A stretch of DNA of 64,000 bases. Source: Betaproteobacteria bacterium. Its GTDB lineage: Bacteria > Pseudomonadota > Gammaproteobacteria > Burkholderiales > Thiobacillaceae. The stretch covers positions 1 to 64,000 of the forward strand of contig JACRNB010000011.1 of NCBI GenBank assembly GCA_016219425.1, read 5' to 3'. Positions 1 to 64,000 of the stretch are shown here, piece after piece. Each line of letters starts with the position of its first letter. The first letter of the stretch is position 1. The notes beneath the pieces are model-generated. The model searched no databases. It was not told the origin of the DNA and worked only from the letters and a program-made list of their open reading frames with translations. The translations under genes were made by a program, and so were the position numbers.

Positions 1-1203
1 ACCTGAATGCGATTCCAGCCATGAACCTGCCTGTTGAAACCCTGTTTACCGCCGCCCTGGGGCTGCAAGCGCCGTGGAAGGTGCGGGAAGTCGAACTCAA
101 CACAGCGAAACGCCGCATCGACTTTGAAGTGACCTGTGATGCCAAGCGGCTCAGCTGCCCGGCCTGCGGCAGCGCCGAGCAAGGCATCCACGACCGGGTA
201 AGGCGCGACTGGCGTCACCTCGACTTCTTCCAGTTTGAAGCTTGGCTGCATGCCGACGTCCCGCGTGTGAAATGCGATGCCTGCGGCAAGACCAGCCAGG
301 TTGCTGTGCCCTGGGCGCGAGAAGGCAGCGGCTTCACGCTGTTGTTTGAAGCCCTGGCCTTGTCCTTGTGCCGGGAGTTGCCGGTGGCCCAGGCCGCCCA
401 TCTCTTGCGCGTCGCCGCCAAGCGCCTGTGGACCCGCATCGGCCACTACATCCAGGCTGCCCGAGCCCAGGACGACATGAGCGGCGTGCGCCAGATCGGC
501 ATTGACGAGACCAGCGTCAAGAAGGGCCATGAATACCTCACCGTGGCGCATGACCTGGAAGCCAAGCGTTTGCTGTTCGCCTGTCCGGGGCGCGACCACG
601 CAACGGTGGCGGCCTTCGCGCAGGATCTGACTGCCCATGGCGGCAATCCGCAAGCGGTAGCCCATGTGTGCATGGACATGAGCGCGGCCTATGCCAAGGG
701 GGTCAGCCAGGCCTTGCCGCAAGCCGCGATCAGTTTCGACCGGTTTCATGTCGTCGCCCTGGCGAATGAAGCGATGGATGCGGTGCGCCGGGAAGAGATG
801 CGCACCCAGCCGGCTGCGGTGCGCGAAGCACTGGGCAGCACGGACAGGAAGGTGCTCAAGGGGCTGATGTGGGGGATGCGCAAGAACCCGGTGGGCTGGA
901 GCCCGCACCAGACCGAGGCGATGCATTGGCTGCAGCGTTCGAACCTGAAGAGTGCGCGGGCGTGGCGGTTGAAGCAGGCGCTGCGTGAGGTGTACGCCAA
1001 AGCGGTTGCCGCCAATAGCGAAGAACTGGCCAGTACGGCTTTGCGTTCCTGGCTGTCGTGGGCGCGGCGGTGCCGATTGGAGCCGTTCAAGCGTTTGGCC
1101 AAAACCCTGACCGAACGCTTCGACGGGGTAGTGCGCGGCATGCTCGATGGACGTAGCAATGCCTATGTCGAGGCGATGAACGGACTGTTGCAGCAGACCA
1201 AGA
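1..1203 (+). mobile_element. ISL3-family insertion sequence, right end missing
   Basis: The first 1.2 kb is an IS whose transposase starts 20 bases into the window, so the left terminal repeat lies at or before the window edge. On the right the IS stops inside the transposase gene, at about 1200, and sequence of an acetyltransferase gene follows at once. No right inverted repeat and no target duplication can be seen. It may be a deletion remnant or an assembly join between IS copies. Confidence 0.75.
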
Positions 1204-1238
1204 CAACGGCACCACCATTACCGCCAGAGATGAAATAA
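21..1238 (+). CDS. ISL3-family transposase, C-terminally truncated
   Basis: DDE transposase of the ISL3 type. The N-terminus has a zinc-finger-like pattern of paired CxxC motifs (residues about 46-49 and 86-89). The catalytic acidic residues are visible as IGIDET (Asp about 162), CMDMSAAY and the late NAYVEAMNG (Glu about 384). In the family the chain continues with an RG-rich tail after the Glu motif (NGLLQQTK in this protein). Here that tail is replaced by TTAPPLPPEMK, which is the out-of-frame reading of the adjoining acetyltransferase gene. The catalytic triad is therefore present but the last 20-30 residues and the IS right end are missing, so activity in cis is doubtful. It is not part of the polysaccharide operon that follows. 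Confidence 0.88.
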   Translation: MNLPVETLFTAALGLQAPWKVREVELNTAKRRIDFEVTCDAKRLSCPACGSAEQGIHDRVRRDWRHLDFFQFEAWLHADVPRVKCDACGKTSQVAVPWAREGSGFTLLFEALALSLCRELPVAQAAHLLRVAAKRLWTRIGHYIQAARAQDDMSGVRQIGIDETSVKKGHEYLTVAHDLEAKRLLFACPGRDHATVAAFAQDLTAHGGNPQAVAHVCMDMSAAYAKGVSQALPQAAISFDRFHVVALANEAMDAVRREEMRTQPAAVREALGSTDRKVLKGLMWGMRKNPVGWSPHQTEAMHWLQRSNLKSARAWRLKQALREVYAKAVAANSEELASTALRSWLSWARRCRLEPFKRLAKTLTERFDGVVRGMLDGRSNAYVEAMNGLLQQTKTTAPPLPPEMK

Positions 1239-1519
1239 GAATCGGCAAAAGAACCATGATTGCCGCCAACACCATCATCATGGATTTTGACGGCCACTCT
1301 GCATGGCCCCCTGAGTCGCGCTGGACTGATGCGGGAGCGGTTAAGCCCATCACCATCGAAGAGGATGTCTGGATTGGCATGAACTGCGTAATACTGAAGG
1401 GAGTGACCATTGGCAAGGGAGCCATAGTCGGACCCAACAGCGTGGTCATCCACGACATAGAGCCTGGATGCTTATATGCAGGAAATCCGGCAAAAAAAAT
1501 CAAGGATTACACGCAGTGA
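1202..1519 (+). pseudogene. 5'-truncated hexapeptide-repeat acyltransferase
   Basis: In the frame ending at 1519, recognisable left-handed beta-helix sequence starts right at the IS junction (NGTTITARDEIRIGKRT) and continues upstream of the first ATG at 1256. The residual protein has the hallmarks of WbbJ/maltose O-acetyltransferase-type enzymes: DFDGHSAW, then hexapeptide repeats (VWIGMN, VILKGV, TIGKGA, IVGPNS) and a C-terminal AGNPAKKIK. Family members are about 180-220 residues, so roughly half is gone. The original role was probably O-acetylation of a surface sugar. A short 87-residue product from ATG 1256 is possible but would lack much of the fold. Its stop overlaps the start of the next gene (GTGA), showing it once led this operon. 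Confidence 0.8.
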
Positions 1520-3081
1520 CCAAGGAAGTAAAAAAATCCACCCGCATCTGGGCGTTGGCGCGCATGGACAACATCGCGAAGCTGCATATCGCGGAAAAAA
1601 TGCTTCTGGCCACGTCGCTGCTGATATCCGTCAGTATTTTGTTGGGCGCGCTGATCGAGGCTGCTCGCAGATCGCATGACATCTTTACCGCCCAGGCGCT
1701 CCTTTTGTTTTTCCTGGCCTCGGCAGTATGTACTGCGTTGGCGGCCTCGCGTCGATTGTCGGCGCAGCTCGCCGCATTGTTCGTGAATCTTTACTTTCTC
1801 CACAGGATTCCAATCCTGTATTTCTCGCCAGAATTGATGGACTATCCGTTCTACCTTGGAAACAGCCAGGAGATCATCGAGGCGGCGGCCTTCTATTTCT
1901 TTCTGTGCATATCGTTTCTTGGCCTGGGAATTTCCTTCGTAAGCATGTTCCAAGACTATCACGCAAGCAATCATCAAGCGCCGCGCCCTGCGCCAATTAC
2001 GGAGCCGGTGAGATTGTTTTTCCTGAAAGCGGACTGGAGAACCCTGGTGCGGGTATCCGTTCCGGTAGGTGCGGTGCTGTTGGTCATTCAGGCATTTGCA
2101 CTTGCCTACCTGGGGCTTGGCATCACCGGCGCGGTACGGGAATCCGCCGAACTTAACTCGCTTCTGGCCATTACGGAAATGGCAAAATTTCTATCCCCCG
2201 TCGCCGTGTTTGGATATCTGGTGGGGCTTGAGCAGGGGGATGCGATCTTGAGAAAGAAATCCAAGATCCTGCTGGGCATCATCCTCGCCAGCTATATCCT
2301 TGTAGCATCGAGATCCACCTTCTTCGGCCTCGCGATTTCATTCTATGTCGGCATCAGATTCCTTGGCCTGAAGAGTCAGGGAAAATATGCGAAATCACTT
2401 TTCGCTCTCATGGCTCTGAGCGCCCTCACCTACCCCCTGATCACTTACTCTCGCTATTTGTTTCTCGATCTGGACGTCCCCTTCCACGAATGGTTTGGAA
2501 ATTTCCATTTTCTGCGTGAAGTATCGGGTCGACTCGGCACTGCCGTTGAGTCCTATTTTCTATGGTTCAAGTACATTACTGAAGGCCCGCACGAGAGACT
2601 GCCCACGCTGGCCATACAAATTTATGACGTAGTCAACGCCCTCGTTCCCGGCGAAATCATTCAGTATGAACCCTTGGTCAATTACGCAAAACTGCAATCC
2701 TATATCGGTCGCCCGGACCAAGCCTTTTATCAAAGCGTGGTGTTTCTGGAAGAACTGGGCGGCAGCGGGGAAAACCCTGGAAGTTATGGGATGGCGTTCA
2801 TGCTATTCGGGAATCTTTCCTTCATGGGGTTCCTCTTTGCGGGCATGTTGTGCTCATCCATCGAATCCAGCCGGATATCATCCTTCTGGAAATTTTATTG
2901 GACGCCTTTTATTTTAACCACGCCCTGGCTTGTTCCTTCCACTGCCTTCGTTCATCAAACCATCATAATCTCCGGACTAATATTTTACAGCTCGTGGAAA
3001 CGATCCCGTTCCGCCCGCGCTTCGGCCAACTCCATCCGCCGCGCAATCCAAGCCCCCTCCGCGCTCCGCGCCAGTCGTTGA
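1516..3081 (+). CDS. Polytopic membrane protein, probable O-antigen polymerase (Wzy-like)
   Basis: A 521-residue, strongly hydrophobic protein with about ten or more predicted membrane helices (for example residues about 33-50, 62-80, 85-100, 125-147, 175-200 and several near the C-terminus). It resembles oligosaccharide repeat-unit polymerases, which join lipid-linked O-units on the periplasmic face of the inner membrane, but Wzy proteins share little sequence, so the call rests on topology, length and place in the locus. The GTG at 1516 is chosen because it overlaps the upstream stop (GTGA) and has AAGGA nine bases before it; an ATG at 1564 is the alternative. No other Wzy candidate exists in this window. 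A flippase or ligase is less likely. Confidence 0.62.
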   Translation: MTKEVKKSTRIWALARMDNIAKLHIAEKMLLATSLLISVSILLGALIEAARRSHDIFTAQALLLFFLASAVCTALAASRRLSAQLAALFVNLYFLHRIPILYFSPELMDYPFYLGNSQEIIEAAAFYFFLCISFLGLGISFVSMFQDYHASNHQAPRPAPITEPVRLFFLKADWRTLVRVSVPVGAVLLVIQAFALAYLGLGITGAVRESAELNSLLAITEMAKFLSPVAVFGYLVGLEQGDAILRKKSKILLGIILASYILVASRSTFFGLAISFYVGIRFLGLKSQGKYAKSLFALMALSALTYPLITYSRYLFLDLDVPFHEWFGNFHFLREVSGRLGTAVESYFLWFKYITEGPHERLPTLAIQIYDVVNALVPGEIIQYEPLVNYAKLQSYIGRPDQAFYQSVVFLEELGGSGENPGSYGMAFMLFGNLSFMGFLFAGMLCSSIESSRISSFWKFYWTPFILTTPWLVPSTAFVHQTIIISGLIFYSSWKRSRSARASANSIRRAIQAPSALRASR

Positions 3082-3105
3082 TTCTGTCGCAACGGACTCT
3101 GAAGC

Positions 3106-4965
3106 ATGAGCGTCAAACCGCGATGGGGTGTTGGTTTTCAATTGCAAATAACACCACAGGATGGCGCTGAAGTTTCGCCCTTCACATTTCCTGTGCTTGA
3201 CGAGGTCGAAAGACATGCGACGACGCTCCGATCTCGCTACCTGGCCTGGATCTATGATTTGGGAGAGACCCGCATTGAGGGAAAGCGGCTAATTGATCAT
3301 CTGCAACTTCGCGCCGGCTTCAGTTATTGGTGGATGACTCCATTTGTGGAGAAATGCAATTTCGAGAAATCACCCTGGATTGATGATGCGATCAAACTGA
3401 TGGCGTATACAGGTTGGGCCATGACGCATCCGAGGGAAACGGTTCGCCTGGTGAGCGCAAAGCGTGCGCTGGCCCAGTGCCTTCAAGCGTGGTGCGCCAC
3501 GGCGGGAATAGGCTGCGAATGGCACACCGTGGCGGAATCGGCGCCCAAAGATCGTCTACTACGCCGCCTCTACCGTGATCTACCCGCCGGTTTACAGGCC
3601 GTGGCCTGGTTGATGCGCCACATCGCCGGGCGCTGGCCCCTGCGAGGCGTGGGTGTAAAGGAGTGGCGCGCATCTCCCGCACGCATAAGCTTTGTTTCCT
3701 ATCTGTTCAACCTGACGCCTGCCGCGCGGGCGGAGCAACGATTTGAAAGCCGTTATTGGGGGCCTCTGCCCGGGGCCTTGCACGATGAGGGAGCCCCCAC
3801 CAACTGGCTGCACATTTATGTGCAGGACAGCTTGGTTCCCTCGGCTCGCGAGGCGGCTCAGGTGTTACGGGGGTTCAACCAGTCGGCGCGCGGAGGGCAA
3901 ACACACGCAGCCCTGGACTCCTTTCTCTGCGCTCACGTTGTATTTAAAACCCTGCGGGACTGGTGGCGTATCGCCCGGTCTTCCAGGCGGCTGGAAAGAC
4001 GCGTCGCGCAGACGCCCTGTAATGGCCTGAATCTCTGGCCCCTGTTTGCGCACGAATGGCGTGATGCCACGGTCGGCCCCACGGCGATGAGCAATCTGCT
4101 GTACCTGAATCTGTTTGAGGCGGCGATGAAATCATTACCCCCCCAGGAATCCGGCGTCTATCTGCAGGAGAACCAGGGCTGGGAGTTCGCCTTGTTGCAG
4201 ACCTGGAAAGCGGCGGGACACGGTCGGATCGTGGGCTGCGCCCATTCCACCGTGCGCTATTGGGATCTGCGCTACTTTTTCGATCCGCGTTGTTACAGTC
4301 GGTCACAGGTCAATCCGTTGCCCATGCCGGACAAGGCAGCGGTCAATGGCGCCGGCGGCCTGCAATCCTATCGTGACGGTGCGTACCCGGAAGCGAATCT
4401 GGTAGAGGTGGAGGCCCTGCGTTATCTGTACCTGAACGAGTTGCAGAAGGGTCCGGAGGCTGAATCCGCGGCGGCAGGATCGAGCCTGCGGCTCCTGGTT
4501 CTGGGTGACTACACGGTTCGACATACCCGTGTGCAGATGCGCTTGCTGGCGGAGGCGGCGCACTTGTTGCCTGCGGGCGCGAGCATCACCATCAAGCCCC
4601 ATCCGGCCTGCCCGATCCGGGCGGAGGACTATCCGAATCTGGTCATGAAAGTGACCATGGACCCCATCTCCCAGTTGTTGCCGCACTGCGATGCCGCCTA
4701 TACCAGCGCGGCGACTGCCGCGGCCCTGGACGCCTTCTGCGCCGGCGTGCCCGTCATTTCGGTACTGGATTCCGACACCCTCAACCAGAGCCCGCTGCGC
4801 GGAAGGGAAGGCGTGCAGTTCGTCAGCACCGCATCCGAGTTGTCCCAGGCCATTGCAAATGCAGCCGCCTTGCCTCGCAATTCGGAGCAGGGGCGAGGAT
4901 TCTTTCACCTCGATGCCGATTTACCGCGCTGGAAACGGCTTCTTCTTCAACCCAACCCTGTTTAA
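3106..4965 (+). CDS. Surface carbohydrate biosynthesis protein (TIGR04326-like)
   Basis: A 619-residue soluble-looking protein. The N-terminal part has an FSYWWMTPFVEKCN stretch (about residues 72-86) and the C-terminal half a GT-B-like region with IKPHP and TSAATAAALDAF (about residues 490-550), reminiscent of CDP-glycerol-type or CapB/KdtA-like transferases. I recognise the layout as the family found in O-antigen loci of Leptospira and various Proteobacteria (TIGR04326), whose reaction is not established to my knowledge. It sits between the polymerase candidate and rfbG, 24 bases after the former, so it is most likely a transferase that modifies or builds the O-unit. The ribosome binding site is weak. 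Confidence 0.6.
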   Translation: MSVKPRWGVGFQLQITPQDGAEVSPFTFPVLDEVERHATTLRSRYLAWIYDLGETRIEGKRLIDHLQLRAGFSYWWMTPFVEKCNFEKSPWIDDAIKLMAYTGWAMTHPRETVRLVSAKRALAQCLQAWCATAGIGCEWHTVAESAPKDRLLRRLYRDLPAGLQAVAWLMRHIAGRWPLRGVGVKEWRASPARISFVSYLFNLTPAARAEQRFESRYWGPLPGALHDEGAPTNWLHIYVQDSLVPSAREAAQVLRGFNQSARGGQTHAALDSFLCAHVVFKTLRDWWRIARSSRRLERRVAQTPCNGLNLWPLFAHEWRDATVGPTAMSNLLYLNLFEAAMKSLPPQESGVYLQENQGWEFALLQTWKAAGHGRIVGCAHSTVRYWDLRYFFDPRCYSRSQVNPLPMPDKAAVNGAGGLQSYRDGAYPEANLVEVEALRYLYLNELQKGPEAESAAAGSSLRLLVLGDYTVRHTRVQMRLLAEAAHLLPAGASITIKPHPACPIRAEDYPNLVMKVTMDPISQLLPHCDAAYTSAATAAALDAFCAGVPVISVLDSDTLNQSPLRGREGVQFVSTASELSQAIANAAALPRNSEQGRGFFHLDADLPRWKRLLLQPNPV

Positions 4966-4985
4966 CCATCGGACCCATCCCCCAC

Positions 4986-6083
4986 ATGACGCTTCACGAC
5001 ACCTTCCACAACAAGTCGGTGCTGGTCACCGGCCACACCGGATTCAAGGGTTCCTGGCTGATCGCCTGGCTGAAGACTCTGGGGGCGCGCGTCACCGGCA
5101 TCGCCCTGGACCCGCCCACCACACCCTCCCACTTTGCTGCCGCGCACCTGTCCGACGGCATGACCGACCTGCGCATCGACATCCGCGACCCGCACTCCCT
5201 GAGAGCGGCCATCGTGGCGGCGCAACCTGATTTCGTTTTCCATCTGGCGGCCCAGGCCCTGGTGCGCCAGTCCTATGCCGAGCCGATGGAGACCTGGCAG
5301 ATCAACGTGCTGGGCACCCTTCATGTGCTGGAGGCCCTGCGCGACCTGGACAAACCCTGCGCGGCGGTGCTCATCACCAGCGACAAGTGCTACGACAATG
5401 TGGAATGGATTTGGGGCTACCGCGAATCCGACGCCCTGGGCGGTCCGGACCCCTATAGCGCCTCCAAAGGCGCCGCCGAGTTGGCGATTCGCTCGCACAT
5501 CAAGTCATACTTTCCCAAGGCCACCAGCAAGGTGCGCATTGCCGCAGCGCGGGCTGGCAATGTGATCGGAGGGGGGGACTGGGCGGCGGATCGCATCGTG
5601 CCGGATTGCGTCAAGGCCTGGTCCGTCAACCAGGGGGTGGAACTGCGCAATCCCAATTCCACCCGGCCCTGGCAGCATGTGTTGGAACCCCTGAGCGGTT
5701 ATTTGGCACTGGCAGCAGCCCTGGCCGAGCGTCCCGGAATGCACGGCGAGCCGTTCAATTTCGGCCCGCCCGCGCAACAGAACCACAGCGTACTGGAGCT
5801 GGTACAGCAAATGGCCCGCCATTGGGATCAGGTTCGCTGGAGCGATGTATCCCAGTCCGCCTCGGGGCCTTACGAATCCGGACTGCTCAAACTCAATTGC
5901 GACAAGGCCCTGCACCACCTGCGCTGGCATGCCGTGATGGGGTTCGAGGACACCGTGCGCATGACTGCCGAGTGGTATCGGGTGTATTACCAACAACCGG
6001 AACAGATTGCCGCCACCTCCCGCGCCCAGATCGCCGCCTATACCGCAATGGCGCAACAGCAGGGATTGGCCTGGTCGCTATGA
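4986..6083 (+). CDS. rfbG: CDP-glucose 4,6-dehydratase
   Basis: Extended SDR enzyme converting CDP-D-glucose to CDP-4-keto-6-deoxy-D-glucose in the cytoplasm. The Rossmann motif is GHTGFKG (residues about 18-24), an atypical GxxGFKG form characteristic of RfbG, and is followed by SWLIAWLKTLGA. The catalytic SDKCYDN and YSASKGAAE (Tyr-x3-Lys at about 155-159) are present. The 365-residue length is typical. It forms a unit with the cupin epimerase and rfbF: its stop overlaps the next ATG (ATGA at 6080). RfbF makes its substrate, so this pair fixes the nucleotide as CDP. Confidence 0.93.
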   Translation: MTLHDTFHNKSVLVTGHTGFKGSWLIAWLKTLGARVTGIALDPPTTPSHFAAAHLSDGMTDLRIDIRDPHSLRAAIVAAQPDFVFHLAAQALVRQSYAEPMETWQINVLGTLHVLEALRDLDKPCAAVLITSDKCYDNVEWIWGYRESDALGGPDPYSASKGAAELAIRSHIKSYFPKATSKVRIAAARAGNVIGGGDWAADRIVPDCVKAWSVNQGVELRNPNSTRPWQHVLEPLSGYLALAAALAERPGMHGEPFNFGPPAQQNHSVLELVQQMARHWDQVRWSDVSQSASGPYESGLLKLNCDKALHHLRWHAVMGFEDTVRMTAEWYRVYYQQPEQIAATSRAQIAAYTAMAQQQGLAWSL

Positions 6084-6502
6084 GCCTCGATCAGATACAA
6101 GTGACCCCGCTGGCGCGGATACAGACCGCCGGCGGCGATGTGTTGCATGCGATGAAGCAAAGCGATATCGGCTTTGCAGGCTTTGGAGAAGCCTACTTCT
6201 CGTGGGTCGCACAAGGGGCGGTGAAGGCCTGGAAACGGCACACCCGCATGACGATGAATCTGGTCGTCCCCGTAGGCGGCGTTCGATTCGTGTTCGTGGC
6301 GGATGACGGCGTAGCGCCCAGGGAAGAATTGCTGGGCGAAGAACGCTATGTACGACTCACCGTGCCGCCAGGCATCTGGTTCGGGTTTCAGGGGCTGGTC
6401 AAACCGCAAAGCCTCGTGCTCAACTTGGGCAACATCCCGCACGACCCGCTGGAAGTGGAGCGGCGTGCCCCATCCGAAATGAAATACAACTGGAACCCGT
6501 AG
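6080..6502 (+). CDS. RmlC-like cupin sugar-nucleotide epimerase
   Basis: A 140-residue single-domain cupin of the dTDP-4-dehydrorhamnose 3,5-epimerase-like type. Visible are KAWKRHTRMTMNLVVPVG (residues about 50-67) with the conserved His, and PPGIWFGFQG (about 105-114). Placed between rfbG and rfbF with ATGA overlap upstream and zero spacing downstream, it probably epimerises C3 and/or C5 of CDP-4-keto-6-deoxyglucose. The classic ascarylose pathway also needs a dehydrase (ddhC/ddhD), and none is here, so the product is more likely a fully hydroxylated CDP-6-deoxyhexose. The precise sugar cannot be read from the sequence. Confidence 0.78.
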   Translation: MSLDQIQVTPLARIQTAGGDVLHAMKQSDIGFAGFGEAYFSWVAQGAVKAWKRHTRMTMNLVVPVGGVRFVFVADDGVAPREELLGEERYVRLTVPPGIWFGFQGLVKPQSLVLNLGNIPHDPLEVERRAPSEMKYNWNP

Positions 6503-7264
6503 ATGAAAGTCATTTTGTTGGCCGGCGGATTCGGCACCCGTCTGGCCGAATACACGGATGTCATCCCCAAACCGATGGTGCCGATCGGCGGCAAACCCAT
6601 CCTCTGGCACATCATGCAGACCTACGCCCGCTTCGGGCACAAGGATTTCTACGTCGCGCTCGGTTACAAGGCCGAGGTGATCAAGGAATACTTCCTCAAT
6701 TACCGGGCGCTCAACGCCGACTTTACGGTTGATCTGAACAGCGGAATCGTCACGCCGCATCAGATCGCCCCCGTGGACTGGAGGGTAACGCTGGTGCATA
6801 CCGGTGACGCCTCCATGACCGGCGGCAGGGTGAAGCGCATGCAACCCTTCATCGGCAACGAACCCTGCCTGCTGACCTATGGCGACGGCGTGGCGGACAT
6901 CGATCTTGACGCCCTGCTTGCCTTCCACCGCAGCCACGGCAAGATGGTCACGGTCTCCGCCGTGCGCCCGGCGGCGCGTTTTGGCGAACTGGAATTGAGC
7001 GGGAATCAGGTCGCAAGCTTTCAGGAAAAACCGCAACTGCATGAGGGCTGGATCAACGGCGGGTACTTCGTCGTCGAGCCCGCCTTCTTCGACCTGATCG
7101 CGGGGGACAGCACCCTGCTGGAGCGCGAACCGCTGGAGCAAGCGGCAAGGATGGGCGAACTGATGGCCTATCGCCATGACGGCTTCTGGCACTGCATGGA
7201 CACCAAGCGCGACCACGACCTGCTCGAAAGCCTGTGGTCCAAGGGCGCCCCCTGGGCGGCCTGA
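6503..7264 (+). CDS. rfbF: Glucose-1-phosphate cytidylyltransferase
   Basis: Makes CDP-glucose from CTP and glucose-1-phosphate. The start ATG follows directly on the upstream TAG. The N-terminal nucleotide-binding signature is LAGGFGTRLAE (residues about 6-16) with KPMVPIGGKPILWHIM (about 23-38). Later motifs are TYGDGVADID (about 127-136) and EKPQ (about 174-177) with GGYFVVEP. The length of 253 residues is standard. It supplies RfbG; together they commit carbon to the CDP-6-deoxyhexose branch. Confidence 0.93.
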   Translation: MKVILLAGGFGTRLAEYTDVIPKPMVPIGGKPILWHIMQTYARFGHKDFYVALGYKAEVIKEYFLNYRALNADFTVDLNSGIVTPHQIAPVDWRVTLVHTGDASMTGGRVKRMQPFIGNEPCLLTYGDGVADIDLDALLAFHRSHGKMVTVSAVRPAARFGELELSGNQVASFQEKPQLHEGWINGGYFVVEPAFFDLIAGDSTLLEREPLEQAARMGELMAYRHDGFWHCMDTKRDHDLLESLWSKGAPWAA

Positions 7265-7267
7265 TCA

Positions 7268-8221
7268 ATGCGCGTCCTGATCACCGGCGGGTTCGGATTT
7301 GTGGGCGGCAGGCTTGCCCATCACCTGCACGAAGCCGGTCATACCGTTCTGCTCGGCGCTCGCCAGGCCAAGACCTCGCCGGTCTGGCTCCCGCAGGCGC
7401 AAGTGGTGCAAACGCAGTGGCAAGATGCCCCCGCGTTGGAACGCGTATGCCAGAGCGTCGATGTCGTTGTCCACGCAGCGGGAATGAATGCGCAGGATTG
7501 CGCAGCCGACCCGCTGTCGGCGCTGGAAATCAACGGCGTCGCCACCGCTCGCTTGGTGGAAGCTGCACGCCAAGCAGGGGTAAGGAAGTTTCTCTACCTC
7601 TCTACCGCCCATGTCTATGCCAGCCCCATGGCGGGCGTCATCACGGAAGATACCTGTCCACGCAATCTCCATCCTTACGCCACATCGCACCTTGCAGGGG
7701 AAAACGCCCTACTGCACGCCGCAAGCACAAGCAAACTGGAAGGGATCGTGCTGCGCCTCTCAAACGCATTCGGAGCTCCGATGCACAGGGACGTAAACTG
7801 CTGGACGCTGCTGGTTAACGACCTGTGCCGGCAGGCCGTAACGGCCCGCCGCCTAACGCTCCGCAGCAACGGGGGGCAGCACCGAGACTTTATTGCGATG
7901 GCCGAGGTGACGCGAGTGATTGGCTGGATGATCGAAAACAGCGGGCAGGCACAAGGTGGCGTCAGCAACAGCATTTACAACGTGGGTTCGGGACGGTCAA
8001 AAACCCTCTTGGAAATGACCCAACTTATCCAGACGCGATGCCATCAGGTTTTAGGATTCCAACCACAATTTCAGCCAACTGAAAAACACGAACACCCATC
8101 CATAAAATACAAGAACCAGCATCTAGACAGGATCGACTGGCAAGTGCGGCAAGATCCGGTCGCAGAAATAGACCAACTACTACTCTATTGCAACCAACAC
8201 TTCAGAAACGCAGAAGAATGA
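7268..8221 (+). CDS. NAD(P)-dependent SDR epimerase/reductase of the CDP-sugar module
   Basis: A 317-residue extended SDR. It has TGGFGFVGGRLAHHL (Rossmann, residues about 6-20), HAAGMN (about 71-76), a serine-containing YLSTAHVYA (about 115-123) and YATSHLAGE with Tyr-137 but His in place of the usual catalytic Lys of YxxxK. It follows rfbF by three bases and is most simply the 4-ketoreductase finishing the CDP-6-deoxyhexose. The YxxxK to YxxxH change is visible in the sequence; whether a neighbouring residue compensates cannot be judged. The stop overlaps the next ATG (ATGA). Confidence 0.7.
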   Translation: MRVLITGGFGFVGGRLAHHLHEAGHTVLLGARQAKTSPVWLPQAQVVQTQWQDAPALERVCQSVDVVVHAAGMNAQDCAADPLSALEINGVATARLVEAARQAGVRKFLYLSTAHVYASPMAGVITEDTCPRNLHPYATSHLAGENALLHAASTSKLEGIVLRLSNAFGAPMHRDVNCWTLLVNDLCRQAVTARRLTLRSNGGQHRDFIAMAEVTRVIGWMIENSGQAQGGVSNSIYNVGSGRSKTLLEMTQLIQTRCHQVLGFQPQFQPTEKHEHPSIKYKNQHLDRIDWQVRQDPVAEIDQLLLYCNQHFRNAEE

Positions 8222-9135
8222 ACGGCGCCACAAATACCGAACCGCTTGTTTCGGTGATCGTACCCACCTATAACCGCGCCTACTGCCTGGGTCGGACCAT
8301 CCAGTCAGTACTGGACCAAACCTACAGAAACTGGGAACTCATTATTGTGGACAATCAATCCACAGACTCAACTGAAACCCTCATCGCTGACTACAACGAA
8401 CAAAAGATAAGACTACTCAAGATAAACAATGGCGGAATAATCGCCGCATCCCGCAATAAAGGCCTTCAATCCGCCCGCGGCAAGTACGTTGCATTTCTAG
8501 ATTCTGACGACTGGTGGACGCCAGACAAACTCGCGGAATCCGTAAAAAGACTCGAAATGGGCGCCGACATCGTGTACCACGAGCTGTACATGATCTCCAC
8601 CCTGCCGCCAAAACCCCGCTTTTGGAAGGTTTCCATTGCGCGCGATCTAAAAACACCCGCATTCAACGACCTGATAATGCATGGTCATGCCATAAACACA
8701 TCCAGCGTTGTCGTAAACCGCGACCTGATGAACAAGATAGGCGGATTTTCCGAAGACCCAACCCTGCTTGCAATAGAAGACTACGACGCATGGCTGAGAC
8801 TAGCCAAACACACGGAAGCATTTGCGCGACTGGGCAAGCCTCTGGGGTACTACTGGGATGGCGGGGGGAATGTCAGCTCCACAGAAAGAACCATCCGCAA
8901 TCTGGAACGGCTGGCTGAACTATACCGGGACGAAACAACAGGAGAGAGCATCTTTGCGAACTCGCCAGGATATGCCTACGCACTGGGCAAATCAAAATTC
9001 GACGTAAATAAATTGGACGAAGCGGAAACGAACTTCAAAAAAGCCATATCAAAGAACGCCAGCAGGAGAACCGCAATTCGCGCGCTAGTCTTATTATGCG
9101 CTTGCCGACTAAAAACAGCACACATACAACACTAA
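8218..9135 (+). CDS. Family 2 glycosyltransferase
   Basis: A 305-residue GT-A glycosyltransferase. SVIVPTYNRA (residues about 12-21), QSVLDQTYRNWELIIVDNQSTD (about 30-51) and the metal-binding FLDSDDWW (about 97-104) are clear; IEDYDAWLRL (about 184-193) is the later acidic motif. It probably adds one sugar to the lipid-linked O-unit on the cytoplasmic side of the membrane. The ATG at 8218 is chosen for the ATGA overlap with the upstream stop. From here the DNA is visibly more AT-rich than the genes before it. The acceptor and donor cannot be assigned. Confidence 0.87.
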   Translation: MNGATNTEPLVSVIVPTYNRAYCLGRTIQSVLDQTYRNWELIIVDNQSTDSTETLIADYNEQKIRLLKINNGGIIAASRNKGLQSARGKYVAFLDSDDWWTPDKLAESVKRLEMGADIVYHELYMISTLPPKPRFWKVSIARDLKTPAFNDLIMHGHAINTSSVVVNRDLMNKIGGFSEDPTLLAIEDYDAWLRLAKHTEAFARLGKPLGYYWDGGGNVSSTERTIRNLERLAELYRDETTGESIFANSPGYAYALGKSKFDVNKLDEAETNFKKAISKNASRRTAIRALVLLCACRLKTAHIQH

Positions 9136-9243
9136 ACCCTGCAACCGGCCCCCACATATTATCTCAAGCAATGACAGAAACATCCCGCTTGCATTCATAG
9201 TACATACCGGCCACAGACTGACTCCTTAAAATCAGGATTGAAC
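9136..9243. other. 108-base intergenic gap inside the O-antigen cluster
   Basis: This is one of the few true gaps in the cluster. It is AT-rich. I see no terminator hairpin. An AGGA at 9234-9237 serves the methyltransferase ATG at 9244, which is why the TTG at 9238 is not used as start. A weak internal promoter is possible but no convincing -35/-10 pair can be named. Confidence 0.5.
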
Positions 9244-10299
9244 ATGCAACCCAACAATACCACTTGCCCAATATGTGGCTCAGACAACCTGACGCGATTC
9301 AACAGCTATAAGCATCACTGCTTTGCCTGCGGCGATTGCAACACGGTATTCCACAAGAAAAAAACCGGCAAATATCTGCTGGAATACGCGCTCCCACGAA
9401 CCCTGTGCAAAAAAATTCTTCCGCGCCAAGCCTTTTTGCGCATTTTCCGTGACATAGGCGACTTCAACCCCGCCGACTTCTACGATGTGTACGCCAAGGA
9501 GTGCACAGTGGAAAGCGAGTTCAGACGCTCCGAAGTCAACCAACTGATGGACCAGTTTGCAGTAAACGGCATTACATTTGAAGGGAAGTCAGTTCTCGAC
9601 ATCAGCGGGGGCCCAGGCGTTGTTGCCCGACACCTGAGAGAAATATGCGACAAGGTCGTAGTTACCGAATATTCAGAAATTGCCACTCGCGCGATGCGCG
9701 AGACACTAGGCGTTGAAACCGTACAGTTTGACTACGCCAAAGACAAGCTGAACGAAATATTTACAGAAAAATTTGACATCGTCCTGGTACGCTCCTCCAT
9801 CATCTTCTGCCCAGACCTGGACAGCTTCATCGCCTCCGTTGGAAAAATTCTGAAGCCTGGCGGACATATACTCATCGAAACGATCCTGCCCACTCTTGGA
9901 GAGGTATTCTGGTGGCAGCAGATGGAGTACAAGTTTCCGACCATTTACGCCCAGGAAACCATTGAAAAATATTTCTACAAGAACGGGTTCTCCCTTGCAT
10001 ACGGCTACAGGGAATACGGGAGTTACATCGGGATCAAACAACGATGCACAAAAACCATTTCCAGAAAATTATTTACCTGGCTGATCGACTACCCCATGAC
10101 TCTTGCGTATTACGCCCTGGCGCGAAAAAGTCGAATTCCAATCGACCAGAAGTTGCACCACAAAATGCTGACACAAATCTGGAAAAAAACCGAGGCCGCG
10201 CAGAATGTACAGGAGAAACCGTACATAAACTACCATGCTGGAGAAAGCACCAAGTCCACCCACTTTGAGTACACCTACAACGGCTATCTAAAAAGATAA
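9244..10299 (+). CDS. Class I SAM-dependent methyltransferase with N-terminal zinc ribbon
   Basis: A 351-residue protein. Residues about 7-31 form a zinc-ribbon pattern (CPICGS then CFACGDC). A class I Rossmann methyltransferase domain follows, with motif I VLDISGGPGVVARHL (about 116-130), an acidic TEYSE (about 140-144) and a motif IV-like VLVRSSIIF (about 180-188). It probably methylates a sugar or an O-unit terminus. The zinc ribbon recalls sugar C-methyltransferases, but the rest does not clearly match that family, so O- versus C-methylation is open. It follows a glycosyltransferase and precedes a new sugar-nucleotide module. The ATG at 9244 has AGGA six bases upstream. Confidence 0.72.
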   Translation: MQPNNTTCPICGSDNLTRFNSYKHHCFACGDCNTVFHKKKTGKYLLEYALPRTLCKKILPRQAFLRIFRDIGDFNPADFYDVYAKECTVESEFRRSEVNQLMDQFAVNGITFEGKSVLDISGGPGVVARHLREICDKVVVTEYSEIATRAMRETLGVETVQFDYAKDKLNEIFTEKFDIVLVRSSIIFCPDLDSFIASVGKILKPGGHILIETILPTLGEVFWWQQMEYKFPTIYAQETIEKYFYKNGFSLAYGYREYGSYIGIKQRCTKTISRKLFTWLIDYPMTLAYYALARKSRIPIDQKLHHKMLTQIWKKTEAAQNVQEKPYINYHAGESTKSTHFEYTYNGYLKR

Positions 10300-10324
10300 A
10301 ACACAGACAAAATCAGGGCGACAG

Positions 10325-10342
10325 GCCGATTAAATAATCGGC
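10325..10342. promoter_or_regulatory. 18-base perfect palindrome before legB-like gene
   Basis: GCCGATTA-AA-TAATCGGC is a perfect inverted repeat in the 84-base gap before the ATG at 10384. The two-base loop is too tight for a hairpin terminator and there is no T-run, so a protein binding site or chance are both possible. Confidence 0.3.
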
Positions 10343-10383
10343 ACAACACATCGGCTGCATATTTGACTGGAGTTACGAGAAGC

Positions 10384-11385
10384 ATGAAGAAAAAGATATT
10401 GGTAACTGGCGCAGATGGCTTTATCGGATCCCACCTTACAGAAGCCCTGGTCCGCGCTGGATATAACGTTCGTGCCTTTACTCTGTACAACTCGTTTGGC
10501 ACATGGGGATGGCTGGACAGATGCGCCGAGGACGTAAAGGGGAACTTTGAAGTATTCTCAGGCGATATCCGCGACCCTCACGGCGTCCGTGTTGCGGTTC
10601 AAGGATGCGACAAAATCCTGCATTTGGCAGCCCTCATTGCCATACCCTATTCCTATCACTCGCCCGATACCTATGTAGACACCAATATAAAAGGCACCCT
10701 CAATGTCATGCAGGCCGCCCGTGAAAGCGAAATATCCTCCGTGGTTCATACTTCCACAAGCGAGGTCTACGGCACCGCGAGGTTTGTTCCAATAACCGAA
10801 GAGCATCCGTTACAAGGGCAATCTCCCTACTCAGCCAGCAAGATTGGGGCCGACCAAATCGCCATGTCTTTTTATTCATCATTTGACACCCCGGTCGTTA
10901 CATTAAGACCCTTCAACACATATGGCCCACGCCAGTCTGCCAGAGCGGTGATACCTACCATAATCACACAAATCGCATCTGGCGCTCGACAGATCAAACT
11001 GGGATCTTTACACCCAACCCGCGATTTCAGCTTTGTCGAAGATACCGTCACCGGCTTTATTGCAGCAATGAACTGTGAGTCGGCCATTGGCAAGGTAATC
11101 AATCTTGGCAGCGGATTTGAAATATCAATCGGGGAGACTGCCCAGGCGATTGCTGACACGATGGGCGTTAACATTGATATATTGACCGACGAAATTCGAC
11201 TCAGACCATCCAAAAGCGAGGTAGAAAGGCTGTTTGCCAGCAATGCACGCGCACACGAAATTTTGGGGTGGACTCCGAGTCATGGTGGAAGAGATGGGTT
11301 CACGCGTGGACTTTCCAAAACAATTGATTGGTTTACCGATACCTCCAACCTAACGGCCTACAAAGCGGGAATTTACAATATATGA
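10384..11385 (+). CDS. legB: NAD-dependent 4,6-dehydratase, LegB-like
   Basis: Extended SDR of 333 residues. Motifs are VTGADGFIGSHL (residues about 6-17), LYNSFGTWGWLD (about 38-49), STSEVYGTA and YSASKIGAD (about 148-156). The LYNSF..WGWLD segment and LRPFNTYGPRQSARAVIPT are typical of the LegB/TIGR04180 dehydratases that start legionaminic-acid-type pathways from UDP- or GDP-GlcNAc. No legC, legH or legI is present, so a 4-keto-6-deoxyHexNAc for another end product is more likely. The start ATG is at 10384. It is followed by a nucleotidyltransferase with ATGA overlap, which would activate the substrate. Confidence 0.78.
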   Translation: MKKKILVTGADGFIGSHLTEALVRAGYNVRAFTLYNSFGTWGWLDRCAEDVKGNFEVFSGDIRDPHGVRVAVQGCDKILHLAALIAIPYSYHSPDTYVDTNIKGTLNVMQAARESEISSVVHTSTSEVYGTARFVPITEEHPLQGQSPYSASKIGADQIAMSFYSSFDTPVVTLRPFNTYGPRQSARAVIPTIITQIASGARQIKLGSLHPTRDFSFVEDTVTGFIAAMNCESAIGKVINLGSGFEISIGETAQAIADTMGVNIDILTDEIRLRPSKSEVERLFASNARAHEILGWTPSHGGRDGFTRGLSKTIDWFTDTSNLTAYKAGIYNI

Positions 11386-12092
11386 CCAAGCGCGCAATTG
11401 TCCTCGCCGGTGGCAAGGGCACGAGGCTACGCCCTTATACTGTTGTCCTGCCCAAACCACTCATGCCTATCGGGGAATATCCAATACTTGAAGTGGTCGT
11501 GCGACAATTGGTTCGCCATGGATTTGACCACATCACCATGGCAGTCAATCATCAGGCCGAGTTGATCCGAGCCTACTTTACTGATGGCTCGAAGTGGAAT
11601 GTACGCATAGACTATTCCCAAGAGACCCAGCCACTTGGAACGATTGCTCCCTTGCGATTGATTCAAGACCTGCCCGAACATTTTCTGGTAATGAATGGCG
11701 ACGTGCTGACCGATCTGGATTTTTCCAGCTTCCATCATCGCCACTCATCCGAGAATCGCTTGTTTACCATTTCATCTCACAAACGGGTCCAGAAAATTGA
11801 CTATGGAGTGTTGGACTGTAATGAAAGCGGTCTGCTGCGCGCTTTTCAGGAGAAGCCATCTACGCATTACGAAGTAAGCATGGGCATCTATATGGCAAGC
11901 AGAAATATTCTTGAGTATGTACCCAACACGCCATACGGGTTTGACAACCTGATGCTTGACCTTCTTTCAGCAAAACGTCCGGTCAATATAGCGCCATTCG
12001 ACGGTTATTGGTTAGATATAGGAAGGCCTGACGACTATATGCAAGCAATTGAAGAATTTGAAAGCATGAAGCCGAGGTTCCTGGGTGAGTAG
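11382..12092 (+). CDS. Sugar-1-phosphate nucleotidyltransferase
   Basis: A 236-residue single-domain nucleotidyltransferase: LAGGKGTRLRPYT (residues about 7-19), LPKPLMPIGEYPILE (about 22-36), VMNGDVLTDLDF (about 103-114), EKPSTHYEVSMGIY (about 155-168) and DIGRPDDY near the C-terminus. It lacks the CBS domains of the legionaminic PtmE/LegE type and any hexapeptide domain. The base (G, U, T or C) cannot be decided. It overlaps the LegB-like gene by four bases and the following SDR by eight, so the three form one sugar-nucleotide module. Confidence 0.85.
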   Translation: MTKRAIVLAGGKGTRLRPYTVVLPKPLMPIGEYPILEVVVRQLVRHGFDHITMAVNHQAELIRAYFTDGSKWNVRIDYSQETQPLGTIAPLRLIQDLPEHFLVMNGDVLTDLDFSSFHHRHSSENRLFTISSHKRVQKIDYGVLDCNESGLLRAFQEKPSTHYEVSMGIYMASRNILEYVPNTPYGFDNLMLDLLSAKRPVNIAPFDGYWLDIGRPDDYMQAIEEFESMKPRFLGE

Positions 12093-12930
12093 TATTCTGG
12101 TGACAGGGGGATCCGGCTTTATTGGAAAGCATCTGGTTCCACAACTTCAACTGGATGGTCATGAAGTTTTCCCCGTCAATACTCTTGCCGGCGATATCGC
12201 TGATGAAGCAACATGGCAACGCTTTCCTCGCGCCGATCTCCTCATCCATCTCGCAGCACGGTCATTTGTGCCTGAAAGCTGGAATCATCCGGCGGAATAC
12301 ATGCGCACCAATCTCCTTGGAACCATGCATGCACTCGAGTTTTGTCGCCGACATCGGACAGGAATGGTTTTCTTCAGTTCGTACATGTATGGCAAGCCCA
12401 GCGCGTTACCCATAGCAGAATCGGCGCCAATTATCGCGAACAACCCATATGCACTTTCCAAAATGCTCGCTGAGGATGCTTGCACATTTTATGAAAATAA
12501 TTTCGGCATCAATTTATCCGTCATCCGACCCTTCAATGTGTATGGTGCGGGGCAATCGGCTGCATTTCTGGTTCCATCCATTATCGAACAGGCCCGTGCG
12601 GGCGTAACCATTCACGTCAAGGATCTGGAACCCAGACGCGACTATATTTACGTCAAGGATCTTGTCGATGCGGTACGCGCGGTCGTGAACTGTGCCCCAA
12701 CCTCTGGCACTTACAACATAGGCTCAGGGGTGAGCCACTCTGTGGCGGATCTCATTGCATCAATTCAAACCGTACTTGGCACAGAACTGCCTGTACACTC
12801 GACCAACGAACGGCGCGCAGGCGAGGTCATGGATACCGTGGCCGACATTACTCTCGCCCGCGCAAGACTTGGCTGGAGCCCCAGTTTCACTTTACGAGAC
12901 GGCTTGGCCGACATGCTGGTCAACCCATGA
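12085..12930 (+). CDS. SDR sugar-nucleotide epimerase/reductase
   Basis: A 281-residue SDR starting with GTG at 12085, eight bases inside the previous gene. It has TGGSGFIGKHL (residues about 6-16), HLAARSFVPESW (about 53-64), FFSSYMYGKP (about 95-104), PYALSKMLAED (about 116-126, Tyr-x3-Lys intact), RPFNVYGAGQS and RRDYIYVKDLVDAV. Reductases completing deoxy sugars (RmlD/Rmd/GDP-6-deoxy-mannose reductase type) and 4-epimerases both look like this. Given the upstream LegB-like dehydratase, it most likely reduces the 4-keto intermediate. Confidence 0.78.
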   Translation: MSSILVTGGSGFIGKHLVPQLQLDGHEVFPVNTLAGDIADEATWQRFPRADLLIHLAARSFVPESWNHPAEYMRTNLLGTMHALEFCRRHRTGMVFFSSYMYGKPSALPIAESAPIIANNPYALSKMLAEDACTFYENNFGINLSVIRPFNVYGAGQSAAFLVPSIIEQARAGVTIHVKDLEPRRDYIYVKDLVDAVRAVVNCAPTSGTYNIGSGVSHSVADLIASIQTVLGTELPVHSTNERRAGEVMDTVADITLARARLGWSPSFTLRDGLADMLVNP

Positions 12931-14057
12931 ATTTTTTATACATCGCCCCACTGCCTCCTCCTATCAACGGGCATTCCGTTGCGGCCAAGGTACTGTATGA
13001 CCAACTCAAAGTGGACCATACCGTATCGGAAATTGATCTGTCTTTGTCCAGCACAAGTGATGGCACCATCACATTCCGCCGTTTTATCGAGGTGTTTAAG
13101 GTTCTCCTGCGCGTTTGGATAAAAAATCGCCATGCCGACGCCATATACTTGACGATTTCAGAATCTGTAGCTGGAAACATCAAGGATCTTGCAATTTATT
13201 CCATCTGTTTTTGGAGACTGAAAAGGCTCTTTATTCATCTACATGGCGGCTCGATAAAGAAGTTGTTGTTCGATCGTTACCCCGTATTGCGGTGGCTAAA
13301 TACCATCGCCATCCGTCGCATGGCAGGAGTTATTATTTCAGGACGCTCTCACGCCGATATCTTTGCATCCATGATCGACCCGCACAGAATTCATGTCATT
13401 CCGAATTTTGCACAAGGCGGGCTTTTTATTGATGAACACAAAATTGCAGGAAAATTCTCTCGCCTCAACACACTTAGGTTGCTATATATCAGCGGAATGA
13501 CACCCGGCAAGGGGTATTTGCAATTGCTTGAGGCATATCAATTCCTTGACGACAGCATCAAGCAATCAGTTCACATAGACTTTGCCGGAAGGTTTGATTC
13601 GGAATCTGAGCGGGATGACTTTACCCGTCGCATCATTGGCATTCCAGGCATCACCTACCATGGGGTTGTGGACAACGCCACCAAAGAGTCCCTGTTTGCC
13701 AATGCACATATATTCTGTCTGCCGACCTCTTTTCTTGAGGGGCAGCCAATATCGATTCTGGAGGCCTACGCATCTGGCTGCGTGGTCTTGACGACGGGAC
13801 AGCCGGGGATACTTGATGTATTTTTGGACGGGGTGAACGGTTACCTGATTCAACCCAACCATCCGGAATCGATCCGGTCAATCATCACAAAAATCCATTC
13901 CTCCTTCGACGGATTGCTCACCATCGCCATCCACAACAGACGAACCGCAGCGGATCAGTATCGCACGGATGTTTTCGCCCAACGCGTTACTCAGGCAATG
14001 CTTTCAGGTTCAATTTCAAGTTTCGCAATCAAGGATTGCAATAATGCCCCCAATTAA
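12927..14057 (+). CDS. Family 4 glycosyltransferase
   Basis: A 376-residue GT-B enzyme. The N-terminus IAPLPPPINGHSVAAK (residues about 5-20) carries the acceptor-domain glycine loop; the C-terminal domain shows YISGMTPGKGYLQLLEA (about 189-205), FCLPTSFLEGQPISILEAYASG (about 260-281, the donor-binding E-x7-E pattern) and TGQPGILD. It presumably extends the O-unit. Its start overlaps the upstream stop (ATGA) and its tail overlaps the amidotransferase start by 14 bases. Confidence 0.87.
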   Translation: MNFLYIAPLPPPINGHSVAAKVLYDQLKVDHTVSEIDLSLSSTSDGTITFRRFIEVFKVLLRVWIKNRHADAIYLTISESVAGNIKDLAIYSICFWRLKRLFIHLHGGSIKKLLFDRYPVLRWLNTIAIRRMAGVIISGRSHADIFASMIDPHRIHVIPNFAQGGLFIDEHKIAGKFSRLNTLRLLYISGMTPGKGYLQLLEAYQFLDDSIKQSVHIDFAGRFDSESERDDFTRRIIGIPGITYHGVVDNATKESLFANAHIFCLPTSFLEGQPISILEAYASGCVVLTTGQPGILDVFLDGVNGYLIQPNHPESIRSIITKIHSSFDGLLTIAIHNRRTAADQYRTDVFAQRVTQAMLSGSISSFAIKDCNNAPN

Positions 14058-15210
14058 CACCTCCATCCCCGGCAGCATGGGCTACCAAATCTGCGCCAAA
14101 ACGGTGATGGACACCTCCGACCCAGGCACCACCTTCGACCAGGATGGAATTTCCAACCATTATTGGGATTTCCATAATGTCGTCAAACCCAACTGGCGCC
14201 CGAATGAACAGGGTCGCCAGGAGTTGGAGCGGCGCGTTGAGACCATCAGGAAAGCGGGAAAGGGCAAGGACTTCGACTGCATTTTAGGTTTGAGTGGTGG
14301 CGTGGACAGCTCTTTCATGTTGCACACCATGGTGAAGGAATTCGGGCTGCGTCCGCTGGTGTTCCATGTGGATGGGGGGTGGAACTCCGAGCTGGCCGTA
14401 CACAACATTCATGTGCTGGTGGATAAACTTGGACTGGATCTGTTCACCGAGGTGATCAACTGGGAGGAAATGCGCGACTTCCAGCTGGCATGGTTCAAGT
14501 CTGGCGTGCCGCACATTGACATTCCGCAAGACCACGCTTTTGGGGCGGTGTTATACCGTTTTGCGGAGAAATACGGCATCAAGAACATATTGAATGGAGG
14601 CAATATCTCAACAGAGTGCGTGCTCATGCCGTATCTGTTTTATTACTGGGGCACGGACATGGCCCAGATTAATGATGTGATCGGTAAATTCGGCTCCGTT
14701 CCAATGCGCTCGTATCCGTTCAGTTCCGTTTTTCGGCACAAGATTTATCTGCGTTACTTGAAGGGAGTAAAGGTTTTCAAGCCGCTTAACTATATGCCTT
14801 ACTCCAAGCAATTGGCCGTTGACCTGCTAACCAAAGAGTATGGCTGGAAGCCCTATCCACAGAAACACTTTGAATCACGCTTTACCCGTTTTTATGAAGG
14901 CTATTGGCTACCCACCCGCTTCGGCTTCGATGTAAGACGCAATCAATTTTCCAGTTTGATCCTGACGGACCAGTTAAGCCGTGACGACGCACTGCGCGAA
15001 CTTGAAAAACCGGCCTATGACCCGGAAAGCATCGAGCAGGATTTCGAGTACATCGCCACCAAGCTTGGTATCACTCCGGATGAATTGCGCGGCTACCACG
15101 AGATGCCCAGGAAGTATTACTGGGATTACCGCAACCAGCACAATCTTCTTGGCCGAATTGAAAAAGCGGTTTCTTTCCTGAAAATCGCTCGCCGCGGAGG
15201 CGCCTTTTGA
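14044..15210 (+). CDS. wbpG: N-acetyl sugar amidotransferase (WbpG/PseA-like)
   Basis: A 388-residue PP-loop amidotransferase with ILGLSGGVDSSF (residues about 79-90). With the glutaminase HisH and the cyclase-like HisF partner encoded next, it converts an N-acetyl group of a sugar to an acetamidino group, as shown for the P. aeruginosa O-antigen and for flagellin pseudaminic acid. The N-terminus has YQICAKTVMDTSDP and ISNHYW. In most relatives the same places carry four cysteines (C..C and C..C), of which only the first remains here. Stop and next start share one base (TGATG). ATG 14044 is used since upstream codons lie in the previous gene. Confidence 0.88.
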   Translation: MPPINTSIPGSMGYQICAKTVMDTSDPGTTFDQDGISNHYWDFHNVVKPNWRPNEQGRQELERRVETIRKAGKGKDFDCILGLSGGVDSSFMLHTMVKEFGLRPLVFHVDGGWNSELAVHNIHVLVDKLGLDLFTEVINWEEMRDFQLAWFKSGVPHIDIPQDHAFGAVLYRFAEKYGIKNILNGGNISTECVLMPYLFYYWGTDMAQINDVIGKFGSVPMRSYPFSSVFRHKIYLRYLKGVKVFKPLNYMPYSKQLAVDLLTKEYGWKPYPQKHFESRFTRFYEGYWLPTRFGFDVRRNQFSSLILTDQLSRDDALRELEKPAYDPESIEQDFEYIATKLGITPDELRGYHEMPRKYYWDYRNQHNLLGRIEKAVSFLKIARRGGAF

Positions 15211-15818
15211 TGCTCACCCTGGTTGACTATGGTTTGGGCAACATCCAGGCCTTCGCCAATATCTACAAGCGGCTGAACATCCCCTGCCGCGTGGCCAAGA
15301 CTGCCGATGCGCTGGCCGATGCGGACAGAATCATCCTGCCCGGCGTGGGGGCGTTTGATTGGGCCATGCAAAGGCTGGAGGATTCCGGCATGCGTCCGAT
15401 GCTGGATGATCTGGTTCTGAAGCATCAGCGCCCCGTGTTGGGGGTTTGCGTGGGCATGCAGATGATGGCCCGACGCAGCGATGAGGGAAGGTTGCCGGGG
15501 CTGGGTTGGATTGATGCGGAGGTAAGGCGTTTCGATGAGGCGCGGTTTCAACAGAAGACGCATCTGCCGCACATGGGCTGGAACGATGTTGCAACGGTGG
15601 CGCATGACCTGTTCAGGGGGCTGGAGTCGCCGCGGTTCTATTTCCTGCATTCCTACTTTTTTGCTCCCGGCGATCCGGCCCAGACCCTTGCCACCACTGA
15701 CTATAACGGCCCCTTCACCTCGGCTGCCTGCAATGGTCACATCTTCGGGGTGCAGTTTCACCCGGAGAAGAGTCATCAGTGGGGCGTACAGTTGCTGAAG
15801 AACTTCGCCGATCTGTAA
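15210..15818 (+). CDS. hisH: Imidazole glycerol phosphate synthase-type glutaminase subunit HisH
   Basis: A 202-residue class I glutamine amidotransferase. The nucleophile elbow is GVCVGMQMM (Cys about 80) and the His/Glu of the triad are in FGVQFHPEKS near residue 185. It releases ammonia from glutamine for its partner. Because no other his gene is near and it lies between wbpG-like and hisF, it is the polysaccharide-dedicated copy (HisH2) rather than the histidine-pathway enzyme. GGAGG at about 15196-15200 favours ATG 15210 over TTG 15207. Confidence 0.9.
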   Translation: MLTLVDYGLGNIQAFANIYKRLNIPCRVAKTADALADADRIILPGVGAFDWAMQRLEDSGMRPMLDDLVLKHQRPVLGVCVGMQMMARRSDEGRLPGLGWIDAEVRRFDEARFQQKTHLPHMGWNDVATVAHDLFRGLESPRFYFLHSYFFAPGDPAQTLATTDYNGPFTSAACNGHIFGVQFHPEKSHQWGVQLLKNFADL

Positions 15819-15821
15819 ACG

Positions 15822-16604
15822 ATGCTACGACCTCGAATCATTCCCTGCCTGCTGGTGCACAACGGCGGTCTTGTCAAGACCGTCCGCTTTGCGGAGCCGA
15901 AATATGTCGGCGACCCGATCAATGCGGTTCGCATCTTCAACGAGAAGGAGGTGGACGAGCTGATCGTCGCCGACATCGACGCCACCGCACTTGGCAAGGA
16001 GCCGAACTACGCCCTGATTGCCAATCTGGCGGCGGAGTGCCGCATGCCCCTTTGCTATGCGGGCGGCGTCAAGACGCCCGAGCAGGTGGAACGCATCATC
16101 AGCCTGGGGGTGGAGAAGGTTGCCCTCAGCAGCGCCGCGATCCAGACGCCGGATCTGATCGCTGAATCGGCCCGGCGGGTGGGCAACCAGAGCATCGTGG
16201 TGGTGCTGGATGTAAAGAAGGCCGGCCTCCTGCGTCGCTATGAGCTGTTCACCCATAACGGCAGCCGCGCCACTGGCCTTCATCCCGTGGACTTTGCCCG
16301 CAAGGCCGAGGCGCTGGGAGCCGGCGAGATTCTGGTCAACGCCATCGACCACGATGGCGTGATGAAGGGCTACGACCTGACGCTGATCGACCAGGTGCGA
16401 GAGGCCGTCAGCGTACCGCTTTCGGTACTGGGCGGAGCGGGCAGTCTTACGGATATTCAGGACTTGATCCGCCGCCATGGCATCATCGGGGCCGCTGCCG
16501 GCAGTCTGTTTGTATTCAAGGGAAAGTACCGTGCAGTGTTGATTCAATACCCGCCCAGAGAAGAAAAAGATGCCTTGTGCGCCAGGGCGGCCAGTACGCT
16601 GTAA
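15822..16604 (+). CDS. hisF: Imidazole glycerol phosphate synthase-type cyclase subunit HisF
   Basis: A 260-residue TIM barrel beginning MLRPRIIPCLL. Conserved points include ELIVADIDATALGK (where HisF usually has FLDITA; Asp retained), CYAGGVKTPEQVE, VVLDVK and LVNAIDHDGVMKGYDL with Asp-170-region residues. As in P. aeruginosa HisF2, it should couple HisH ammonia to the amidotransferase, which acts on a UDP-sugar. It lies three bases after hisH. The divergence from biosynthetic HisF in the first catalytic strand supports a specialised role. Confidence 0.88.
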   Translation: MLRPRIIPCLLVHNGGLVKTVRFAEPKYVGDPINAVRIFNEKEVDELIVADIDATALGKEPNYALIANLAAECRMPLCYAGGVKTPEQVERIISLGVEKVALSSAAIQTPDLIAESARRVGNQSIVVVLDVKKAGLLRRYELFTHNGSRATGLHPVDFARKAEALGAGEILVNAIDHDGVMKGYDLTLIDQVREAVSVPLSVLGGAGSLTDIQDLIRRHGIIGAAAGSLFVFKGKYRAVLIQYPPREEKDALCARAASTL

Positions 16605-16640
16605 TTTTTTCAATCCGAACGATTTAGGCAACGATTGCTC

Positions 16641-17669
16641 ATGTTTAGAAACGCAACCCTCCTCATCACTGGCGGCACCGGTTCCTTTGGCAACGCCGTC
16701 CTGCGCCGCTTCCTTGATTCCGGCCTGCGCGAGATTCGCATCCTCAGCCGCGACGAGAAGAAGCAGGACGATATGCGCAAGAAGTACAACAGCCCCAAGC
16801 TGAAGTTTTATATCGGGGATGTGCGTGATTACCAGTCGGTGCTGGGCGCCGTGCGCGGCGTGGATTTCATCTATCACGCGGCAGCCCTGAAACAGGTGCC
16901 GTCCTGCGAGTTTCACCCTCTCGAAGCGGTGAAGACCAATGTCCTGGGCACCGAAAACGTGCTGGAAGCGGCAATCACCTGTGGCGTCAAGCGCGTGGTG
17001 TGCCTGAGCACCGACAAGGCGGTCTATCCGATCAATGCCATGGGCATCTCCAAGGCGATGATGGAGAAGGTGATCGTGGCCAAGTCGCGCTCCAGCAGTA
17101 CCACCATCATCAGCGCCACCCGATACGGCAATGTCATGGCCTCGCGCGGCTCGGTCATCCCCTTGTTTGTCGATCAGATCCGCGCAGGCAAGCCGATCAC
17201 CATCACCGACCCGAACATGACCCGTTTCATGATGACCCTGGATGACGCGGTGGATCTGGTGCTGTTCGCGTTTGAACACGGCAAGCCGGGCGAGATCTAT
17301 GTACAGAAAGCGCCTGCGGCCACCATCGAGACCCTTGCCCACGCCCTGACGGGCCTGATGGGAGCGCCCGAGCATACGGTCAACATCATCGGCACCCGTC
17401 ACGGCGAGAAGCTCTTCGAAGTGCTGCTCAGCCGCGAGGAAATGGTTGCGGCAAAAGACCTGGGCAACTACTACCGCGTCCCCCCCGACCTGCGCGACCT
17501 CAACTATGGCAAGTTCATCGAGCAAGGCGAAATCAAGATCTCCGAGGCTGTTGAGTACAACTCGCACAACACCACCCGACTGGATGTGGTCGGTATGCAG
17601 GCGCTGTTGATGAAACTCCGCTTCATGCAGGCGGCGGCACGGGGTGAATACATCGAACCCGAGGAATGA
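16641..17669 (+). CDS. fnlA: UDP-GlcNAc 4,6-dehydratase/5-epimerase (FnlA/WbjB/CapE-like)
   Basis: First enzyme of UDP-L-FucNAc synthesis. The 342-residue protein has TGGTGSFGNAVLRRF (residues about 9-23), RDEKKQDDMR (about 39-48), HAAALKQVPSCEFHP and STDKAVYPINAMGISKAMME, where the usual Tyr-x3-Lys is replaced by Met-Gly-Ile-Ser-Lys as typical for this inverting dehydratase group. GTRHGEKLFEVLLSREEM follows. It is chosen over PseB/FlaA1 because the next two genes are the matching fnlB and fnlC. ATG 16641 is preferred over TTG 16635. Confidence 0.9.
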   Translation: MFRNATLLITGGTGSFGNAVLRRFLDSGLREIRILSRDEKKQDDMRKKYNSPKLKFYIGDVRDYQSVLGAVRGVDFIYHAAALKQVPSCEFHPLEAVKTNVLGTENVLEAAITCGVKRVVCLSTDKAVYPINAMGISKAMMEKVIVAKSRSSSTTIISATRYGNVMASRGSVIPLFVDQIRAGKPITITDPNMTRFMMTLDDAVDLVLFAFEHGKPGEIYVQKAPAATIETLAHALTGLMGAPEHTVNIIGTRHGEKLFEVLLSREEMVAAKDLGNYYRVPPDLRDLNYGKFIEQGEIKISEAVEYNSHNTTRLDVVGMQALLMKLRFMQAAARGEYIEPEE

Positions 17670-17686
17670 GGCCCGTGGAACGACCC

Positions 17687-18793
17687 ATGCGTATCCTGGT
17701 CACCGGCGCCCGCGGCTTCATCGGCAAGAACCTTCTGGTCCGTCTGGGTGAACGGGCCGGCGTCGAGGCAATCTCCTTCGCCCGTGGCGACGGCGAGGAG
17801 AAGCTCGCCGAGCTTGTCGCACAGGCCGATGCAATCGTGCATCTGGCGGGAGAGAACCGCCCGTCCGATGTCGCCGACTTTGCCCGAGTCAACACCGACC
17901 TCACCCGCACATTGTGTGCAGCCATGCACAAGACCGGGCGGCCCATTCCCTTGATCCTGGCCTCGTCCACCCAGGCCGAGCGGGATAACCCGTATGGCCA
18001 GAGCAAGCGGGCAGCCGAGGCGGCGGTCGAGGCGTTTGCCAACGAGACCGGCAATCCCGTCGTCATCTATCGACTGCCGGGCGTGTTCGGCAAGTGGTGC
18101 AAGCCCAACTACAACTCGGTGGTGGCCACCTTCTGCCACAACATCGCTCACGATCTGCCCATCCAGGTCAATGATGCAGGGGCGACTCTGCGTCTGGTCT
18201 ACATCGATGATGTGGTGGATGAATTCCTGCGCGCGCTGGATCACCCCCTGCCGGGCCGGACCTGGGGTGAGGTGCAACCGGACTACGCCATCACCCTGGG
18301 CGCACTGGCCGAGCAGATACGCGCCTTCCGCAATTGCCGTATGACCTTGATGTCGGAACGGGTCGGCACAGGGCTGACCCGCGCACTGTATTCCACCTAC
18401 GTCAGCTACTTGCCGCCGGAACGCTTTGCCTACGATCTGCCTCGATATGGCGATGAACGCGGCATTTTCGTCGAGATGTTGAAGACCCCGGACTGCGGGC
18501 AGTTCTCCTTCTTTACCGTGCACCCCGGGGTGACGCGCGGCTCCCACTACCATCACAGCAAAACCGAAAAATTCCTGGTGCTCAGGGGTTCCGCGCGGAT
18601 GCGTTTTCGGCACATGGTCACGGGAGAGACCTACGAGATCACGGTATCCGGCGACAAACCACAGGTGGTGGACAGCATTCCGGGCTGGGTGCACGACATC
18701 ACCAATGTCGGCGACAGCGAAGCGGTGGTCATGCTCTGGGCCAACGAAGTGTTTGATCGCCAGCGTCCCGATTGCATCCCCTGCGAGGTCTGA
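17687..18793 (+). CDS. fnlB: UDP-2-acetamido-2,6-dideoxy-hexulose reductase with C-terminal cupin (FnlB/WbjC/CapF-like)
   Basis: Bifunctional second enzyme of the L-FucNAc route. The N-terminal SDR has VTGARGFIGKNL (residues about 6-17), NPYGQSKRAAE (Tyr-x3-Lys) and RLPGVFGKWCKPNYNS, the signature of CapF. A C-terminal cupin (about residues 255-368) carries FTVHPGVTRGSHYHHSKTEKF with metal-binding His residues. ATG 17687 gives the usual short N-terminus and has GGAA before it. The in-frame ATG at 17666, which overlaps the fnlA stop (ATGA), would add seven residues and is an equal alternative. Confidence 0.9.
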   Translation: MRILVTGARGFIGKNLLVRLGERAGVEAISFARGDGEEKLAELVAQADAIVHLAGENRPSDVADFARVNTDLTRTLCAAMHKTGRPIPLILASSTQAERDNPYGQSKRAAEAAVEAFANETGNPVVIYRLPGVFGKWCKPNYNSVVATFCHNIAHDLPIQVNDAGATLRLVYIDDVVDEFLRALDHPLPGRTWGEVQPDYAITLGALAEQIRAFRNCRMTLMSERVGTGLTRALYSTYVSYLPPERFAYDLPRYGDERGIFVEMLKTPDCGQFSFFTVHPGVTRGSHYHHSKTEKFLVLRGSARMRFRHMVTGETYEITVSGDKPQVVDSIPGWVHDITNVGDSEAVVMLWANEVFDRQRPDCIPCEV

Positions 18794-18815
18794 CAGGGTT
18801 GAACCTAGGTTGAAC

Positions 18816-19946
18816 ATGAAAAAACTCAAAGTCATGTCCGTAGTGGGCACGCGACCGGAGATCATCCGCCTCGCGCGCGTACTGGCCCGTCTGGACGAAC
18901 ACTGTGAACACACCCTGGTGCATACGGGACAGAACTACGACTACGAGCTCAACCAGATCTTTTTTGACGATCTGGGCATCCGCAAACCGGATCATTTTCT
19001 TAATGCCGCAGGGGCAACCGGCGCTGAAACCATCGGCAAAGTGATTATCGCCATGGATGGCGTGCTGGCGCAGGAACGACCTGACGCCATGCTGGTGCTG
19101 GGGGACACGAACAGTTGCATGGCCGTACTGCCAGCCAAACGACGGAAGATTCCAACCTTCCACATGGAGGCCGGCAACCGCTGCTTCGACATGCGCGTAC
19201 CGGAAGAGATCAACCGCCGCATCGTCGATCACACGGCGGATATCAACCTGACCTACAGCGCCATCGCCCGCGACTACCTGCTGAGCGAAGGCCTGCCGCC
19301 GGATCGGGTCATCAAGACCGGCAGCCCGATGTTTGAGGTGCTGAGCCACTACCGGAGCAAGATCGACGCCTCAGACGTATTGCCGCGCCTGGGTCTGGAC
19401 GAAGGCCGCTTCTTTGTGGTCAGCGCCCACCGCGAGGAAAACATCGACTCGGATGCCAACTTCGCCAAGCTGGTCGGCATGCTCAACGGCATTGCCGAGG
19501 CGTACAGGCTGCCGGTCATCGTCTCCACCCACCCCCGAACCCAGAAGCGGGTTGATGCCGCAGGCGCAACATTTCACGAACAGATCCGCCTGCTCAAACC
19601 ACTGGGCTTCTGCGACTACAACAAGTTGCAACTCACCGCCAAAGCGGTCTTGTCGGACAGTGGAACCATCAACGAAGAGTCCTCCATCCTCAACTTCCCG
19701 GCGCTGAACATCCGGGAGGCGCATGAACGTCCGGAGGGGATGGAAGAAGCGTCCGTGATGATGGTGGGACTGGAAATGGAACGCGTGATGCAGGCCCTGG
19801 CCATCCTCGACTGTCAGCCACGCGGAGAGGAGCGCCTGCTACGCCAGGTGGGGGACTACAGCATGCCGAATGTGTCGGACAAAATAGTCCGCATCCTGCA
19901 CAGCTACACCGATTATGTGAATCGCGTGGTGTGGAAGAACTATTGA
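18816..19946 (+). CDS. fnlC: UDP-HexNAc 2-epimerase (FnlC/WbjD/CapG-like)
   Basis: A 376-residue GT-B-like non-hydrolysing 2-epimerase that completes UDP-L-FucNAc. Motifs are VVGTRPEIIRLARV (residues about 9-22), HTGQNYDYELNQIFF, LGDTNSCM (about 94-101), HMEAGNRCFD (about 113-122), VPEEINRRIVDH and DSGTINEESS (about 284-293). RCFDMRVPEE is characteristic of the FnlC/WbjD branch rather than of WecB. It follows fnlB by 22 bases. Confidence 0.92.
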   Translation: MKKLKVMSVVGTRPEIIRLARVLARLDEHCEHTLVHTGQNYDYELNQIFFDDLGIRKPDHFLNAAGATGAETIGKVIIAMDGVLAQERPDAMLVLGDTNSCMAVLPAKRRKIPTFHMEAGNRCFDMRVPEEINRRIVDHTADINLTYSAIARDYLLSEGLPPDRVIKTGSPMFEVLSHYRSKIDASDVLPRLGLDEGRFFVVSAHREENIDSDANFAKLVGMLNGIAEAYRLPVIVSTHPRTQKRVDAAGATFHEQIRLLKPLGFCDYNKLQLTAKAVLSDSGTINEESSILNFPALNIREAHERPEGMEEASVMMVGLEMERVMQALAILDCQPRGEERLLRQVGDYSMPNVSDKIVRILHSYTDYVNRVVWKNY

Positions 19947-19949
19947 ACC

Positions 19950-21191
19950 ATGCGAATTTTGGTCGTTTCGCAATACTTCTGGCCCGAAAATTTCAGGATC
20001 AATGACCTCGTCGCCGAACTCGTTGGCCGCGGTCACAGCGTCACGGTCCTGACCGGAAAACCCAACTATCCGTCTGGAAATATTCATCCCGAATTCAAGA
20101 AAAATCCGGGCGCATTTACGCAATACCACGGAGCAAACCTGATTAGAGCGCCCATGCTCGTGCGCGCCCAGGGATCGGTTCGATTATTCATGAACTACAT
20201 AAGCTTCGTATTCGGCGCTTCCGTCTGGGGCATCTGGAAATTGCGGCACGATAAATTTGACGTGATATTCATTTGCGGACTTTCGCCCGTCACCCTCGCA
20301 TTACCCGGAATCCTCATCAGCAAAATCAAAAAAACGCCCACCGTGTTTTGGGTGCTCGACTTGTGGCCCGAATCGCTTCGAGCCGTGGGAGTCATACGTT
20401 CTCCCCGAGTACTTGGCTGGGTCGGCCATTTGGTGCGTTTCATCTACAACCGTTGCACCCTGATTCTTGGTCAATCCAGAGGATTTATCGGCAACATCTC
20501 GAAATACTGCGCGGCCCCCGAAAAAATTCGCTATTTCCCGAGCTGGGCAGAAAGCATCTTCTCCAGCAATGGCGTAGAACCTGCGCCGGAGGTGCCAACC
20601 GGGGACGGACTGTTCAACATCCTGTTTGCGGGCAATATCGGCGAATCGCAAGACATGCCCGCAGTGCTGAATGCGGCGGAGCGCCTGAAGGATGACCCCC
20701 GCATACGCTGGTTGATTCTTGGGGATGGCCGCAAATCGGAATGGCTGGCCCAGGAAATCGGGCGCCGAAAACTACAAGAGCGGGTAGTGCTCCTGGGGCG
20801 GCATCCGGTGGAGCGCATGCCCTCCTTCTATGTACATGCCGACGCGCTGCTTGTGTCCCTGAAGCACGATCCAGCGTTTTCCCTGACCATTCCGGCCAAG
20901 CTGCAAAGCTATCTGGTTGCGGGCATCCCGGTGCTGGGGATGTTGGATGGCGAAGGCGCCGCAACGATTGAACAGGCAAACGCCGGCTTCACCTGCCCCG
21001 CTGGAGATGCCGCGGGGCTGGCGGATGCCGCGATGAAGCTGGCGGATATGTCCCGCCAGGAACGGGCGGCGATGGGCGAGCGCGGGCGACGCTACGCACA
21101 GACCGAATTTGGTCGGGAAATGCTGATGGACAGGCTGGAGGCCTTCTTTCAGGAAGCGATTTCCGCATCCGCAACCAGGGCCGCCCGATGA
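19950..21191 (+). CDS. wbuB: Family 4 glycosyltransferase, probable L-FucNAc transferase (WbuB-like)
   Basis: A 413-residue GT-B enzyme with N-terminal SQYFWPENFRINDL (residues about 7-20), TGKPNYPSG (about 35-43), VFWVLDLWPESL (about 131-142), LFAGNIGESQDM (about 226-237) and a C-terminal SLTIPAKLQSYLVAGIPVLGM donor site. The N-terminal pattern and the position directly after fnlABC match WbuB/WbjE-type L-fucosaminyltransferases. It probably transfers FucNAc to the lipid-linked first sugar. Confidence 0.85.
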   Translation: MRILVVSQYFWPENFRINDLVAELVGRGHSVTVLTGKPNYPSGNIHPEFKKNPGAFTQYHGANLIRAPMLVRAQGSVRLFMNYISFVFGASVWGIWKLRHDKFDVIFICGLSPVTLALPGILISKIKKTPTVFWVLDLWPESLRAVGVIRSPRVLGWVGHLVRFIYNRCTLILGQSRGFIGNISKYCAAPEKIRYFPSWAESIFSSNGVEPAPEVPTGDGLFNILFAGNIGESQDMPAVLNAAERLKDDPRIRWLILGDGRKSEWLAQEIGRRKLQERVVLLGRHPVERMPSFYVHADALLVSLKHDPAFSLTIPAKLQSYLVAGIPVLGMLDGEGAATIEQANAGFTCPAGDAAGLADAAMKLADMSRQERAAMGERGRRYAQTEFGREMLMDRLEAFFQEAISASATRAAR

Positions 21192-22177
21192 TCGCCGTTA
21201 CCGGAGCATCCGGATTTGTCGGACACGCCTTGTGCACGGAACTGATCGCCTGTGGGCGACAGGTGCGGGGCGTGGTGCGCAAGGCCGCCCCCGCAGCGGG
21301 AGGCCTGCCCGGAAACCCGCCTTTCCCGCAGGCAATAGTGGGAGAAATCGGCCCGGAAACTGACTGGTCCGCCGTCCTCGGCGATGTGGATTGCGTAATT
21401 CACTGTGCAGCGCGGGCGCATGTCATGCGCGAAGACAGTGCCGATCCTCTGGCCCTGTACCGCAGGATCAATGTGGATGGCGCCCGACGCCTGGCCGAAC
21501 AGGCCGCCGCACATGGTGTACGTCGACTGGTGTACGTGAGCTCGGTGAAGGTGAACGGGGAACGAACGCAACCAGGAGCGCCATTCGCCGTTTCCGGATC
21601 GCCCCGTGAGGGCGTTGCGGACATGAACGAACATCCGGAAGACGCCATTGGCCAGACCAAACAAGAGGCGGAACAGGCGCTGCGTGAGGTCGCTGCGCGC
21701 ACGGGCCTGGAAGTGGTGATCGTGCGTCCCCCCCTGGTTTATGGGCCGGGGGTGAAGGGCAACCTCGCCCGCCTGCTGAAATTGTTGCGCCGTGGCCTGC
21801 CGCTGCCGCTGGGCGCTGTGGACAATCGCCGCTCACTGGTGGGGCTGGATAATCTGGTCGATTTTCTGATGCGTTGCGTAACCCATCCGCACGTGGCCGG
21901 GCAGGCGTTACTGGTCTCGGACGGCGAGGATCTCTCCACCCCGGAACTGCTCCGGCGCATCGCTGCTGCGATGCATCGTCCCGCACACCTGATCCCGGTT
22001 CCCGTGGGCTGGTTGCGTGCGGCGGGACGCTTGAGCGGCAAACTGGCGGAAATTGATCGGCTGGTGGACAGCCTGCAAGTGGACATCACCCACACCCGCA
22101 ATCTGATGGGGTGGACGCCTCCCGTAAGCGTGGATGTGGGGCTGAAACGGATGGTGGGACATGATTCGCGCGTTTGA
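21188..22177 (+). CDS. SDR 4-reductase/epimerase for the initiating HexNAc (WbpV/WreQ-like)
   Basis: A 329-residue SDR: VTGASGFVGHALC (residues about 4-16), HCAARAHVMRED (about 72-83), YVSSVKVNGERT (about 114-125) and VRPPLVYGPGVKGN (about 180-193). The usual YxxxK is replaced by an IGQTKQEAE segment that keeps Lys. The ARAHVM and VKVNGE motifs mark the family that pairs with small sugar-phosphate transferases, for which a UDP-4-keto-QuiNAc reductase role (WbpV, Rhizobium WreQ) is established. Overlaps on both sides (ATGA; 17 bases with the transferase gene) support this coupling. Confidence 0.78.
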   Translation: MIAVTGASGFVGHALCTELIACGRQVRGVVRKAAPAAGGLPGNPPFPQAIVGEIGPETDWSAVLGDVDCVIHCAARAHVMREDSADPLALYRRINVDGARRLAEQAAAHGVRRLVYVSSVKVNGERTQPGAPFAVSGSPREGVADMNEHPEDAIGQTKQEAEQALREVAARTGLEVVIVRPPLVYGPGVKGNLARLLKLLRRGLPLPLGAVDNRRSLVGLDNLVDFLMRCVTHPHVAGQALLVSDGEDLSTPELLRRIAAAMHRPAHLIPVPVGWLRAAGRLSGKLAEIDRLVDSLQVDITHTRNLMGWTPPVSVDVGLKRMVGHDSRV

Positions 22178-22712
22178 CATCCTGCTTTCCTCCCTCGGCC
22201 TGCTGGCTGGGGCGCCACTGCTGGCGGCGCTGGCCGTGATCGGCCTGTTCGACACCGGTGCGCCGTTGTTTCGGCAAGAACGAGTGGGGCGGCGGCAACA
22301 GCGCTTCGTCCTGGTGAAATTCCGTACCATGCACCTCAAGACGGCGTCTGTCGCAACCCACTTGGCCAACGCCCAGGCGATCACACGGTACGGACGATTT
22401 TTGCGCCGCACAAAACTCGACGAACTGCCCCAGTTGTGGAATGTCCTAAAGGGCGACATGAGTCTGGTTGGACCTCGCCCATGCCTGTTCAACCAGACGG
22501 AGTTGATCGCGGAGCGTGCGGCGCGCGGAGTGTATGATGCGCGCCCGGGAATTACCGGCCTCGCGCAAATCAACGCAATCGACATGTCCACCCCCAGACT
22601 GTTGGCCGAGACGGATGCAAAAATGCTTTCCTCTCTGACGGTCTCTGACTATTTCCACTTCATTTTCGTGACCGTACTGGGAAAAGGATCAGGTGATCGC
22701 GTGCGGGATTGA
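22161..22712 (+). CDS. Polyprenyl-phosphate HexNAc-1-phosphate transferase (initiating sugar transferase)
   Basis: A 183-residue monotopic phosphoglycosyltransferase of the PglC/WbaP C-terminal type. One N-terminal re-entrant hydrophobic segment (residues about 3-25) precedes FRQERVGRRQQRF, KFRTMH (about 53-58) and RYGRFLRRTKLDELPQLWNVLKGDMSLVGPRP, in which the catalytic Asp-Glu dyad follows TKL. It loads the first sugar phosphate onto undecaprenyl phosphate and so starts O-unit synthesis. Being next to the QuiNAc-type reductase, it most likely uses UDP-QuiNAc or a close relative. Its start lies 17 bases inside that gene. Confidence 0.88.
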   Translation: MIRAFDILLSSLGLLAGAPLLAALAVIGLFDTGAPLFRQERVGRRQQRFVLVKFRTMHLKTASVATHLANAQAITRYGRFLRRTKLDELPQLWNVLKGDMSLVGPRPCLFNQTELIAERAARGVYDARPGITGLAQINAIDMSTPRLLAETDAKMLSSLTVSDYFHFIFVTVLGKGSGDRVRD

Positions 22713-22760
22713 CACCTCGTCGCGAAGCCAGGAAATCAGTGTAATCAGGAGAAACAAATA

Positions 22761-23597
22761 GTGACTGACGCAGACAAAGAAATTCATCACCAGGAAGAAG
22801 AATCCGGCCTTTTCGACATCTTTAATTTCATTGCGGACCACTGGAAAATAGTCATCGGCATCGGCATTGCCGGCGCCGCGCTATTGGGCAGCTATCAGTC
22901 CCTGATCGTGCCTCAATACGAAGCGAATGCGCTGGTTGAAATGGCACAAATCCGCAGCAGCAACAGCAACACCAATCCCCCGGTCAGCGTCGAGCCTCCT
23001 GGATTGTTGATACAGCGACTCAAGATTCCTACAACCTACTCCCCAGAAGCAATAAAGGAATGCGGATTTGGTAACCAGCAAAACTCTGCTGAATCCATGG
23101 TCGGCCTGGTAAAAGTCACACTACCCAACAATCAGACCCCGATTGTAAATATCAGCGTGCGTCGATCCAGCCCGGACCTGGCAAAACAATGCGTGCGGGC
23201 CGTATTCGAGATGATTCGCGCCCAACAAGCGGAATTGCTCAAGCCTTATCGAGATGAACTAAAAACCACTTTGGGGACATTGCGGGCGCGTCTGCGCGAA
23301 AACCAGGCTTTCATGTCCAAAGCCCAGAAAACAGGGCTGTACCAGACAATCTATCTGGCCAGGCGGGATGAATGGATCTACCTGACGCAGAAAATAGACG
23401 AACTGGAGCGCGCCTCCGAACTCGGAGGGGATGCGCGCTTGATGGCGCCAATTTACGCCCCGTCCGAACCCGTCCCCGCCAAACGGAACCTGTATCTCGT
23501 CATCGGGCTGTTCGCCGGCATATTCCTGGGCGTGGTGATCGTGCTTTTCCGGAAACTGCTGCTGGACTGGCGCGCCAACCGCGGGACTGCGGCATAA
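22761..23597 (+). CDS. wzz: Wzz-type O-antigen chain-length regulator
   Basis: A 278-residue inner-membrane protein with membrane helices near residues 29-48 and 246-268, enclosing a periplasmic coiled-coil region, and a LFDIFNFIADHWKIV N-terminus typical of Wzz/PCP proteins. It sets the modal length of the O-antigen made by the Wzy polymerase. The GTG start at 22761 has AGGAG ten bases upstream. It is the last gene of the polysaccharide cluster. The proline-rich motif before the second helix is seen as APSEPVPAKRN. Confidence 0.85.
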   Translation: MTDADKEIHHQEEESGLFDIFNFIADHWKIVIGIGIAGAALLGSYQSLIVPQYEANALVEMAQIRSSNSNTNPPVSVEPPGLLIQRLKIPTTYSPEAIKECGFGNQQNSAESMVGLVKVTLPNNQTPIVNISVRRSSPDLAKQCVRAVFEMIRAQQAELLKPYRDELKTTLGTLRARLRENQAFMSKAQKTGLYQTIYLARRDEWIYLTQKIDELERASELGGDARLMAPIYAPSEPVPAKRNLYLVIGLFAGIFLGVVIVLFRKLLLDWRANRGTAA

Positions 23598-23799
23598 CTT
23601 CAGCGCCCATCTCACGCCGACTGACCTCGATGACGCCCGTACAAGCAGCTGCCGTAGGGGCGCGGGGGTCAGGCAACACCCTGCGGGCAATATTCCTCTA
23701 CCGGGCAAATCCGGGTTTACCCTTCTCTCCCCCCGCGACTAGAATCGACGCGATCAGAATCAATTGTTTTTATTAGGTTTTTCGCGAAAGGAATCCGCC
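23598..23799. other. Intergenic region between wzz and the OmpA-domain gene
   Basis: About 200 bases separate the polysaccharide cluster from the next gene. No clear T-tailed terminator for the cluster is visible. The right part holds the promoter listed separately. TTG 23764 could extend the next gene but would put a charged stretch before its signal peptide, so it is not used. Confidence 0.6.
23716..23745 (+). promoter_or_regulatory. Sigma70-like promoter of the OmpA-domain gene
   Basis: TTTACC (23716-23721) and TAGAAT (23740-23745) are separated by 18 bases and lie about 55 bases before the ATG at 23800. They fit -35 and -10 elements for a strongly expressed envelope protein. Only sequence resemblance supports this. 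Confidence 0.45.
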
Positions 23800-25110
23800 A
23801 TGAAGCTGAAACTCGTTGGGCTCGCACTGGCCCTCTCGGCCACCTCCGCCCTGGCCGCCGACGGCACCACCGTCATCCCCACCTTCGCAGGCCAGGCCGC
23901 AGCCGCCGCAGACGCCAAAAAGGCCACTCCGAAGACGCCGGATGAGTGGCTGGCTCGCATGACCGACATGACCCGCAACCTGTCCGCCTTCAAAGACCCC
24001 AAGGTGTTCGTACCCTGGACCAACGCGGTCACCGAGCCCAGCTTTTACATCGCCATGGCCAATGGCATGGTGGACCCGGGTAGCTGGCTCAACATGATGA
24101 ACAGCGCCGCGCATCCCGACGCCGTGCGCAACGTGGTGCAGTTCGCCGACCCCAACATCTACCTGAAATGGGGCGCTGCGGGCATGGACCCGGCCTTCTA
24201 CACCGCGCTGCTGACCCAGCTTTCCGACCCCGGCAAGGCCATGCGCTGGGCCATGACCCCGCTGGATCCGAAGTTGTGGAACCTGCTCCTGAGCGGCTTC
24301 AACCCCAACACCTATATCCGCTGGCCCATGGCCGGCATGGACCCGCGCGCCTGGAACCTGGCGGGCACCATGGCCAACCCGGCGCTCTACACCGGCATGG
24401 CTGGCGCGGTGGTCAACCCCAGCGGCTACGGCCAGGGCGCAAATACCTGGCTGTCCTGGGCGCCCGCCCCTGCCGTACAGGGTGCAGGCGGATTCGCCAT
24501 GTGGGATCCCCTCGCCATGGCAGGCAACCTGGCCGGCTGGATACCCGGTCTGAACCAGATCGCCCTGCCGAACTTCACCTTGCCCACGTTCCCGGTCCCC
24601 GGCGCAGCCGTCCCCGGCGCAGCCGTCCCCGGCGCAGCCGTCGCCGCCCCTGCCGCGAAGCCTGCGGAAGCGGCCAAACCCGCCCCGGCGCCGGCCAAGG
24701 CGGCGGAAGCCAAGCCCGCCGCCAGCAAGATGGTGCTGGCCGGCGACGCCCTGTTCCAGTCCGGCAAGTCCGGCATCAAGGATCTGTCCAAGGACGGCAA
24801 AGCCAAGCTGGATGAAGTGGTGACCAAACTGAAGGGCCTGGGCGAGATCGAGCAGATCAAGGTGGTGGGCCATGCCGACCCGACCGGCGACGCCAAGGCC
24901 AACCAGAAGCTGTCCGAGGCCCGCGCCAAGTCGGTCAAGTCCTATCTGATCGCCAAGGGCGTCAAGCCCGGTGTGATCGTCAGCACCGGGATGGGCGACG
25001 CCCAGCCGGTGGCCCAGTGTGACAAGGCGCTGGTCAAGGATGCCCTGAAGGAATGCCACGCCCCCAACCGCCGGGTCGAGATCGAGGTGCAGGCCAAGGC
25101 CGCGAAGTAA
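23800..25110 (+). CDS. Secreted OmpA-family protein with W/MDP repeats
   Basis: A 436-residue exported protein with a clear signal peptide (MKLKLVGLALALSATSALA, cleavage before ADG). The middle part (residues about 60-190) is built of about four degenerate repeats of the form DPxxYxxW..MDPxxW rather than beta-barrel strands. Three perfect VPGAA units and an Ala/Lys/Pro linker follow, then a C-terminal OmpA peptidoglycan-binding domain (about 315-436) with VVGHADPTGD, NQKLSEARAKSVKSYL and NRRVEIEV. It probably tethers the envelope to peptidoglycan. GAAAGGAA precedes ATG 23800. A strong terminator follows, so it is monocistronic. Confidence 0.85.
   Translation: MKLKLVGLALALSATSALAADGTTVIPTFAGQAAAAADAKKATPKTPDEWLARMTDMTRNLSAFKDPKVFVPWTNAVTEPSFYIAMANGMVDPGSWLNMMNSAAHPDAVRNVVQFADPNIYLKWGAAGMDPAFYTALLTQLSDPGKAMRWAMTPLDPKLWNLLLSGFNPNTYIRWPMAGMDPRAWNLAGTMANPALYTGMAGAVVNPSGYGQGANTWLSWAPAPAVQGAGGFAMWDPLAMAGNLAGWIPGLNQIALPNFTLPTFPVPGAAVPGAAVPGAAVAAPAAKPAEAAKPAPAPAKAAEAKPAASKMVLAGDALFQSGKSGIKDLSKDGKAKLDEVVTKLKGLGEIEQIKVVGHADPTGDAKANQKLSEARAKSVKSYLIAKGVKPGVIVSTGMGDAQPVAQCDKALVKDALKECHAPNRRVEIEVQAKAAK
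24595..24639 (+). repeat. Three perfect 15-base tandem repeats
   Basis: The unit GTCCCCGGCGCAGCC occurs three times without mismatch, encoding VPGAA VPGAA VPGAA in the linker before the OmpA domain. The unit is a multiple of three, so copy changes would lengthen or shorten the linker in frame. Confidence 0.95.
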
Positions 25111-25132
25111 CCCCCCCGCCCTGCACCCAAAA

Positions 25133-25155
25133 GGCCGCCTCCGGGCGGCCTTTTT
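25133..25155 (+). terminator. Rho-independent terminator
   Basis: GGCCGCC-TCCG-GGCGGCC is followed by TTTTT, 22 bases after the stop of the OmpA-domain gene. The perfect 7-bp GC stem and T-run make this a confident terminator. The preceding AAAA makes it partly usable for the opposite gene ending at 25172 too. Confidence 0.9.
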
Positions 25156-25171
25156 CATGGCTGCCGGAAGG

Positions 25172-25450
25172 CTATTCCTCCACCTCCGGCCACTCTTCCT
25201 CGAAGTACCCCACCCGCTGCCAGGAGTTTTCGTTGAGGGCCACCTCATAGCGAGCCCAGGCCAGGAATTCCGCCGCCGTGCAGTCCCCCTGCTTGCGCCG
25301 GCAAGCGCCGGCCAGGCCCCGGAACACCACCGTCTCCTGCCCGCTCTCGGGATCAAGCCCGAACTCCATCACCTCCCGCACCCCCCAGGAGCGGCCATAG
25401 GAACCGTTGCTGTAGTACGCGCCGACACGCAACTCCACGGGCGTTCTCAT
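25172..25450 (-). CDS. Conserved hypothetical protein, 92 residues
   Basis: A small acidic cytoplasmic-looking protein without signal peptide or membrane helix. It begins MRTPVELRVGAYYSNG, has a middle GLDPESGQETVVFRGLAGACRRKQGDC with two cysteines, and ends FEEEWPEVEE. GAGGT eight bases before the ATG supports translation, and its frame is not explained by a gene on the other strand. I do not recognise a family. It runs divergently from the MMPL transporter. Confidence 0.65.
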   Translation of the reverse strand: MRTPVELRVGAYYSNGSYGRSWGVREVMEFGLDPESGQETVVFRGLAGACRRKQGDCTAAEFLAWARYEVALNENSWQRVGYFEEEWPEVEE

Positions 25451-25649
25451 TGCACCTCATCCTCCGGCTCGGGCTCACCGTGGCGCGGAAAATCCAGAAA
25501 GGTGATGGGATGGCACATGCGGGGCGGTGGGAGGGGAAGGGGCCGCGATGGTAGAGCAATGCCGCTTCCTGTCCCAGGACGACTGTGCATACGTCCCGCG
25601 CCGGGTGTGGTGTTACCCTAACCCATTGTCCAAACCGCCTACTTCCAAC

Positions 25650-27899
25650 ATGTTTCTCTCGCTCGGACGACTGTCCGGCAGACACCCCTGGCATGTGCTC
25701 TGGCTGGGTGCGCTGCTGGTGCTGGTCAGCGCCCTCTACAGTCTTGACCTGATGCAACGATTGACCCTGGCGCCCGGTTGGGAAGTGCCCGACAGCGGCT
25801 CGGATCTGTCCATGGTCGAGATCAAGACGAAACTCGGACATGACGAGACCCCCGTGGTGGTGCTGTTCTCCCCGCGTCAGGCCAGTCTGGGCGACGCCGA
25901 CAGCCCGGCCTATCGGGCGGCGGTGGAGACGGCGCTGGCGCCGGTGACGCGCAATCCGGACGTGCGCGGCGCGGTGAGCTACCCGATGACGCGGGATGCG
26001 CGCCTGCGCTCCAAGGACGGGCGTCTGACCTACGCCGTGGTGCAACTCGAACGCGGCAAGGATGAGGGCGTGGCCGCGTTCCAGCGCCTGCGCGACCAGA
26101 TCCGCTCGGACCTCCTCGACGTGAAACTGGGGGGGGAGCTGGCCACCTACGTCGATATCCGCGAGCAGCTCGCACGCGACATCTGGCACGCTGAGGTGGT
26201 CAGCTTCATCGCCCTGGCGGTGCTTCTGGTGTGGGTGTTCGGCTCGGTCACCGCCGCCATGCTGCCGCTGATCGTGGGCAGCGTGGCCATCATCCTCTCG
26301 GTCAGCCTGTTGAAGCTGTTCAGCCAGTTCGTCGATATCTCGGTCTACGCCGCCAACGTCGTCTCCATGCTGGGCCTGGGTCTGGCCATTGATTACGCCC
26401 TGTTCATCGTCTCCCGCTTCCGTGAAGAGTTGTCCCTCGGGCGGGATGTGGACGCCAGCCTGGGGCGCACCCTGGCCACCGCAGGCCGCACCGTCACCTA
26501 CAGCGGCATGACCGTAGCCGCCAGTCTGTTCTGCCTGCTCCTGCTGCCGCAGCGGTTTTTCCAGAACATGGGCCTGGCGGGCGGCATCTCGGTGGCCTCC
26601 GCCATGCTCACCTCCATCCTCCTGCTGCCCGCCCTGCTGGCCTTGCTGGGCAAGCGCGTCAACAGCCTGGGCCTGCCCTGGCTGGACAAACGCATCACCC
26701 ACAACCGCGAGGAAGGCGGCTGGTATCGCTTCAGCCAGTTCGTCATGCGCCATGCCGGCGTCATCCTGATCGGCTCCCTGCTGCTGCTGCTGGCCATGGG
26801 ACAGCCCGTGCGCCACATGCAGGTGGGGCCCTCCGACAGTCGCTCCCTGCCCATGGCGGCGGAAAGCCGCATAGTCCAGGAGGCTCTGGACACCCAGTTT
26901 CCCGAGGCCCGGCTCTCCCCCCTCGCAATCTCCATCGGCATGCGGGGCGTCGCCCATTCCCCGGCCAACCTCGCCGCCCTCGACGCCTATACCCGCCGCA
27001 TCCAGGCCATGCCCGGCGTGCAACGGGTGCTCGGCCTGGTCAGCGTGGACCCGAAGCTGGCCCTCCAGGATTACGAACTGCTGTACCAGTACCCCGACCA
27101 GTTTCCCGTCGCCGGGGAGACCCTGGCGTATTACGGGCGCGCCGAGCACACCATGATGCTGGTGGATTTCGCCTGGCATCCAGGCTCCGTGGAGGCGCGC
27201 GAACTGGTGCGCACGATCCGCGCCCTGCCGCTGCCGCCGGAATTCAGAACGGTGCAGGTAGGCGGATTCCCGGCCTTCCACCTGGACTATCTGGAATCCC
27301 TGGCGCGCTACGTTCCCTGGGCCATCGCCGCCATCGTCGGCGTGATCTTCGTGCTGCTGTTCCTGATGCTGGGCAGCGTGATCCTGCCCCTGAAGGCCGT
27401 GCTCACCAACCTGCTCTCCCTCTCCGCCACCTTCGGCGCACTGGTGTGGATCTTTCAGGATGGCCATCTCTCCGGACTGCTCAACTTCACCCCGCAGGGC
27501 AGCATGGACGGCACCATCCTGGTACTGATCTTCGCCGCCGCCTTCGGTCTGGCCATCGACTACGAGGTATTCCTGCTCTCACGGGTCAAGGAGATGTGCG
27601 ACGACACCCGCGACGGCATGCGCGCGGTCGCCGCCGGCATCCAGCTGAGCGGCCCCATCATCACCAGCGCCGCCCTGCTCATCGGCATCGTCCTGGGCGC
27701 CTTCGCCACCGGCGAGGTGGTGTTCATGAAGGCCATGGGCATCGGCCTGCTGCTCTCGGTGCTGGTGGACGCCACCTTGGTGCGCATGTTGCTCGTACCC
27801 GCCAGTCTGCGCCTGCTTGGAAGGCTCAACTGGTGGGCTCCGGAATTCCTGTTAAAGGTGTATCGTCGCTTCAATTTGAGCGACATAGGCAAGGAATGA
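25650..27899 (+). CDS. MMPL/RND-family inner-membrane transporter
   Basis: A 749-residue polytopic protein with the duplicated MMPL architecture. There is one N-terminal helix (residues about 12-30), a periplasmic domain, five helices, a second periplasmic domain after about residue 370 and six C-terminal helices. The paired MMPL motifs GLGLAIDYALF (about 244-254) and FGLAIDYEVFL (about 632-642) carry the proton-relay Asp-Tyr. Such proteins export lipids or hydrophobic compounds; the substrate here is unknown. The ATG at 25650 (MFLSLGRLSGRHPWHV) is taken, since family members start close to the first helix. It overlaps the next gene by four bases. Confidence 0.85.
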   Translation: MFLSLGRLSGRHPWHVLWLGALLVLVSALYSLDLMQRLTLAPGWEVPDSGSDLSMVEIKTKLGHDETPVVVLFSPRQASLGDADSPAYRAAVETALAPVTRNPDVRGAVSYPMTRDARLRSKDGRLTYAVVQLERGKDEGVAAFQRLRDQIRSDLLDVKLGGELATYVDIREQLARDIWHAEVVSFIALAVLLVWVFGSVTAAMLPLIVGSVAIILSVSLLKLFSQFVDISVYAANVVSMLGLGLAIDYALFIVSRFREELSLGRDVDASLGRTLATAGRTVTYSGMTVAASLFCLLLLPQRFFQNMGLAGGISVASAMLTSILLLPALLALLGKRVNSLGLPWLDKRITHNREEGGWYRFSQFVMRHAGVILIGSLLLLLAMGQPVRHMQVGPSDSRSLPMAAESRIVQEALDTQFPEARLSPLAISIGMRGVAHSPANLAALDAYTRRIQAMPGVQRVLGLVSVDPKLALQDYELLYQYPDQFPVAGETLAYYGRAEHTMMLVDFAWHPGSVEARELVRTIRALPLPPEFRTVQVGGFPAFHLDYLESLARYVPWAIAAIVGVIFVLLFLMLGSVILPLKAVLTNLLSLSATFGALVWIFQDGHLSGLLNFTPQGSMDGTILVLIFAAAFGLAIDYEVFLLSRVKEMCDDTRDGMRAVAAGIQLSGPIITSAALLIGIVLGAFATGEVVFMKAMGIGLLLSVLVDATLVRMLLVPASLRLLGRLNWWAPEFLLKVYRRFNLSDIGKE

Positions 27900-28675
27900 C
27901 CTCTCTGAAATCGGCGCTTGCCCTGAGTCTCCTGACCCTGCTTGGGTCCATGCCGGCGCAGGCGGATCTCGCTGTGGCCGGTCACAGCACGGTGGTGGTT
28001 CTGGGCATGCAGGGAGTCGGCCAGGAGGCCGTCTGGCTGTCCAAGACCCGCCTGCGCCGCGACCTCATTGACCGGGGTCGCGCCTACACCCACCTGTTCG
28101 ATCTCGACACCAAGGAAGTCACCATCATCGACCACGCCATGCGCCAGGCCGATGTGCAACGCCTGACGGACCTGGACACCAACGCCGCCGCCCAGGTCAG
28201 CGCCAAAGAGATCAAGCTCGACATCAAACCCACCGGGCGCAAACGTCCACTGCAAAAGTGGCAATGTGCGGAACATCAGATGCAGCTCACCATGCCGGTG
28301 GAAGTGGGCGGCGACAAACTCGAATTCAACCTGTCGGGCACGGCCTGGCTGGCGCGCAACACGGCGGAGCAGCCGGAAACCGCCACCTTCGTGAAGGCCA
28401 CGCGCACCCCCGACTTCTTCCTCTCGGTGCCCGCCCTGGCGCGGGCCTCGCCCGTCTACGCGCGCGGCCTGTCCGAAGCGATCCGCCGCATCGCCCCGCT
28501 GGGCCTGGTGTGCAGCCTGGATGTGGATCTGCGCTACGAAGGGACGGGGCGCATGGCCGAACTCTCGCGCAAGCTCGCCAGCCATCTGAGCGTGGAATAC
28601 GACCGCTACGAAACCTCACCGATACCCGAAGGCGCCTTCGTCATCCCCGCCGGGTACCGCATCCAGCACAGATAA
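27896..28675 (+). CDS. Exported protein of unknown function, partner of MMPL transporter
   Basis: A 259-residue protein with a signal peptide (residues 1-23, ending AQA) and no further membrane helix, so it is probably periplasmic. It has no cysteine at the cleavage site, so it is not a lipoprotein. I do not recognise a domain; visible features are QEAVWLSKTRLRRDLID, KRPLQKWQCAEHQMQL and a C-terminal YRIQHR. Overlap with the MMPL gene (ATGA) suggests that the two work together, perhaps in lipid transfer across the periplasm. Confidence 0.65.
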   Translation: MTSLKSALALSLLTLLGSMPAQADLAVAGHSTVVVLGMQGVGQEAVWLSKTRLRRDLIDRGRAYTHLFDLDTKEVTIIDHAMRQADVQRLTDLDTNAAAQVSAKEIKLDIKPTGRKRPLQKWQCAEHQMQLTMPVEVGGDKLEFNLSGTAWLARNTAEQPETATFVKATRTPDFFLSVPALARASPVYARGLSEAIRRIAPLGLVCSLDVDLRYEGTGRMAELSRKLASHLSVEYDRYETSPIPEGAFVIPAGYRIQHR

Positions 28676-28694
28676 GCCGGACGGTGGCCGGGAC

Positions 28695-29453
28695 GTGTTG
28701 ATCGACACCCACTGCCACCTCGACGCCGGCGAGTTCGACCAGGACCGGGACGCCGCCTATGAGCGCGCCGTCGCGGCGGGCGTCGCCACCCAGATCATCC
28801 CCGCCGTCACCCGCGCCAACTTCGCCGACGTGGGGGTCTGCTGCCGCCGCTATGCCGGCTGCCTGCCCGCCTGGGGACTGCACCCCATCTACCTCCATGT
28901 GCACCACCGCCGCCACCTGGACGACCTCTGCCACCAGCTTGACCACTGGCGCCCCGTGGCGGTGGGCGAGATCGGCCTGGACAACTTTGCGCCCGGCCTG
29001 GATCTCGCCACCCAGGAATATTTCTATTTCGAGCAACTCAAGCTGGCAAAGGATTTCGAGTTGCCGGTGCTGCTGCACTGCCGCCGCGCCAACGATCTCA
29101 TCCTCAAGCACCTGCGCCGGGTGAAGCCTGCGGGCGGCATCGCCCATGCCTTCAACGGCAGCCTCCAGCAGGCGCATGCCCTGATTGACCTGGGCTTCAA
29201 GCTCGGCTTCGGCGGCGCCTTCACCTGGGGCCGCGCCACGCGCCTGCGGGAACTGGCCCGTGTCCTGCCGCTGGACGCCATCGTGCTGGAGACCGACAGC
29301 CCGGACATCCCCCCGGAGTGGGTGGGCAAGGGCCGCAACGAGCCCGCGCAACTGCCCCGCATCGCCGCCGCTCTGGCGAACCTGCGCGGGATCGAAGCGG
29401 AGGAGGTGGCGCAGGCCACCAGCGCCAACGCCCGCGCCGCGCTCCATCTCTGA
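28695..29453 (+). CDS. TatD-family metal-dependent hydrolase
   Basis: A 252-residue TIM-barrel hydrolase. The metal ligands are evident in IDTHCHLD (residues about 3-10), VGEIGLD (about 92-98), LLHCR (about 120-124) and ETDSPDIPP (about 203-211). TatD proteins are 3'-5' exonucleases or D-aminoacyl-tRNA deacylase-like enzymes. The start is GTG at 28695, 20 bases after the previous gene. It is shorter than E. coli TatD (260) but complete. Confidence 0.88.
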   Translation: MLIDTHCHLDAGEFDQDRDAAYERAVAAGVATQIIPAVTRANFADVGVCCRRYAGCLPAWGLHPIYLHVHHRRHLDDLCHQLDHWRPVAVGEIGLDNFAPGLDLATQEYFYFEQLKLAKDFELPVLLHCRRANDLILKHLRRVKPAGGIAHAFNGSLQQAHALIDLGFKLGFGGAFTWGRATRLRELARVLPLDAIVLETDSPDIPPEWVGKGRNEPAQLPRIAAALANLRGIEAEEVAQATSANARAALHL

Positions 29454-29455
29454 CC

Positions 29456-30019
29456 ATGTTCACCCTGCCCAACCTGCTCACCGCCTCGCGCCTGGCGCTG
29501 ACTCCCTTCGTGGCCTGGCGGCTCTATCTGGGCGACGTGGAAGGGGCGTTCTGGCTGTTCTCCCTGGCGGCGCTGACCGACCTGCTGGACGGCGCACTGG
29601 CCCGCCTGCTCAACCAGCGCAGCGTGCTGGGAGCCTGGCTGGACCCCATCGCCGACAAGGTAATGCTGCTCACCACCTTGACCATGCTCGCCATGACCGG
29701 CCTGCTGCCGCTGTGGCTGTGGCTTCTGGTGGTGGTGCGCGATGCGGTGATCTTGAGCGGGGCCGAGGCCTACCGGCGTCTCACCGGCGGGCTGGACGTG
29801 CGCCCCACCCTCTCGGGCAAGGCGGCCATCGCACTGGAATTCAGTCTGGTCGCCTTCATCCTGGCCGACCTTGCCCTGGCGCTGGGTCTGGACGACGCCA
29901 TCCCCGGTTTCGTCCTGGTCACGGCGGCGGCAGTGGCCTTCTCCGGCCTGCGCTACATCTGGCTATGGGGCGGCAAGACCCGCGCCTGGCTGCGCGAGCA
30001 CGACTCACGCGGCGCGTAG
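29456..30019 (+). CDS. CDP-alcohol phosphatidyltransferase family protein
   Basis: A 187-residue membrane enzyme with about five to six helices. The CDP-alcohol motif D-G-x2-A-R-x8-G-x3-D-x3-D is read as [20 protein letters not shown] followed by WLDPIADK (residues about 41-68). PgsA-like enzymes make phosphatidylglycerophosphate; cardiolipin synthase-like members also exist, and the substrate is open here. It lies three bases after tatD-like and its end overlaps the convergent pgi by 15 bases. Confidence 0.85.
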
Positions 30020-31747
30020 CCGCGCGATCAGTCCTTCCGTGGAGGCGTCATGGCTGCCGACCTTGGCGGGCGCGCCCGTCAGTTCCGGCAAGAGAACCTG
30101 GGCCAGTTGCTTGCCCAGTTCCACCCCCCACTGGTCGTAGGCGTTGATGTTCCACAGCGCCGCCTGCACAAACACCTTGTGCTCGTACAGGGCGATCAGC
30201 CGCCCCAGGGTGCGCGGCGTGAGCTTGCGGTAGAGGATGGAATTGCTGGGCCGGTTGCCAGGGAATACCTTGTGCGGAAGCAGCGCCTTGAGTTCGCGTC
30301 TGGCCATGCCGGCGCGCACCAGTTCCGCCTCCGCCTCCACCGCGGTCTTGCCGCGCATCAACGCCTCGGTCTGGGCCAGAAAGTTGGACAGCAGCACCGC
30401 GTGCTGGCCGTTTACATCATTGTGCGACTCGCGCCCGGCCAGGAAATCGCAGGGGATCAGCTTCGCGCCCTGGTGGATGAGCTGGTAGAAGGCGTGCTGG
30501 CCGTTGGAGCCCGGCTCGCCGAACACGATGGGACCGGTGCTCGCCTTCACCGGCTTGCCGTCGCGCTGCACGCCCTTGCCGCTGGATTCCATGTCGAGCT
30601 GTTGCAGATAGGCGGGAAAGCGCGCCAGACGCTGCTCGTAGGGCAGCACGGCGTAGGCCTGAGAGTCCCAGAAGTTGTTGTACCAGAGGCCCAGCAGCCC
30701 CAGCAGCACGGGCATGTTGGCCTCCAGCGGCGCCGTGCGGAAGTGCTCGTCCAGGTCGAACGCACCCTCCAGCATCTCTTCGAACGCATCCATGCCGATG
30801 TAGAGCGCGATGGGCAGACCGATGGCGCTCCACAGCGAATAGCGCCCCCCCACCCAGTCCCAGAAGCCGAACATGTTGGCCGGGTCGATGCCGAACGCGC
30901 GCACCGCCGCCTCGTTGGTGGAAACGGCGACGAAGTGTTTGGCCACTGGATGCGTTGCGCCCTCATCCCCGGCCCTTCTGTGGACCTTCGGTCCATCCCT
31001 CGCTTCGCTCGGGACCGCAACTTCGTCGCGTCCTGCGCCCTTCGGGCTGGTCCCGGGGGGAGAAGGGAGATTGCTCAGCAACCAGGCGCGCGCGGCCTGG
31101 GCGTTGAGCAGGGTCTCCTGCGTGGTGAAGGTCTTGGAGGCGACGATGAACAGGGTGGTGGCCGGGTCCAAGTCTTCCAGGGTGTCGTACAGATGGCTGG
31201 GGTCCACGTTGGAGACGAAGTGGGCGCGCAGGTTGCCGCCGTAGGGCTTGAGCGCCAGGCAGGCCATGGCCGGCCCCAGATCGGAACCGCCGATACCGAT
31301 GTTGACCACATCGGTGATGGGCTTGCCGCTGTAGCCCTTCCACTTGCCCGTGCGCACCCGGTCGGCGAAGGCGCGCATGCGCGCCAGCATCTCGCGCACA
31401 TCGGGCATCACATCGCGTCCATCCACCTCGACCGGGCGCTCCGAGCGGTTGCGCAGGGCCGTGTGCAGCACGGCGCGCCCCTCGGTCAGGTTGATCCGCT
31501 CGCCCGCGAACATGGCGTCGCGCAGGGGGACAAGGGCGCTCTCCTTGGCCAGCTTCAGCAACAAGCGCAGGGTCTGGGGCCGGATCAGGTTCTTGGAGTA
31601 ATCCAGCAGAAATTCATCGTCCAGGGCGAGGGAGAAACGCTCGAAGCGCTGCTTGTCCTTCTTGAACAGGTCGCGCAGGTGCAGCGCGTTCCAGGCCTTG
31701 CGTTCAGTCTTGAGGGCGGTCCAGGCGGGGGTGCGGGTGAGGTCCAT
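30005..31747 (-). CDS. pgi: Glucose-6-phosphate isomerase with 35-residue in-frame insert
   Basis: Interconverts glucose-6-phosphate and fructose-6-phosphate. Clear PGI motifs are [11 protein letters not shown] (residues about 149-159), SKTFTTQET (about 204-212), [20 protein letters not shown] (about 278-297), [12 protein letters not shown] and a C-terminal [11 protein letters not shown]. At 580 residues it is about 35 longer than usual. The excess is one block, residues about 225-259, between the helix ending AWLL and [13 protein letters not shown], encoded by DNA that looks like a palindromic repeat. The reading frame is kept, and all signature motifs flank it. It is read convergent to the phosphatidyltransferase gene. 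Confidence 0.92.
30971..31075. repeat. Palindromic repeat-like insert inside pgi
   Basis: About 105 bases, absent from normal pgi genes by protein comparison. Arms CCCCGGCCCTTCT (30968-30980) and the GGGGGGAGAAGGGA near 31055-31068 are complementary in part, and an internal GGACC-TTC-GGTCC hairpin lies at about 30983-30995. The mix of nested hairpins is typical of small intergenic repeats rather than coding DNA. Confidence 0.6.
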
Positions 31748-31774
31748 AGCGATAAGCGGGAAGCGTTAGACGGG

Positions 31775-31797
31775 AGGGGTGGATCAAATCCACCCCT
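31775..31797 (-). terminator. Hairpin at the corA end
   Basis: AGGGGTGGAT-CAA-ATCCACCCCT is a perfect 10-bp inverted repeat spanning the corA stop codon at 31784. No T-run follows on the minus strand, so it could act as an attenuator or mRNA 3'-end protector between corA and pgi rather than a full terminator. Confidence 0.4.
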
Positions 31798-32740
31798 TCA
31801 CTTTAAGCCGTCGATACAGCCAGTAACAGGCTGCGCCGGTGACGGCCAGGGCGAGGGGATAACCAAAGGCCCATTGCAATTCAGGCATGACCTGGAAATT
31901 CATGCCGTAGAGGCTGAACACCAGGGTGGGAATGGCGAGGATGGCGCCCCAGCCGGCCAGCTTCTGCACCGAGTCGCTCTGCTGCATGGCGACGGTGGCG
32001 AGCGAGAGCTGCATGGCGTCGGAACTCATCTCGCGCAGGCGGTCCAGAATCTGGATCAGGCGCAGGGCGTGATCTTCCACGTCGCGGAAATAGGCGCGCA
32101 GGTCTTTTTCCACCACATCGGGATGCAGGCGGATGAGGTCGCCGCAGATCTCGGGGATGGGCTGCACCGTGGCGAGCAAGGAGAGGATCTCGCGCTTGGC
32201 CTCGAACAGGCGTTGCAGGGTGTCCTGCGAAAAGGCGCTGGAGAACACGCCCGCCTCCAACCCGGCGTGGCGTTCTTCCAGGTGCGCGGCGAGCGGACGC
32301 AGTTCATCGACGATGTGATCGAGCAGGGCATAGAGCGCGAGACCGGGGGTGATGGACCGACCCATGGCGGCCAGCCGCTCCCGCACCTTGCCGTAGCCGG
32401 GGCCGGGGTCGTGTCGCACCACCGCCAGATGGCCGGGGCCGCAGAAGATATGGGTCTCGCCGTGCGCGAGCGCGCCATCCCACCAGCGCGCCGTGCGCAG
32501 CACCACGAACAGGCCGCCAGGGTAGTCCTCCACCTTGGGGCGCTGGTGGGCGGTAAGGGCGTCTTCCACCGCCAGTTCGTGCAGGTTCAGTTCGCGTTGC
32601 AGGTGTTGCAGGGTGGCGTGGTCGATGCCGCGTAATTCCAGCCAGACCAAGCCCTGGCCGGCTGCAATGTGGTCGGACACAGATTCCAGGCTGATGGGCT
32701 GGCTGGCGCCAGGGTGCAGGAGGTGGCAGTCGATGCTCAT
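31784..32740 (-). CDS. corA: CorA-type divalent cation transporter
   Basis: A 318-residue magnesium/cobalt channel. The long helical N-terminal domain is followed by two C-terminal helices, with the pore signature YGMNFQVMPELQW (residues about 279-291) between them and a basic tail YRRLKVKG. The pentameric protein acts in the inner membrane. Its start overlaps the stop of the PIN-domain gene (ATGA), so it is co-transcribed with the toxin-antitoxin-like pair upstream. Confidence 0.9.
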   Translation of the reverse strand: MSIDCHLLHPGASQPISLESVSDHIAAGQGLVWLELRGIDHATLQHLQRELNLHELAVEDALTAHQRPKVEDYPGGLFVVLRTARWWDGALAHGETHIFCGPGHLAVVRHDPGPGYGKVRERLAAMGRSITPGLALYALLDHIVDELRPLAAHLEERHAGLEAGVFSSAFSQDTLQRLFEAKREILSLLATVQPIPEICGDLIRLHPDVVEKDLRAYFRDVEDHALRLIQILDRLREMSSDAMQLSLATVAMQQSDSVQKLAGWGAILAIPTLVFSLYGMNFQVMPELQWAFGYPLALAVTGAACYWLYRRLKVKGWI

Positions 32741-33147
32741 GGCAGGCTATTCAGGAAGCCCGCCACGGTTTGCACCAGGAGTCCTTCGGCCTTTTCCGGC
32801 GCATTCATCAGAAAGCCGAAATCACGCACGTCCCCGGTCAGCAGCACCTGGGCCTTGCAGGCCAGGGCGGCCTGATAGATGGGGCAGTCCTTGTCGGGCA
32901 GAGGCGGCGGACAGGGCGCGCTGCCGCCTTCCGGAGCCAGTCGCAAGGCGGCGCCGAGGTTCTCCAGAGGCTCCAGGCAGTGGGGGTATTTGCGCGCGAT
33001 ATTGCGGCGCGCTTCTTCCAGGGCATAAGCGCTGGTGATCAGTTGCCACAGGCCGGCTCGTCCCAGTTCACAGATCAGGGCGGCCTTGCCCTTGGGATTG
33101 TGCGCGGCGGTGAACAACACGTTGGCGTCCAGGAACAGCCGCCTCAT
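32737..33147 (-). CDS. PIN-domain protein, VapC-like toxin
   Basis: A 136-residue PIN nuclease-like protein. The acidic residues appear in LFLDANVLFTAA (Asp about 7), ALEEARRN (Glu about 44) and LLTGDVRDFGFL (Asp about 104 and 107), the expected PIN quartet. Such proteins cleave RNA, and many are toxins paired with AbrB-type antitoxins. The upstream gene is just such a partner and overlaps by four bases. Whether the pair is active, or has been recruited with corA, cannot be read from sequence. Confidence 0.82.
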   Translation of the reverse strand: MRRLFLDANVLFTAAHNPKGKAALICELGRAGLWQLITSAYALEEARRNIARKYPHCLEPLENLGAALRLAPEGGSAPCPPPLPDKDCPIYQAALACKAQVLLTGDVRDFGFLMNAPEKAEGLLVQTVAGFLNSLP

Positions 33148-33398
33148 GCGGTTTGCATCGCCTTCAGGATGCGGTTGCGTTCGGCGTCGCTCAGCGGGTC
33201 CGCCGCGTCCCAGGCGGCGATGTCGGCGTCGCTGTAGCTCTCGATGGCAACCACCGCCGCCGGCTTGAGCGCCAGTTCGCCGTTGCGCTCTTCCACGATG
33301 ACCGCGCTGCCGCTGGTGAGGCCCAGGGTCTTGCGCATGCCGGCGGGCAGGGTGATCTGCCCGCGACTGGAAACGATCAGGGTTTCTCGCATGGTCAT
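33144..33398 (-). CDS. AbrB/SpoVT-type antitoxin-like DNA-binding protein
   Basis: An 84-residue protein whose N-terminus is a swapped-hairpin AbrB domain: TLIVSSRGQITLPAGMRKTLGL (residues about 6-27) and GSAVIVEERNGELALKP. The C-terminal 40 residues are acidic and helical, as expected for a segment that wraps the PIN toxin. It heads the antitoxin-toxin-corA operon and probably represses it. A second in-frame ATG two codons on could be used instead. Confidence 0.82.
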   Translation of the reverse strand: MTMRETLIVSSRGQITLPAGMRKTLGLTSGSAVIVEERNGELALKPAAVVAIESYSDADIAAWDAADPLSDAERNRILKAMQTA

Positions 33399-33443
33399 GC
33401 TCCGTATTTCAGAAAATCCGCAATACGGATAGTAGGCGCTCCA

Positions 33444-35603
33444 TCAATCCTGCGCCAACACCACCCCCGCCAGGGGCGGCAGGGTCAGCACCAGGGACTG
33501 TTCGTAGCCCATCCACGGCTGCGCCTCGCTCATCAGGCCGGCGCCGTTGCCCAGGTTGCCGCCGCCATAGAAAACGGAGTCGCTGTTGAAGACCTCGCGC
33601 CAGAAGCCGGGGGCCGGGCAGCCGATGCGGTAGCCCTGGCGCGGCACCGGGGTGAAATTGAGGGCGACGATCACGGCGCGGCCCTTGCGGTCGCGGCGCA
33701 GGAACACCAGCACGGACTGGTCGGCGTCATGGCAGTCCACCCAGCGGAAACCGTCGCTCTCGAAGTCCAGCTCGTGCAGGGCCGGCAGGTCGCGGTAGAG
33801 GTGGTTGAGGTCGCGCAGCGCGCCCTTTACGCCGGCATGCCAACCGGTCTGCAACAGGCCCCAGTCCAGTTCCCATTTTTCCGACCACTCGCGCCCCTGG
33901 CCGAACTCGTTGCCCATGAAGTTGAGCTTCTTGCCGGGGCAGGTGAGTTGGTAGGTGAGGAGCAGGCGCAGGTTGGCGAACTTCTGCCAGGCGTCGCCCG
34001 GCATCTTGCCCAACAGGGAGCCTTTGCCGTGCACCACTTCATCGTGCGAGAACGGCAGCACGAAGTTCTCGGAGTAGGCGTAGAGCTGGCCGAAGGTGAG
34101 GTTGTTGTGGTGGTAGCGGCGGTAGATGGGGTTTTGCTGGATGTAGCGCAGGGTGTCGTTCATCCAGCCCATGTTCCACTTCATCGAGAAGCCCAGGCCG
34201 CCCACATAGGTGGGACGCGACACCATGGGCCAGGAGGTCGATTCCTCCGCCATGGTGAGCGCGCCGGGGAACTGCGCGTGCACCATCGCGTTCATCTCGC
34301 GCAGGAAGTCGATGGCCTCCAGGTTCTCGCGCCCGCCGTATTGGTTGGGCAGCCACTCCCCCGCCTTGCGCGAGTAGTCCAGGTAGAGCATGGAGGCGAC
34401 CGCATCCACGCGCAGGCCGTCGAGGTGGAATTCGGATAACCAATAGTGGGCGCTGGCCAGGAGGAAGCCTTTCACCTCGGCGCGACCGTAATTGAAGATA
34501 TGGGTGCCCCAGTCCTGATGCACCCCCAGACGCGGGTCTTCATGCTCATACAGGGCGGTGCCGTCAAACCGCGCCAGCGCCCAGGCGTCCATGGGGAAGT
34601 GGCCCGGCACCCAGTCCAGCAGCACGCCCAGGCCCGCCTGGTGGCAGGCATCGACAAAGGCGCGGAACTCGTCCGCGCTGCCCAGCCGCGAGGTGGGCGC
34701 GAAATAGCCGCTGGTCTGGTAGCCCCAGGACTCGTCCAGCGGGTGTTCGGTGACGGGCAGCAGCTCGATGTGGGTGTAGCCCATGTCGGCGGCATAGGGC
34801 ACGAGCGCAGCGGTCAGGTCCGGCCAGGTGTAGAAGCGCCCGTCCGGGTGCTTCTTCCACGAGGCCGCGTGGACTTCGTAGATGTTCATCGGCGCGTGCA
34901 GCCAGTCGCGCGCCGCTCGCTCCTTGAGCCAGGCCTTGTCATCCCAGACGTGGCGCGCGGGGGCGATCACCACTGCCGCGGAACCGGGCCGATGCTCGAA
35001 GCCCCGCGCGTAGGGGTCCATCTTCACCACGATGGCGCCGGTGTCGCGATTGCGCAGTTCGAACTTGTACAGGTCGCCCTCGTGCAAGCCGGGGATGAAC
35101 AACTCCCACACACCGGAACCGCCGCGCACGCGCATCGGATGTACGCGCCCATCCCAGTTGTTGAAGCCGCCCACCACCGAGATGCGCTCGGCATTGGGCG
35201 CCCACACGGCAAAGCGCACGCCATCCACCCCGTCCACGCGCATGGGCTGCGCGCCGAAGGTGCGCCAGGCCTCCAGCAGACGGCCCTCGTTGTAGAGGTA
35301 GATCTCCTGGTCCGACAACGTGGGACCGAAGGAATACGGGTCGGCGATCTCGAAGGTCTGGCCGCCTTCCTCGATGGCAAGGCGGTAGGGCCGAACCGGG
35401 GCCGTCCGACCCTGCCAGACGAACAAGCCCCTGGCATCGGCCTTGGTCAAGGCCGCCGCCCCCTCGGGCAACATCAGATGAATGGCGGTCGCCTCCGGAC
35501 GATAGACCCGCAAAACAAATCCATCAGGCGCGGGATGCAACCCCAGAACGGCAAAGGGGTCGTGGTGGCGGGCGGTAAGCAGGCGTTCCAGGGAGTCGGG
35601 CAT
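33444..35603 (-). CDS. glgB: 1,4-alpha-glucan branching enzyme
   Basis: GH13 branching enzyme of 719 residues. An N-terminal carbohydrate-binding domain ([11 protein letters not shown] at about 12-22; [11 protein letters not shown]) precedes the catalytic barrel with [27 protein letters not shown] (nucleophile Asp), MAEESTSWP (acid Glu) and [13 protein letters not shown]. It introduces alpha-1,6 branches into glycogen. The start at 35603 (MPDSLERLL) is chosen, as upstream codons would run into the divergent xthA and match nothing. No other glg gene is nearby. Confidence 0.94.
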
Positions 35604-35685
35604 GACGATGGGCGGGAAATGGGACAGCGCAGTCGAGATTATGCGCTGGCCTAGAATCCGGGCGGTTAACACTTCACGCCCCCCC

Positions 35686-36465
35686 ATGCGCGTCCTCTCC
35701 CTCAACCTGAACGGCATCCGTTCCGCCACCACCAAGGGCGTGTTCGACTGGCTCGCCACCCAGGACGCGGACTTCATCTGCGTGCAGGAACTCAAGGCTC
35801 AGGCCGCCGACATGACGCCCCTCATGCTCGCCCCTCCCGGCTACCACGGCGTCTTTCACTATGCCGAGAAGAAGGGCTACAGCGGCGTCGGCCTGTATTC
35901 CCGACGCAAACCGGATGCAGTGATCGAAGGCCTGGGCATCGCCGACATCGACGCCGAAGGCCGCTACCTGGAGGCGCAGTTCGGCAATCTCTCGGTGGTC
36001 TCGCTCTACCTGCCCTCCGGCTCCAGCGGTGAAGAGCGCCAGGCTGCCAAGTTCGCCTTCATGGAACGTTTTTTGCCCCGTCTGGAGGCGTTGGCCGCAA
36101 GCGGGCGCGAGGTGATTCTGTGCGGCGACTGGAACATCGCCCACCGCGAGATCGACCTGAAGAACTGGAAAGGCAACCGCAAGAATTCAGGGTTTCTGCC
36201 CGAAGAACGCGCGTGGATGAGCGACCTGTTCGAGCGTGTCGGCCTGGTCGATGTCTATCGCCAGCTTTACCCCGAGCGCGAAGGCGAGGCCTATACGTGG
36301 TGGAGCAATCGCGGCCAGGCCTGGGCGAAAAACGTCGGTTGGCGCATCGACTACCAGATTGCCACCCCCGGCATCGCCGCCCAGGCGAGGACGGCCTGCG
36401 TGTACAAGGAACAACGTTTCTCCGACCACGCACCCCTGGTCGTGGAGTACGACTACATCCTGTAA
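35686..36465 (+). CDS. xthA: Exodeoxyribonuclease III / AP endonuclease
   Basis: A 259-residue Mg-dependent DNA repair nuclease. [14 protein letters not shown] at the N-terminus, CVQELKAQ (Glu ligand, residues about 35-42), [29 protein letters not shown] (about 145-163) and a C-terminal [11 protein letters not shown] show the full active site. It removes 3' blocks and cuts abasic sites. It is divergent from glgB across 82 bases, which must hold promoters for both, and convergent with the kinase gene that ends nine bases beyond. Confidence 0.93.
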
Positions 36466-36473
36466 CCGGGATT

Positions 36474-37718
36474 TCAGGCGCCTGCGGGGCGCCGCAGCGG
36501 CAGGGTCAGCCGGAAGGTGCTGCCCTGTCCGACGACGCTTTTCACCACCTCGATGCGACCATGGTGGCCTCGGGCGATGCTGTAGGCGAGCGACAGGCCC
36601 ATGCCGGTTCCCTGGCCGACCGGCAGGGTGGAGAAAAACGGGTCGAAGATCCGCTGCATGTTCTCGGGCGGTATCCCCTTGCCGGTGTCCTCGATCTCGA
36701 CCCAGGCCTCGCGCGCATCGAACCCGGTGCGCAGTGTGATGCTGCCGCGTCCCTCGATGGCCTGGGCGGCGTTCACCAGCAGTTTGGCGAAAACCTGGTT
36801 GATCTGCGCCACCATGCATTCGACCTCCGGCAATCCGGCGTATTCCTTCCTGATCTCGGCCTTGGGCTTGATTTCGCTGGCGACGACCTCCAGCGTGCTG
36901 TCCAGCCCGGCTTCGAGTTTGACGAACTGCCAATCGGCATTGTCCACATGCGAGAAATCCTTGAGATTGCTCACGATTTTCGCCACCCGCGCCAATCCGC
37001 CGCGTGATTCGCCCAGGAGCGTCACGATGTCTTCACGGAGAAAGTCGAGATCGGCGGATTTTTTGGCCGCCGCAATCACGCTCAGGAGGGCGGGGTGTGC
37101 CGTCAGGACAGGATCGGCGGCTTCATAGGCGCTGATGACCTTCAGCAGACCTTCAACCTGGCCCTGCAAACTGCCGAGGTTGGAATTGATGAAACCGATG
37201 GGGTTGTTGATCTCGTGGGCCACACCCGCCGCCAGTTGACCGACGGATGCCATGGTCTGGGACTGGAGCAACTGGTTCTGGGCGTCGGCGAGATTGCGGT
37301 TGGTTTCCGTGAGCTGGGCGAGGTTGTTGGCGAGGCGCTGCCGCAGCGTGTTGATGCGGGTCATCGCCTTCATCTTGGCTTGCAGGATCGACTCCGGCCA
37401 ATTTTTGGCAAGGAAGTCATCGCCGCCGGCCTCGATGGCGGTAATCAGGTTTTCATGGGTGTTGGAAGCGGTGAGAAAAATGATGGGCGTCCATGCCGAC
37501 GTAGCCGCTTCGATCTGGCGAATGCGGTTGGCGGCCTCGAAACCGTCCATGACCGGCATCTCGATGTCCATGAGCACCAGATCGGGGGCGGACTCCTGGA
37601 ATTTATCCAGCGCAATCTGTCCGTTTTCGGCCAGCACCACCTCATAACCGAAACTGCCCAGGCGCGCGGCCATCACTACGGCAACGGCACGGGAATCTTC
37701 AACCAGCAGGATTTTCAT
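36474..37718 (-). CDS. Receiver-histidine kinase hybrid
   Basis: A 414-residue cytoplasmic protein. Residues 1-125 form a receiver domain with LLVEDS and phospho-Asp in LVLMDIEMPVMDG. A coiled coil (about 130-165) leads to an H-box GVAHEINNPIGFINSN and a HATPase_c domain with N-box LVNAAQAIEG, EDTGKGIPPEN and GTGMGLSLAYSIARGHHG. No membrane segment is seen, so the input is probably phosphotransfer or protein contact. The lysine of the receiver appears in AGGDDFLAKNWPES. Start ATG 37718 (MKILLVEDS) is the natural domain start. No partner regulator is adjacent. Confidence 0.9.
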   Translation of the reverse strand: MKILLVEDSRAVAVVMAARLGSFGYEVVLAENGQIALDKFQESAPDLVLMDIEMPVMDGFEAANRIRQIEAATSAWTPIIFLTASNTHENLITAIEAGGDDFLAKNWPESILQAKMKAMTRINTLRQRLANNLAQLTETNRNLADAQNQLLQSQTMASVGQLAAGVAHEINNPIGFINSNLGSLQGQVEGLLKVISAYEAADPVLTAHPALLSVIAAAKKSADLDFLREDIVTLLGESRGGLARVAKIVSNLKDFSHVDNADWQFVKLEAGLDSTLEVVASEIKPKAEIRKEYAGLPEVECMVAQINQVFAKLLVNAAQAIEGRGSITLRTGFDAREAWVEIEDTGKGIPPENMQRIFDPFFSTLPVGQGTGMGLSLAYSIARGHHGRIEVVKSVVGQGSTFRLTLPLRRPAGA

Positions 37719-37958
37719 GGGGCGTACGCTCGTGATGTGGAAGTGGTCCGCCGTGTCCTGACTCGGGCCACCCACGACGTCCGGGCGATTATTCCATCAA
37801 GCCAAACCATACGGGCAAGGGTTTGTTTTCCATGGTGACCGCCGCCCCCGTTCGCGCTTCGCGCTCGTGATTCCCCGGCGATAATGCGCGCCCCGAGCCG
37901 TGTGCCTGCTCTGTCCTGGCCGGACGCACGACCTCTCTGCAATCCTGCCGAGCGAAAA

Positions 37959-39449
37959 ATGACTTCCCCCGCTGTCTTTCACCGCCTCCTCGCCGTCCTC
38001 TTCCTCGGGTTCGCCTCCGGCCTGCCCCTGGCCCTCACCGGCCAGGCCATGCAGGCGTGGCTGTCGGTGGATGGGGTGGACATCGCCACCATCGGCTTTT
38101 TGGGCCTGGTGGGCATCCCCTACACCTTCAAGTTCCTCTGGGCGCCGCTGATGGACCGCTTTGAGCCGCCCCTGCTCGGGCGGCGGCGCGGCTGGCTGGT
38201 GCTGACCCAGTTGGGCCTGGCGGGGGTGCTGTACTGGATGGCCTCGGTATCCCCCGTCGCCACCCCCCTGCTGTTCGCCGCCGCCGCCGTGGCGGTGGCG
38301 TTCTTCTCCGCCTCGCAGGATGTGGTGATCGACGCCTACCGCACCGATGTGCTGGAACCGCGCGAACGCGGCCTGGGTTCGTCCATGTCCGTGTTCGGCT
38401 ACCGCCTGGCCATGATCCTGTCCGGCGGCATCGCCCTGATCTGGGCCGAGCAGTGGGGCAGTTGGGGCGCGGTGTACCGGGTGATGGCGGGCATCATGCT
38501 GGCGGCGGCGGCGGTCTCGCTGCTCACCCTGCCGCGCGTGAGCAGCGCCTCCAAGCCCCTGGCCTCGGACGCGGGGCGCGAGTTGCTGGGCTTTCTCGCC
38601 ATGCTGGCCGGGGTGCTGACGGGCGCGTTCGCGGCGCGCTGGGTGTTGATGGGCCTGGGGCTGGACCCGAACGACGCCAACAAGTGGATTCAGCTCCTGT
38701 TCGTGCTGGCCGGCATCGCCGCGGCCCTGCCGTTGGGGGCGTGGGCGGCGCGGCGGGTGGGGTTCGAGACCCTGAACCAGTCGCTCGCCAGCTTCTTCCG
38801 CCAACCCGGCGCGTGGGCCTTTCTGCTGCTCATCGTGCTCTACAAGCTGGGGGACGCCTTCGCCGGCAGTCTGTCCACCGCCTTTCTCATCAAGGGCATG
38901 GCCTTCACCCAGGCGGAGGTGGGCATCGTCAACAAGATCATCGGCATCTGGCTCACCATCTTCGGCGCGATCCTGGCCGGGGCGCTGATGCTGCGTCTGA
39001 CCCTGTTCCAGGCCCTGTTTGCCTTCGGCGTGCTGCAACTGGCCTCCAACTTCGGCTTCTACGCCCTGGCGGTGCTGGGCAAGGGGGCCTGGGGCAGCTT
39101 TACCCTGGCGCCGTTCGATCTGGGCTTTGTCGCGCTCGCCACGCCATCCGAGATCGACGGCCTGCTGATGGCCGCCATCGCCGGCGAGAACGTCACCAGC
39201 GGCATGGGCACGGCGGCCTTCGTCGCCCTGCTCATGGGCCTGTGCAACCACCAGTTCACCGCCACCCACTACGCCCTGCTCTCGGCCCTGGCGGCGGTGG
39301 GACGCATCTATGTCAGCCCGGTGTCCGGCGTGCTGTCGGAATCCATCGGCTGGCCGGCGTTCTTCGTGTTTTCCGCCGTGGCCGCCGCGCCCGGCATCTG
39401 GATGGTGTGGCGCATGCGCGCCGCCATCGCGGGCATCTCGCAGCGCTGA
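37959..39449 (+). CDS. ampG: AmpG-like muropeptide MFS transporter
   Basis: A 496-residue permease with 12-14 membrane helices. [21 protein letters not shown] (split here as the first helix), [16 protein letters not shown] (residues about 50-65), [16 protein letters not shown] and [20 protein letters not shown] are typical of AmpG, which imports anhydro-muropeptides for cell-wall recycling. The ATG at 37959 is preceded by GAGCGAAAA with no strong Shine-Dalgarno. It is a single-gene unit. Confidence 0.88.
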
Positions 39450-39461
39450 AGGCGCACCGGC

Positions 39462-39477
39462 TGGTATATGCATACCA
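39462..39477. promoter_or_regulatory. Palindrome upstream of the chemoreceptor gene
   Basis: TGGTAT-ATGC-ATACCA is a perfect inverted repeat in the gap between ampG and the chemoreceptor gene, about 90 bases before the latter. It looks like an operator for a dimeric regulator, but no second copy was found. Confidence 0.35.
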
Positions 39478-39516
39478 TGCGGCGTTGCGGTCACGGGTCC
39501 GATGTTATTGGCGTTG

Positions 39517-39535
39517 CCGTCCCGGGGAGGGACGG
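39517..39535. other. GC hairpin in the chemoreceptor leader
   Basis: CCGTCCC-GGGGA-GGGACGG forms a perfect 7-bp stem about 30 bases before the ATG at 39566. There is no T-run. It may affect leader structure or be incidental. Confidence 0.35.
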
Positions 39536-39565
39536 TCATTCCCCTTCACGCAGTCGGAGACGGTC

Positions 39566-40693
39566 ATGTTCTTTAGTCGAAACAACAAGGAATCAGACGA
39601 GTTACGCCAACGTCTGACCGCGCTGGAGGGCGAAAACCGCCATTTGCACGAACAACTCGACCTCGCAACGACGACGCGCGATGACGAATATGTCCGCGTC
39701 AGCCGGCTGGAACAGAAGTCCGCCCTGTTCGACGGACTGGGTCGGCACATCGCCAGTTTCAGCGACACCATCCGGGAATCGCAGACCTCGCTTGCCGCCT
39801 TGGCGCAGGTCATGAAGCGGGAAACGGAGGATGTGGTGCACGCCTGCCATGATGTGGGCGACAACCTCCAGATCATCGAGCGCATGTCCATCAACATGGG
39901 CGGGCTGGTGGATCGCATGAACCAGACCGCCAGTGCGGTCGCGCAGTTGCACCAACGCACCGGCGAGATCGACGGCATCGTCAAGCTGATTCAGGAGATT
40001 GCGGATCAGACCAATCTGCTCGCCCTCAATGCCGCCATCGAGGCGGCCCGTGCGGGCGAATACGGACGCGGCTTCGCGGTGGTGGCGGATGAGGTGCGCA
40101 AGCTGGCGGAACGCACACGCGGCGCCACCAACGAAATTTCCACCCTGGTGCAGACGGTGCAGGACGAGGCCACGCAGGTGCGCAACCAGGTGCAGGTGGA
40201 CCCGGAACATACCCAGCGCATCGGTGAAGACGGTCAGCGCGCCTATTCCGGCATGAAACAGTTGACGGCGACCTCGGGGCAGATGATCGGCGCCATTGCC
40301 GCCAGCGCGTTGCGCAGCTTTGTGGAGACCGCGAAGGTGGACCACCTGGTATTCAAGATGGAGATCTACAAGGTCTTCCTGGGGTTGTCCGACAAGCAGG
40401 AAACCGATTTCGCCAGTCATACCGCCTGTCGCCTCGGCAAGTGGTACTACGAGGGCGATGGCAAGAGCTGCTTCTCCCGGTTGCCGGGCTATGCGGAGGT
40501 GGAGCCGCCCCACATCGCGGTGCATCGTCATGGCGTGGACGCCGTGCGCCTGTTCCGTACCGGCGAGCCCTCTCTGGGGCTGGAGGCCTTGGGGAGGATG
40601 GAGGAGGCCAGCGCGAAGGTGTTGCGCAACCTGGAAACCATGGCCGCCAGCGGCGCGAGCGATCCGTCCATTCTCTGCGCGGCGGTGCACTAA
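39566..40693 (+). CDS. Cytoplasmic methyl-accepting chemotaxis-like protein with CZB domain
   Basis: A 375-residue soluble receptor with no membrane segment. A coiled coil (residues about 10-110) leads to a short signalling hairpin with [41 protein letters not shown] written here in parts: [19 protein letters not shown] and [16 protein letters not shown] (about 150-195). The C-terminal CZB zinc-binding domain (about 265-375) shows [27 protein letters not shown] and [10 protein letters not shown], giving the three-His one-Cys set. Related receptors such as Helicobacter TlpD sense oxidants or zinc. It is followed by a diguanylate cyclase gene. Confidence 0.88.
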
Positions 40694-40768
40694 AGGGGGA
40701 GCGAGACGGGCCGAGAACCCGCCTGCACCCCCGATAATCGGAGCGGTCCTTCCGCAGGAGCGCCTTAG

Positions 40769-42700
40769 GTGCAACACCTGTTTCACCCCGTCCGTCTGCT
40801 CCTGACCCAGTTCCGACGTCCCTGGGTCGTAGCCGCATGCGCGCTGGTGATGGCAGGCCTGCTGGCGGCCCTGGCGCAGGGGATGTTCGGTCGCATCCTT
40901 GACCAGTTGGAAGCCACCGGAAGGGAGCTCGCCGGACTGGGCGGCGTGGCGCGGGTCCGGGCCGTGCTGCAACCCTTGCAGGAACATCGCGGCCTCGATC
41001 ATGCCGTTCTCCACGGCGATCCGGCCCTGGGGATGCGCCGCACAGCCAGCGCGATGCGCGTGGATGCCGCCTTCGCGGCCCTGCTGACGCACCCCGGCCT
41101 GATGCCGGAGCACAGGACCGAGGCCGTCCAGATGCAGAACACATGGCGCAGCCTGCTGTTGGCGAACGGAGAAGACCGTTTTGACGCGCATAGCGCGCTG
41201 ATCGACCGTCTGCTGGAACTCGCGCGCCGGGTCATCGACGACAGCGGCCTGATCCTGGATGCCGACGCCGGCGCCTACCACCTGATCGGGGCGCTGGATG
41301 TCATGCTGGGCTTCACCCTGGAGCGCGCGGCCCAGTTGCGCGGCCTGCACGCGGCCCTGCTCGCCAGCGGCGGCGCGGATGTGCGCCTGCGCGGCGAACT
41401 GGTGGTGTGCGCCAGCGCCCTGGACGACGAGCGCAAACTGGTCAGTCATCACGTCGCCGCCCTGTTGCGCTACCGCCCCGACCTGGCTGCCGAACTGGGC
41501 GATCTGCCGACCCGGCTGGAGCAGGCGACCCTGACCCTGCGCCGCCTGGTGCGCGAGCATGTAGCGGCCCCCGGTGCGGAATTGAGCGCCGAGATGTTCT
41601 TCGAGCAGGCCAGCGTGGTCATTGGCGACGGTTACGCACTGTTCGACCGCACCCTGGCCCTGACTGAACGCATCCTGCATGTCCGCATGGAAGAGCAACG
41701 CCGGGAACTGGGCTGGCGCATCGCCGGCATGCTGGCCCTGCTCCTGACCATCGCCTATCTGTTCGTGGGCGTGGTGCAAAGCGTGCGCGACTCGCGCCGC
41801 GCGGAAGCGGAACGCCTGCTGGCGGCGCGGGTGTTCGAGCACGCGGGCGAAGCGATCATGGTGACGGATGCCGACAACCGCATCGTCAAGGTCAACCCCG
41901 CCTTCAACGCCATCACCGGCTATGCGACCGAGGAGGTGCTGGGCCAGACCCCGGGCCGATTCAAATCCGGCCACCACGACGCCGCCTTCTACCGGGCCTT
42001 GTGGCGCAGCCTGAACGAAACCGGCGCATGGGAAGGCGAGATCTGGGACCGTCGCCGCAATGGCGAGATCTATCCGAAATGGCTCACGATCAACGCCATC
42101 CGCGACCCGGAAGGGCCGTTGCGCCATTACGTCGCCCTGTTCACCGACATCAGCGAACGCAAACGCAGCGAGGAACGCATCCGCCACCTGGCCGAGCACG
42201 ACGCCCTCACCGGCCTGCCCAACCGCGCCCTGTTGCAGGATCGCCTGAGCCAGGCGATGGCGCGGGCGGAACGCGCGCACAGCCGGCTCGCCCTGCTCTA
42301 TGTGGACCTGGACCGCTTCAAGCAGATCAACGACACCCTGGGTCATCCGGTCGGCGATGCGCTGTTGCAGGAAATGTCGCGGCGTCTTCAGGCCACGGTA
42401 CGGGCCTCGGACACGGTATGCCGCCAGGGCGGCGACGAATTCCTGGTGCTGCTGGACGAGATCGAGAGCAGCGAAGATGTAGCGCGGGTGGCGCAAAAGA
42501 TGATCGAAACCCTGGCTCAGCCCTTCCGGGTGGCCAGCCACGACCTGTGCATCACCACCTCCATCGGCATCAGTCTCTATCCCGACGACAGCACGGATGT
42601 GGCCTCCCTGATCCGAAACGCCGACATCGCCCTGTATCGCGCCAAGGAAGGCGGGCGCAACGCCTTCCGGTTCTGCAACGACGACACGAATCCGCGCTGA
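40769..42700 (+). CDS. Membrane PAS-GGDEF diguanylate cyclase
   Basis: A 643-residue protein. An N-terminal helix (residues about 18-37), a helical periplasmic sensor (about 40-305) with LQPLQEHRGLDHAVLHGD resembling nitrate/nitrite-sensing NIT-like domains, and a second helix (about 313-332) are followed by a PAS domain with PAC (about 350-470). Last is a GGDEF domain (about 475-640) with intact active site RQGGDEFLVLL and LYVDLDRFKQINDTLGH. It should make cyclic di-GMP. There is no EAL domain. GTG 40769 has CAGGAG eight bases upstream. Confidence 0.9.
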   Translation: MQHLFHPVRLLLTQFRRPWVVAACALVMAGLLAALAQGMFGRILDQLEATGRELAGLGGVARVRAVLQPLQEHRGLDHAVLHGDPALGMRRTASAMRVDAAFAALLTHPGLMPEHRTEAVQMQNTWRSLLLANGEDRFDAHSALIDRLLELARRVIDDSGLILDADAGAYHLIGALDVMLGFTLERAAQLRGLHAALLASGGADVRLRGELVVCASALDDERKLVSHHVAALLRYRPDLAAELGDLPTRLEQATLTLRRLVREHVAAPGAELSAEMFFEQASVVIGDGYALFDRTLALTERILHVRMEEQRRELGWRIAGMLALLLTIAYLFVGVVQSVRDSRRAEAERLLAARVFEHAGEAIMVTDADNRIVKVNPAFNAITGYATEEVLGQTPGRFKSGHHDAAFYRALWRSLNETGAWEGEIWDRRRNGEIYPKWLTINAIRDPEGPLRHYVALFTDISERKRSEERIRHLAEHDALTGLPNRALLQDRLSQAMARAERAHSRLALLYVDLDRFKQINDTLGHPVGDALLQEMSRRLQATVRASDTVCRQGGDEFLVLLDEIESSEDVARVAQKMIETLAQPFRVASHDLCITTSIGISLYPDDSTDVASLIRNADIALYRAKEGGRNAFRFCNDDTNPR

Positions 42701-42739
42701 AACGCAGCGCCGCCCGCCCCTCAGCAACCAGGAAACCTC

Positions 42740-43720
42740 ATGACCCATCGCGCCCTGATGCTGCGCAACACCCCCGAATTCACCGCCGACGTTGAGGAGA
42801 TCGAAACCTCCGGCCTGCCCGAGGGCGAGGTGTTGATTCGGGCAAGCCATTCCACCCTCAACTACAAGGACGCCCTGGCGCTGTGCAACCGCAGCCCCGT
42901 CGTGCGCATCTGGCCCATGGTGGCGGGGATCGACGCGGCGGGAACGGTGGAGGCTTCCGACCACCCCGACTTCCGCCCCGGCGACGCCGTAACGGTGAAC
43001 GGCTGGGGCATGGGCGAGACGCGCTGGGGCGGCCTGAGCCAGCGCGTGCGCGTCCCGGCGGCCTGGCCGGTGCGCCTGCCCTCCCCGTTCGGCCCGTTCG
43101 AGGCCGCCGCCCTGGGCACCGCCGGCTATACCGCCGCCCTCTGCGTACTCGCCCTGGAGCGGCATGGTCTGACGCCGGAGGACGGCCCGGTGCTGGTCAC
43201 CGGGGCCACCGGCGGGGTCGGTTCCGTTGCCACCATGCTCCTGGCCCGAGCCGGGTATCCGGTAGTCGCCGTGACCGGAAAGAGGGACGACGCAGACTAC
43301 CTGCGGGGCCTGGGCGCCATCGAGGTGCGGGATCGCACCGAGTTCACCGCAGCGGGCAAGCCCCTGCAGAAGGAACGCTACGCCGGGGCCGTGGACGCCC
43401 TGGGCAGCCACGCCCTCGCCAATGTCTGCGCGCAGGTCCGGCGCAACGGCGCGGTGGCCGCCTGTGGCCTGGCCATGGGCATGGATTTTCCCGCCAGCGT
43501 GGCCCCCTTCATCCTGCGCGGCATCGCGCTATACGGCATCGACTCGGTCTATGCCACGCAGGCGCGCAGGCAGGCGGCCTGGACACTGCTGGCGCAACGC
43601 CTGTCTCCCGCCGACCTGGCGGGCATCGTGCAGAAGATCGGTCTGGAGGAAGCGCCCACCGCCGCCGCGCACATGCTGGCGGGACAGGTGAAGGGACGCT
43701 ATGTGGTGGATCTAGCTTGA
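42740..43720 (+). CDS. acuI: YhdH/AcuI-type NADPH-dependent oxidoreductase
   Basis: A 326-residue zinc-free MDR-family reductase. Visible are HSTLNYKDALAL (residues about 35-46), AGIDAAGTVE (about 61-70), the NADPH site VTGATGGVGSVA (about 152-163) and a C-terminal GRYVVDL. YhdH/AcuI members reduce acrylyl-CoA to propionyl-CoA. GLGAIEVRDR and the missing zinc ligands support the subgroup. It is a single gene, preceded by AGGAAACC. Confidence 0.88.
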   Translation: MTHRALMLRNTPEFTADVEEIETSGLPEGEVLIRASHSTLNYKDALALCNRSPVVRIWPMVAGIDAAGTVEASDHPDFRPGDAVTVNGWGMGETRWGGLSQRVRVPAAWPVRLPSPFGPFEAAALGTAGYTAALCVLALERHGLTPEDGPVLVTGATGGVGSVATMLLARAGYPVVAVTGKRDDADYLRGLGAIEVRDRTEFTAAGKPLQKERYAGAVDALGSHALANVCAQVRRNGAVAACGLAMGMDFPASVAPFILRGIALYGIDSVYATQARRQAAWTLLAQRLSPADLAGIVQKIGLEEAPTAAAHMLAGQVKGRYVVDLA

Positions 43721-43730
43721 GGTCTGGGGC

Positions 43731-43977
43731 GGTTCAACCTAGAAGCCTCAGTTGGACGCGCCCGAGTGTGCGGTTTTCGCGCCGTCTGGCAAGGCGCGAC
43801 GACGCGGCGGGGCCGGCCCCGCAAGGAGGAGCAACGCCGCCAGGCGGCGCGAAAACCGTGCAATCGGGCGCGTAGCGGCCCCGCCCAATGGGTGAGCGTT
43901 CCCGGAGGCGCAAACGCCCGCATCCATGCGGCCTCACGAGGGCCAAGGAGCGGTCAACTGAGGTTTCTAGGTTCAAC
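43731..43977. repeat. 247-base nested inverted-repeat element
   Basis: The ends are imperfect inverted repeats: left GGTTCAACCTAGAAGCCTCA (from 43731) and right TGAGGTTTCTAGGTTCAAC (43959-43977), about 20 of 22 matched over the core. Inside, CGGTTTTCGCGCCGTCTGG (43771-43789) pairs with CCAGGCGGCGCGAAAACCG (43840-43858), and ACGCGCCCGA with TCGGGCGCGT outside that. No open reading frame of its own is credible. It looks like a MITE-like or structured intergenic element, and its right end supplies the stop codon of the response regulator gene. Confidence 0.8.
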
Positions 43978-44625
43978 AAGTTTGAAGCCGACCCCGCGCA
44001 CATTGCGGATCCAGTCGGCCCCCAGCTTCTTGCGCAGGTTGTGCAGATGCACCTCCACGGCATTGCTGCTGACGTCGCCCTCCCATCCGTAGAGACGCTC
44101 CTCCAGTTGCTCCTTGGAGAACACGGCGCCCGGCGTTTCCAGCAGGGTCTCCAGCAGGGTGAACTCCCGCTGTGAGAGCTTCAGGGGAACGCCGTCCAGG
44201 CGCACTTCACGGGTCAGCGGGTGCAGTTGCAACGCCCCCAGACACATTTCCGGGCGGGCGCGGCCCGCATGGCGGCGCACCAGCGCACGGGCGCGCGCCA
44301 CCAGTTCATTCAGGTCAAACGGCTTCACCAGATAATCGTCCGCACCCAGGTTGAGGCCGGCGACTCGATCACCAACCGCATCCCGCGCGGTAACGATCAG
44401 CACCGGGACATGGTTGTCGGCCTGGCGCAAATGCTTGAGCAGCACCAGCCCATCCTGGCCGGGCAGCCCCAGATCCAGCACCAGCAGGGCGTACACCTCA
44501 TTACCCAGCAAGGTTTCCGCCTCCTTGCCGTCGCGCGTCCAGTGCACGGAAAACCCCGCCATGCGCAGGCCTTGTTCCATGGCGGCGCCAATGAGGGGAT
44601 CGTCTTCGGCAATCAGGAGTTTCAT
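43954..44625 (-). CDS. OmpR/QseB/PmrA-type response regulator without kinase
   Basis: A 223-residue two-domain regulator. The receiver (residues 1-118) has LLIAEDDPLIG, phospho-Asp in LVLDLGLPGQDG and LVKPFD; the C-terminal winged helix (about 130-220) has LSQREFTLLETLLETPGAVFSK split around the recognition helix, and VEVHLHNLRKKLG then GVGFKL. The family's cognate kinase gene normally follows at once; here the gene instead ends in the inverted-repeat element, whose TIR encodes the final EPRNLS and the TGA. It is therefore orphaned here. The start ATG is at 44625. It lies downstream of the small secreted protein gene, beyond a terminator. Confidence 0.88.
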   Translation of the reverse strand: MKLLIAEDDPLIGAAMEQGLRMAGFSVHWTRDGKEAETLLGNEVYALLVLDLGLPGQDGLVLLKHLRQADNHVPVLIVTARDAVGDRVAGLNLGADDYLVKPFDLNELVARARALVRRHAGRARPEMCLGALQLHPLTREVRLDGVPLKLSQREFTLLETLLETPGAVFSKEQLEERLYGWEGDVSSNAVEVHLHNLRKKLGADWIRNVRGVGFKLVEPRNLS

Positions 44626-44679
44626 GGGGTCAGGAGATACAGGGTCGTCCGGGGAATTTTGTATGGGTCTCGCACCAAA

Positions 44680-44714
44680 GAAAAAGGGCCAGGCGCCCAA
44701 GGCAGCCTGGCCCT
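44680..44714 (-). terminator. Rho-independent terminator of the Ala/Lys-rich gene
   Basis: On the minus strand AGGGCCAGGC-loop-GCCTGGCCCT is followed by TTTTT (44681-44685). The 10-bp perfect stem (44685-44694 with 44705-44714) begins 17 bases after the stop of the small secreted protein gene. Confidence 0.88.
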
Positions 44715-44730
44715 CCAAGCAAGCAGTTGC

Positions 44731-44994
44731 TTACTTCTTGGCAGCAGGAGCAGCAGCGGGAGCGGCTTCCTTCTTGGCATCAGCAGCGGGAGCGGCGGCG
44801 TCAGCCTTCTTGGCTTCCTTCTTGGCCTTGGCGGCCTTGGCGGGCTTGGCTTCCTTCTTGGCTTCAGCGGCGGGGGCGGCGGGAGCAGCAGCGGCGGCAG
44901 CAGGAGCGGCATCCTTCTTGGGGGCGTCAGCGGCTTGAGCGCCGAAAGAGATCAGGGAAGCAGCGGCCAGCAGGGCGATCAGGGACTTGGACAT
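44731..44994 (-). CDS. Small secreted Ala/Lys-rich low-complexity protein
   Basis: An 87-residue protein with a signal peptide (MSKSLIALLAAASLISFGAQA, cleaved before ADAPKK). The remaining 66 residues are almost only Ala, Lys, Pro, Glu and Asp in quasi-repeats such as EAKKEAKPAKAAKAKKEAKK. The mature form is probably an unstructured or helical polycation in the periplasm. Similar proteins are seen downstream of acid- or metal-responsive regulators, but no function is known to me. AGGAG precedes the ATG. A PmrA-box-like direct repeat lies 82-98 bases upstream and a terminator follows. Confidence 0.8.
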   Translation of the reverse strand: MSKSLIALLAAASLISFGAQAADAPKKDAAPAAAAAAPAAPAAEAKKEAKPAKAAKAKKEAKKADAAAPAADAKKEAAPAAAPAAKK

Positions 44995-45291
44995 GGGGTA
45001 TCTCCTAGTAAGTAACAGTGGGGGGTGAACTGCCATACGTTTCACGTTAGGCGGGCGCATTGTGCGCACCCGTGACTTAACCGTTACTTAAGGAATCGCG
45101 TAAAGAAATCAAGGGAAATCCCATCCGGGTGCATGTCACGGCCCGCCTGTGTGGCGGGCCGTGCATGTCGTCTCCTCTATCCCCCTCCGCGGGACGCCTG
45201 GCCCCGCGAAATCGTCGGCCTGAGCCGGCGGCGGAAGTTACCCCCTCCCCCCTTGCGTGACAACCTCTAATTTCACGCAAGTCATTGTTTT
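44995..45291. other. Intergenic region between two minus-strand genes
   Basis: 297 bases without a gene. It holds the promoter side of the Ala/Lys-rich gene, a PmrA-box-like repeat (45076-45092), a strong GC hairpin CACGGCCCGCC-TGTGT-GGCGGGCCGTG (45137-45163) flanked by GCATGTC direct repeats, and an inverted repeat TTGCGTGA (45253-45260) / TCACGCAA (45273-45280) followed by an AT-rich stretch. The hairpins may end transcription of the upstream GGDEF gene. Confidence 0.55.
45076..45092. promoter_or_regulatory. PmrA/QseB-box-like direct repeat
   Basis: CTTAAC-CGTTA-CTTAAG on the plus strand (CTTAAG-TAACG-GTTAAG on the minus strand) has the 6-5-6 layout and 11-base period of PmrA boxes (consensus CTTAAT-N5-CTTAAT). 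It lies upstream of the small secreted protein gene and close to the PmrA/QseB-type regulator gene. Confidence 0.5.
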
Positions 45292-46545
45292 TTAAACATT
45301 TGCATATTCGAGTATTGTGAAACACGAACACCTCAACCCAAGCCGGACGAGCCGGAGCCAAAGAGGGGCGCCTCGAAAAACCCCGGATTCGTCGTTCCCG
45401 CGAAAGCGGGTATCCAGTGAAATCAACAACCTGGATACCCGCTTTCGCGGGTATGACGGGTTTTTCGAGGCCCCCAGAGGTAGCCCGGATGGAGCGCAGC
45501 GGAATCCGGGGAATTTCACGGTGCGATCCCGGATTCCGCTGCGCTCCATCCGGGCTAGAAATCTGCGCACAAAATGCGAAGACTTGGGTGTTTCCAGGGT
45601 CAACCGAGATTGGCCGCCATCTGTATTGGCCGCCATCTGTTTTGCGCACACGCAGTTGCGGCCCGCGCCCTTGGCGGCGTAGAGCTGTTCGTCGGCGGCC
45701 TGCAACAGTTGATGGAAGGTCTGGTTCGGGTTGGGGCAGCCGCTGACGCAGCCGACGCTGATGCTGACCGACTGCACATGGTTCTGACGGAGTTGGGGGA
45801 AGCTCATCTCGGCGACGGCGAGCCGCAACCGCTCTCCCATCCGGCGCGCACCCTCCAGGTCGGCGCCCGGCAGGATGACGCTGAATTCCTCGCCGCCGTA
45901 GCGGGCCAGGAGGTCGCCGGGGCGGGTCAGCGCCTGGGCCATGGCGCCGGCCACCTGACGCAGGCACTGATCGCCTTCGAAATGGCCGTAGCGGTCGTTG
46001 TATTGCTTGAAGCGGTCTACATCCACCATCAGCAATGACAGCGGTTTCCCGTCCCGCATGGCGCGCCGCCATTCCACCTCCAACGCCAGATCGAAGCAGC
46101 GCCGGTTGGCGACATCGGTGAGGCCGTCCTGGTTGGCGTAGCGTTCCAGCAGGTCGTTGTTGATCTTGAGCCGGATCTGGTTGCGGATGCGCGCCCGCAC
46201 CACATCCAGGCGGAAGGGCCGGGTGATGCAGTCGGCGGCCCCGAGCCCGAGGCCGCGCACCTCGTCCTCGGCGTGGTCGTGCTGGGTAATCAGCATGACC
46301 GGCACGGATCGGGCCATCTCGTCCGCCTTGATCTGGCGGCAGATATCGAACCCTTCACGAATGGGCGGGCGGACGTCGAGCAGGATCAGGTCGGGCTTGC
46401 ACTCGGCGCTCCGCACGACATCCAGGACATGGGGGGCGTCCGGCGCGCGTTGAACCCGGTACTCGGCGGCCAGCATCCGGGCCAGGCTGCGGTCGGGAGC
46501 TGCTTCGTGGTCAACGATGAGGATGTGGGGTTTGTCAGACGCCAT
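45292..46545 (-). CDS. Receiver-GGDEF protein with repeat-derived C-terminal extension
   Basis: A 417-residue protein. The receiver (residues about 8-125) has HILIVDHEA, where the usual second acidic residue is His, a phosphoacceptor-like LILLDVRPP and TRPF instead of T/S..KPF, so phosphorylation is doubtful. The GGDEF domain (about 140-300) is intact: LMVDVDRFKQYNDRYGH and RYGGEEFSVIL. After CVCAKQ the chain continues for about 115 residues encoded by a 16-base tandem repeat and two large palindromes, giving stretches such as MERSGIRD and YPRKRVSR. ATG 46545 has AGGAG. It should make cyclic di-GMP. Confidence 0.85.
   Translation of the reverse strand: MASDKPHILIVDHEAAPDRSLARMLAAEYRVQRAPDAPHVLDVVRSAECKPDLILLDVRPPIREGFDICRQIKADEMARSVPVMLITQHDHAEDEVRGLGLGAADCITRPFRLDVVRARIRNQIRLKINNDLLERYANQDGLTDVANRRCFDLALEVEWRRAMRDGKPLSLLMVDVDRFKQYNDRYGHFEGDQCLRQVAGAMAQALTRPGDLLARYGGEEFSVILPGADLEGARRMGERLRLAVAEMSFPQLRQNHVQSVSISVGCVSGCPNPNQTFHQLLQAADEQLYAAKGAGRNCVCAKQMAANTDGGQSRLTLETPKSSHFVRRFLARMERSGIRDRTVKFPGFRCAPSGLPLGASKNPSYPRKRVSRLLISLDTRFRGNDESGVFRGAPLWLRLVRLGLRCSCFTILEYANV
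45370..45471. repeat. Large palindromic repeat, type 1
   Basis: TTCCCGCGAAAGCGGGTATCCAG meets its inverse copy across a 13-base spacer: arms CGCGAAAGCGGGTATCCAG (45400-45418) and CTGGATACCCGCTTTCGCG (45431-45449), themselves with CCCGCGAAAGCGGG hairpins. Outer arms GCCTCGAAAAACCC (45370-45383) and GGGTTTTTCGAGGC (45458-45471) enclose the whole. It lies inside the coding sequence of the GGDEF gene tail. Confidence 0.9.
45481..45557. repeat. Large palindromic repeat, type 2, perfect 30-base arms
   Basis: An arm starting TAGCCCGGATGGAGCGCAGC (45481-45510) and its exact reverse complement (45528-45557) flank a 17-base spacer. This GGATGGAGCGCAGCGG word is a widely scattered proteobacterial repeat type. 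It is translated as part of the GGDEF gene tail. Confidence 0.93.
45609..45640. repeat. Perfect 16-base tandem duplication
   Basis: ATTGGCCGCCATCTGT occurs twice head to tail. It lies where the GGDEF domain ends and the extension begins. Sixteen is not a multiple of three, so gain or loss of one copy would shift the frame of the tail. Confidence 0.95.
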
Positions 46546-46779
46546 GGAGCTCTCCTTTTCAGCGCCCGACGCAATGCGGCAAACCGCACCGCATCGCGTC
46601 GCGCCATGCCATGACTTCATCATTAACCTGGATCACGGCATGGACTATTGGAGGAATCTTTAGCTGCGCCCTCGCGCGGGCCAAGTCGATCTTGGGACGG
46701 CCCGGCGAACGACTGGAGAGCTGCATTGCCAGGGCCGGAAACGAGGAGAACAATCCGCGCAGCCAGAGGGGGGACGAAC
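46546..46779. promoter_or_regulatory. Divergent intergenic region with two inverted repeats
   Basis: 234 bases between the receiver-GGDEF gene (minus) and the PAS kinase gene (plus). GACGC-A-ATGCGG-N9-CCGCAT-C-GCGTC (46568-46600) and CATGCCATGA / TCACGGCATG (46604-46613 with 46633-46642) are inverted repeats that could bind a shared regulator. No -10/-35 pair is obvious. Confidence 0.45.
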
Positions 46780-48837
46780 ATGTCGACGCAGCAATCCGCA
46801 GAAGATCAGCAGCGCCTTCGGGAAGACGCGGAATCGCTCCCGTGCGATCAGCCCGCGGCGGCCCCACCGAGGCCCGAGCGGCCCGCCGAGGAACTCCTGC
46901 ACGAGCTTCAGGTGCACCGCATCGAACTGGAGATGCAGAACGACGAGCTGCGACGGGCGCAGTTGGTGAGCGAGGAATCGCGCGACCGTTATCTGGACCT
47001 CTACGACTTCGCCCCCGTCGGTTACTTCACCCTCGACCGCGCCGCCACGGTCATCGAGGCCAACCTCACCGGGGCAGAGATGTTCGGGATGACGCGCAAA
47101 GATCTGCTGCTCCGGCGTTTTGCGAACTTTGTCAGTCCCGAGGACCGGGGGCATTGGGCGCGCCATTTCATGAACACGATGAATCACGGCGAAAAACAGA
47201 GTTGCGAACTGGAACTCTGCGGCGTCGGCGGCCACCCGTTTCAGGCCCGGCTCGATTGCCTGCGCATGGAGCGAGGCGGCGAACCCGCCGTGGCGCGCAT
47301 CGCCCTCACCAACGTGACCGAACGCAAGCGGATCGAACAGGCGCTGCGCGAAAGCCAGGCCGACCTGAACCGCGCCCAGGAAGTCGGCCAGATCGGCAGC
47401 TGGCGCTTGAACGTGCACCGTAACGAACTGCTCTGGTCGGACCAGAATCACCGCATCTTCGGCATTCCCAAGGGCACGCCGCTCACGTATGAGATGTTTC
47501 TCGCGCTGGTCCATCCGCAAGACCGGGAGTACGTCGACCAGCAGTGGGAGGCCGCCCTGGGCGGCGCACCCTACGACATCGAACACCGCCTGGTGGTGGA
47601 GGGCGGGGTGAAATGGGTGCGCGAAAGGGCCGAACTGGAGTTCGACGCGGCGGGGCGGCTGCTGGGCGGTTTCGGCACCACCCAGGACATCACGGAGTTG
47701 AAGCTGGCCGAGCTCGCCCTGATCGAGGCGGATCGGCGCAAGGACGAATTTCTCGCCATGCTCGGACACGAGCTGCGCAACCCGCTGGCGCCCATTCGCA
47801 ACGCCGCCCACGTCCTCGCCCGTCTGGAGACGCAAGAACCCAAGGTGCGCTGGGCGCAGGAGATCATCGAGCGCCAGGTCGTCCATCTCACCCGCCTGGT
47901 GGACGACCTGCTCGACGTCTCGCGCATCGTGCGCGGCAAGGTCGCGTTGCAGCGGGAGACCGTCGCACTGGCCGACGTGCTGGGTCATGCCGTGGACATG
48001 GCCCGCCCCCTGATCGAGGCCAAAGGACATCGACTCGACGTGCGCCTGCCGGAGCAACCGGTCTGGTTACAGGCCGACCCGGTGCGCCTGGCGCAGGTGC
48101 TGCTCAACCTGCTCGACAACGCCGCCAAGTACACCCCCGAGGGCGGTCACATCGAACTCGTCGCCCGCGTGGGCGGCGAGACGCTCGAAATCCGCCTGCG
48201 CGACAACGGCATCGGCATCCCGGCGGACCTGCGTCCGCGCATCTTTGACCTGTTTCAGCAGGGCGAACGCGGCCTGGACCGCACCCAGGGCGGGCTGGGC
48301 ATCGGCCTGACGCTGGTCAAGCGGCTGGTGGAACTGCATGGCGGTCTGATCGAGGCGACCAGCACGGGGCAGGGACAGGGCGCGGAATTCACGATTCGCC
48401 TGCCGCTCCTGGTCGACGCCCCGCCAGCCCCGGCACGGGACGCATCCAAGCCCGCCGCGACCGCCTGCCGGGTGCTGGTGGTGGATGACGACCCCGCCGT
48501 GGCGGACAGCATGGCCACGTTGCTGACCATCGAGGGCCATGAGGTCCGAACCGCCAGCGGCGGCGAGGAGGCGCTGCAACAGGCGCGCGATTTCCGGCCT
48601 CATCTGGTCCTGCTCGATATCGGCCTCCATGGCATGGACGGCTATGAAGCGGCCCGGCGCCTGCGCGCACAGCAACCCCAGGGCGAACCGCTCTGCCTGG
48701 TGGCGGTGACCGGCTACGGCCACGAAGAGGCCAGGCTGCGCGTCCGCGAGGCCGGGTTCGACCGACATCTGGTAAAGCCGGTCGAACCCGAGACCATTTG
48801 CGACCTGCTGACCAAGATCGACGGCGGATTGCGATGA
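46780..48837 (+). CDS. PAS-PAS hybrid histidine kinase with C-terminal receiver
   Basis: A 685-residue cytoplasmic kinase. A helical N-terminus (LLHELQVHRIELEMQNDELR, residues about 36-55) precedes a PAS domain (about 68-190) and a second PAS/PAC (about 200-310). The dimerisation H-box is MLGHELRNPLAPI (about 327-339), the ATPase domain shows LLDNAAKY, DNGIGIP and GGLGIGLTLVK, and a receiver (about 560-680) has VVDDDPAV and LVLLDIGLHGMDG. It has no DNA-binding output, so it passes phosphate on or feeds back. ATG 46780 has GAGGGGGG. Its stop overlaps the next kinase start (ATGA). Confidence 0.9.
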   Translation: MSTQQSAEDQQRLREDAESLPCDQPAAAPPRPERPAEELLHELQVHRIELEMQNDELRRAQLVSEESRDRYLDLYDFAPVGYFTLDRAATVIEANLTGAEMFGMTRKDLLLRRFANFVSPEDRGHWARHFMNTMNHGEKQSCELELCGVGGHPFQARLDCLRMERGGEPAVARIALTNVTERKRIEQALRESQADLNRAQEVGQIGSWRLNVHRNELLWSDQNHRIFGIPKGTPLTYEMFLALVHPQDREYVDQQWEAALGGAPYDIEHRLVVEGGVKWVRERAELEFDAAGRLLGGFGTTQDITELKLAELALIEADRRKDEFLAMLGHELRNPLAPIRNAAHVLARLETQEPKVRWAQEIIERQVVHLTRLVDDLLDVSRIVRGKVALQRETVALADVLGHAVDMARPLIEAKGHRLDVRLPEQPVWLQADPVRLAQVLLNLLDNAAKYTPEGGHIELVARVGGETLEIRLRDNGIGIPADLRPRIFDLFQQGERGLDRTQGGLGIGLTLVKRLVELHGGLIEATSTGQGQGAEFTIRLPLLVDAPPAPARDASKPAATACRVLVVDDDPAVADSMATLLTIEGHEVRTASGGEEALQQARDFRPHLVLLDIGLHGMDGYEAARRLRAQQPQGEPLCLVAVTGYGHEEARLRVREAGFDRHLVKPVEPETICDLLTKIDGGLR

Positions 48838-51035
48838 ACCCCCAGGACCGCTGGCCGTCACGGGCGCACACCCTGCACCAGGTAGTGCAGGTCGATCTCC
48901 GCCGCGTCGCGTTGCAGACCCTCCTGTCCGGCCTGGTGTTTTCCGTGCTGCTGGCCATCCCGGTCGCGGTCTATCACCGGGGTGAGGCGCGCAACCTGCA
49001 AGGCCTGCGTCTGGCGGAGCAGGAACGGGTGATCCAGCTTGCCGAGCAGGTCATCCACCAGGAGATGGACGCCGTCCTGTCCGACCTGCGCTACCTGTCG
49101 CAACACAATGAGCTCAAGGCCTACCTGGAAAACACCAACCCCGAACATCGCCGCAACCTGGCCCTTGAATACCTGGTCGTGGCGAAACAAAAGCGCGTTT
49201 ATGACCAGATCCGCTTCATCGGCCTGAACGGCAGGGAAGAGGTGCGCATCGACCACGCCGGCGGCAAACCGGTCATCCGGGAAGAACCGGACCTCCAGGA
49301 CAAACACGACCGCTACTACTTCCAGGAGGCGCAATGGCTGTCGCCGGGGCAGATCTACGTTTCGCCCTTTGACCTGAACGTCGAGCGTGGCGTGATCGAG
49401 CAACCGATCAAGCCGACCATCCGTTTCGTCGTGCCGGTGGCGGACGCCTACGGCCTGATTCGCGGCGTGGTGGCGCTCAACTACCAGGGGCAGCGCCTGA
49501 TCGACAAACTGGGCGCCCTGGCCGGGGGCGCGAACTCGATCTGGCTGCTCAACGCCGAAGGTCACTGGCTGATCGGCCCTTCGCGGCAGGTGGAATGGGG
49601 CTTCATGCCGGCGTACGCCCCGATGCCCGCCCCGGCCCAGGACCGGTTCGCCTCGTTCCGGCGGCGGGCGATGGCGGAAACCTCGGGCGCCCACGGCCTT
49701 CAGGACGCCTGGATACGGTTTGAACGGATCTACCCGCTGAGCGGCGGCCACCGTCCAGCGGACGCGACGGACTTCGCCCAGCCGGCCTCGGCGGAGCGGT
49801 ATTCCTGGACGCTCGCGGTTGCGCTTGCGTCGCCCACCCCGCAAACCCCGCACACCCTCCTGCCGCAGGAGCTGTGGACGACGTACGCCGTCTTGTCGCT
49901 GTTCGCCTTTTTCGCTGCGGGCGCGCTCGCCTTCGCCATCCACCGCAACAAGGCGCTGGCGCAGTCCATGGAAAAGGTGATCGACAGCCTGCCGATCCTG
50001 ATCTCGTACGTCGATGCCGAACAACGCTACCGATACAACAACCAGGCCTACGAGAAGCTTTTCCACCTGAGCCCCCGGCAAATCCATGGCAAGACCGTGC
50101 GCGAACTGCTTGGCGATACCACCTATCAGGAGGTGCGCGGACATATCGAACAGACCCTGGCCGGGGCCAAGAGCGTCTTTGAGAGCCAACTGTCCTGTGC
50201 AGGGCCGGAGATGCACGACATGGTGGTGACCCTCCTGCCGGACCTGTCGGCGCAGGGTGAGGTGCGCGGCTTTTTCGTGGTGGCCGACGATGTCAGCCTG
50301 ATCAAACAATCCGAGCGCCGCGAACGCCAGCGCATGCTGGAACTGGCCCACGTCTCCCGCCTCGCCAGCATGAGCGAGATGGCCGCCGAGATCGCGCACG
50401 AGATCAACCAGCCTCTGGCCGCCATCTCCATGTACAGCGCGGCAGGCCTGCGCACACTGCATACCGACTGCGATTGCACGCGCATGCAGAAATGGCTGGA
50501 GGCCATCCACACCCAGGCCAGGCGCGCCAGCGAAACCGTGCGGCGCATGCGCGGCTTCATGCAGACCGATGAACCGCAACACGGCCCGGTGGACCTGAAC
50601 CGGATCGCCAGCGAAGTGGCCGCACTCCTCCGTCACGAGGGCCGTGCGCAGGGCACGGAGATCGCCCTGCACCTGGACCCCGGCCTGCCGACCGTGCAGG
50701 GCGAAGCGATCCTGCTCGAACAGGTGGTCTTCAACCTGGTGCGCAACGCCATGGACGCGCTGCTGCTCCAACCTGGCGAGCGCCGGATCACGCTGGTCAC
50801 GTCATTCGACGCAGAACAGGTCTATGTTGAGGTCGGGGACACCGGGCTCGGCATTGACCCGGTGTTGGGCGAACGGGTTTTCGACCTGTTCGTGACCACC
50901 AAGCGGAAGGGAGCGGGAATGGGTCTGGCCATCAGTCGTTCCATCATCGAAGCTCACTCCGGCGCGATCCGCCAGAGCGCCCGCACCGAGGGCGGCGCCG
51001 CCTTCCTGTTCAGCCTGCCCTGGGAGGCCTCATGA
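48834..51035 (+). CDS. Membrane sensor histidine kinase (Cache-PAS-HisKA)
   Basis: A 733-residue kinase. It has a first membrane helix (residues about 25-47), a long periplasmic double-Cache-like sensor (about 50-340; YVSPFDLNVERGVIEQP matches the Cache fold), a second helix (about 350-372) and a PAS domain (about 380-490). The kinase core has AAEIAHEINQPLAAISMYSA, VVFNLVRNAMDALL and GAGMGLAISRSIIEAH. The HEINQPL type H-box is that of DctB/FixL-like kinases paired with FixJ-type regulators, and such a regulator follows with ATGA overlap. The signal is unknown; Cache domains often bind small acids. Confidence 0.9.
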   Translation: MNPQDRWPSRAHTLHQVVQVDLRRVALQTLLSGLVFSVLLAIPVAVYHRGEARNLQGLRLAEQERVIQLAEQVIHQEMDAVLSDLRYLSQHNELKAYLENTNPEHRRNLALEYLVVAKQKRVYDQIRFIGLNGREEVRIDHAGGKPVIREEPDLQDKHDRYYFQEAQWLSPGQIYVSPFDLNVERGVIEQPIKPTIRFVVPVADAYGLIRGVVALNYQGQRLIDKLGALAGGANSIWLLNAEGHWLIGPSRQVEWGFMPAYAPMPAPAQDRFASFRRRAMAETSGAHGLQDAWIRFERIYPLSGGHRPADATDFAQPASAERYSWTLAVALASPTPQTPHTLLPQELWTTYAVLSLFAFFAAGALAFAIHRNKALAQSMEKVIDSLPILISYVDAEQRYRYNNQAYEKLFHLSPRQIHGKTVRELLGDTTYQEVRGHIEQTLAGAKSVFESQLSCAGPEMHDMVVTLLPDLSAQGEVRGFFVVADDVSLIKQSERRERQRMLELAHVSRLASMSEMAAEIAHEINQPLAAISMYSAAGLRTLHTDCDCTRMQKWLEAIHTQARRASETVRRMRGFMQTDEPQHGPVDLNRIASEVAALLRHEGRAQGTEIALHLDPGLPTVQGEAILLEQVVFNLVRNAMDALLLQPGERRITLVTSFDAEQVYVEVGDTGLGIDPVLGERVFDLFVTTKRKGAGMGLAISRSIIEAHSGAIRQSARTEGGAAFLFSLPWEAS

Positions 51036-51658
51036 CGAAGCCCTGCCCGCCCACGGTCTATATCGTCGATGACGATGCTGCGGTGCGCGACGCGTTGGGC
51101 GCCCTGCTCGGCACGGTGCATCTGTGCAGCCTGGTCTTCGCTTCGGCGGAGGCGTTTCTGGCCGTGGCGAATCGAGAGATGCGGGGCTGTCTGCTGCTCG
51201 ACGTGCGCATGCCCGGCATGAGCGGGCTGGAACTGCAACGCAAACTCCAGGATCTGGGCATCACGCTGCCGGTCGCCATCATCACCGGGCACGGCGACGT
51301 GCCCATGGCGGTGCGGGCCTTGAAGGCCGGCGCGTCCGACTTCATTGAAAAGCCCTTCAACGAGCAGGATCTGCTCGACCGCATCCAGACCTACCTGAAG
51401 ACCGACCAGGACGCCTGGCACGCCCGTCAGGCGCACATTGAGGCGGCGGCGCGCTTCGCCCGGCTCACCCCGCGCGAGATGGCGGTGATGGAACTGATCG
51501 CCGCCGGCGGCCACACCAAACGCATCGCAGCACAACTCGACATCCAGGCCCGCACCGTGGACGTCCATCGCTTCAACATCATGCACAAAGCCGGCGTGCG
51601 CACCCTGGCCGAGTTGTTGCAATACTGGTCCATCTCCCAGCAACCGCCGCTGTCCTGA
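51032..51658 (+). CDS. FixJ-family response regulator
   Basis: A 208-residue regulator with a receiver (residues about 8-122: VYIVDDDAAVRDALGAL, CLLLDVRMPGMSGLEL, DFIEKPFNEQDL) and a LuxR-type helix-turn-helix (about 145-200: LTPREMAVMELIAAGGHTKR and TVDVHRFNIMHKAG). It is co-transcribed with the Cache kinase, surely its partner. A conserved palindromic promoter element lies about 110 bases downstream, before the MHYT-GGDEF gene, and recurs at 61153; this regulator is the natural candidate to bind it. Confidence 0.92.
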   Translation: MTKPCPPTVYIVDDDAAVRDALGALLGTVHLCSLVFASAEAFLAVANREMRGCLLLDVRMPGMSGLELQRKLQDLGITLPVAIITGHGDVPMAVRALKAGASDFIEKPFNEQDLLDRIQTYLKTDQDAWHARQAHIEAAARFARLTPREMAVMELIAAGGHTKRIAAQLDIQARTVDVHRFNIMHKAGVRTLAELLQYWSISQQPPLS

Positions 51659-51694
51659 ACCCCGTCCCGATCACCCCCACGCCACGCCAAAGGC

Positions 51695-51763
51695 ATCGCC
51701 CGGCACAGCCGGGCTCCTACGCCCCCCGCCGCCCCCTGTAGGAGCCCGGCTTCGCCGGGCGAT
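51695..51763. repeat. REP-like repeat pair, CTAC-GTAG inward
   Basis: ATCGCCCGGC ... GGGCTCCTAC (51695-51720) and GTAGGAGCCCGGC ... CGGGCGAT (51738-51763) form a 26-base inverted pair around a 17-base C-rich loop. Each arm carries its own CCCGGC..GCCGGG hairpin. It lies between the FixJ-type gene and the conserved promoter. The same unit occurs at 58277-58344 in the opposite arrangement. Confidence 0.9.
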
Positions 51764-51768
51764 CCACA

Positions 51769-51840
51769 CTAAAGATTCCTTTACGCCCGTTAAAGAAACC
51801 GGAAATTTTCCCAACGGCCCGTTCCCCCTAGCCTGCGCAG
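51769..51840 (+). promoter_or_regulatory. Conserved palindrome-promoter element, copy A
   Basis: The palindrome TAAAG-ATTC-CTTTA (51770-51783), a further half-site GTTAAAG (51789-51795), -35-like TTTTCC (51806-51811) and -10-like TAGCCT (51829-51834) lie upstream of the GTG at 51884. The whole block matches positions 61153-61224 without gaps, at about 56 of 73 positions. The spacing suits an activator bound near -65 and -50. Confidence 0.7.
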
Positions 51841-51883
51841 ACCGTCTGGGTTGCCGTATCCGTGCAAAGGGGAGAGGCGCGAA

Positions 51884-53554
51884 GTGTCGATCGTCTGGAA
51901 CATCCCGCTGATAGCGCTGTCCGTGCTGGCCGCCGTAATCGGCTCGTTTACGGCGCTGACCCACGCCCAGCGGATGCGCGAGAGCCACGGCACCTCTGCA
52001 TGGGTATGGATGGCCGCCGGCGGCATCACGCTGGGGTTGGCGATCTGGTCCATGCACTTCATCGGCATGCTCGCCTTTCACCTGGACACCCCCATCGGCT
52101 ACGACCTGGCGCCCACCCTGCTCTCCGCCCTGCCGGCGATTGCCGCCGCTCTACTCGGGTTTTATGTGCTGCGTGAACCGAACATCCGCATGTCGCGCAT
52201 CCTCCTGAGCGGCCTGTTCATGGGCGGCGGCATCAGCGTCATGCACTACACCGGCATGGCGGCCTTGAGGATGTCGCCGCCGATCCGCCATGACCCGCTG
52301 ATTTTTGCCCTGTCCGTGGTCATCGCCGTCATCGCCTCCTGGGGCGCGCTGCTGATGATGTATCAGGGCGAGCGCATCAAAATGCCTGCCCTGCCGCGCT
52401 TCGTGCTGGGCAGCGTGATCATGGGCCTGGCGATCTCCGGCATGCATTACACCGCCATGCTGGGCGCGCAATTCCAGCCCGGCAGCGTCTGCCTGAGCTA
52501 TGCCCCGAACGGACGCGACCTGCCGGTGATGATGGTGGCGCTGGTTTCGCTGGTTTCCCTGCTCTGGTTCGGCGGCGGCATCCTCGCCGTGCTGTTCGAT
52601 CAGCGCATGGCGCGAAACAACGCCTTGGCCCTGGCCCTGCTCGAACGCACCCACAGGCAGGTGGTGCGCGACCTGGAGCGCCAGAAATACGCGCTGGACC
52701 AACATTCCATCGTGGCCATCACCGATGTACGGGGCGTGATCACCTATGCCAACGACAAGTTCTGCGCCATCAGCCAGTACTCACGCGAGGAGCTGCTCGG
52801 GCAAGACCACCGCCTGGTGAAATCCGGCCTCCACCCGAAGACGTTTTTCCGTGACATGTACCGCGCCATCGCGTCGGGGCGGGTATGGCACGGCGAGATC
52901 TGCAATCGCGCCAAGGACGGCCATCTGTACTGGGTGGACACCACCATCGTCCCCAACCTGGGGAGCGACGGGAAACCGTTTCAGTACGTCGCCATCCGCA
53001 CCGACGTCACCGAACGCAAGCGGGCGGCGGAACTCATCCATCACCTCGCCTTCTACGACGCGCTCACCGGCCTGCCCAACCGCCGCCTGTTGATGGACCG
53101 CCTGCATCAGGCCCTGGTCGCCAGCGTGCGCAGCGGGCAGCACGGCGCGGTGATGTTTCTGGATCTGGACCGTTTCAAAACGCTCAACGACAGCAAGGGG
53201 CATGACTTCGGCGACATGCTGCTGGTGGAGGTGGCGCGGCGTCTCCAGGGCTGCGTGCGCGATGTCGATACCGTGGCGCGGCTGGGCGGCGATGAATTCA
53301 TCGTGGTGCTGGAAGCGTTGGGCGGCGTGGAGGTTGAAGCGGCTGCCGGCGTTGCACGGATCACGGAGAAGATCCGCACCGCGCTGGCCCAGCCTTACCT
53401 GCTCCAGGGCTATGAACACCACGCCTCCGCCAGCGTGGGCGTCAGCATGTTTTGCGGCAACCGGCAAAGCGTCGATGAACTGCTGATCCGCGCAGACAAG
53501 GCGATGTACCTGGCCAAGATGGCGGAGCGCGAGGCGATTTGCATGACCAGGTAA
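51884..53554 (+). CDS. MHYT-PAS-GGDEF diguanylate cyclase
   Basis: A 556-residue membrane protein. Seven N-terminal helices (residues about 5-245) contain the three MHYT motifs [16 protein letters not shown] and GMHYTAML, thought to bind a metal and sense oxygen, CO or NO. A PAS/PAC (about 270-390) and a GGDEF domain (about 395-550) with [18 protein letters not shown] and [11 protein letters not shown] follow; no EAL. It should make cyclic di-GMP. GTG 51884 has AGGGGAGA upstream; ATG 51851 lies beyond the likely transcription start. The promoter element shared with the 61.3 kb operon lies just upstream. Confidence 0.9.
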
Positions 53555-53571
53555 CCCCTACGGCGGGGGAT

Positions 53572-53589
53572 GCAGGCGAGGGCGCCTGC
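53572..53589. terminator. Hairpin between convergent genes
   Basis: GCAGGCG-AGGG-CGCCTGC is a perfect 7-bp stem in the 41-base gap between the MHYT-GGDEF gene and the Rieske gene. There is no T-run on either side, so its role as bidirectional terminator is tentative. Confidence 0.4.
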
Positions 53590-53595
53590 GCTACG

Positions 53596-53916
53596 TCAGT
53601 CCCAGCGTCCGTCTTGCACTTCCAGCCATCCGCCTTCCACCCTCGTCGCCAGCACGGCCAGCGCCTCGTAGGCGGGCGGGGCGGTGACCGCGCCGGTCTT
53701 CAGGTCGAACCGTGCGCCGTGGCGCGGGCAGGTGATCTCGCAGCCGGTCAGCGCACCGCTCGCGAGTTCGCCGCCGTCGTGGGTGCAGGCGTCTTCGATG
53801 GCGTAGAAGCCGTCGTCAAGGTGGAACACGCACACGCGCACTCCCTCCAGTTCGATCACCCGCCGTGCGCCGGGGGGAAAGTCGGCCACCCGCGCCACCT
53901 TCATCCAGGCGGCCAT
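53596..53916 (-). CDS. Rieske [2Fe-2S] ferredoxin-like protein
   Basis: A 106-residue single-domain Rieske protein. The cluster ligands are in ACTHDGGELASG (CxH, residues about 42-53) and CEITCPRHGARFDL (CxxH, about 57-70). Such proteins are often last in SUF operons and may deliver electrons or act as an Fe-S acceptor. Its ATG at 53916 overlaps the sufT stop by one base (TGATG), so it belongs to the operon. Confidence 0.88.
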   Translation of the reverse strand: MAAWMKVARVADFPPGARRVIELEGVRVCVFHLDDGFYAIEDACTHDGGELASGALTGCEITCPRHGARFDLKTGAVTAPPAYEALAVLATRVEGGWLEVQDGRWD

Positions 53917-54263
53917 CAGCACAGCCCCAGTTGCAGGCGCGCCGCCTCGCTCAGGCGGCCTTTGTCCCAGGGCGGCTCCCACACCAGTTCGACGTGCGCC
54001 TGGCTGACGCCGTCCACCGTTTCCACGGCGGCTTCGACCAGGGCGGGGAAGGTCTGGGCGACCGGGCAGGCGGGGGCGGTCAGGGTCATGCGGATATCCA
54101 CCCGTCCCGTCGCGTCGATGTCGAGACCGTAGATCAGGCCCAGGTCGTGGATGTTGAGCGGTATCTCGGGGTCGTGGATCTCGCGCAGGGCGGCGATGAC
54201 CCGGTCGCGCAGGCTGCCCTCTGCCGTGTGCGCGCCGATGAGCCGTTGCAGGAGGTTCGTCAT
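53916..54263 (-). CDS. sufT: SufT-like MIP18-family Fe-S assembly protein
   Basis: A 115-residue DUF59/MIP18 protein with LREIHDPEIPLNIHDLGLIY (residues about 25-44), LTAPACPVAQTFPALVEAAV (about 63-82) with the conserved Cys, and VELVWEPPWD (about 93-102). SufT helps Fe-S cluster maturation, mostly under high demand. It overlaps sufU-like by four bases. ATG 54263 is used. Confidence 0.9.
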   Translation of the reverse strand: MTNLLQRLIGAHTAEGSLRDRVIAALREIHDPEIPLNIHDLGLIYGLDIDATGRVDIRMTLTAPACPVAQTFPALVEAAVETVDGVSQAHVELVWEPPWDKGRLSEAARLQLGLC

Positions 54264-54745
54264 GGCCCCGTCCCTGGTTGCGGGCAGACGGGCGCGGGAT
54301 CTTCCGTGGTGACGGTGTCCGGGCGGTTTTCCAGCGCGGCTTGCAGGGTGTGCCAGGCCAGGGTGGCGCACTTCACCCGCATCGGGAACGCCTTCACCCC
54401 GGCCAGCGCCTTGAGCTTGCCCACGCCTTCCTCGGGGCCATCCTGGGCGAGCATGGCGTGGACCCGGACGAACAGGCCCTGCACTTCGTCCAGGGTCTTG
54501 CCCTGCACCGCTTCGGCCATCATCGAGGCGGAGGCCATCGCCACGGCGCAGCCCGCGCCTTCAAAGCCCATCGCCCGCACCACGCCGTCTTCGACCTGGA
54601 GATGCACGCTGACTTCGTCGTTGCACAGGGGGTTGAAGCCGTGCGCATGGCGGTTGCTGCCGGGCGGGTTCTCCGGGTAGTGCCGCGGGTGGCGGTTGTG
54701 TTCCAGGATCACCTGTTCGTACAGGTCGCGCAGGGGCGGGTTCAT
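54260..54745 (-). CDS. sufU: SufU-type Fe-S scaffold / sulfur-transfer protein
   Basis: A 161-residue IscU-fold protein with the three ligand cysteines in PLCNDEVSVH (residues about 40-49), GAGCAVAMASASMM (about 63-76) and RVKCATLAW. The insertion between the second and third cysteine (MLAQDGPEEGVGKLKALAGV) marks SufU rather than IscU. SufU normally receives sulfur from SufS, whose gene is missing from this operon. The last 17 residues (TEDPAPVCPQPGTGP) are an extra tail. The start overlaps sufD by four bases. Confidence 0.9.
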   Translation of the reverse strand: MNPPLRDLYEQVILEHNRHPRHYPENPPGSNRHAHGFNPLCNDEVSVHLQVEDGVVRAMGFEGAGCAVAMASASMMAEAVQGKTLDEVQGLFVRVHAMLAQDGPEEGVGKLKALAGVKAFPMRVKCATLAWHTLQAALENRPDTVTTEDPAPVCPQPGTGP

Positions 54746-55994
54746 GGTCGGACCTCCACAGTGCGGGCGCGCGGCAGACTGGCCAGCAGGCGGGGCATGA
54801 GCCAGCCGCGCAGGCCGGCGGCGTCGAGCAGGCCCAGCGCCTCTTCGACAAAGGCCTCCAGCAGCAGTTGGCGCGCGCCGGCGGTGTCGATGCCGCGGCT
54901 GCGCAGGTAGAACAGGGCGTCTTCGTCCAGGCTGCCGACCGTGGCGCCGTGGCTGCACTGGATGTCGTCGGCGTGGATCACCAGTTGCGGTTTGACGTCG
55001 ATCTCGGCCTGCGGCGAGAGCAACAGATTGCGGCTGGATTGGCGGGCGTCGCTGCCATCGGCATGGGGTTGCACCTCGGCGCGGGCGTCGAATACGCCGC
55101 GCCCGCGCCCATCCGCCAGGCCGCGGTAGAGGGTGCGGCTCGTGCCGTGCGGGGCTTGGTGCACCACGCGCACATGCTGCTCGGCGCTGTTGCGGGCGTC
55201 GGCGATGAAGACCCCGTCGAGCCGGGCCTCGGCGCCGGGACCGGCCAGGGTGACGCCAAGCTCATGGCGCGTCACCCGTCCGCCCAGCGTCAGGTTGAGC
55301 GCCTGGTAGCGGCTGTCGCGCTCCTGGCGCACGGCGGTGAGGCCGGTGTGGGTGGCGAGCGGACCTTCTTCGATGAGGCGCAGGTGGGTCAGCCGCGCGC
55401 CCGCTTCCAGCGCGATCTCGGTGACCGGGTTTTGCCAGTAGGCGATGCCGGGGTCGCCCAGAAAGTGTTCCACCAGGATGGCCTCCGCGCCTTCCGCCAG
55501 GTGCACGAAGACGCGCGGATGGAGCATGGCGTCCGCCGCGGCGGCGGCGAAGCGGAGGAATACGGGGCGCGCCAGGCGCTCGCCCGCCGGTACGCGCAGG
55601 CTGGCCCCTTCGCGCCAAAGGGCGGCATTGAGCCGGGCCAGGGCGCTGTCGGGGGCGAGGCTGCCGAATGCGGGCAGCGCGCCCGCGCCGATCACGTCGG
55701 CGAGGGCGCCCAGCACGGCGGAGGGGGGGACGTCTTGCTGCACCGGGCGGTCATCCAGCCAGGCCCGCAGTTCGCCCGGATACGCTTCCAGGGCCAGCAG
55801 CGCCGGGGTCGGGGCCAGCGGGGCGTGCAGCGGCATGTGCTCCAGGTGCGCCAGGGAGGTGTAGCGCCAGTCTTCGTGCTGGCGGTCGGGCAGGCCCGCT
55901 TGCAGGAATTTCCTGAGATGGGTCCGGCGCAACGCGGCCAGACCCGGCGGGGCTTCGATGCGCGACAGGGCGTCGCGGTAGGCGGCGAGGGCGA

Positions 55995-55998
<4 letters not shown>
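54742..55998 (-). CDS. sufD: Fe-S cluster assembly protein SufD
   Basis: A 418-residue beta-helix protein that pairs with SufB in the SufBC2D scaffold. HEDWRYTSLAHL (residues about 40-51) near the N-terminus, then the core [28 protein letters not shown], split here as DDIQCSHGATVGSLDED (about 350-366) with the conserved Cys-His, are diagnostic. It overlaps sufC by four bases and sufU by four. Confidence 0.93.
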
Positions 55999-56777
<779 letters not shown>

Positions 56778-56791
56778 GGCGTTCTCCTCAT

Positions 56792-58231
56792 TCAGCCCAC
56801 CGCGCCTTCGAGGCTGACGGCCAACAGTTTCTGGGCCTCCACCGCGAATTCCATGGGCAGTTCCTTGAACACTTCCTTGCAGAAGCCGTTGACGATCAGG
56901 TTGATCGCGTCTTCTTCGCCCAGGCCGCGGCTGCGCAGGTAGAACAACTGGTCTTCGCCGATGCGGCTGGCGGACGCTTCGTGTTCCACCCTGGCGCTCG
57001 GGTTCTTCACCTCGATGTACGGGTAGGTGTGCGCGGCGCAGTCCGGGCCCATCAGCAGCGAGTCGCAACGGGTGTGGTTGCGCGCGCCTTCCGCACCCGC
57101 CAGCACCTTCACCAGGCCGCGGTAGGCGTTGCTGCCGTGGCCGGCGGAGATGCCCTTGGAGACGATGGTGCTGCGGGTGTCACGCCCGATATGGATCATC
57201 TTGCTGCCGGTGTCGGCCTGCTGGCGGTGGTGGGTGAGGGCCACGGAATAGAACTCGCCCACCGAGCCGTCGCCGCGCAGGATGCAGCCGGGGTACTTCC
57301 AGGTGATGGCCGAGCCGGTCTCGACCTGGGTCCAGGAGATGTGCGCGCGCTCGCCCCGGCAGTCGCCGCGCTTGGTGACGAAGTTGTAGATGCCGCCCTG
57401 CCCTTCGGCGTCGCCGGGATACCAGTTCTGCACCGTGGAATATTTGATGCGCGCGTCTTTCAGGGCGATCAGTTCCACCACGGCGGCATGCAACTGGTTT
57501 TCGTCGCGCCGGGGCGCGGTGCAACCTTCCAGGTAGCTCACGCTCGCCCCGACGTCGGCGATGACCAGGGTGCGTTCGAACTGGCCGGTGTTGCTGGCGT
57601 TGATGCGGAAGTAGGTGGACAGCTCCATCGGGCACCGCACGCCCTTGGGCACATAGACGAAGGAGCCGTCGGAAAACACCGCTGCGTTGAGGCAGGCGAA
57701 GTAGTTGTCGCTGTACGGGACCACCGAGCCCAGGTACTGGCGCACCAGTTCCGGGTGCTCGCGCACCGCTTCGGAGAAGGAGCAGAAGAGGATGCCCAGG
57801 GTCTCCAGCTTGTCCTTGAAGGTGGTGGCGACCGAGACCGAATCGAACACCGCATCCACCGCGATGCCGGCCAGCGCCTCGCGTTCCTGGAGCGGGATGC
57901 CCAATTTTTCGTAGGTGGCCAGGAGTTGCGGGTCCACCTCGGCCAGGCTCTTGGGGCGGTTGCCGGAGCGGGGCGCGGCGTAGTACTGGATGCCCTGGTA
58001 GTCGATGGGCGGGTGCGTCACCGTGGCCCAGGTCGGCTCGCGCAGGGTCAGCCAGTGGCGGTAGGCCTTGAGCCGCCATTCCAGCAGGAACGCCGGCTCG
58101 CCCTTCTGCGCCGAGATGCGACGGATCACCGCCTCGTCCAGCCCTTGCGGGAACGGCTCCTGTTCGATGTCGGTGACGAAGCCCCAGCGGTATTCGCGCT
58201 CGATCTGCTGTTGTAAGTCTGGGTTGCTCAT
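56792..58231 (-). CDS. sufB: Fe-S cluster assembly protein SufB
   Basis: A 479-residue beta-helix scaffold. [11 protein letters not shown] (residues about 11-21), [26 protein letters not shown] split as [19 protein letters not shown] (about 195-213), [18 protein letters not shown] and [12 protein letters not shown] (Cys about 404), then [20 protein letters not shown], are hallmarks. SufB assembles nascent clusters with sulfur from SufU/SufS or SufE. ATG 58231 has GGAGCGAAC. It follows sufR after a repeat pair. Confidence 0.95.
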
Positions 58232-58276
58232 GTTCGCTCCTGCCTGATTGAAGGCATCGCCCTGCCATGCTCCCCT

Positions 58277-58344
58277 GTAGGAGCCCGGCTGTGCCGGGCG
58301 ATGCCTTTGCGAGGGTGGATCGCCCGGCACAGCCGGGCTCCTAC
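58277..58344. repeat. REP-like repeat pair, outward orientation
   Basis: GTAGGAGCCCGGCTGTGCCG... (58277-58302) and its exact reverse complement (58319-58344) have 26-base perfect arms around a 16-base spacer. The right arm equals the left arm at 51695-51720 base for base. Its edge provides the TAG stop of sufR (58341-58343). It sits inside the suf operon between sufR and sufB. Confidence 0.93.
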
Positions 58345-58799
58345 ACGGGTGCGGCCTGGCGTTTCACGTTGACGCGGGCAACCGGGATGGCGCGCGTCAT
58401 CGGCGCGGACAGGTCGGCCAGGCTCACCGCCTCCAGCGCCACCTGCACCGTGCGACTGATGAGGCGCCAGTTGCCGCGCGTGGCGCAGGCCGCTTCCAGT
58501 TCGCATGCGCCGGCGCCGAGAGCGCATTCGGTCAGGGCCACCGGGCCTTCGATGGCCGCGATGATGTCCGCCACCGAGATGGTCCTGGCGGCGCGCGCCA
58601 GGCTGTAGCCGCCCCCCACGCCGCGCGCGCCGACCACCAGCCCGGCGCGCGCCAGCCGTTTCAGCAGCGCGGCGACCGTGGGCGCGGGCAGGTCCAGTTC
58701 CTGCGCAAGCTGCGGCGCACTCACCTGGCGTTCGGGGGATCGCGCCAGATGCGCCATCAGTACGGCGGCGTAATCAGTCAGTCTGGCAATTCGCAACAT
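58341..58799 (-). CDS. sufR: Rrf2-family SUF regulator (SufR/IscR-like)
   Basis: A 152-residue winged-helix protein. [19 protein letters not shown] at the N-terminus and [22 protein letters not shown] (residues about 38-59) make the DNA-binding part; three cysteines in [14 protein letters not shown] (about 92-105) fit the cluster-binding loop. It belongs to the gamma/betaproteobacterial SUF-type Rrf2 regulators. It is expected to repress the operon it heads; a matching operator lies at 58818-58842. The last codons run into the REP-like repeat. Confidence 0.92.
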
Positions 58800-58817
58800 A
58801 GGGCCTCCGCGGTTGCA

Positions 58818-58842
58818 ATATAGGACCGATACAGTCCTTGAT
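58818..58842. promoter_or_regulatory. IscR/SufR-type operator
   Basis: ATATAGGACCGATACAGTCC (58818-58837) plus TTGAT has the length and core (GAC-Y-R-N3-Y-AGTC) of a type 1 IscR site, with the inverted GGAC..GTCC. On the minus strand TATATT (58817-58822) could be the -10 box of sufR, so binding would block transcription. Confidence 0.68.
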
Positions 58843-58997
58843 GGTTCAACAAGTACGCCACTTATGTGCAGATTTGCGGTTTTTTTCCTGGCCGTAACGG
58901 GGGTCTGGAAAAAAATCTGGATATACCCGAGTAATTCACTAGACTATTAGCCTGACAGCGGGAATTCGTTCCTCCCTCGTAACAGGAGCTTGTCGCC
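58843..58997. promoter_or_regulatory. Divergent sufR-dsrA intergenic region
   Basis: The rest of the 198-base gap is AT-richer than its surroundings. A TAGACT (58939-58944 region) could be the -10 box for dsrA. Poly-T (about 58878-58884) and GGAAAAAAATC (about 58907-58917) are unexplained. AACAGGAGC 12-20 bases before the dsrA ATG is the ribosome binding site. No copy of the 61.15-kb promoter element is found here. Confidence 0.45.
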
Positions 58998-60329
58998 ATG
59001 AACAACACACTGCCGGACACCCCTTTGCTCGATCAACTCGAATCCGGGCCGTGGCCCTCGTTTGTCACCGGCCTGAAACGCCTGGCGCAGGACAACCCGA
59101 TGATGGTCGGGCTGCTCGGCCAACTGGAGACCTCGTATCGCACCAGAACGGGCTACTGGAAGGGCGGGACCGTGGGCGTGGTGGGCTACGGCGGCGGCAT
59201 CATCCCGCGCTTCACCGAGTTGAAGGATGCAAAAGGCGTCGCCCTGTTCCCCGAGGCGGCGGAGTTCCACACCCTGCGCGTACAGCCGCCGGCGGGCATG
59301 CACTACACCTCCGACCTGCTGCGCAAACTGGCGGATACCTGGGTGGAATCGGGCGGTTCGGGGCTGATCGCGTTCCACGGTCAGTCCGGCGACATCATGT
59401 TCCAGGGCATCCGTAGCGAGAACGTGCAGAAGGCCTTCGACGGCCTCAATGCCATGGGCTTCGACCTGGGTGGCGCGGGGCCGGCCCTGCGCACCTCGAT
59501 GTCGTGCGTGGGCGCGGCGCGTTGCGAGATGTCGTGCTACGACGAGGCGCGCGCGCTGCGTACCGTGATCAACCGCAACATCGACGACATGCACCGCCCT
59601 TCCCTGCCCTACAAGTTCAAGTTCAAGTTCTCCGGCTGCCCGAACGACTGCGTCAACGCCATCCAGCGTTCCGATATGGCCACCATCGGCATCTGGCGCG
59701 ACAACATCCGCAGCGACGAGAAGCTTTCCCGCGAGTGGTTCGCCGCCCATGGCATGACGGACGCCATCAACATGGTGGTCAACCTGTGCCCCACCCATGC
59801 CATCCAGTTGCGTGAGCGGGATGCCGCCGCGCCGGGCGAGGGCGTCACCCGCGTGATCCTCTCGGACCAGCACGCCCTGGAGATCGACAACCACAACTGC
59901 GTGCGCTGCATGCACTGCCTGAATGTGATGCCGGGCGCGCTGCTGCCGGGCCTGGACAAGGGCGTGACGGTGCTGATCGGCGGCAAAGGGGTGCTGAAGA
60001 TCGGCGCCTCCATGGGCACGATGATCATCCCGTTCATGAAGCTCGATTCCGACGAGGATTTCGAGAAGCTGAACGATCTGGCGCGCAGCGTGCTCGATTT
60101 CTTCGCCGAGAACGCACTGGAACACGAACGCACCGGCGAGATGATCGAGCGTATCGGCCTGGTGAACTTCCTCGAAGGCATTGGCCTGGAAGTGGACCCG
60201 AACATGATCATCCACCCCCGCACCAACCCCTATGTGCGCACCGATACCTGGGACGAGGAGGCCGAAAGGTGGTTCGCACGCAAGGCCGAGGCGCATGCCG
60301 CCGGCGGTCGCTTGGCCCAGGCGGCGTGA
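58998..60329 (+). CDS. dsrA: Dissimilatory sulfite reductase alpha subunit-like protein, without DsrB
   Basis: A 443-residue DsrA, full length. The N-terminus LLDQLESGPWPSFVTGLKRL (residues about 10-29) and TGYWKGGTVGVVGYGGGIIP (about 50-69) are classic. The siroheme-[4Fe-4S] ligands are Cys170, Cys176 (CVGAARC), Cys214 and Cys218 (CPNDC); the ferredoxin domain has Cys264 (CPTHAI) and Cys301, 304, 307 (CVRCMHC). In sulfur oxidisers the DsrAB enzyme releases sulfite from DsrC trisulfide. DsrA normally works as an alpha2beta2 complex with DsrB, encoded next to it; here no dsrB is present. AGGAG precedes the ATG. Confidence 0.92.
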   Translation: MNNTLPDTPLLDQLESGPWPSFVTGLKRLAQDNPMMVGLLGQLETSYRTRTGYWKGGTVGVVGYGGGIIPRFTELKDAKGVALFPEAAEFHTLRVQPPAGMHYTSDLLRKLADTWVESGGSGLIAFHGQSGDIMFQGIRSENVQKAFDGLNAMGFDLGGAGPALRTSMSCVGAARCEMSCYDEARALRTVINRNIDDMHRPSLPYKFKFKFSGCPNDCVNAIQRSDMATIGIWRDNIRSDEKLSREWFAAHGMTDAINMVVNLCPTHAIQLRERDAAAPGEGVTRVILSDQHALEIDNHNCVRCMHCLNVMPGALLPGLDKGVTVLIGGKGVLKIGASMGTMIIPFMKLDSDEDFEKLNDLARSVLDFFAENALEHERTGEMIERIGLVNFLEGIGLEVDPNMIIHPRTNPYVRTDTWDEEAERWFARKAEAHAAGGRLAQAA

Positions 60330-60367
60330 ACCCGCCTGTTCATCCCTTAACGAAAAGGATCGAGATC

Positions 60368-60775
60368 ATGACCAACCTTCATATCGAATTTTCCGGCCCG
60401 CCCCTGAATTACCAGCGCGCCAGCCAGCTCGCGCGCGAGGCGGCAATGGCCGGGCCGATGCGGGAACCGACCATCATGTCCTGGCACCACCGCGACGCCA
60501 CGATGCCGTACTACGACGGCGCCAACCCCGAAACCTGGTGGGCGAAATACGGCGAGGGCAACGGCGGTCGCCTGGAAGTGAGCGTCGGCGACGATTTCCG
60601 CTTTGTGATGATGGATACGCGCGCCTTCGACCGCGTCGGCGAGATTCCACTACGCAACCTGCGGGACGGAGTGGGCCATCAGTACCTGTGCTGGACGCCC
60701 ATGCTGGCAGGCTCCACCACCCCGAACATGATGGCCTGCAACCCTCTGGGCGAATGGATGGCGGATCAGTTCTGA
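60368..60775 (+). CDS. Unknown 135-residue protein in the dsrA operon
   Basis: A soluble protein without signal peptide or membrane helix. Notable segments are MSWHHRDATMPYYDGANPET (residues about 37-56), WWAKYGEGNGG, VGDDFRFVMMDTRAFDRVGE (about 74-93) and YLCWTPMLAGSTTPNMMACN (about 106-125) with two cysteines. It bears no resemblance to DsrB, which would be about 350 residues with CX5C and CX3C motifs, nor to DsrE/F/H/L/M/K. AAGGA precedes ATG 60368; it lies 38 bases after dsrA and 26 before the DsrC-like gene, so it is surely in the operon. Rich in Trp, Met and His; a dsr accessory role is inference. Confidence 0.75.
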   Translation: MTNLHIEFSGPPLNYQRASQLAREAAMAGPMREPTIMSWHHRDATMPYYDGANPETWWAKYGEGNGGRLEVSVGDDFRFVMMDTRAFDRVGEIPLRNLRDGVGHQYLCWTPMLAGSTTPNMMACNPLGEWMADQF

Positions 60776-60801
60776 CCGCCTGACCACAAAGGAGACGAAC
60801 C

Positions 60802-61122
60802 ATGACGAGCACCCCCAGCCTTGCCCTGCCGTCTTTCGACCCGGACGGCTTCATGCGGGAAATGGAGCACTGGAACGAGGAGACCGCGCGGCGCATCGCC
60901 AGCGAAGACGGCCTGGGCGACCTGGACGAACGGCAGATCACCCTGGTGCGCCAGCTTCGGACCAGTTATCAGCGCCTGGGCGCGCTGCCCGCCTGGACCC
61001 ACGTCTGCCATCTGGCCGGCTTCGGCCCGGATTGCATGACGCGGCTGTTTCCCGATGCGCGCGAGGCCTGGCGCATTGCCGGTCTGCCCAACCCTGGGGA
61101 GGAGGCCAAGGCCTACTTGTAA
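60802..61122 (+). CDS. DsrC/TusE-family protein lacking both C-terminal cysteines (RspA-like)
   Basis: A 106-residue DsrC-fold protein: SFDPDGFMREMEHWNEETAR (residues about 10-29), ITLVRQLRTSYQRLGALPAW, then LFPDAREAWRIAGLPNPGEE near the C-terminus. In DsrC the last part reads ..ACKIAGLPKPTGCV, with two redox cysteines that carry the trisulfide. Here the first is Trp and the second is lost in a GEEAKAYL tail. Family members without these cysteines have been named RspA and considered regulatory. It cannot act as a sulfur carrier in the known way. AAGGAG lies before the ATG; it ends the dsrA operon. Confidence 0.85.
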   Translation: MTSTPSLALPSFDPDGFMREMEHWNEETARRIASEDGLGDLDERQITLVRQLRTSYQRLGALPAWTHVCHLAGFGPDCMTRLFPDAREAWRIAGLPNPGEEAKAYL

Positions 61123-61152
61123 CCCGGCAGGGCCGCAGGCGCGACGATCCGT

Positions 61153-61224
61153 CTAAAGATCCCTTTAGGGCGGCTAAATGACCCGGACATTTTCCCTGCG
61201 GCGCGTTCCACCTAGTCTTTGCAG
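61153..61224 (+). promoter_or_regulatory. Conserved palindrome-promoter element, copy B
   Basis: The perfect palindrome CTAAAG-ATC-CCTTTAG region (61153-61168), half-site GCTAAATG (61174-61181), -35-like TTTTCC (61190-61195) and -10-like TAGTCT (61213-61218) lie upstream of the ATG at 61272. It aligns without gaps to 51769-51840; distances from the -10 to the start codons are also alike (53 and 49 bases). Confidence 0.7.
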
Positions 61225-61271
61225 CAACACCTTTCGAACCCTGGGCGAAAGACATAAAGGAGTGAGACATC

Positions 61272-61556
61272 ATGTTGGCAGCTGAAACGAAACCGTCCCG
61301 TTTGGGGCCTGCGTCCCTGGAACTTTCCGGGCTGGCCGTAGTGGCCCTGTCGGACCAAGGCCGGGGCTACGGCCTGTACCGGGTCAAACGGGTGGAAGCC
61401 AGAACCATGGTGCTGGGTCATGGGGCCATCTCCTTCCCGGTCGGCATGCACCTGGACGTCGAGGCCTTCAAGTGCCTGGCGCCCAGCGCCGCCGATTTCC
61501 GTCAACGCACCACCGTCGTCGAGAACAGCCGCGACGGCATCCGGCTGGTGTGGTGA
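61272..61556 (+). CDS. Unknown 94-residue protein, PilZ-like by weak resemblance
   Basis: A small soluble protein with alternating hydrophobic strands: LELSGLAVVALSD (residues about 17-29), GYGLYRVKRVEART, ISFPVGMHLDVEAF (about 53-66) and VVENSRDGIRLVW at the end. The strand pattern with FPVGMHLDVE and the final G-I-R-L resembles a PilZ barrel, but the RxxxR cyclic di-GMP motif is missing, so the call is weak. AAAGGAG lies before ATG 61272. It shares its promoter element with a diguanylate cyclase gene. The stop overlaps the next start (TGATG). Confidence 0.6.
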   Translation: MLAAETKPSRLGPASLELSGLAVVALSDQGRGYGLYRVKRVEARTMVLGHGAISFPVGMHLDVEAFKCLAPSAADFRQRTTVVENSRDGIRLVW

Positions 61557-61888
61557 TGTGTACCCGCAGGGGTGCAGGGCTTGGGGCGGCGTTGGCCGTC
61601 CTGTGCGTCGCCCTGACGCCGCTCGCTTCGTTCGCGGATACGGACTCGGTTGCAGGACAGATCGCTTGCCCGGCCCTGCTGATGGAAGGGGAGTGCCGCG
61701 CCTACCTGGCAGAACTGCGCCGCGCCCGGACCAAGGCGGAGATGCGGTTGTTTGAGGATCGGTACGCGGCCTTGCTGAAAGAACGTTTCAGCCTGTGCCC
61801 GCACTCCGCCGCTCTGAAGACGGTGAAAAATGCGGACGACCGCCCGCAACCGCAACGGGTATTCCCGGGGAAAAAGATCAGCATGTAG
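61556..61888 (+). CDS. Small exported protein, 110 residues
   Basis: A signal peptide covers residues about 1-27 (RRGAGLGAALAVLCVALTPL then ASFADTD). The mature part is helical and charged with IACPALLMEGECRAYLAELR (two cysteines) and SLCPHSAALKTV (a third). No family is recognised. It is co-transcribed with the preceding gene and followed by a terminator, so the two form a two-gene operon under the shared promoter element. Confidence 0.68.
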   Translation: MCTRRGAGLGAALAVLCVALTPLASFADTDSVAGQIACPALLMEGECRAYLAELRRARTKAEMRLFEDRYAALLKERFSLCPHSAALKTVKNADDRPQPQRVFPGKKISM

Positions 61889-61940
61889 GCGTGCGCGCCG
61901 CGATGCGCCACATGAAGCCACGAATGGAAGCCACAAATGG

Positions 61941-61974
61941 AAACGGCTTACATCGCTGTAAGCCGTTGTTTTTT
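61941..61974 (+). terminator. Rho-independent terminator before tRNA-Arg
   Basis: AACGGCTTAC-ATCGCT-GTAAGCCGTT followed by GTTTTTT on the plus strand. The 10-bp stem and T-run end the two-gene operon at 61888; on the minus strand it lies just past the 3' end of the tRNA gene and may help stop that transcript too. Confidence 0.9.
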
Positions 61975-61975
61975 C

Positions 61976-62052
61976 TGGCGCGCCCGGCAGGATTCGAACC
62001 CACGACCCCCTGGTTCGTAGCCAGGTACTCTATCCAACTGAGCTACGGGCGC
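61976..62052 (-). tRNA. tRNA-Arg (anticodon ACG)
   Basis: On the minus strand the cloverleaf reads GCGCCCG acceptor, GTTGGAT D-loop region, anticodon stem-loop CCTGG-CTACGAA-CCAGG with anticodon ACG, GGTTCGAATCC T-arm and CGGGCGC-G followed by an encoded CCA. Length 77 bases. ACG is edited to ICG and reads CGU, CGC and CGA. Confidence 0.97.
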
Positions 62053-62129
62053 TTGGAAAGGCGGCGAATCCTACCGGAACTCGTGCGGGCGGGCAATCGC
62101 ACCCACACAAATTCCTTGCCTGCGCCGCA

Positions 62130-63685
<1,556 letters not shown>

Positions 63686-63756
63686 GGCGCGGTACAAGTC
63701 GTAACAGGGGGGCGGTGTAGAATGCGCCGGTTTTTCCACCCCTAGAGCGCAAGACC

Positions 63757-64000
63757 ATGCTGATTTCTCCCGCCCACGCCGCCGACGCGGCTTCGCAGCC
63801 CGACCCCATCACCAGTTTCCTGCCCCTGATTGTCCTGTTTGTCCTGTTCTACTTCCTCATCATCCGCCCCCAGATGAAGCGGGCGAAGGACCAGAAGAAG
63901 ATGCAGGACGCCCTCGCCAAGGGCGATGAGGTCATCACCGCCAGCGGCCAGCTGGGCAAGGTCGTCAAGATCGCCGAGCAGTACGTCACCCTCGATATCG
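63757..64000 (+). CDS. yajC: Preprotein translocase accessory subunit YajC, partial
   Basis: The window ends after 81 codons. MLISPAHAADAASQPDP precedes a single membrane helix (residues about 20-37, FLPLIVLFVLFYFLIIRP) and the typical QMKRAKDQKKMQDALAKGDE, VITASGQLGKV. YajC associates with SecDF at the inner membrane, and secD/secF are expected beyond the window. Confidence 0.95.
   Translation, partial: MLISPAHAADAASQPDPITSFLPLIVLFVLFYFLIIRPQMKRAKDQKKMQDALAKGDEVITASGQLGKVVKIAEQYVTLDI

Follow-up and report, generated by a model that had tools for sequence, protein, structure and literature searches.

The closest described counterpart of the locus studied here is found in Thiobacillus denitrificans, where two dsrA copies unlinked to dsrB occur beside a complete dsrAB and the unlinked DsrA proteins are given as 78–83% identical (Loy 2009, PMC2702494, citing Beller 2006). 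These copies were termed unexpected in 2009, and the part of that account that describes them includes no operator, partner genes or distribution (PMC2702494); the excerpts returned by our literature search held no explanation for unlinked dsrA. A second precedent comes from phages, for which dsrA is reported together with dsrC and without dsrB, and in the section concerned five phage DsrC proteins have neither cysteine motif (Kieft 2021, PMC8190135).

The window, i.e., the whole stretch of 64,000 nt that was analyzed, resembles T. denitrificans in carrying an extra dsrA without a linked dsrB. It shares the lack of dsrB with the phage dsrA/dsrC arrangement (e.g., Lauvirus lau218; PMC8190135), but the phage DsrA lineage is distant. 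A preliminary description of the locus had held that no system of this make-up was described; this stands for the three linked genes, which were undescribed in the literature searched, but not for unlinked dsrA as such (Loy 2009, PMC2702494). A spare alpha subunit is a known oddity, and what is added here is its spread, its repeated origin, its operator and its link to DUF5619.

The orphan dsrA of the window (58998–60329, plus strand) encodes a protein of 443 aa that scored 493.1 bits against TIGR02064 (curated cut-off 392.9) and whose best solved relative is Archaeoglobus DsrA (PDB 3mm5_A, E 2e-98). As first described, it has all eight cysteines (positions 170, 176, 214, 218, 264, 301, 304, and 307) that we take to be the ligands of two [4Fe-4S] clusters. 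The second gene (60368–60775, plus strand; 135 aa), initially assigned to no recognised family, encodes a DUF5619 protein (PF18505; 66.1 bits, cut-off 25). The third (60802–61122, plus strand; 106 aa, C-terminus AWRIAGLPNPGEEAKAYL) encodes a DsrC-like protein of a conserved subfamily without the redox cysteines of DsrC, which passed Pfam DsrC PF04358 (51.4 bits, cut-off 24.9) and fell below TIGR03342 for TusE/DsrC/DsvC (38.8 bits, cut-off 53.5). The gaps of 38 nt (dsrA to DUF5619) and 26 nt (DUF5619 to dsrC-like), together with AGGAG-like ribosome sites at the three genes, bear out the earlier view of a real unit. Divergent from it runs a suf cluster on the minus strand, in which the first gene encodes an Rrf2-family regulator of the SUF type (58341–58799; TIGR02944, 148.8 bits, cut-off 110.7) and the following ORFs were named as suf-type by eye. 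A scan of positions 58300–61600 gave one terminator-like site, inside dsrA, and no sigma-70 promoter.

No dsrB lies on either side of the window dsrA. The claim that DsrB is not encoded is correct for this neighborhood but not for the genome: the search for canonical dsr genes proposed at that stage yielded a complete dsrAB at C11:152222-154659, on the same contig and 93 kb from the orphan, and its DsrB is the only one detected in the genome. DsrC-family matches number six altogether.

Unlinked dsrA proved to be widespread in the family. Among the 150 matches listed for 117 family genomes, 129 were near-full-length DsrA (>90% length), of which 89 were linked to dsrB and 40, from 35 of the 117 genomes, were not. 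One of the 40 (G088:C179) starts right at the edge of a contig; it is probably a canonical copy that has been split. In 39 of the 40 loci, the window included, no dsrB was present within ~6 kb on each side where the contig permits, and the neighboring genes varied among the 27 loci laid out. In an order-level draw of 399 genomes, DsrA was found in 87, of which 75 lie outside the family; second copies outside it occurred in family f15, in 8 of 12 DsrA-bearing genomes, seven of them with unlinked dsrA and one cut by a contig end.

We took up 39 of the 40 unlinked loci. The trees exclude L170 (broken frame), and from the residue comparison onward the misframed L166 and the truncated L178 are excluded as well, which left 36 orphans; 75 of the 89 linked dsrA were aligned, and the duplicate loci L053, L054, L057, L058, L063, and L066 were used once only. 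A FastTree phylogeny of 38 unlinked, 75 linked and six phage DsrA resolved orphan clade I (g1, the genus of the window, and g2; 10 copies, support 0.866), clade II (g6, 21 copies, 0.999) and clade III (g6, six copies, 1.0), with the misframed L166 separate from all three. IQ-TREE retained clade I (92) and joined clades II and III weakly (57). Unlinked dsrA thus forms two or three clades in the family. The window copy sits at the base of clade I in both trees (0.866 and 92) and outside it (0.912) when f15 is added; the phylogeny proposed in the preliminary description sets orphan clades apart from canonical DsrA, with the exact placement of the window copy varying by tree. The f15 orphans are intermixed with f15 canonical copies, one same-genome pair being sisters, which points to repeated duplication or gene conversion. 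Recent local loss of a linked dsrB, which had been entertained at the outset, was rejected, as the orphans form their own clades beside canonical dsrAB. One genome, which we take to be T. denitrificans ATCC 25259 (G080), has two orphans, one each from clades II and III, and no trio.

The orphan copies are under purifying selection. Codon-model omega was 0.058, 0.053, and 0.032 for orphan clades I, II, and III, compared with 0.059, 0.049, and 0.046 for the canonical dsrA of the same genomes; median pairwise values (0.166, 0.138, and 0.081 for orphans versus 0.138, 0.105, and 0.082) were as low or slightly higher. The eight cluster cysteines were invariant in all 36 aligned orphans. At the 266 columns in which at least 95% of the 75 canonical DsrA have the same residue, differences were seen at 8, 7, and 9 in clades I, II, and III, some of them within the first three residues.

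An alignment of the promoters of the window dsrA and two relatives revealed a common AT-rich element. The element, ATACCCGAGTAATTCACTAGACTAT (58923–58947, no strand assigned), lies 50 nt 5′ of the dsrA start and matches 22 of 25 positions of the IscR type-1 consensus of Escherichia coli; the next best site in the 64 kb matches 18. With a matrix derived from iscR promoters, it had the top score of the window (25.5; next 14.4). IscR type-1 promoters (iscR, glutaredoxin) have the same dyad at the core promoter as orphan dsrA. A candidate −10 element, TAGACT, falls within the operator (58940–58945, plus strand), and a dyad followed or overlapped by TAGACT or TAGAGT recurs 5′ of iscR, dsrC2 and the clade II orphans. 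We consider the window operator a well-supported prediction. In the literature search, no paper joined IscR, dissimilatory sulfite reductase and a regulon (for a looser query, among the matches listed).

The window genome contains four sites with at most three mismatches, compared with one for a reversed-pattern control; with gene names assigned by eye, these lie at the orphan dsrA, a second dsrC and clpX, and the fourth is hairpin-like. An independent search located the same kind of site at the iscR promoter of this genome. An Rrf2 gene at C15:166326, 5′ of an ORF judged by eye to be of the IscS type, encodes CX5CX5CX2H, which we take to be the IscR cluster-ligand pattern. A pattern search of 15 genomes returned four to seven forward sites in each, and none with the reversed control except for two in one genome. 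A site 5′ of iscR was among the sites listed in 12 of 15 other genomes, and further sites preceded genes that by eye are of the monothiol-glutaredoxin, cysE-like, clpX, ankyrin, DsrC-type, DUF5619 and orphan dsrA kinds.

Close to the start codon, the operator is present in most orphan copies and in none of the canonical copies examined. In clades I and II the dyad lies ~27–75 nt 5′ of the start, and dinucleotide shuffles gave p < 0.05 for 9 of 10 copies in clade I, 19 of 20 in clade II and none of six in clade III. When the 150 nt before the start were scored with the matrix, 36 of 44 orphan dsrA passed versus 0 of 82 canonical dsrA (Fisher p 4e-24, uncorrected for relatedness); the counts of operators and orphan copies come from related genomes that are not phylogenetically independent. 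By group, passes were 10/10 in clade I, 20/20 in clade II, 0/6 in clade III, where the operator is absent throughout, and 6/8 in f15. One f15 locus, L350, misses only since its site (21/25 at −130) extends past 150 nt. L357 (gene cut) and upstream pieces shorter than 100 nt were excluded, L360 was counted as an orphan though its contig ends inside the gene, and L166 and L170, with sites of 21/25 and 20/25, were left out of the counts. This matrix was built from six sites from iscR promoters and no dsrA, two of the sites not being iscR-proximal; for DUF5619, DsrC-like and background genes and the far-upstream canonical test, a matrix of five iscR-proximal sites was used. The 14 iscR loci behind the matrix had, all but L293, been chosen for a pattern match and so are no test of the motif by themselves. 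As background, 4 of 63,976 window positions passed, the orphan's own site included, as did 33 of 902 neighboring genes, a figure that includes genes lying across the same gap from an orphan dsrA or a DUF5619 gene.

A related dyad was also found farther upstream in canonical dsr operons. With at least 300 nt of upstream sequence, 17 of 23 passed the matrix and 21 of 23 contained a match of at least 18/25, nearly all 208–249 nt 5′ of dsrA; 6 of 150 random 600-nt pieces of the window passed. The canonical dsrA of the window genome has its dyad at −210, which failed with a score of 2.2. Among the other 52 canonical loci, which have 13–286 nt upstream and are mostly too short for that distance, one passed. 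IscR-like control is therefore perhaps not special to the orphan: judged from these sites, the entire dsr system of several genera may be subject to IscR-type control, in which case the orphan would stand out only by the core-promoter position of its site.

The operator extends to separate DUF5619 genes. DUF5619 relatives occur in 64 of 117 family genomes, distant matches included, and 36 of 47 distinct orthologues have a dyad of at least 19/25, 70–89 nt upstream; the matrix was likewise passed by 36 of 47. The DsrC-like subfamily is present in 72 of 117 genomes, and 2 of 28 homologues passed. A common operator on separate dsrA and DUF5619 copies argues for a functional link despite the rarity of the trio, which no orphan locus examined other than the window contains; a conserved trio was accordingly rejected, and absence of the trio elsewhere is what the preliminary description had named as a refutation. 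Co-occurrence of the three genes by genome, which for the 135-residue protein and orphan dsrA had been put forward as a check, proved to be loose: among the 10 clade I genomes (genera g1 and g2), counted by eye, DUF5619 is present in seven and a DsrC-like relative in five, two of them distant.

On balance, the locus probably encodes an alternative alpha subunit of reverse dissimilatory sulfite reductase, here called DsrA′, that is controlled by IscR and assembles with canonical DsrB. The operator, the intact DsrA′ and the purifying selection are read from sequence, and from there we infer IscR regulation and subunit swapping. A drop in [2Fe-2S]-IscR, under oxidative or iron stress or high cluster demand, would switch the operon on; DsrA′ would then join canonical DsrB, so that the alpha half of DsrAB would be replaced or remodelled, and the DUF5619 and DsrC-like proteins would be produced in the same response. 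Retention of conserved DsrA residues favors continued pairing of this alpha subunit with DsrB, since a protein released from DsrB would be expected to lose some of them. The three ideas first put forward were a regulatory or sensory system, a homomeric enzyme and an alpha variant using a DsrB encoded elsewhere; the last fits best, given the canonical dsrB and the retained residues, and the sensory and homomeric ideas found no support. Against an alternative alpha subunit under IscR control stand the lack of the operator in clade III, the related dyad farther upstream of canonical dsr operons, the trio as a single case and the scarcity of the operator at DsrC-like genes. Orphans in just 35 of 117 genomes also indicate that the function is dispensable.

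The supply of DsrB was surveyed across the family. DsrA matches were found in 107 and DsrB matches in 99 of the 117 genomes. Of the 35 orphan-bearing genomes, 32 have dsrB, as one locus or pieces of one, and the three without it (G132, G104, and G127) are 76–82% complete. An orphan-free genome, G137, has a second, partial dsrB, so a single dsrB per genome is not a strict rule for the family.

A broader form of the proposal is more tentative, and we put it somewhat below an even chance: an IscR-controlled second Dsr set, comprising a spare DsrA, DUF5619 and DsrC paralogues without a DsrB of its own, would have evolved more than once, in Thiobacillaceae and in another family belonging to the same order. 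Fe-S stress would bring about alpha exchange and supply a DsrC mimic, coupling sulfur oxidation to cluster status, and the window genome would be the only one seen with the set as a single operon. The common operator provides an explanation for unlinked dsrA that is testable in cultured Thiobacillus strains. If it is true, one subunit of a central sulfur-cycle enzyme can be exchanged depending on iron-sulfur status, and metagenome dsrA counts and phylogenies must allow for dsrA unpaired with dsrB.

The three genes may instead be mere neighbors in a regulon, brought together through IscR, with DsrA′ as the sole Dsr part and the DUF5619 and DsrC-like proteins not acting on it. This would account for the separation of the genes in relatives, where orphan dsrA lies beside unrelated genes, stand-alone DUF5619 genes occupy varied genomic contexts and, in nine loci of genus g6, the DsrC-like gene follows a mutY-type gene; it also suits the IscR-like sites at clpX, cysE-like and ankyrin-type genes (names by eye). 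We nonetheless regard it as unlikely, given that dsrA and the same dsrC type adjoin in one relative (G017, with dsrC-like 34 nt behind dsrA) as well as in the window, and lie ~480 nt apart and convergent in L350.

It is less likely still that the orphan is a dosage copy, equal to canonical DsrA and merely replenishing alpha subunit that has been inactivated by damage to its clusters. Orphan and canonical DsrA do share ~76–79% mean identity, with hardly any class-specific change at conserved sites, but distinct orphan clades persist alongside canonical copies, and dsrB was not co-duplicated in the 35 orphan genomes. A homomeric siroheme protein or sensor independent of DsrB would match the lack of dsrB in the stretches around orphan copies. 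We consider it very improbable, as the orphans retain the conserved positions of canonical DsrA, presumably the DsrB contacts among them, and the catalytic siroheme of DsrAB belongs to DsrB.

Derivation from a phage is scarcely credible and was rejected: the gene-content logic of dsrA with dsrC and no dsrB is that of sulfur phages (Kieft 2021, PMC8190135; Lauvirus lau218), but 12 of 13 viral-contig loci encode DsrA of 56–59% identity (the remaining one, at 71%, is a fragment of 133 residues), the six viral DsrA used fall outside all bacterial copies in the trees, and suf-type genes, not phage genes, are next door. A search of orphan dsrA against plasmids gave no match. The alpha-swap reading, if right, may in turn be relevant to the presence of dsrA without dsrB in phages.

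The DsrC-like protein belongs to the DsrC family as first described, and its redox cysteines are indeed gone, but it is not cysteine-less. Both C-terminal redox cysteines are replaced in the window protein (by W and within GEEAKAYL) and in the aligned homologues, and the subfamily has its own conserved cysteines: of the 28 aligned homologues, all have Cys69 and 26 have Cys78. Its C-terminus reads W-R-x-A-G-L-P-N-P-G-x-E, with the end NPGEEAKAYL largely fixed. Members of the DsrC/TusE/RspA family without redox cysteines reportedly go by the name RspA, as in work by Venceslau in 2014. The window protein is like them in having the DsrC Pfam domain with both C-terminal cysteines absent; it differs in Cys69 and Cys78, in its largely fixed end and in scoring below the TIGR03342 cut-off. 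Lacking both redox cysteines, it is unable to form the trisulfide of DsrC, and it most likely docks on DsrAB or regulates it.

For the DUF5619 protein, the literature search returned no paper naming the family, and a search for AF1514 gave papers that were unrelated, judged by title only. A sequence profile against the PDB gave chance matches only, and 3c0f was not among them. The predicted model (pLDDT 72.8) nevertheless resembles AF1514 of the sulfate reducer Archaeoglobus fulgidus (PDB 3c0f), itself a member of Pfam family DUF5619: Foldseek gave a probability of 1.00 at an E-value of 0.014, above the usual 0.001 line, with TM-scores of 0.68 on the target and 0.45 on the query, the window protein being 50 residues longer than AF1514.

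An IscR-like site with 2 mismatches was observed elsewhere in the window's own genome, directly 5' of a second dsrC gene (G000:C16:228423-228447), which is in divergent orientation to a LysR-type ORF. In the second family, f15, an IscR-like dyad scoring 21/25 is located 165 nt 5' of a DUF5619 relative (locus L364, G050:C35). The canonical, dsrB-linked dsr operon is preceded by a conserved dyad, ATCTGAC-N7-GTCAGGTAT, positioned 208-249 nt 5' of dsrA (e.g., loci L049, L059, and L071); in the window genome, it occurs at -210 from the canonical dsrA on contig C11. This dyad is a lookalike of the IscR site, yet may be the site of another Rrf2 regulator.

At locus L108 (G010:C25), the orphan dsrA is flanked by NifV-like and NifS-like genes, making this one more apparent cluster-assembly neighbourhood, with gene names assigned by eye. 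A 94-aa ORF without family assignment (window 61272-61556), downstream of the trio, recurs near the orphan dsrA of genome G017 (L105:4071-4355). Two DsrC-like homologues (L238 and L239) form a second subtype in which just one member of the conserved cysteine pair, the first, is retained; their host genomes, G069 and G015, both contain a clade I orphan dsrA.
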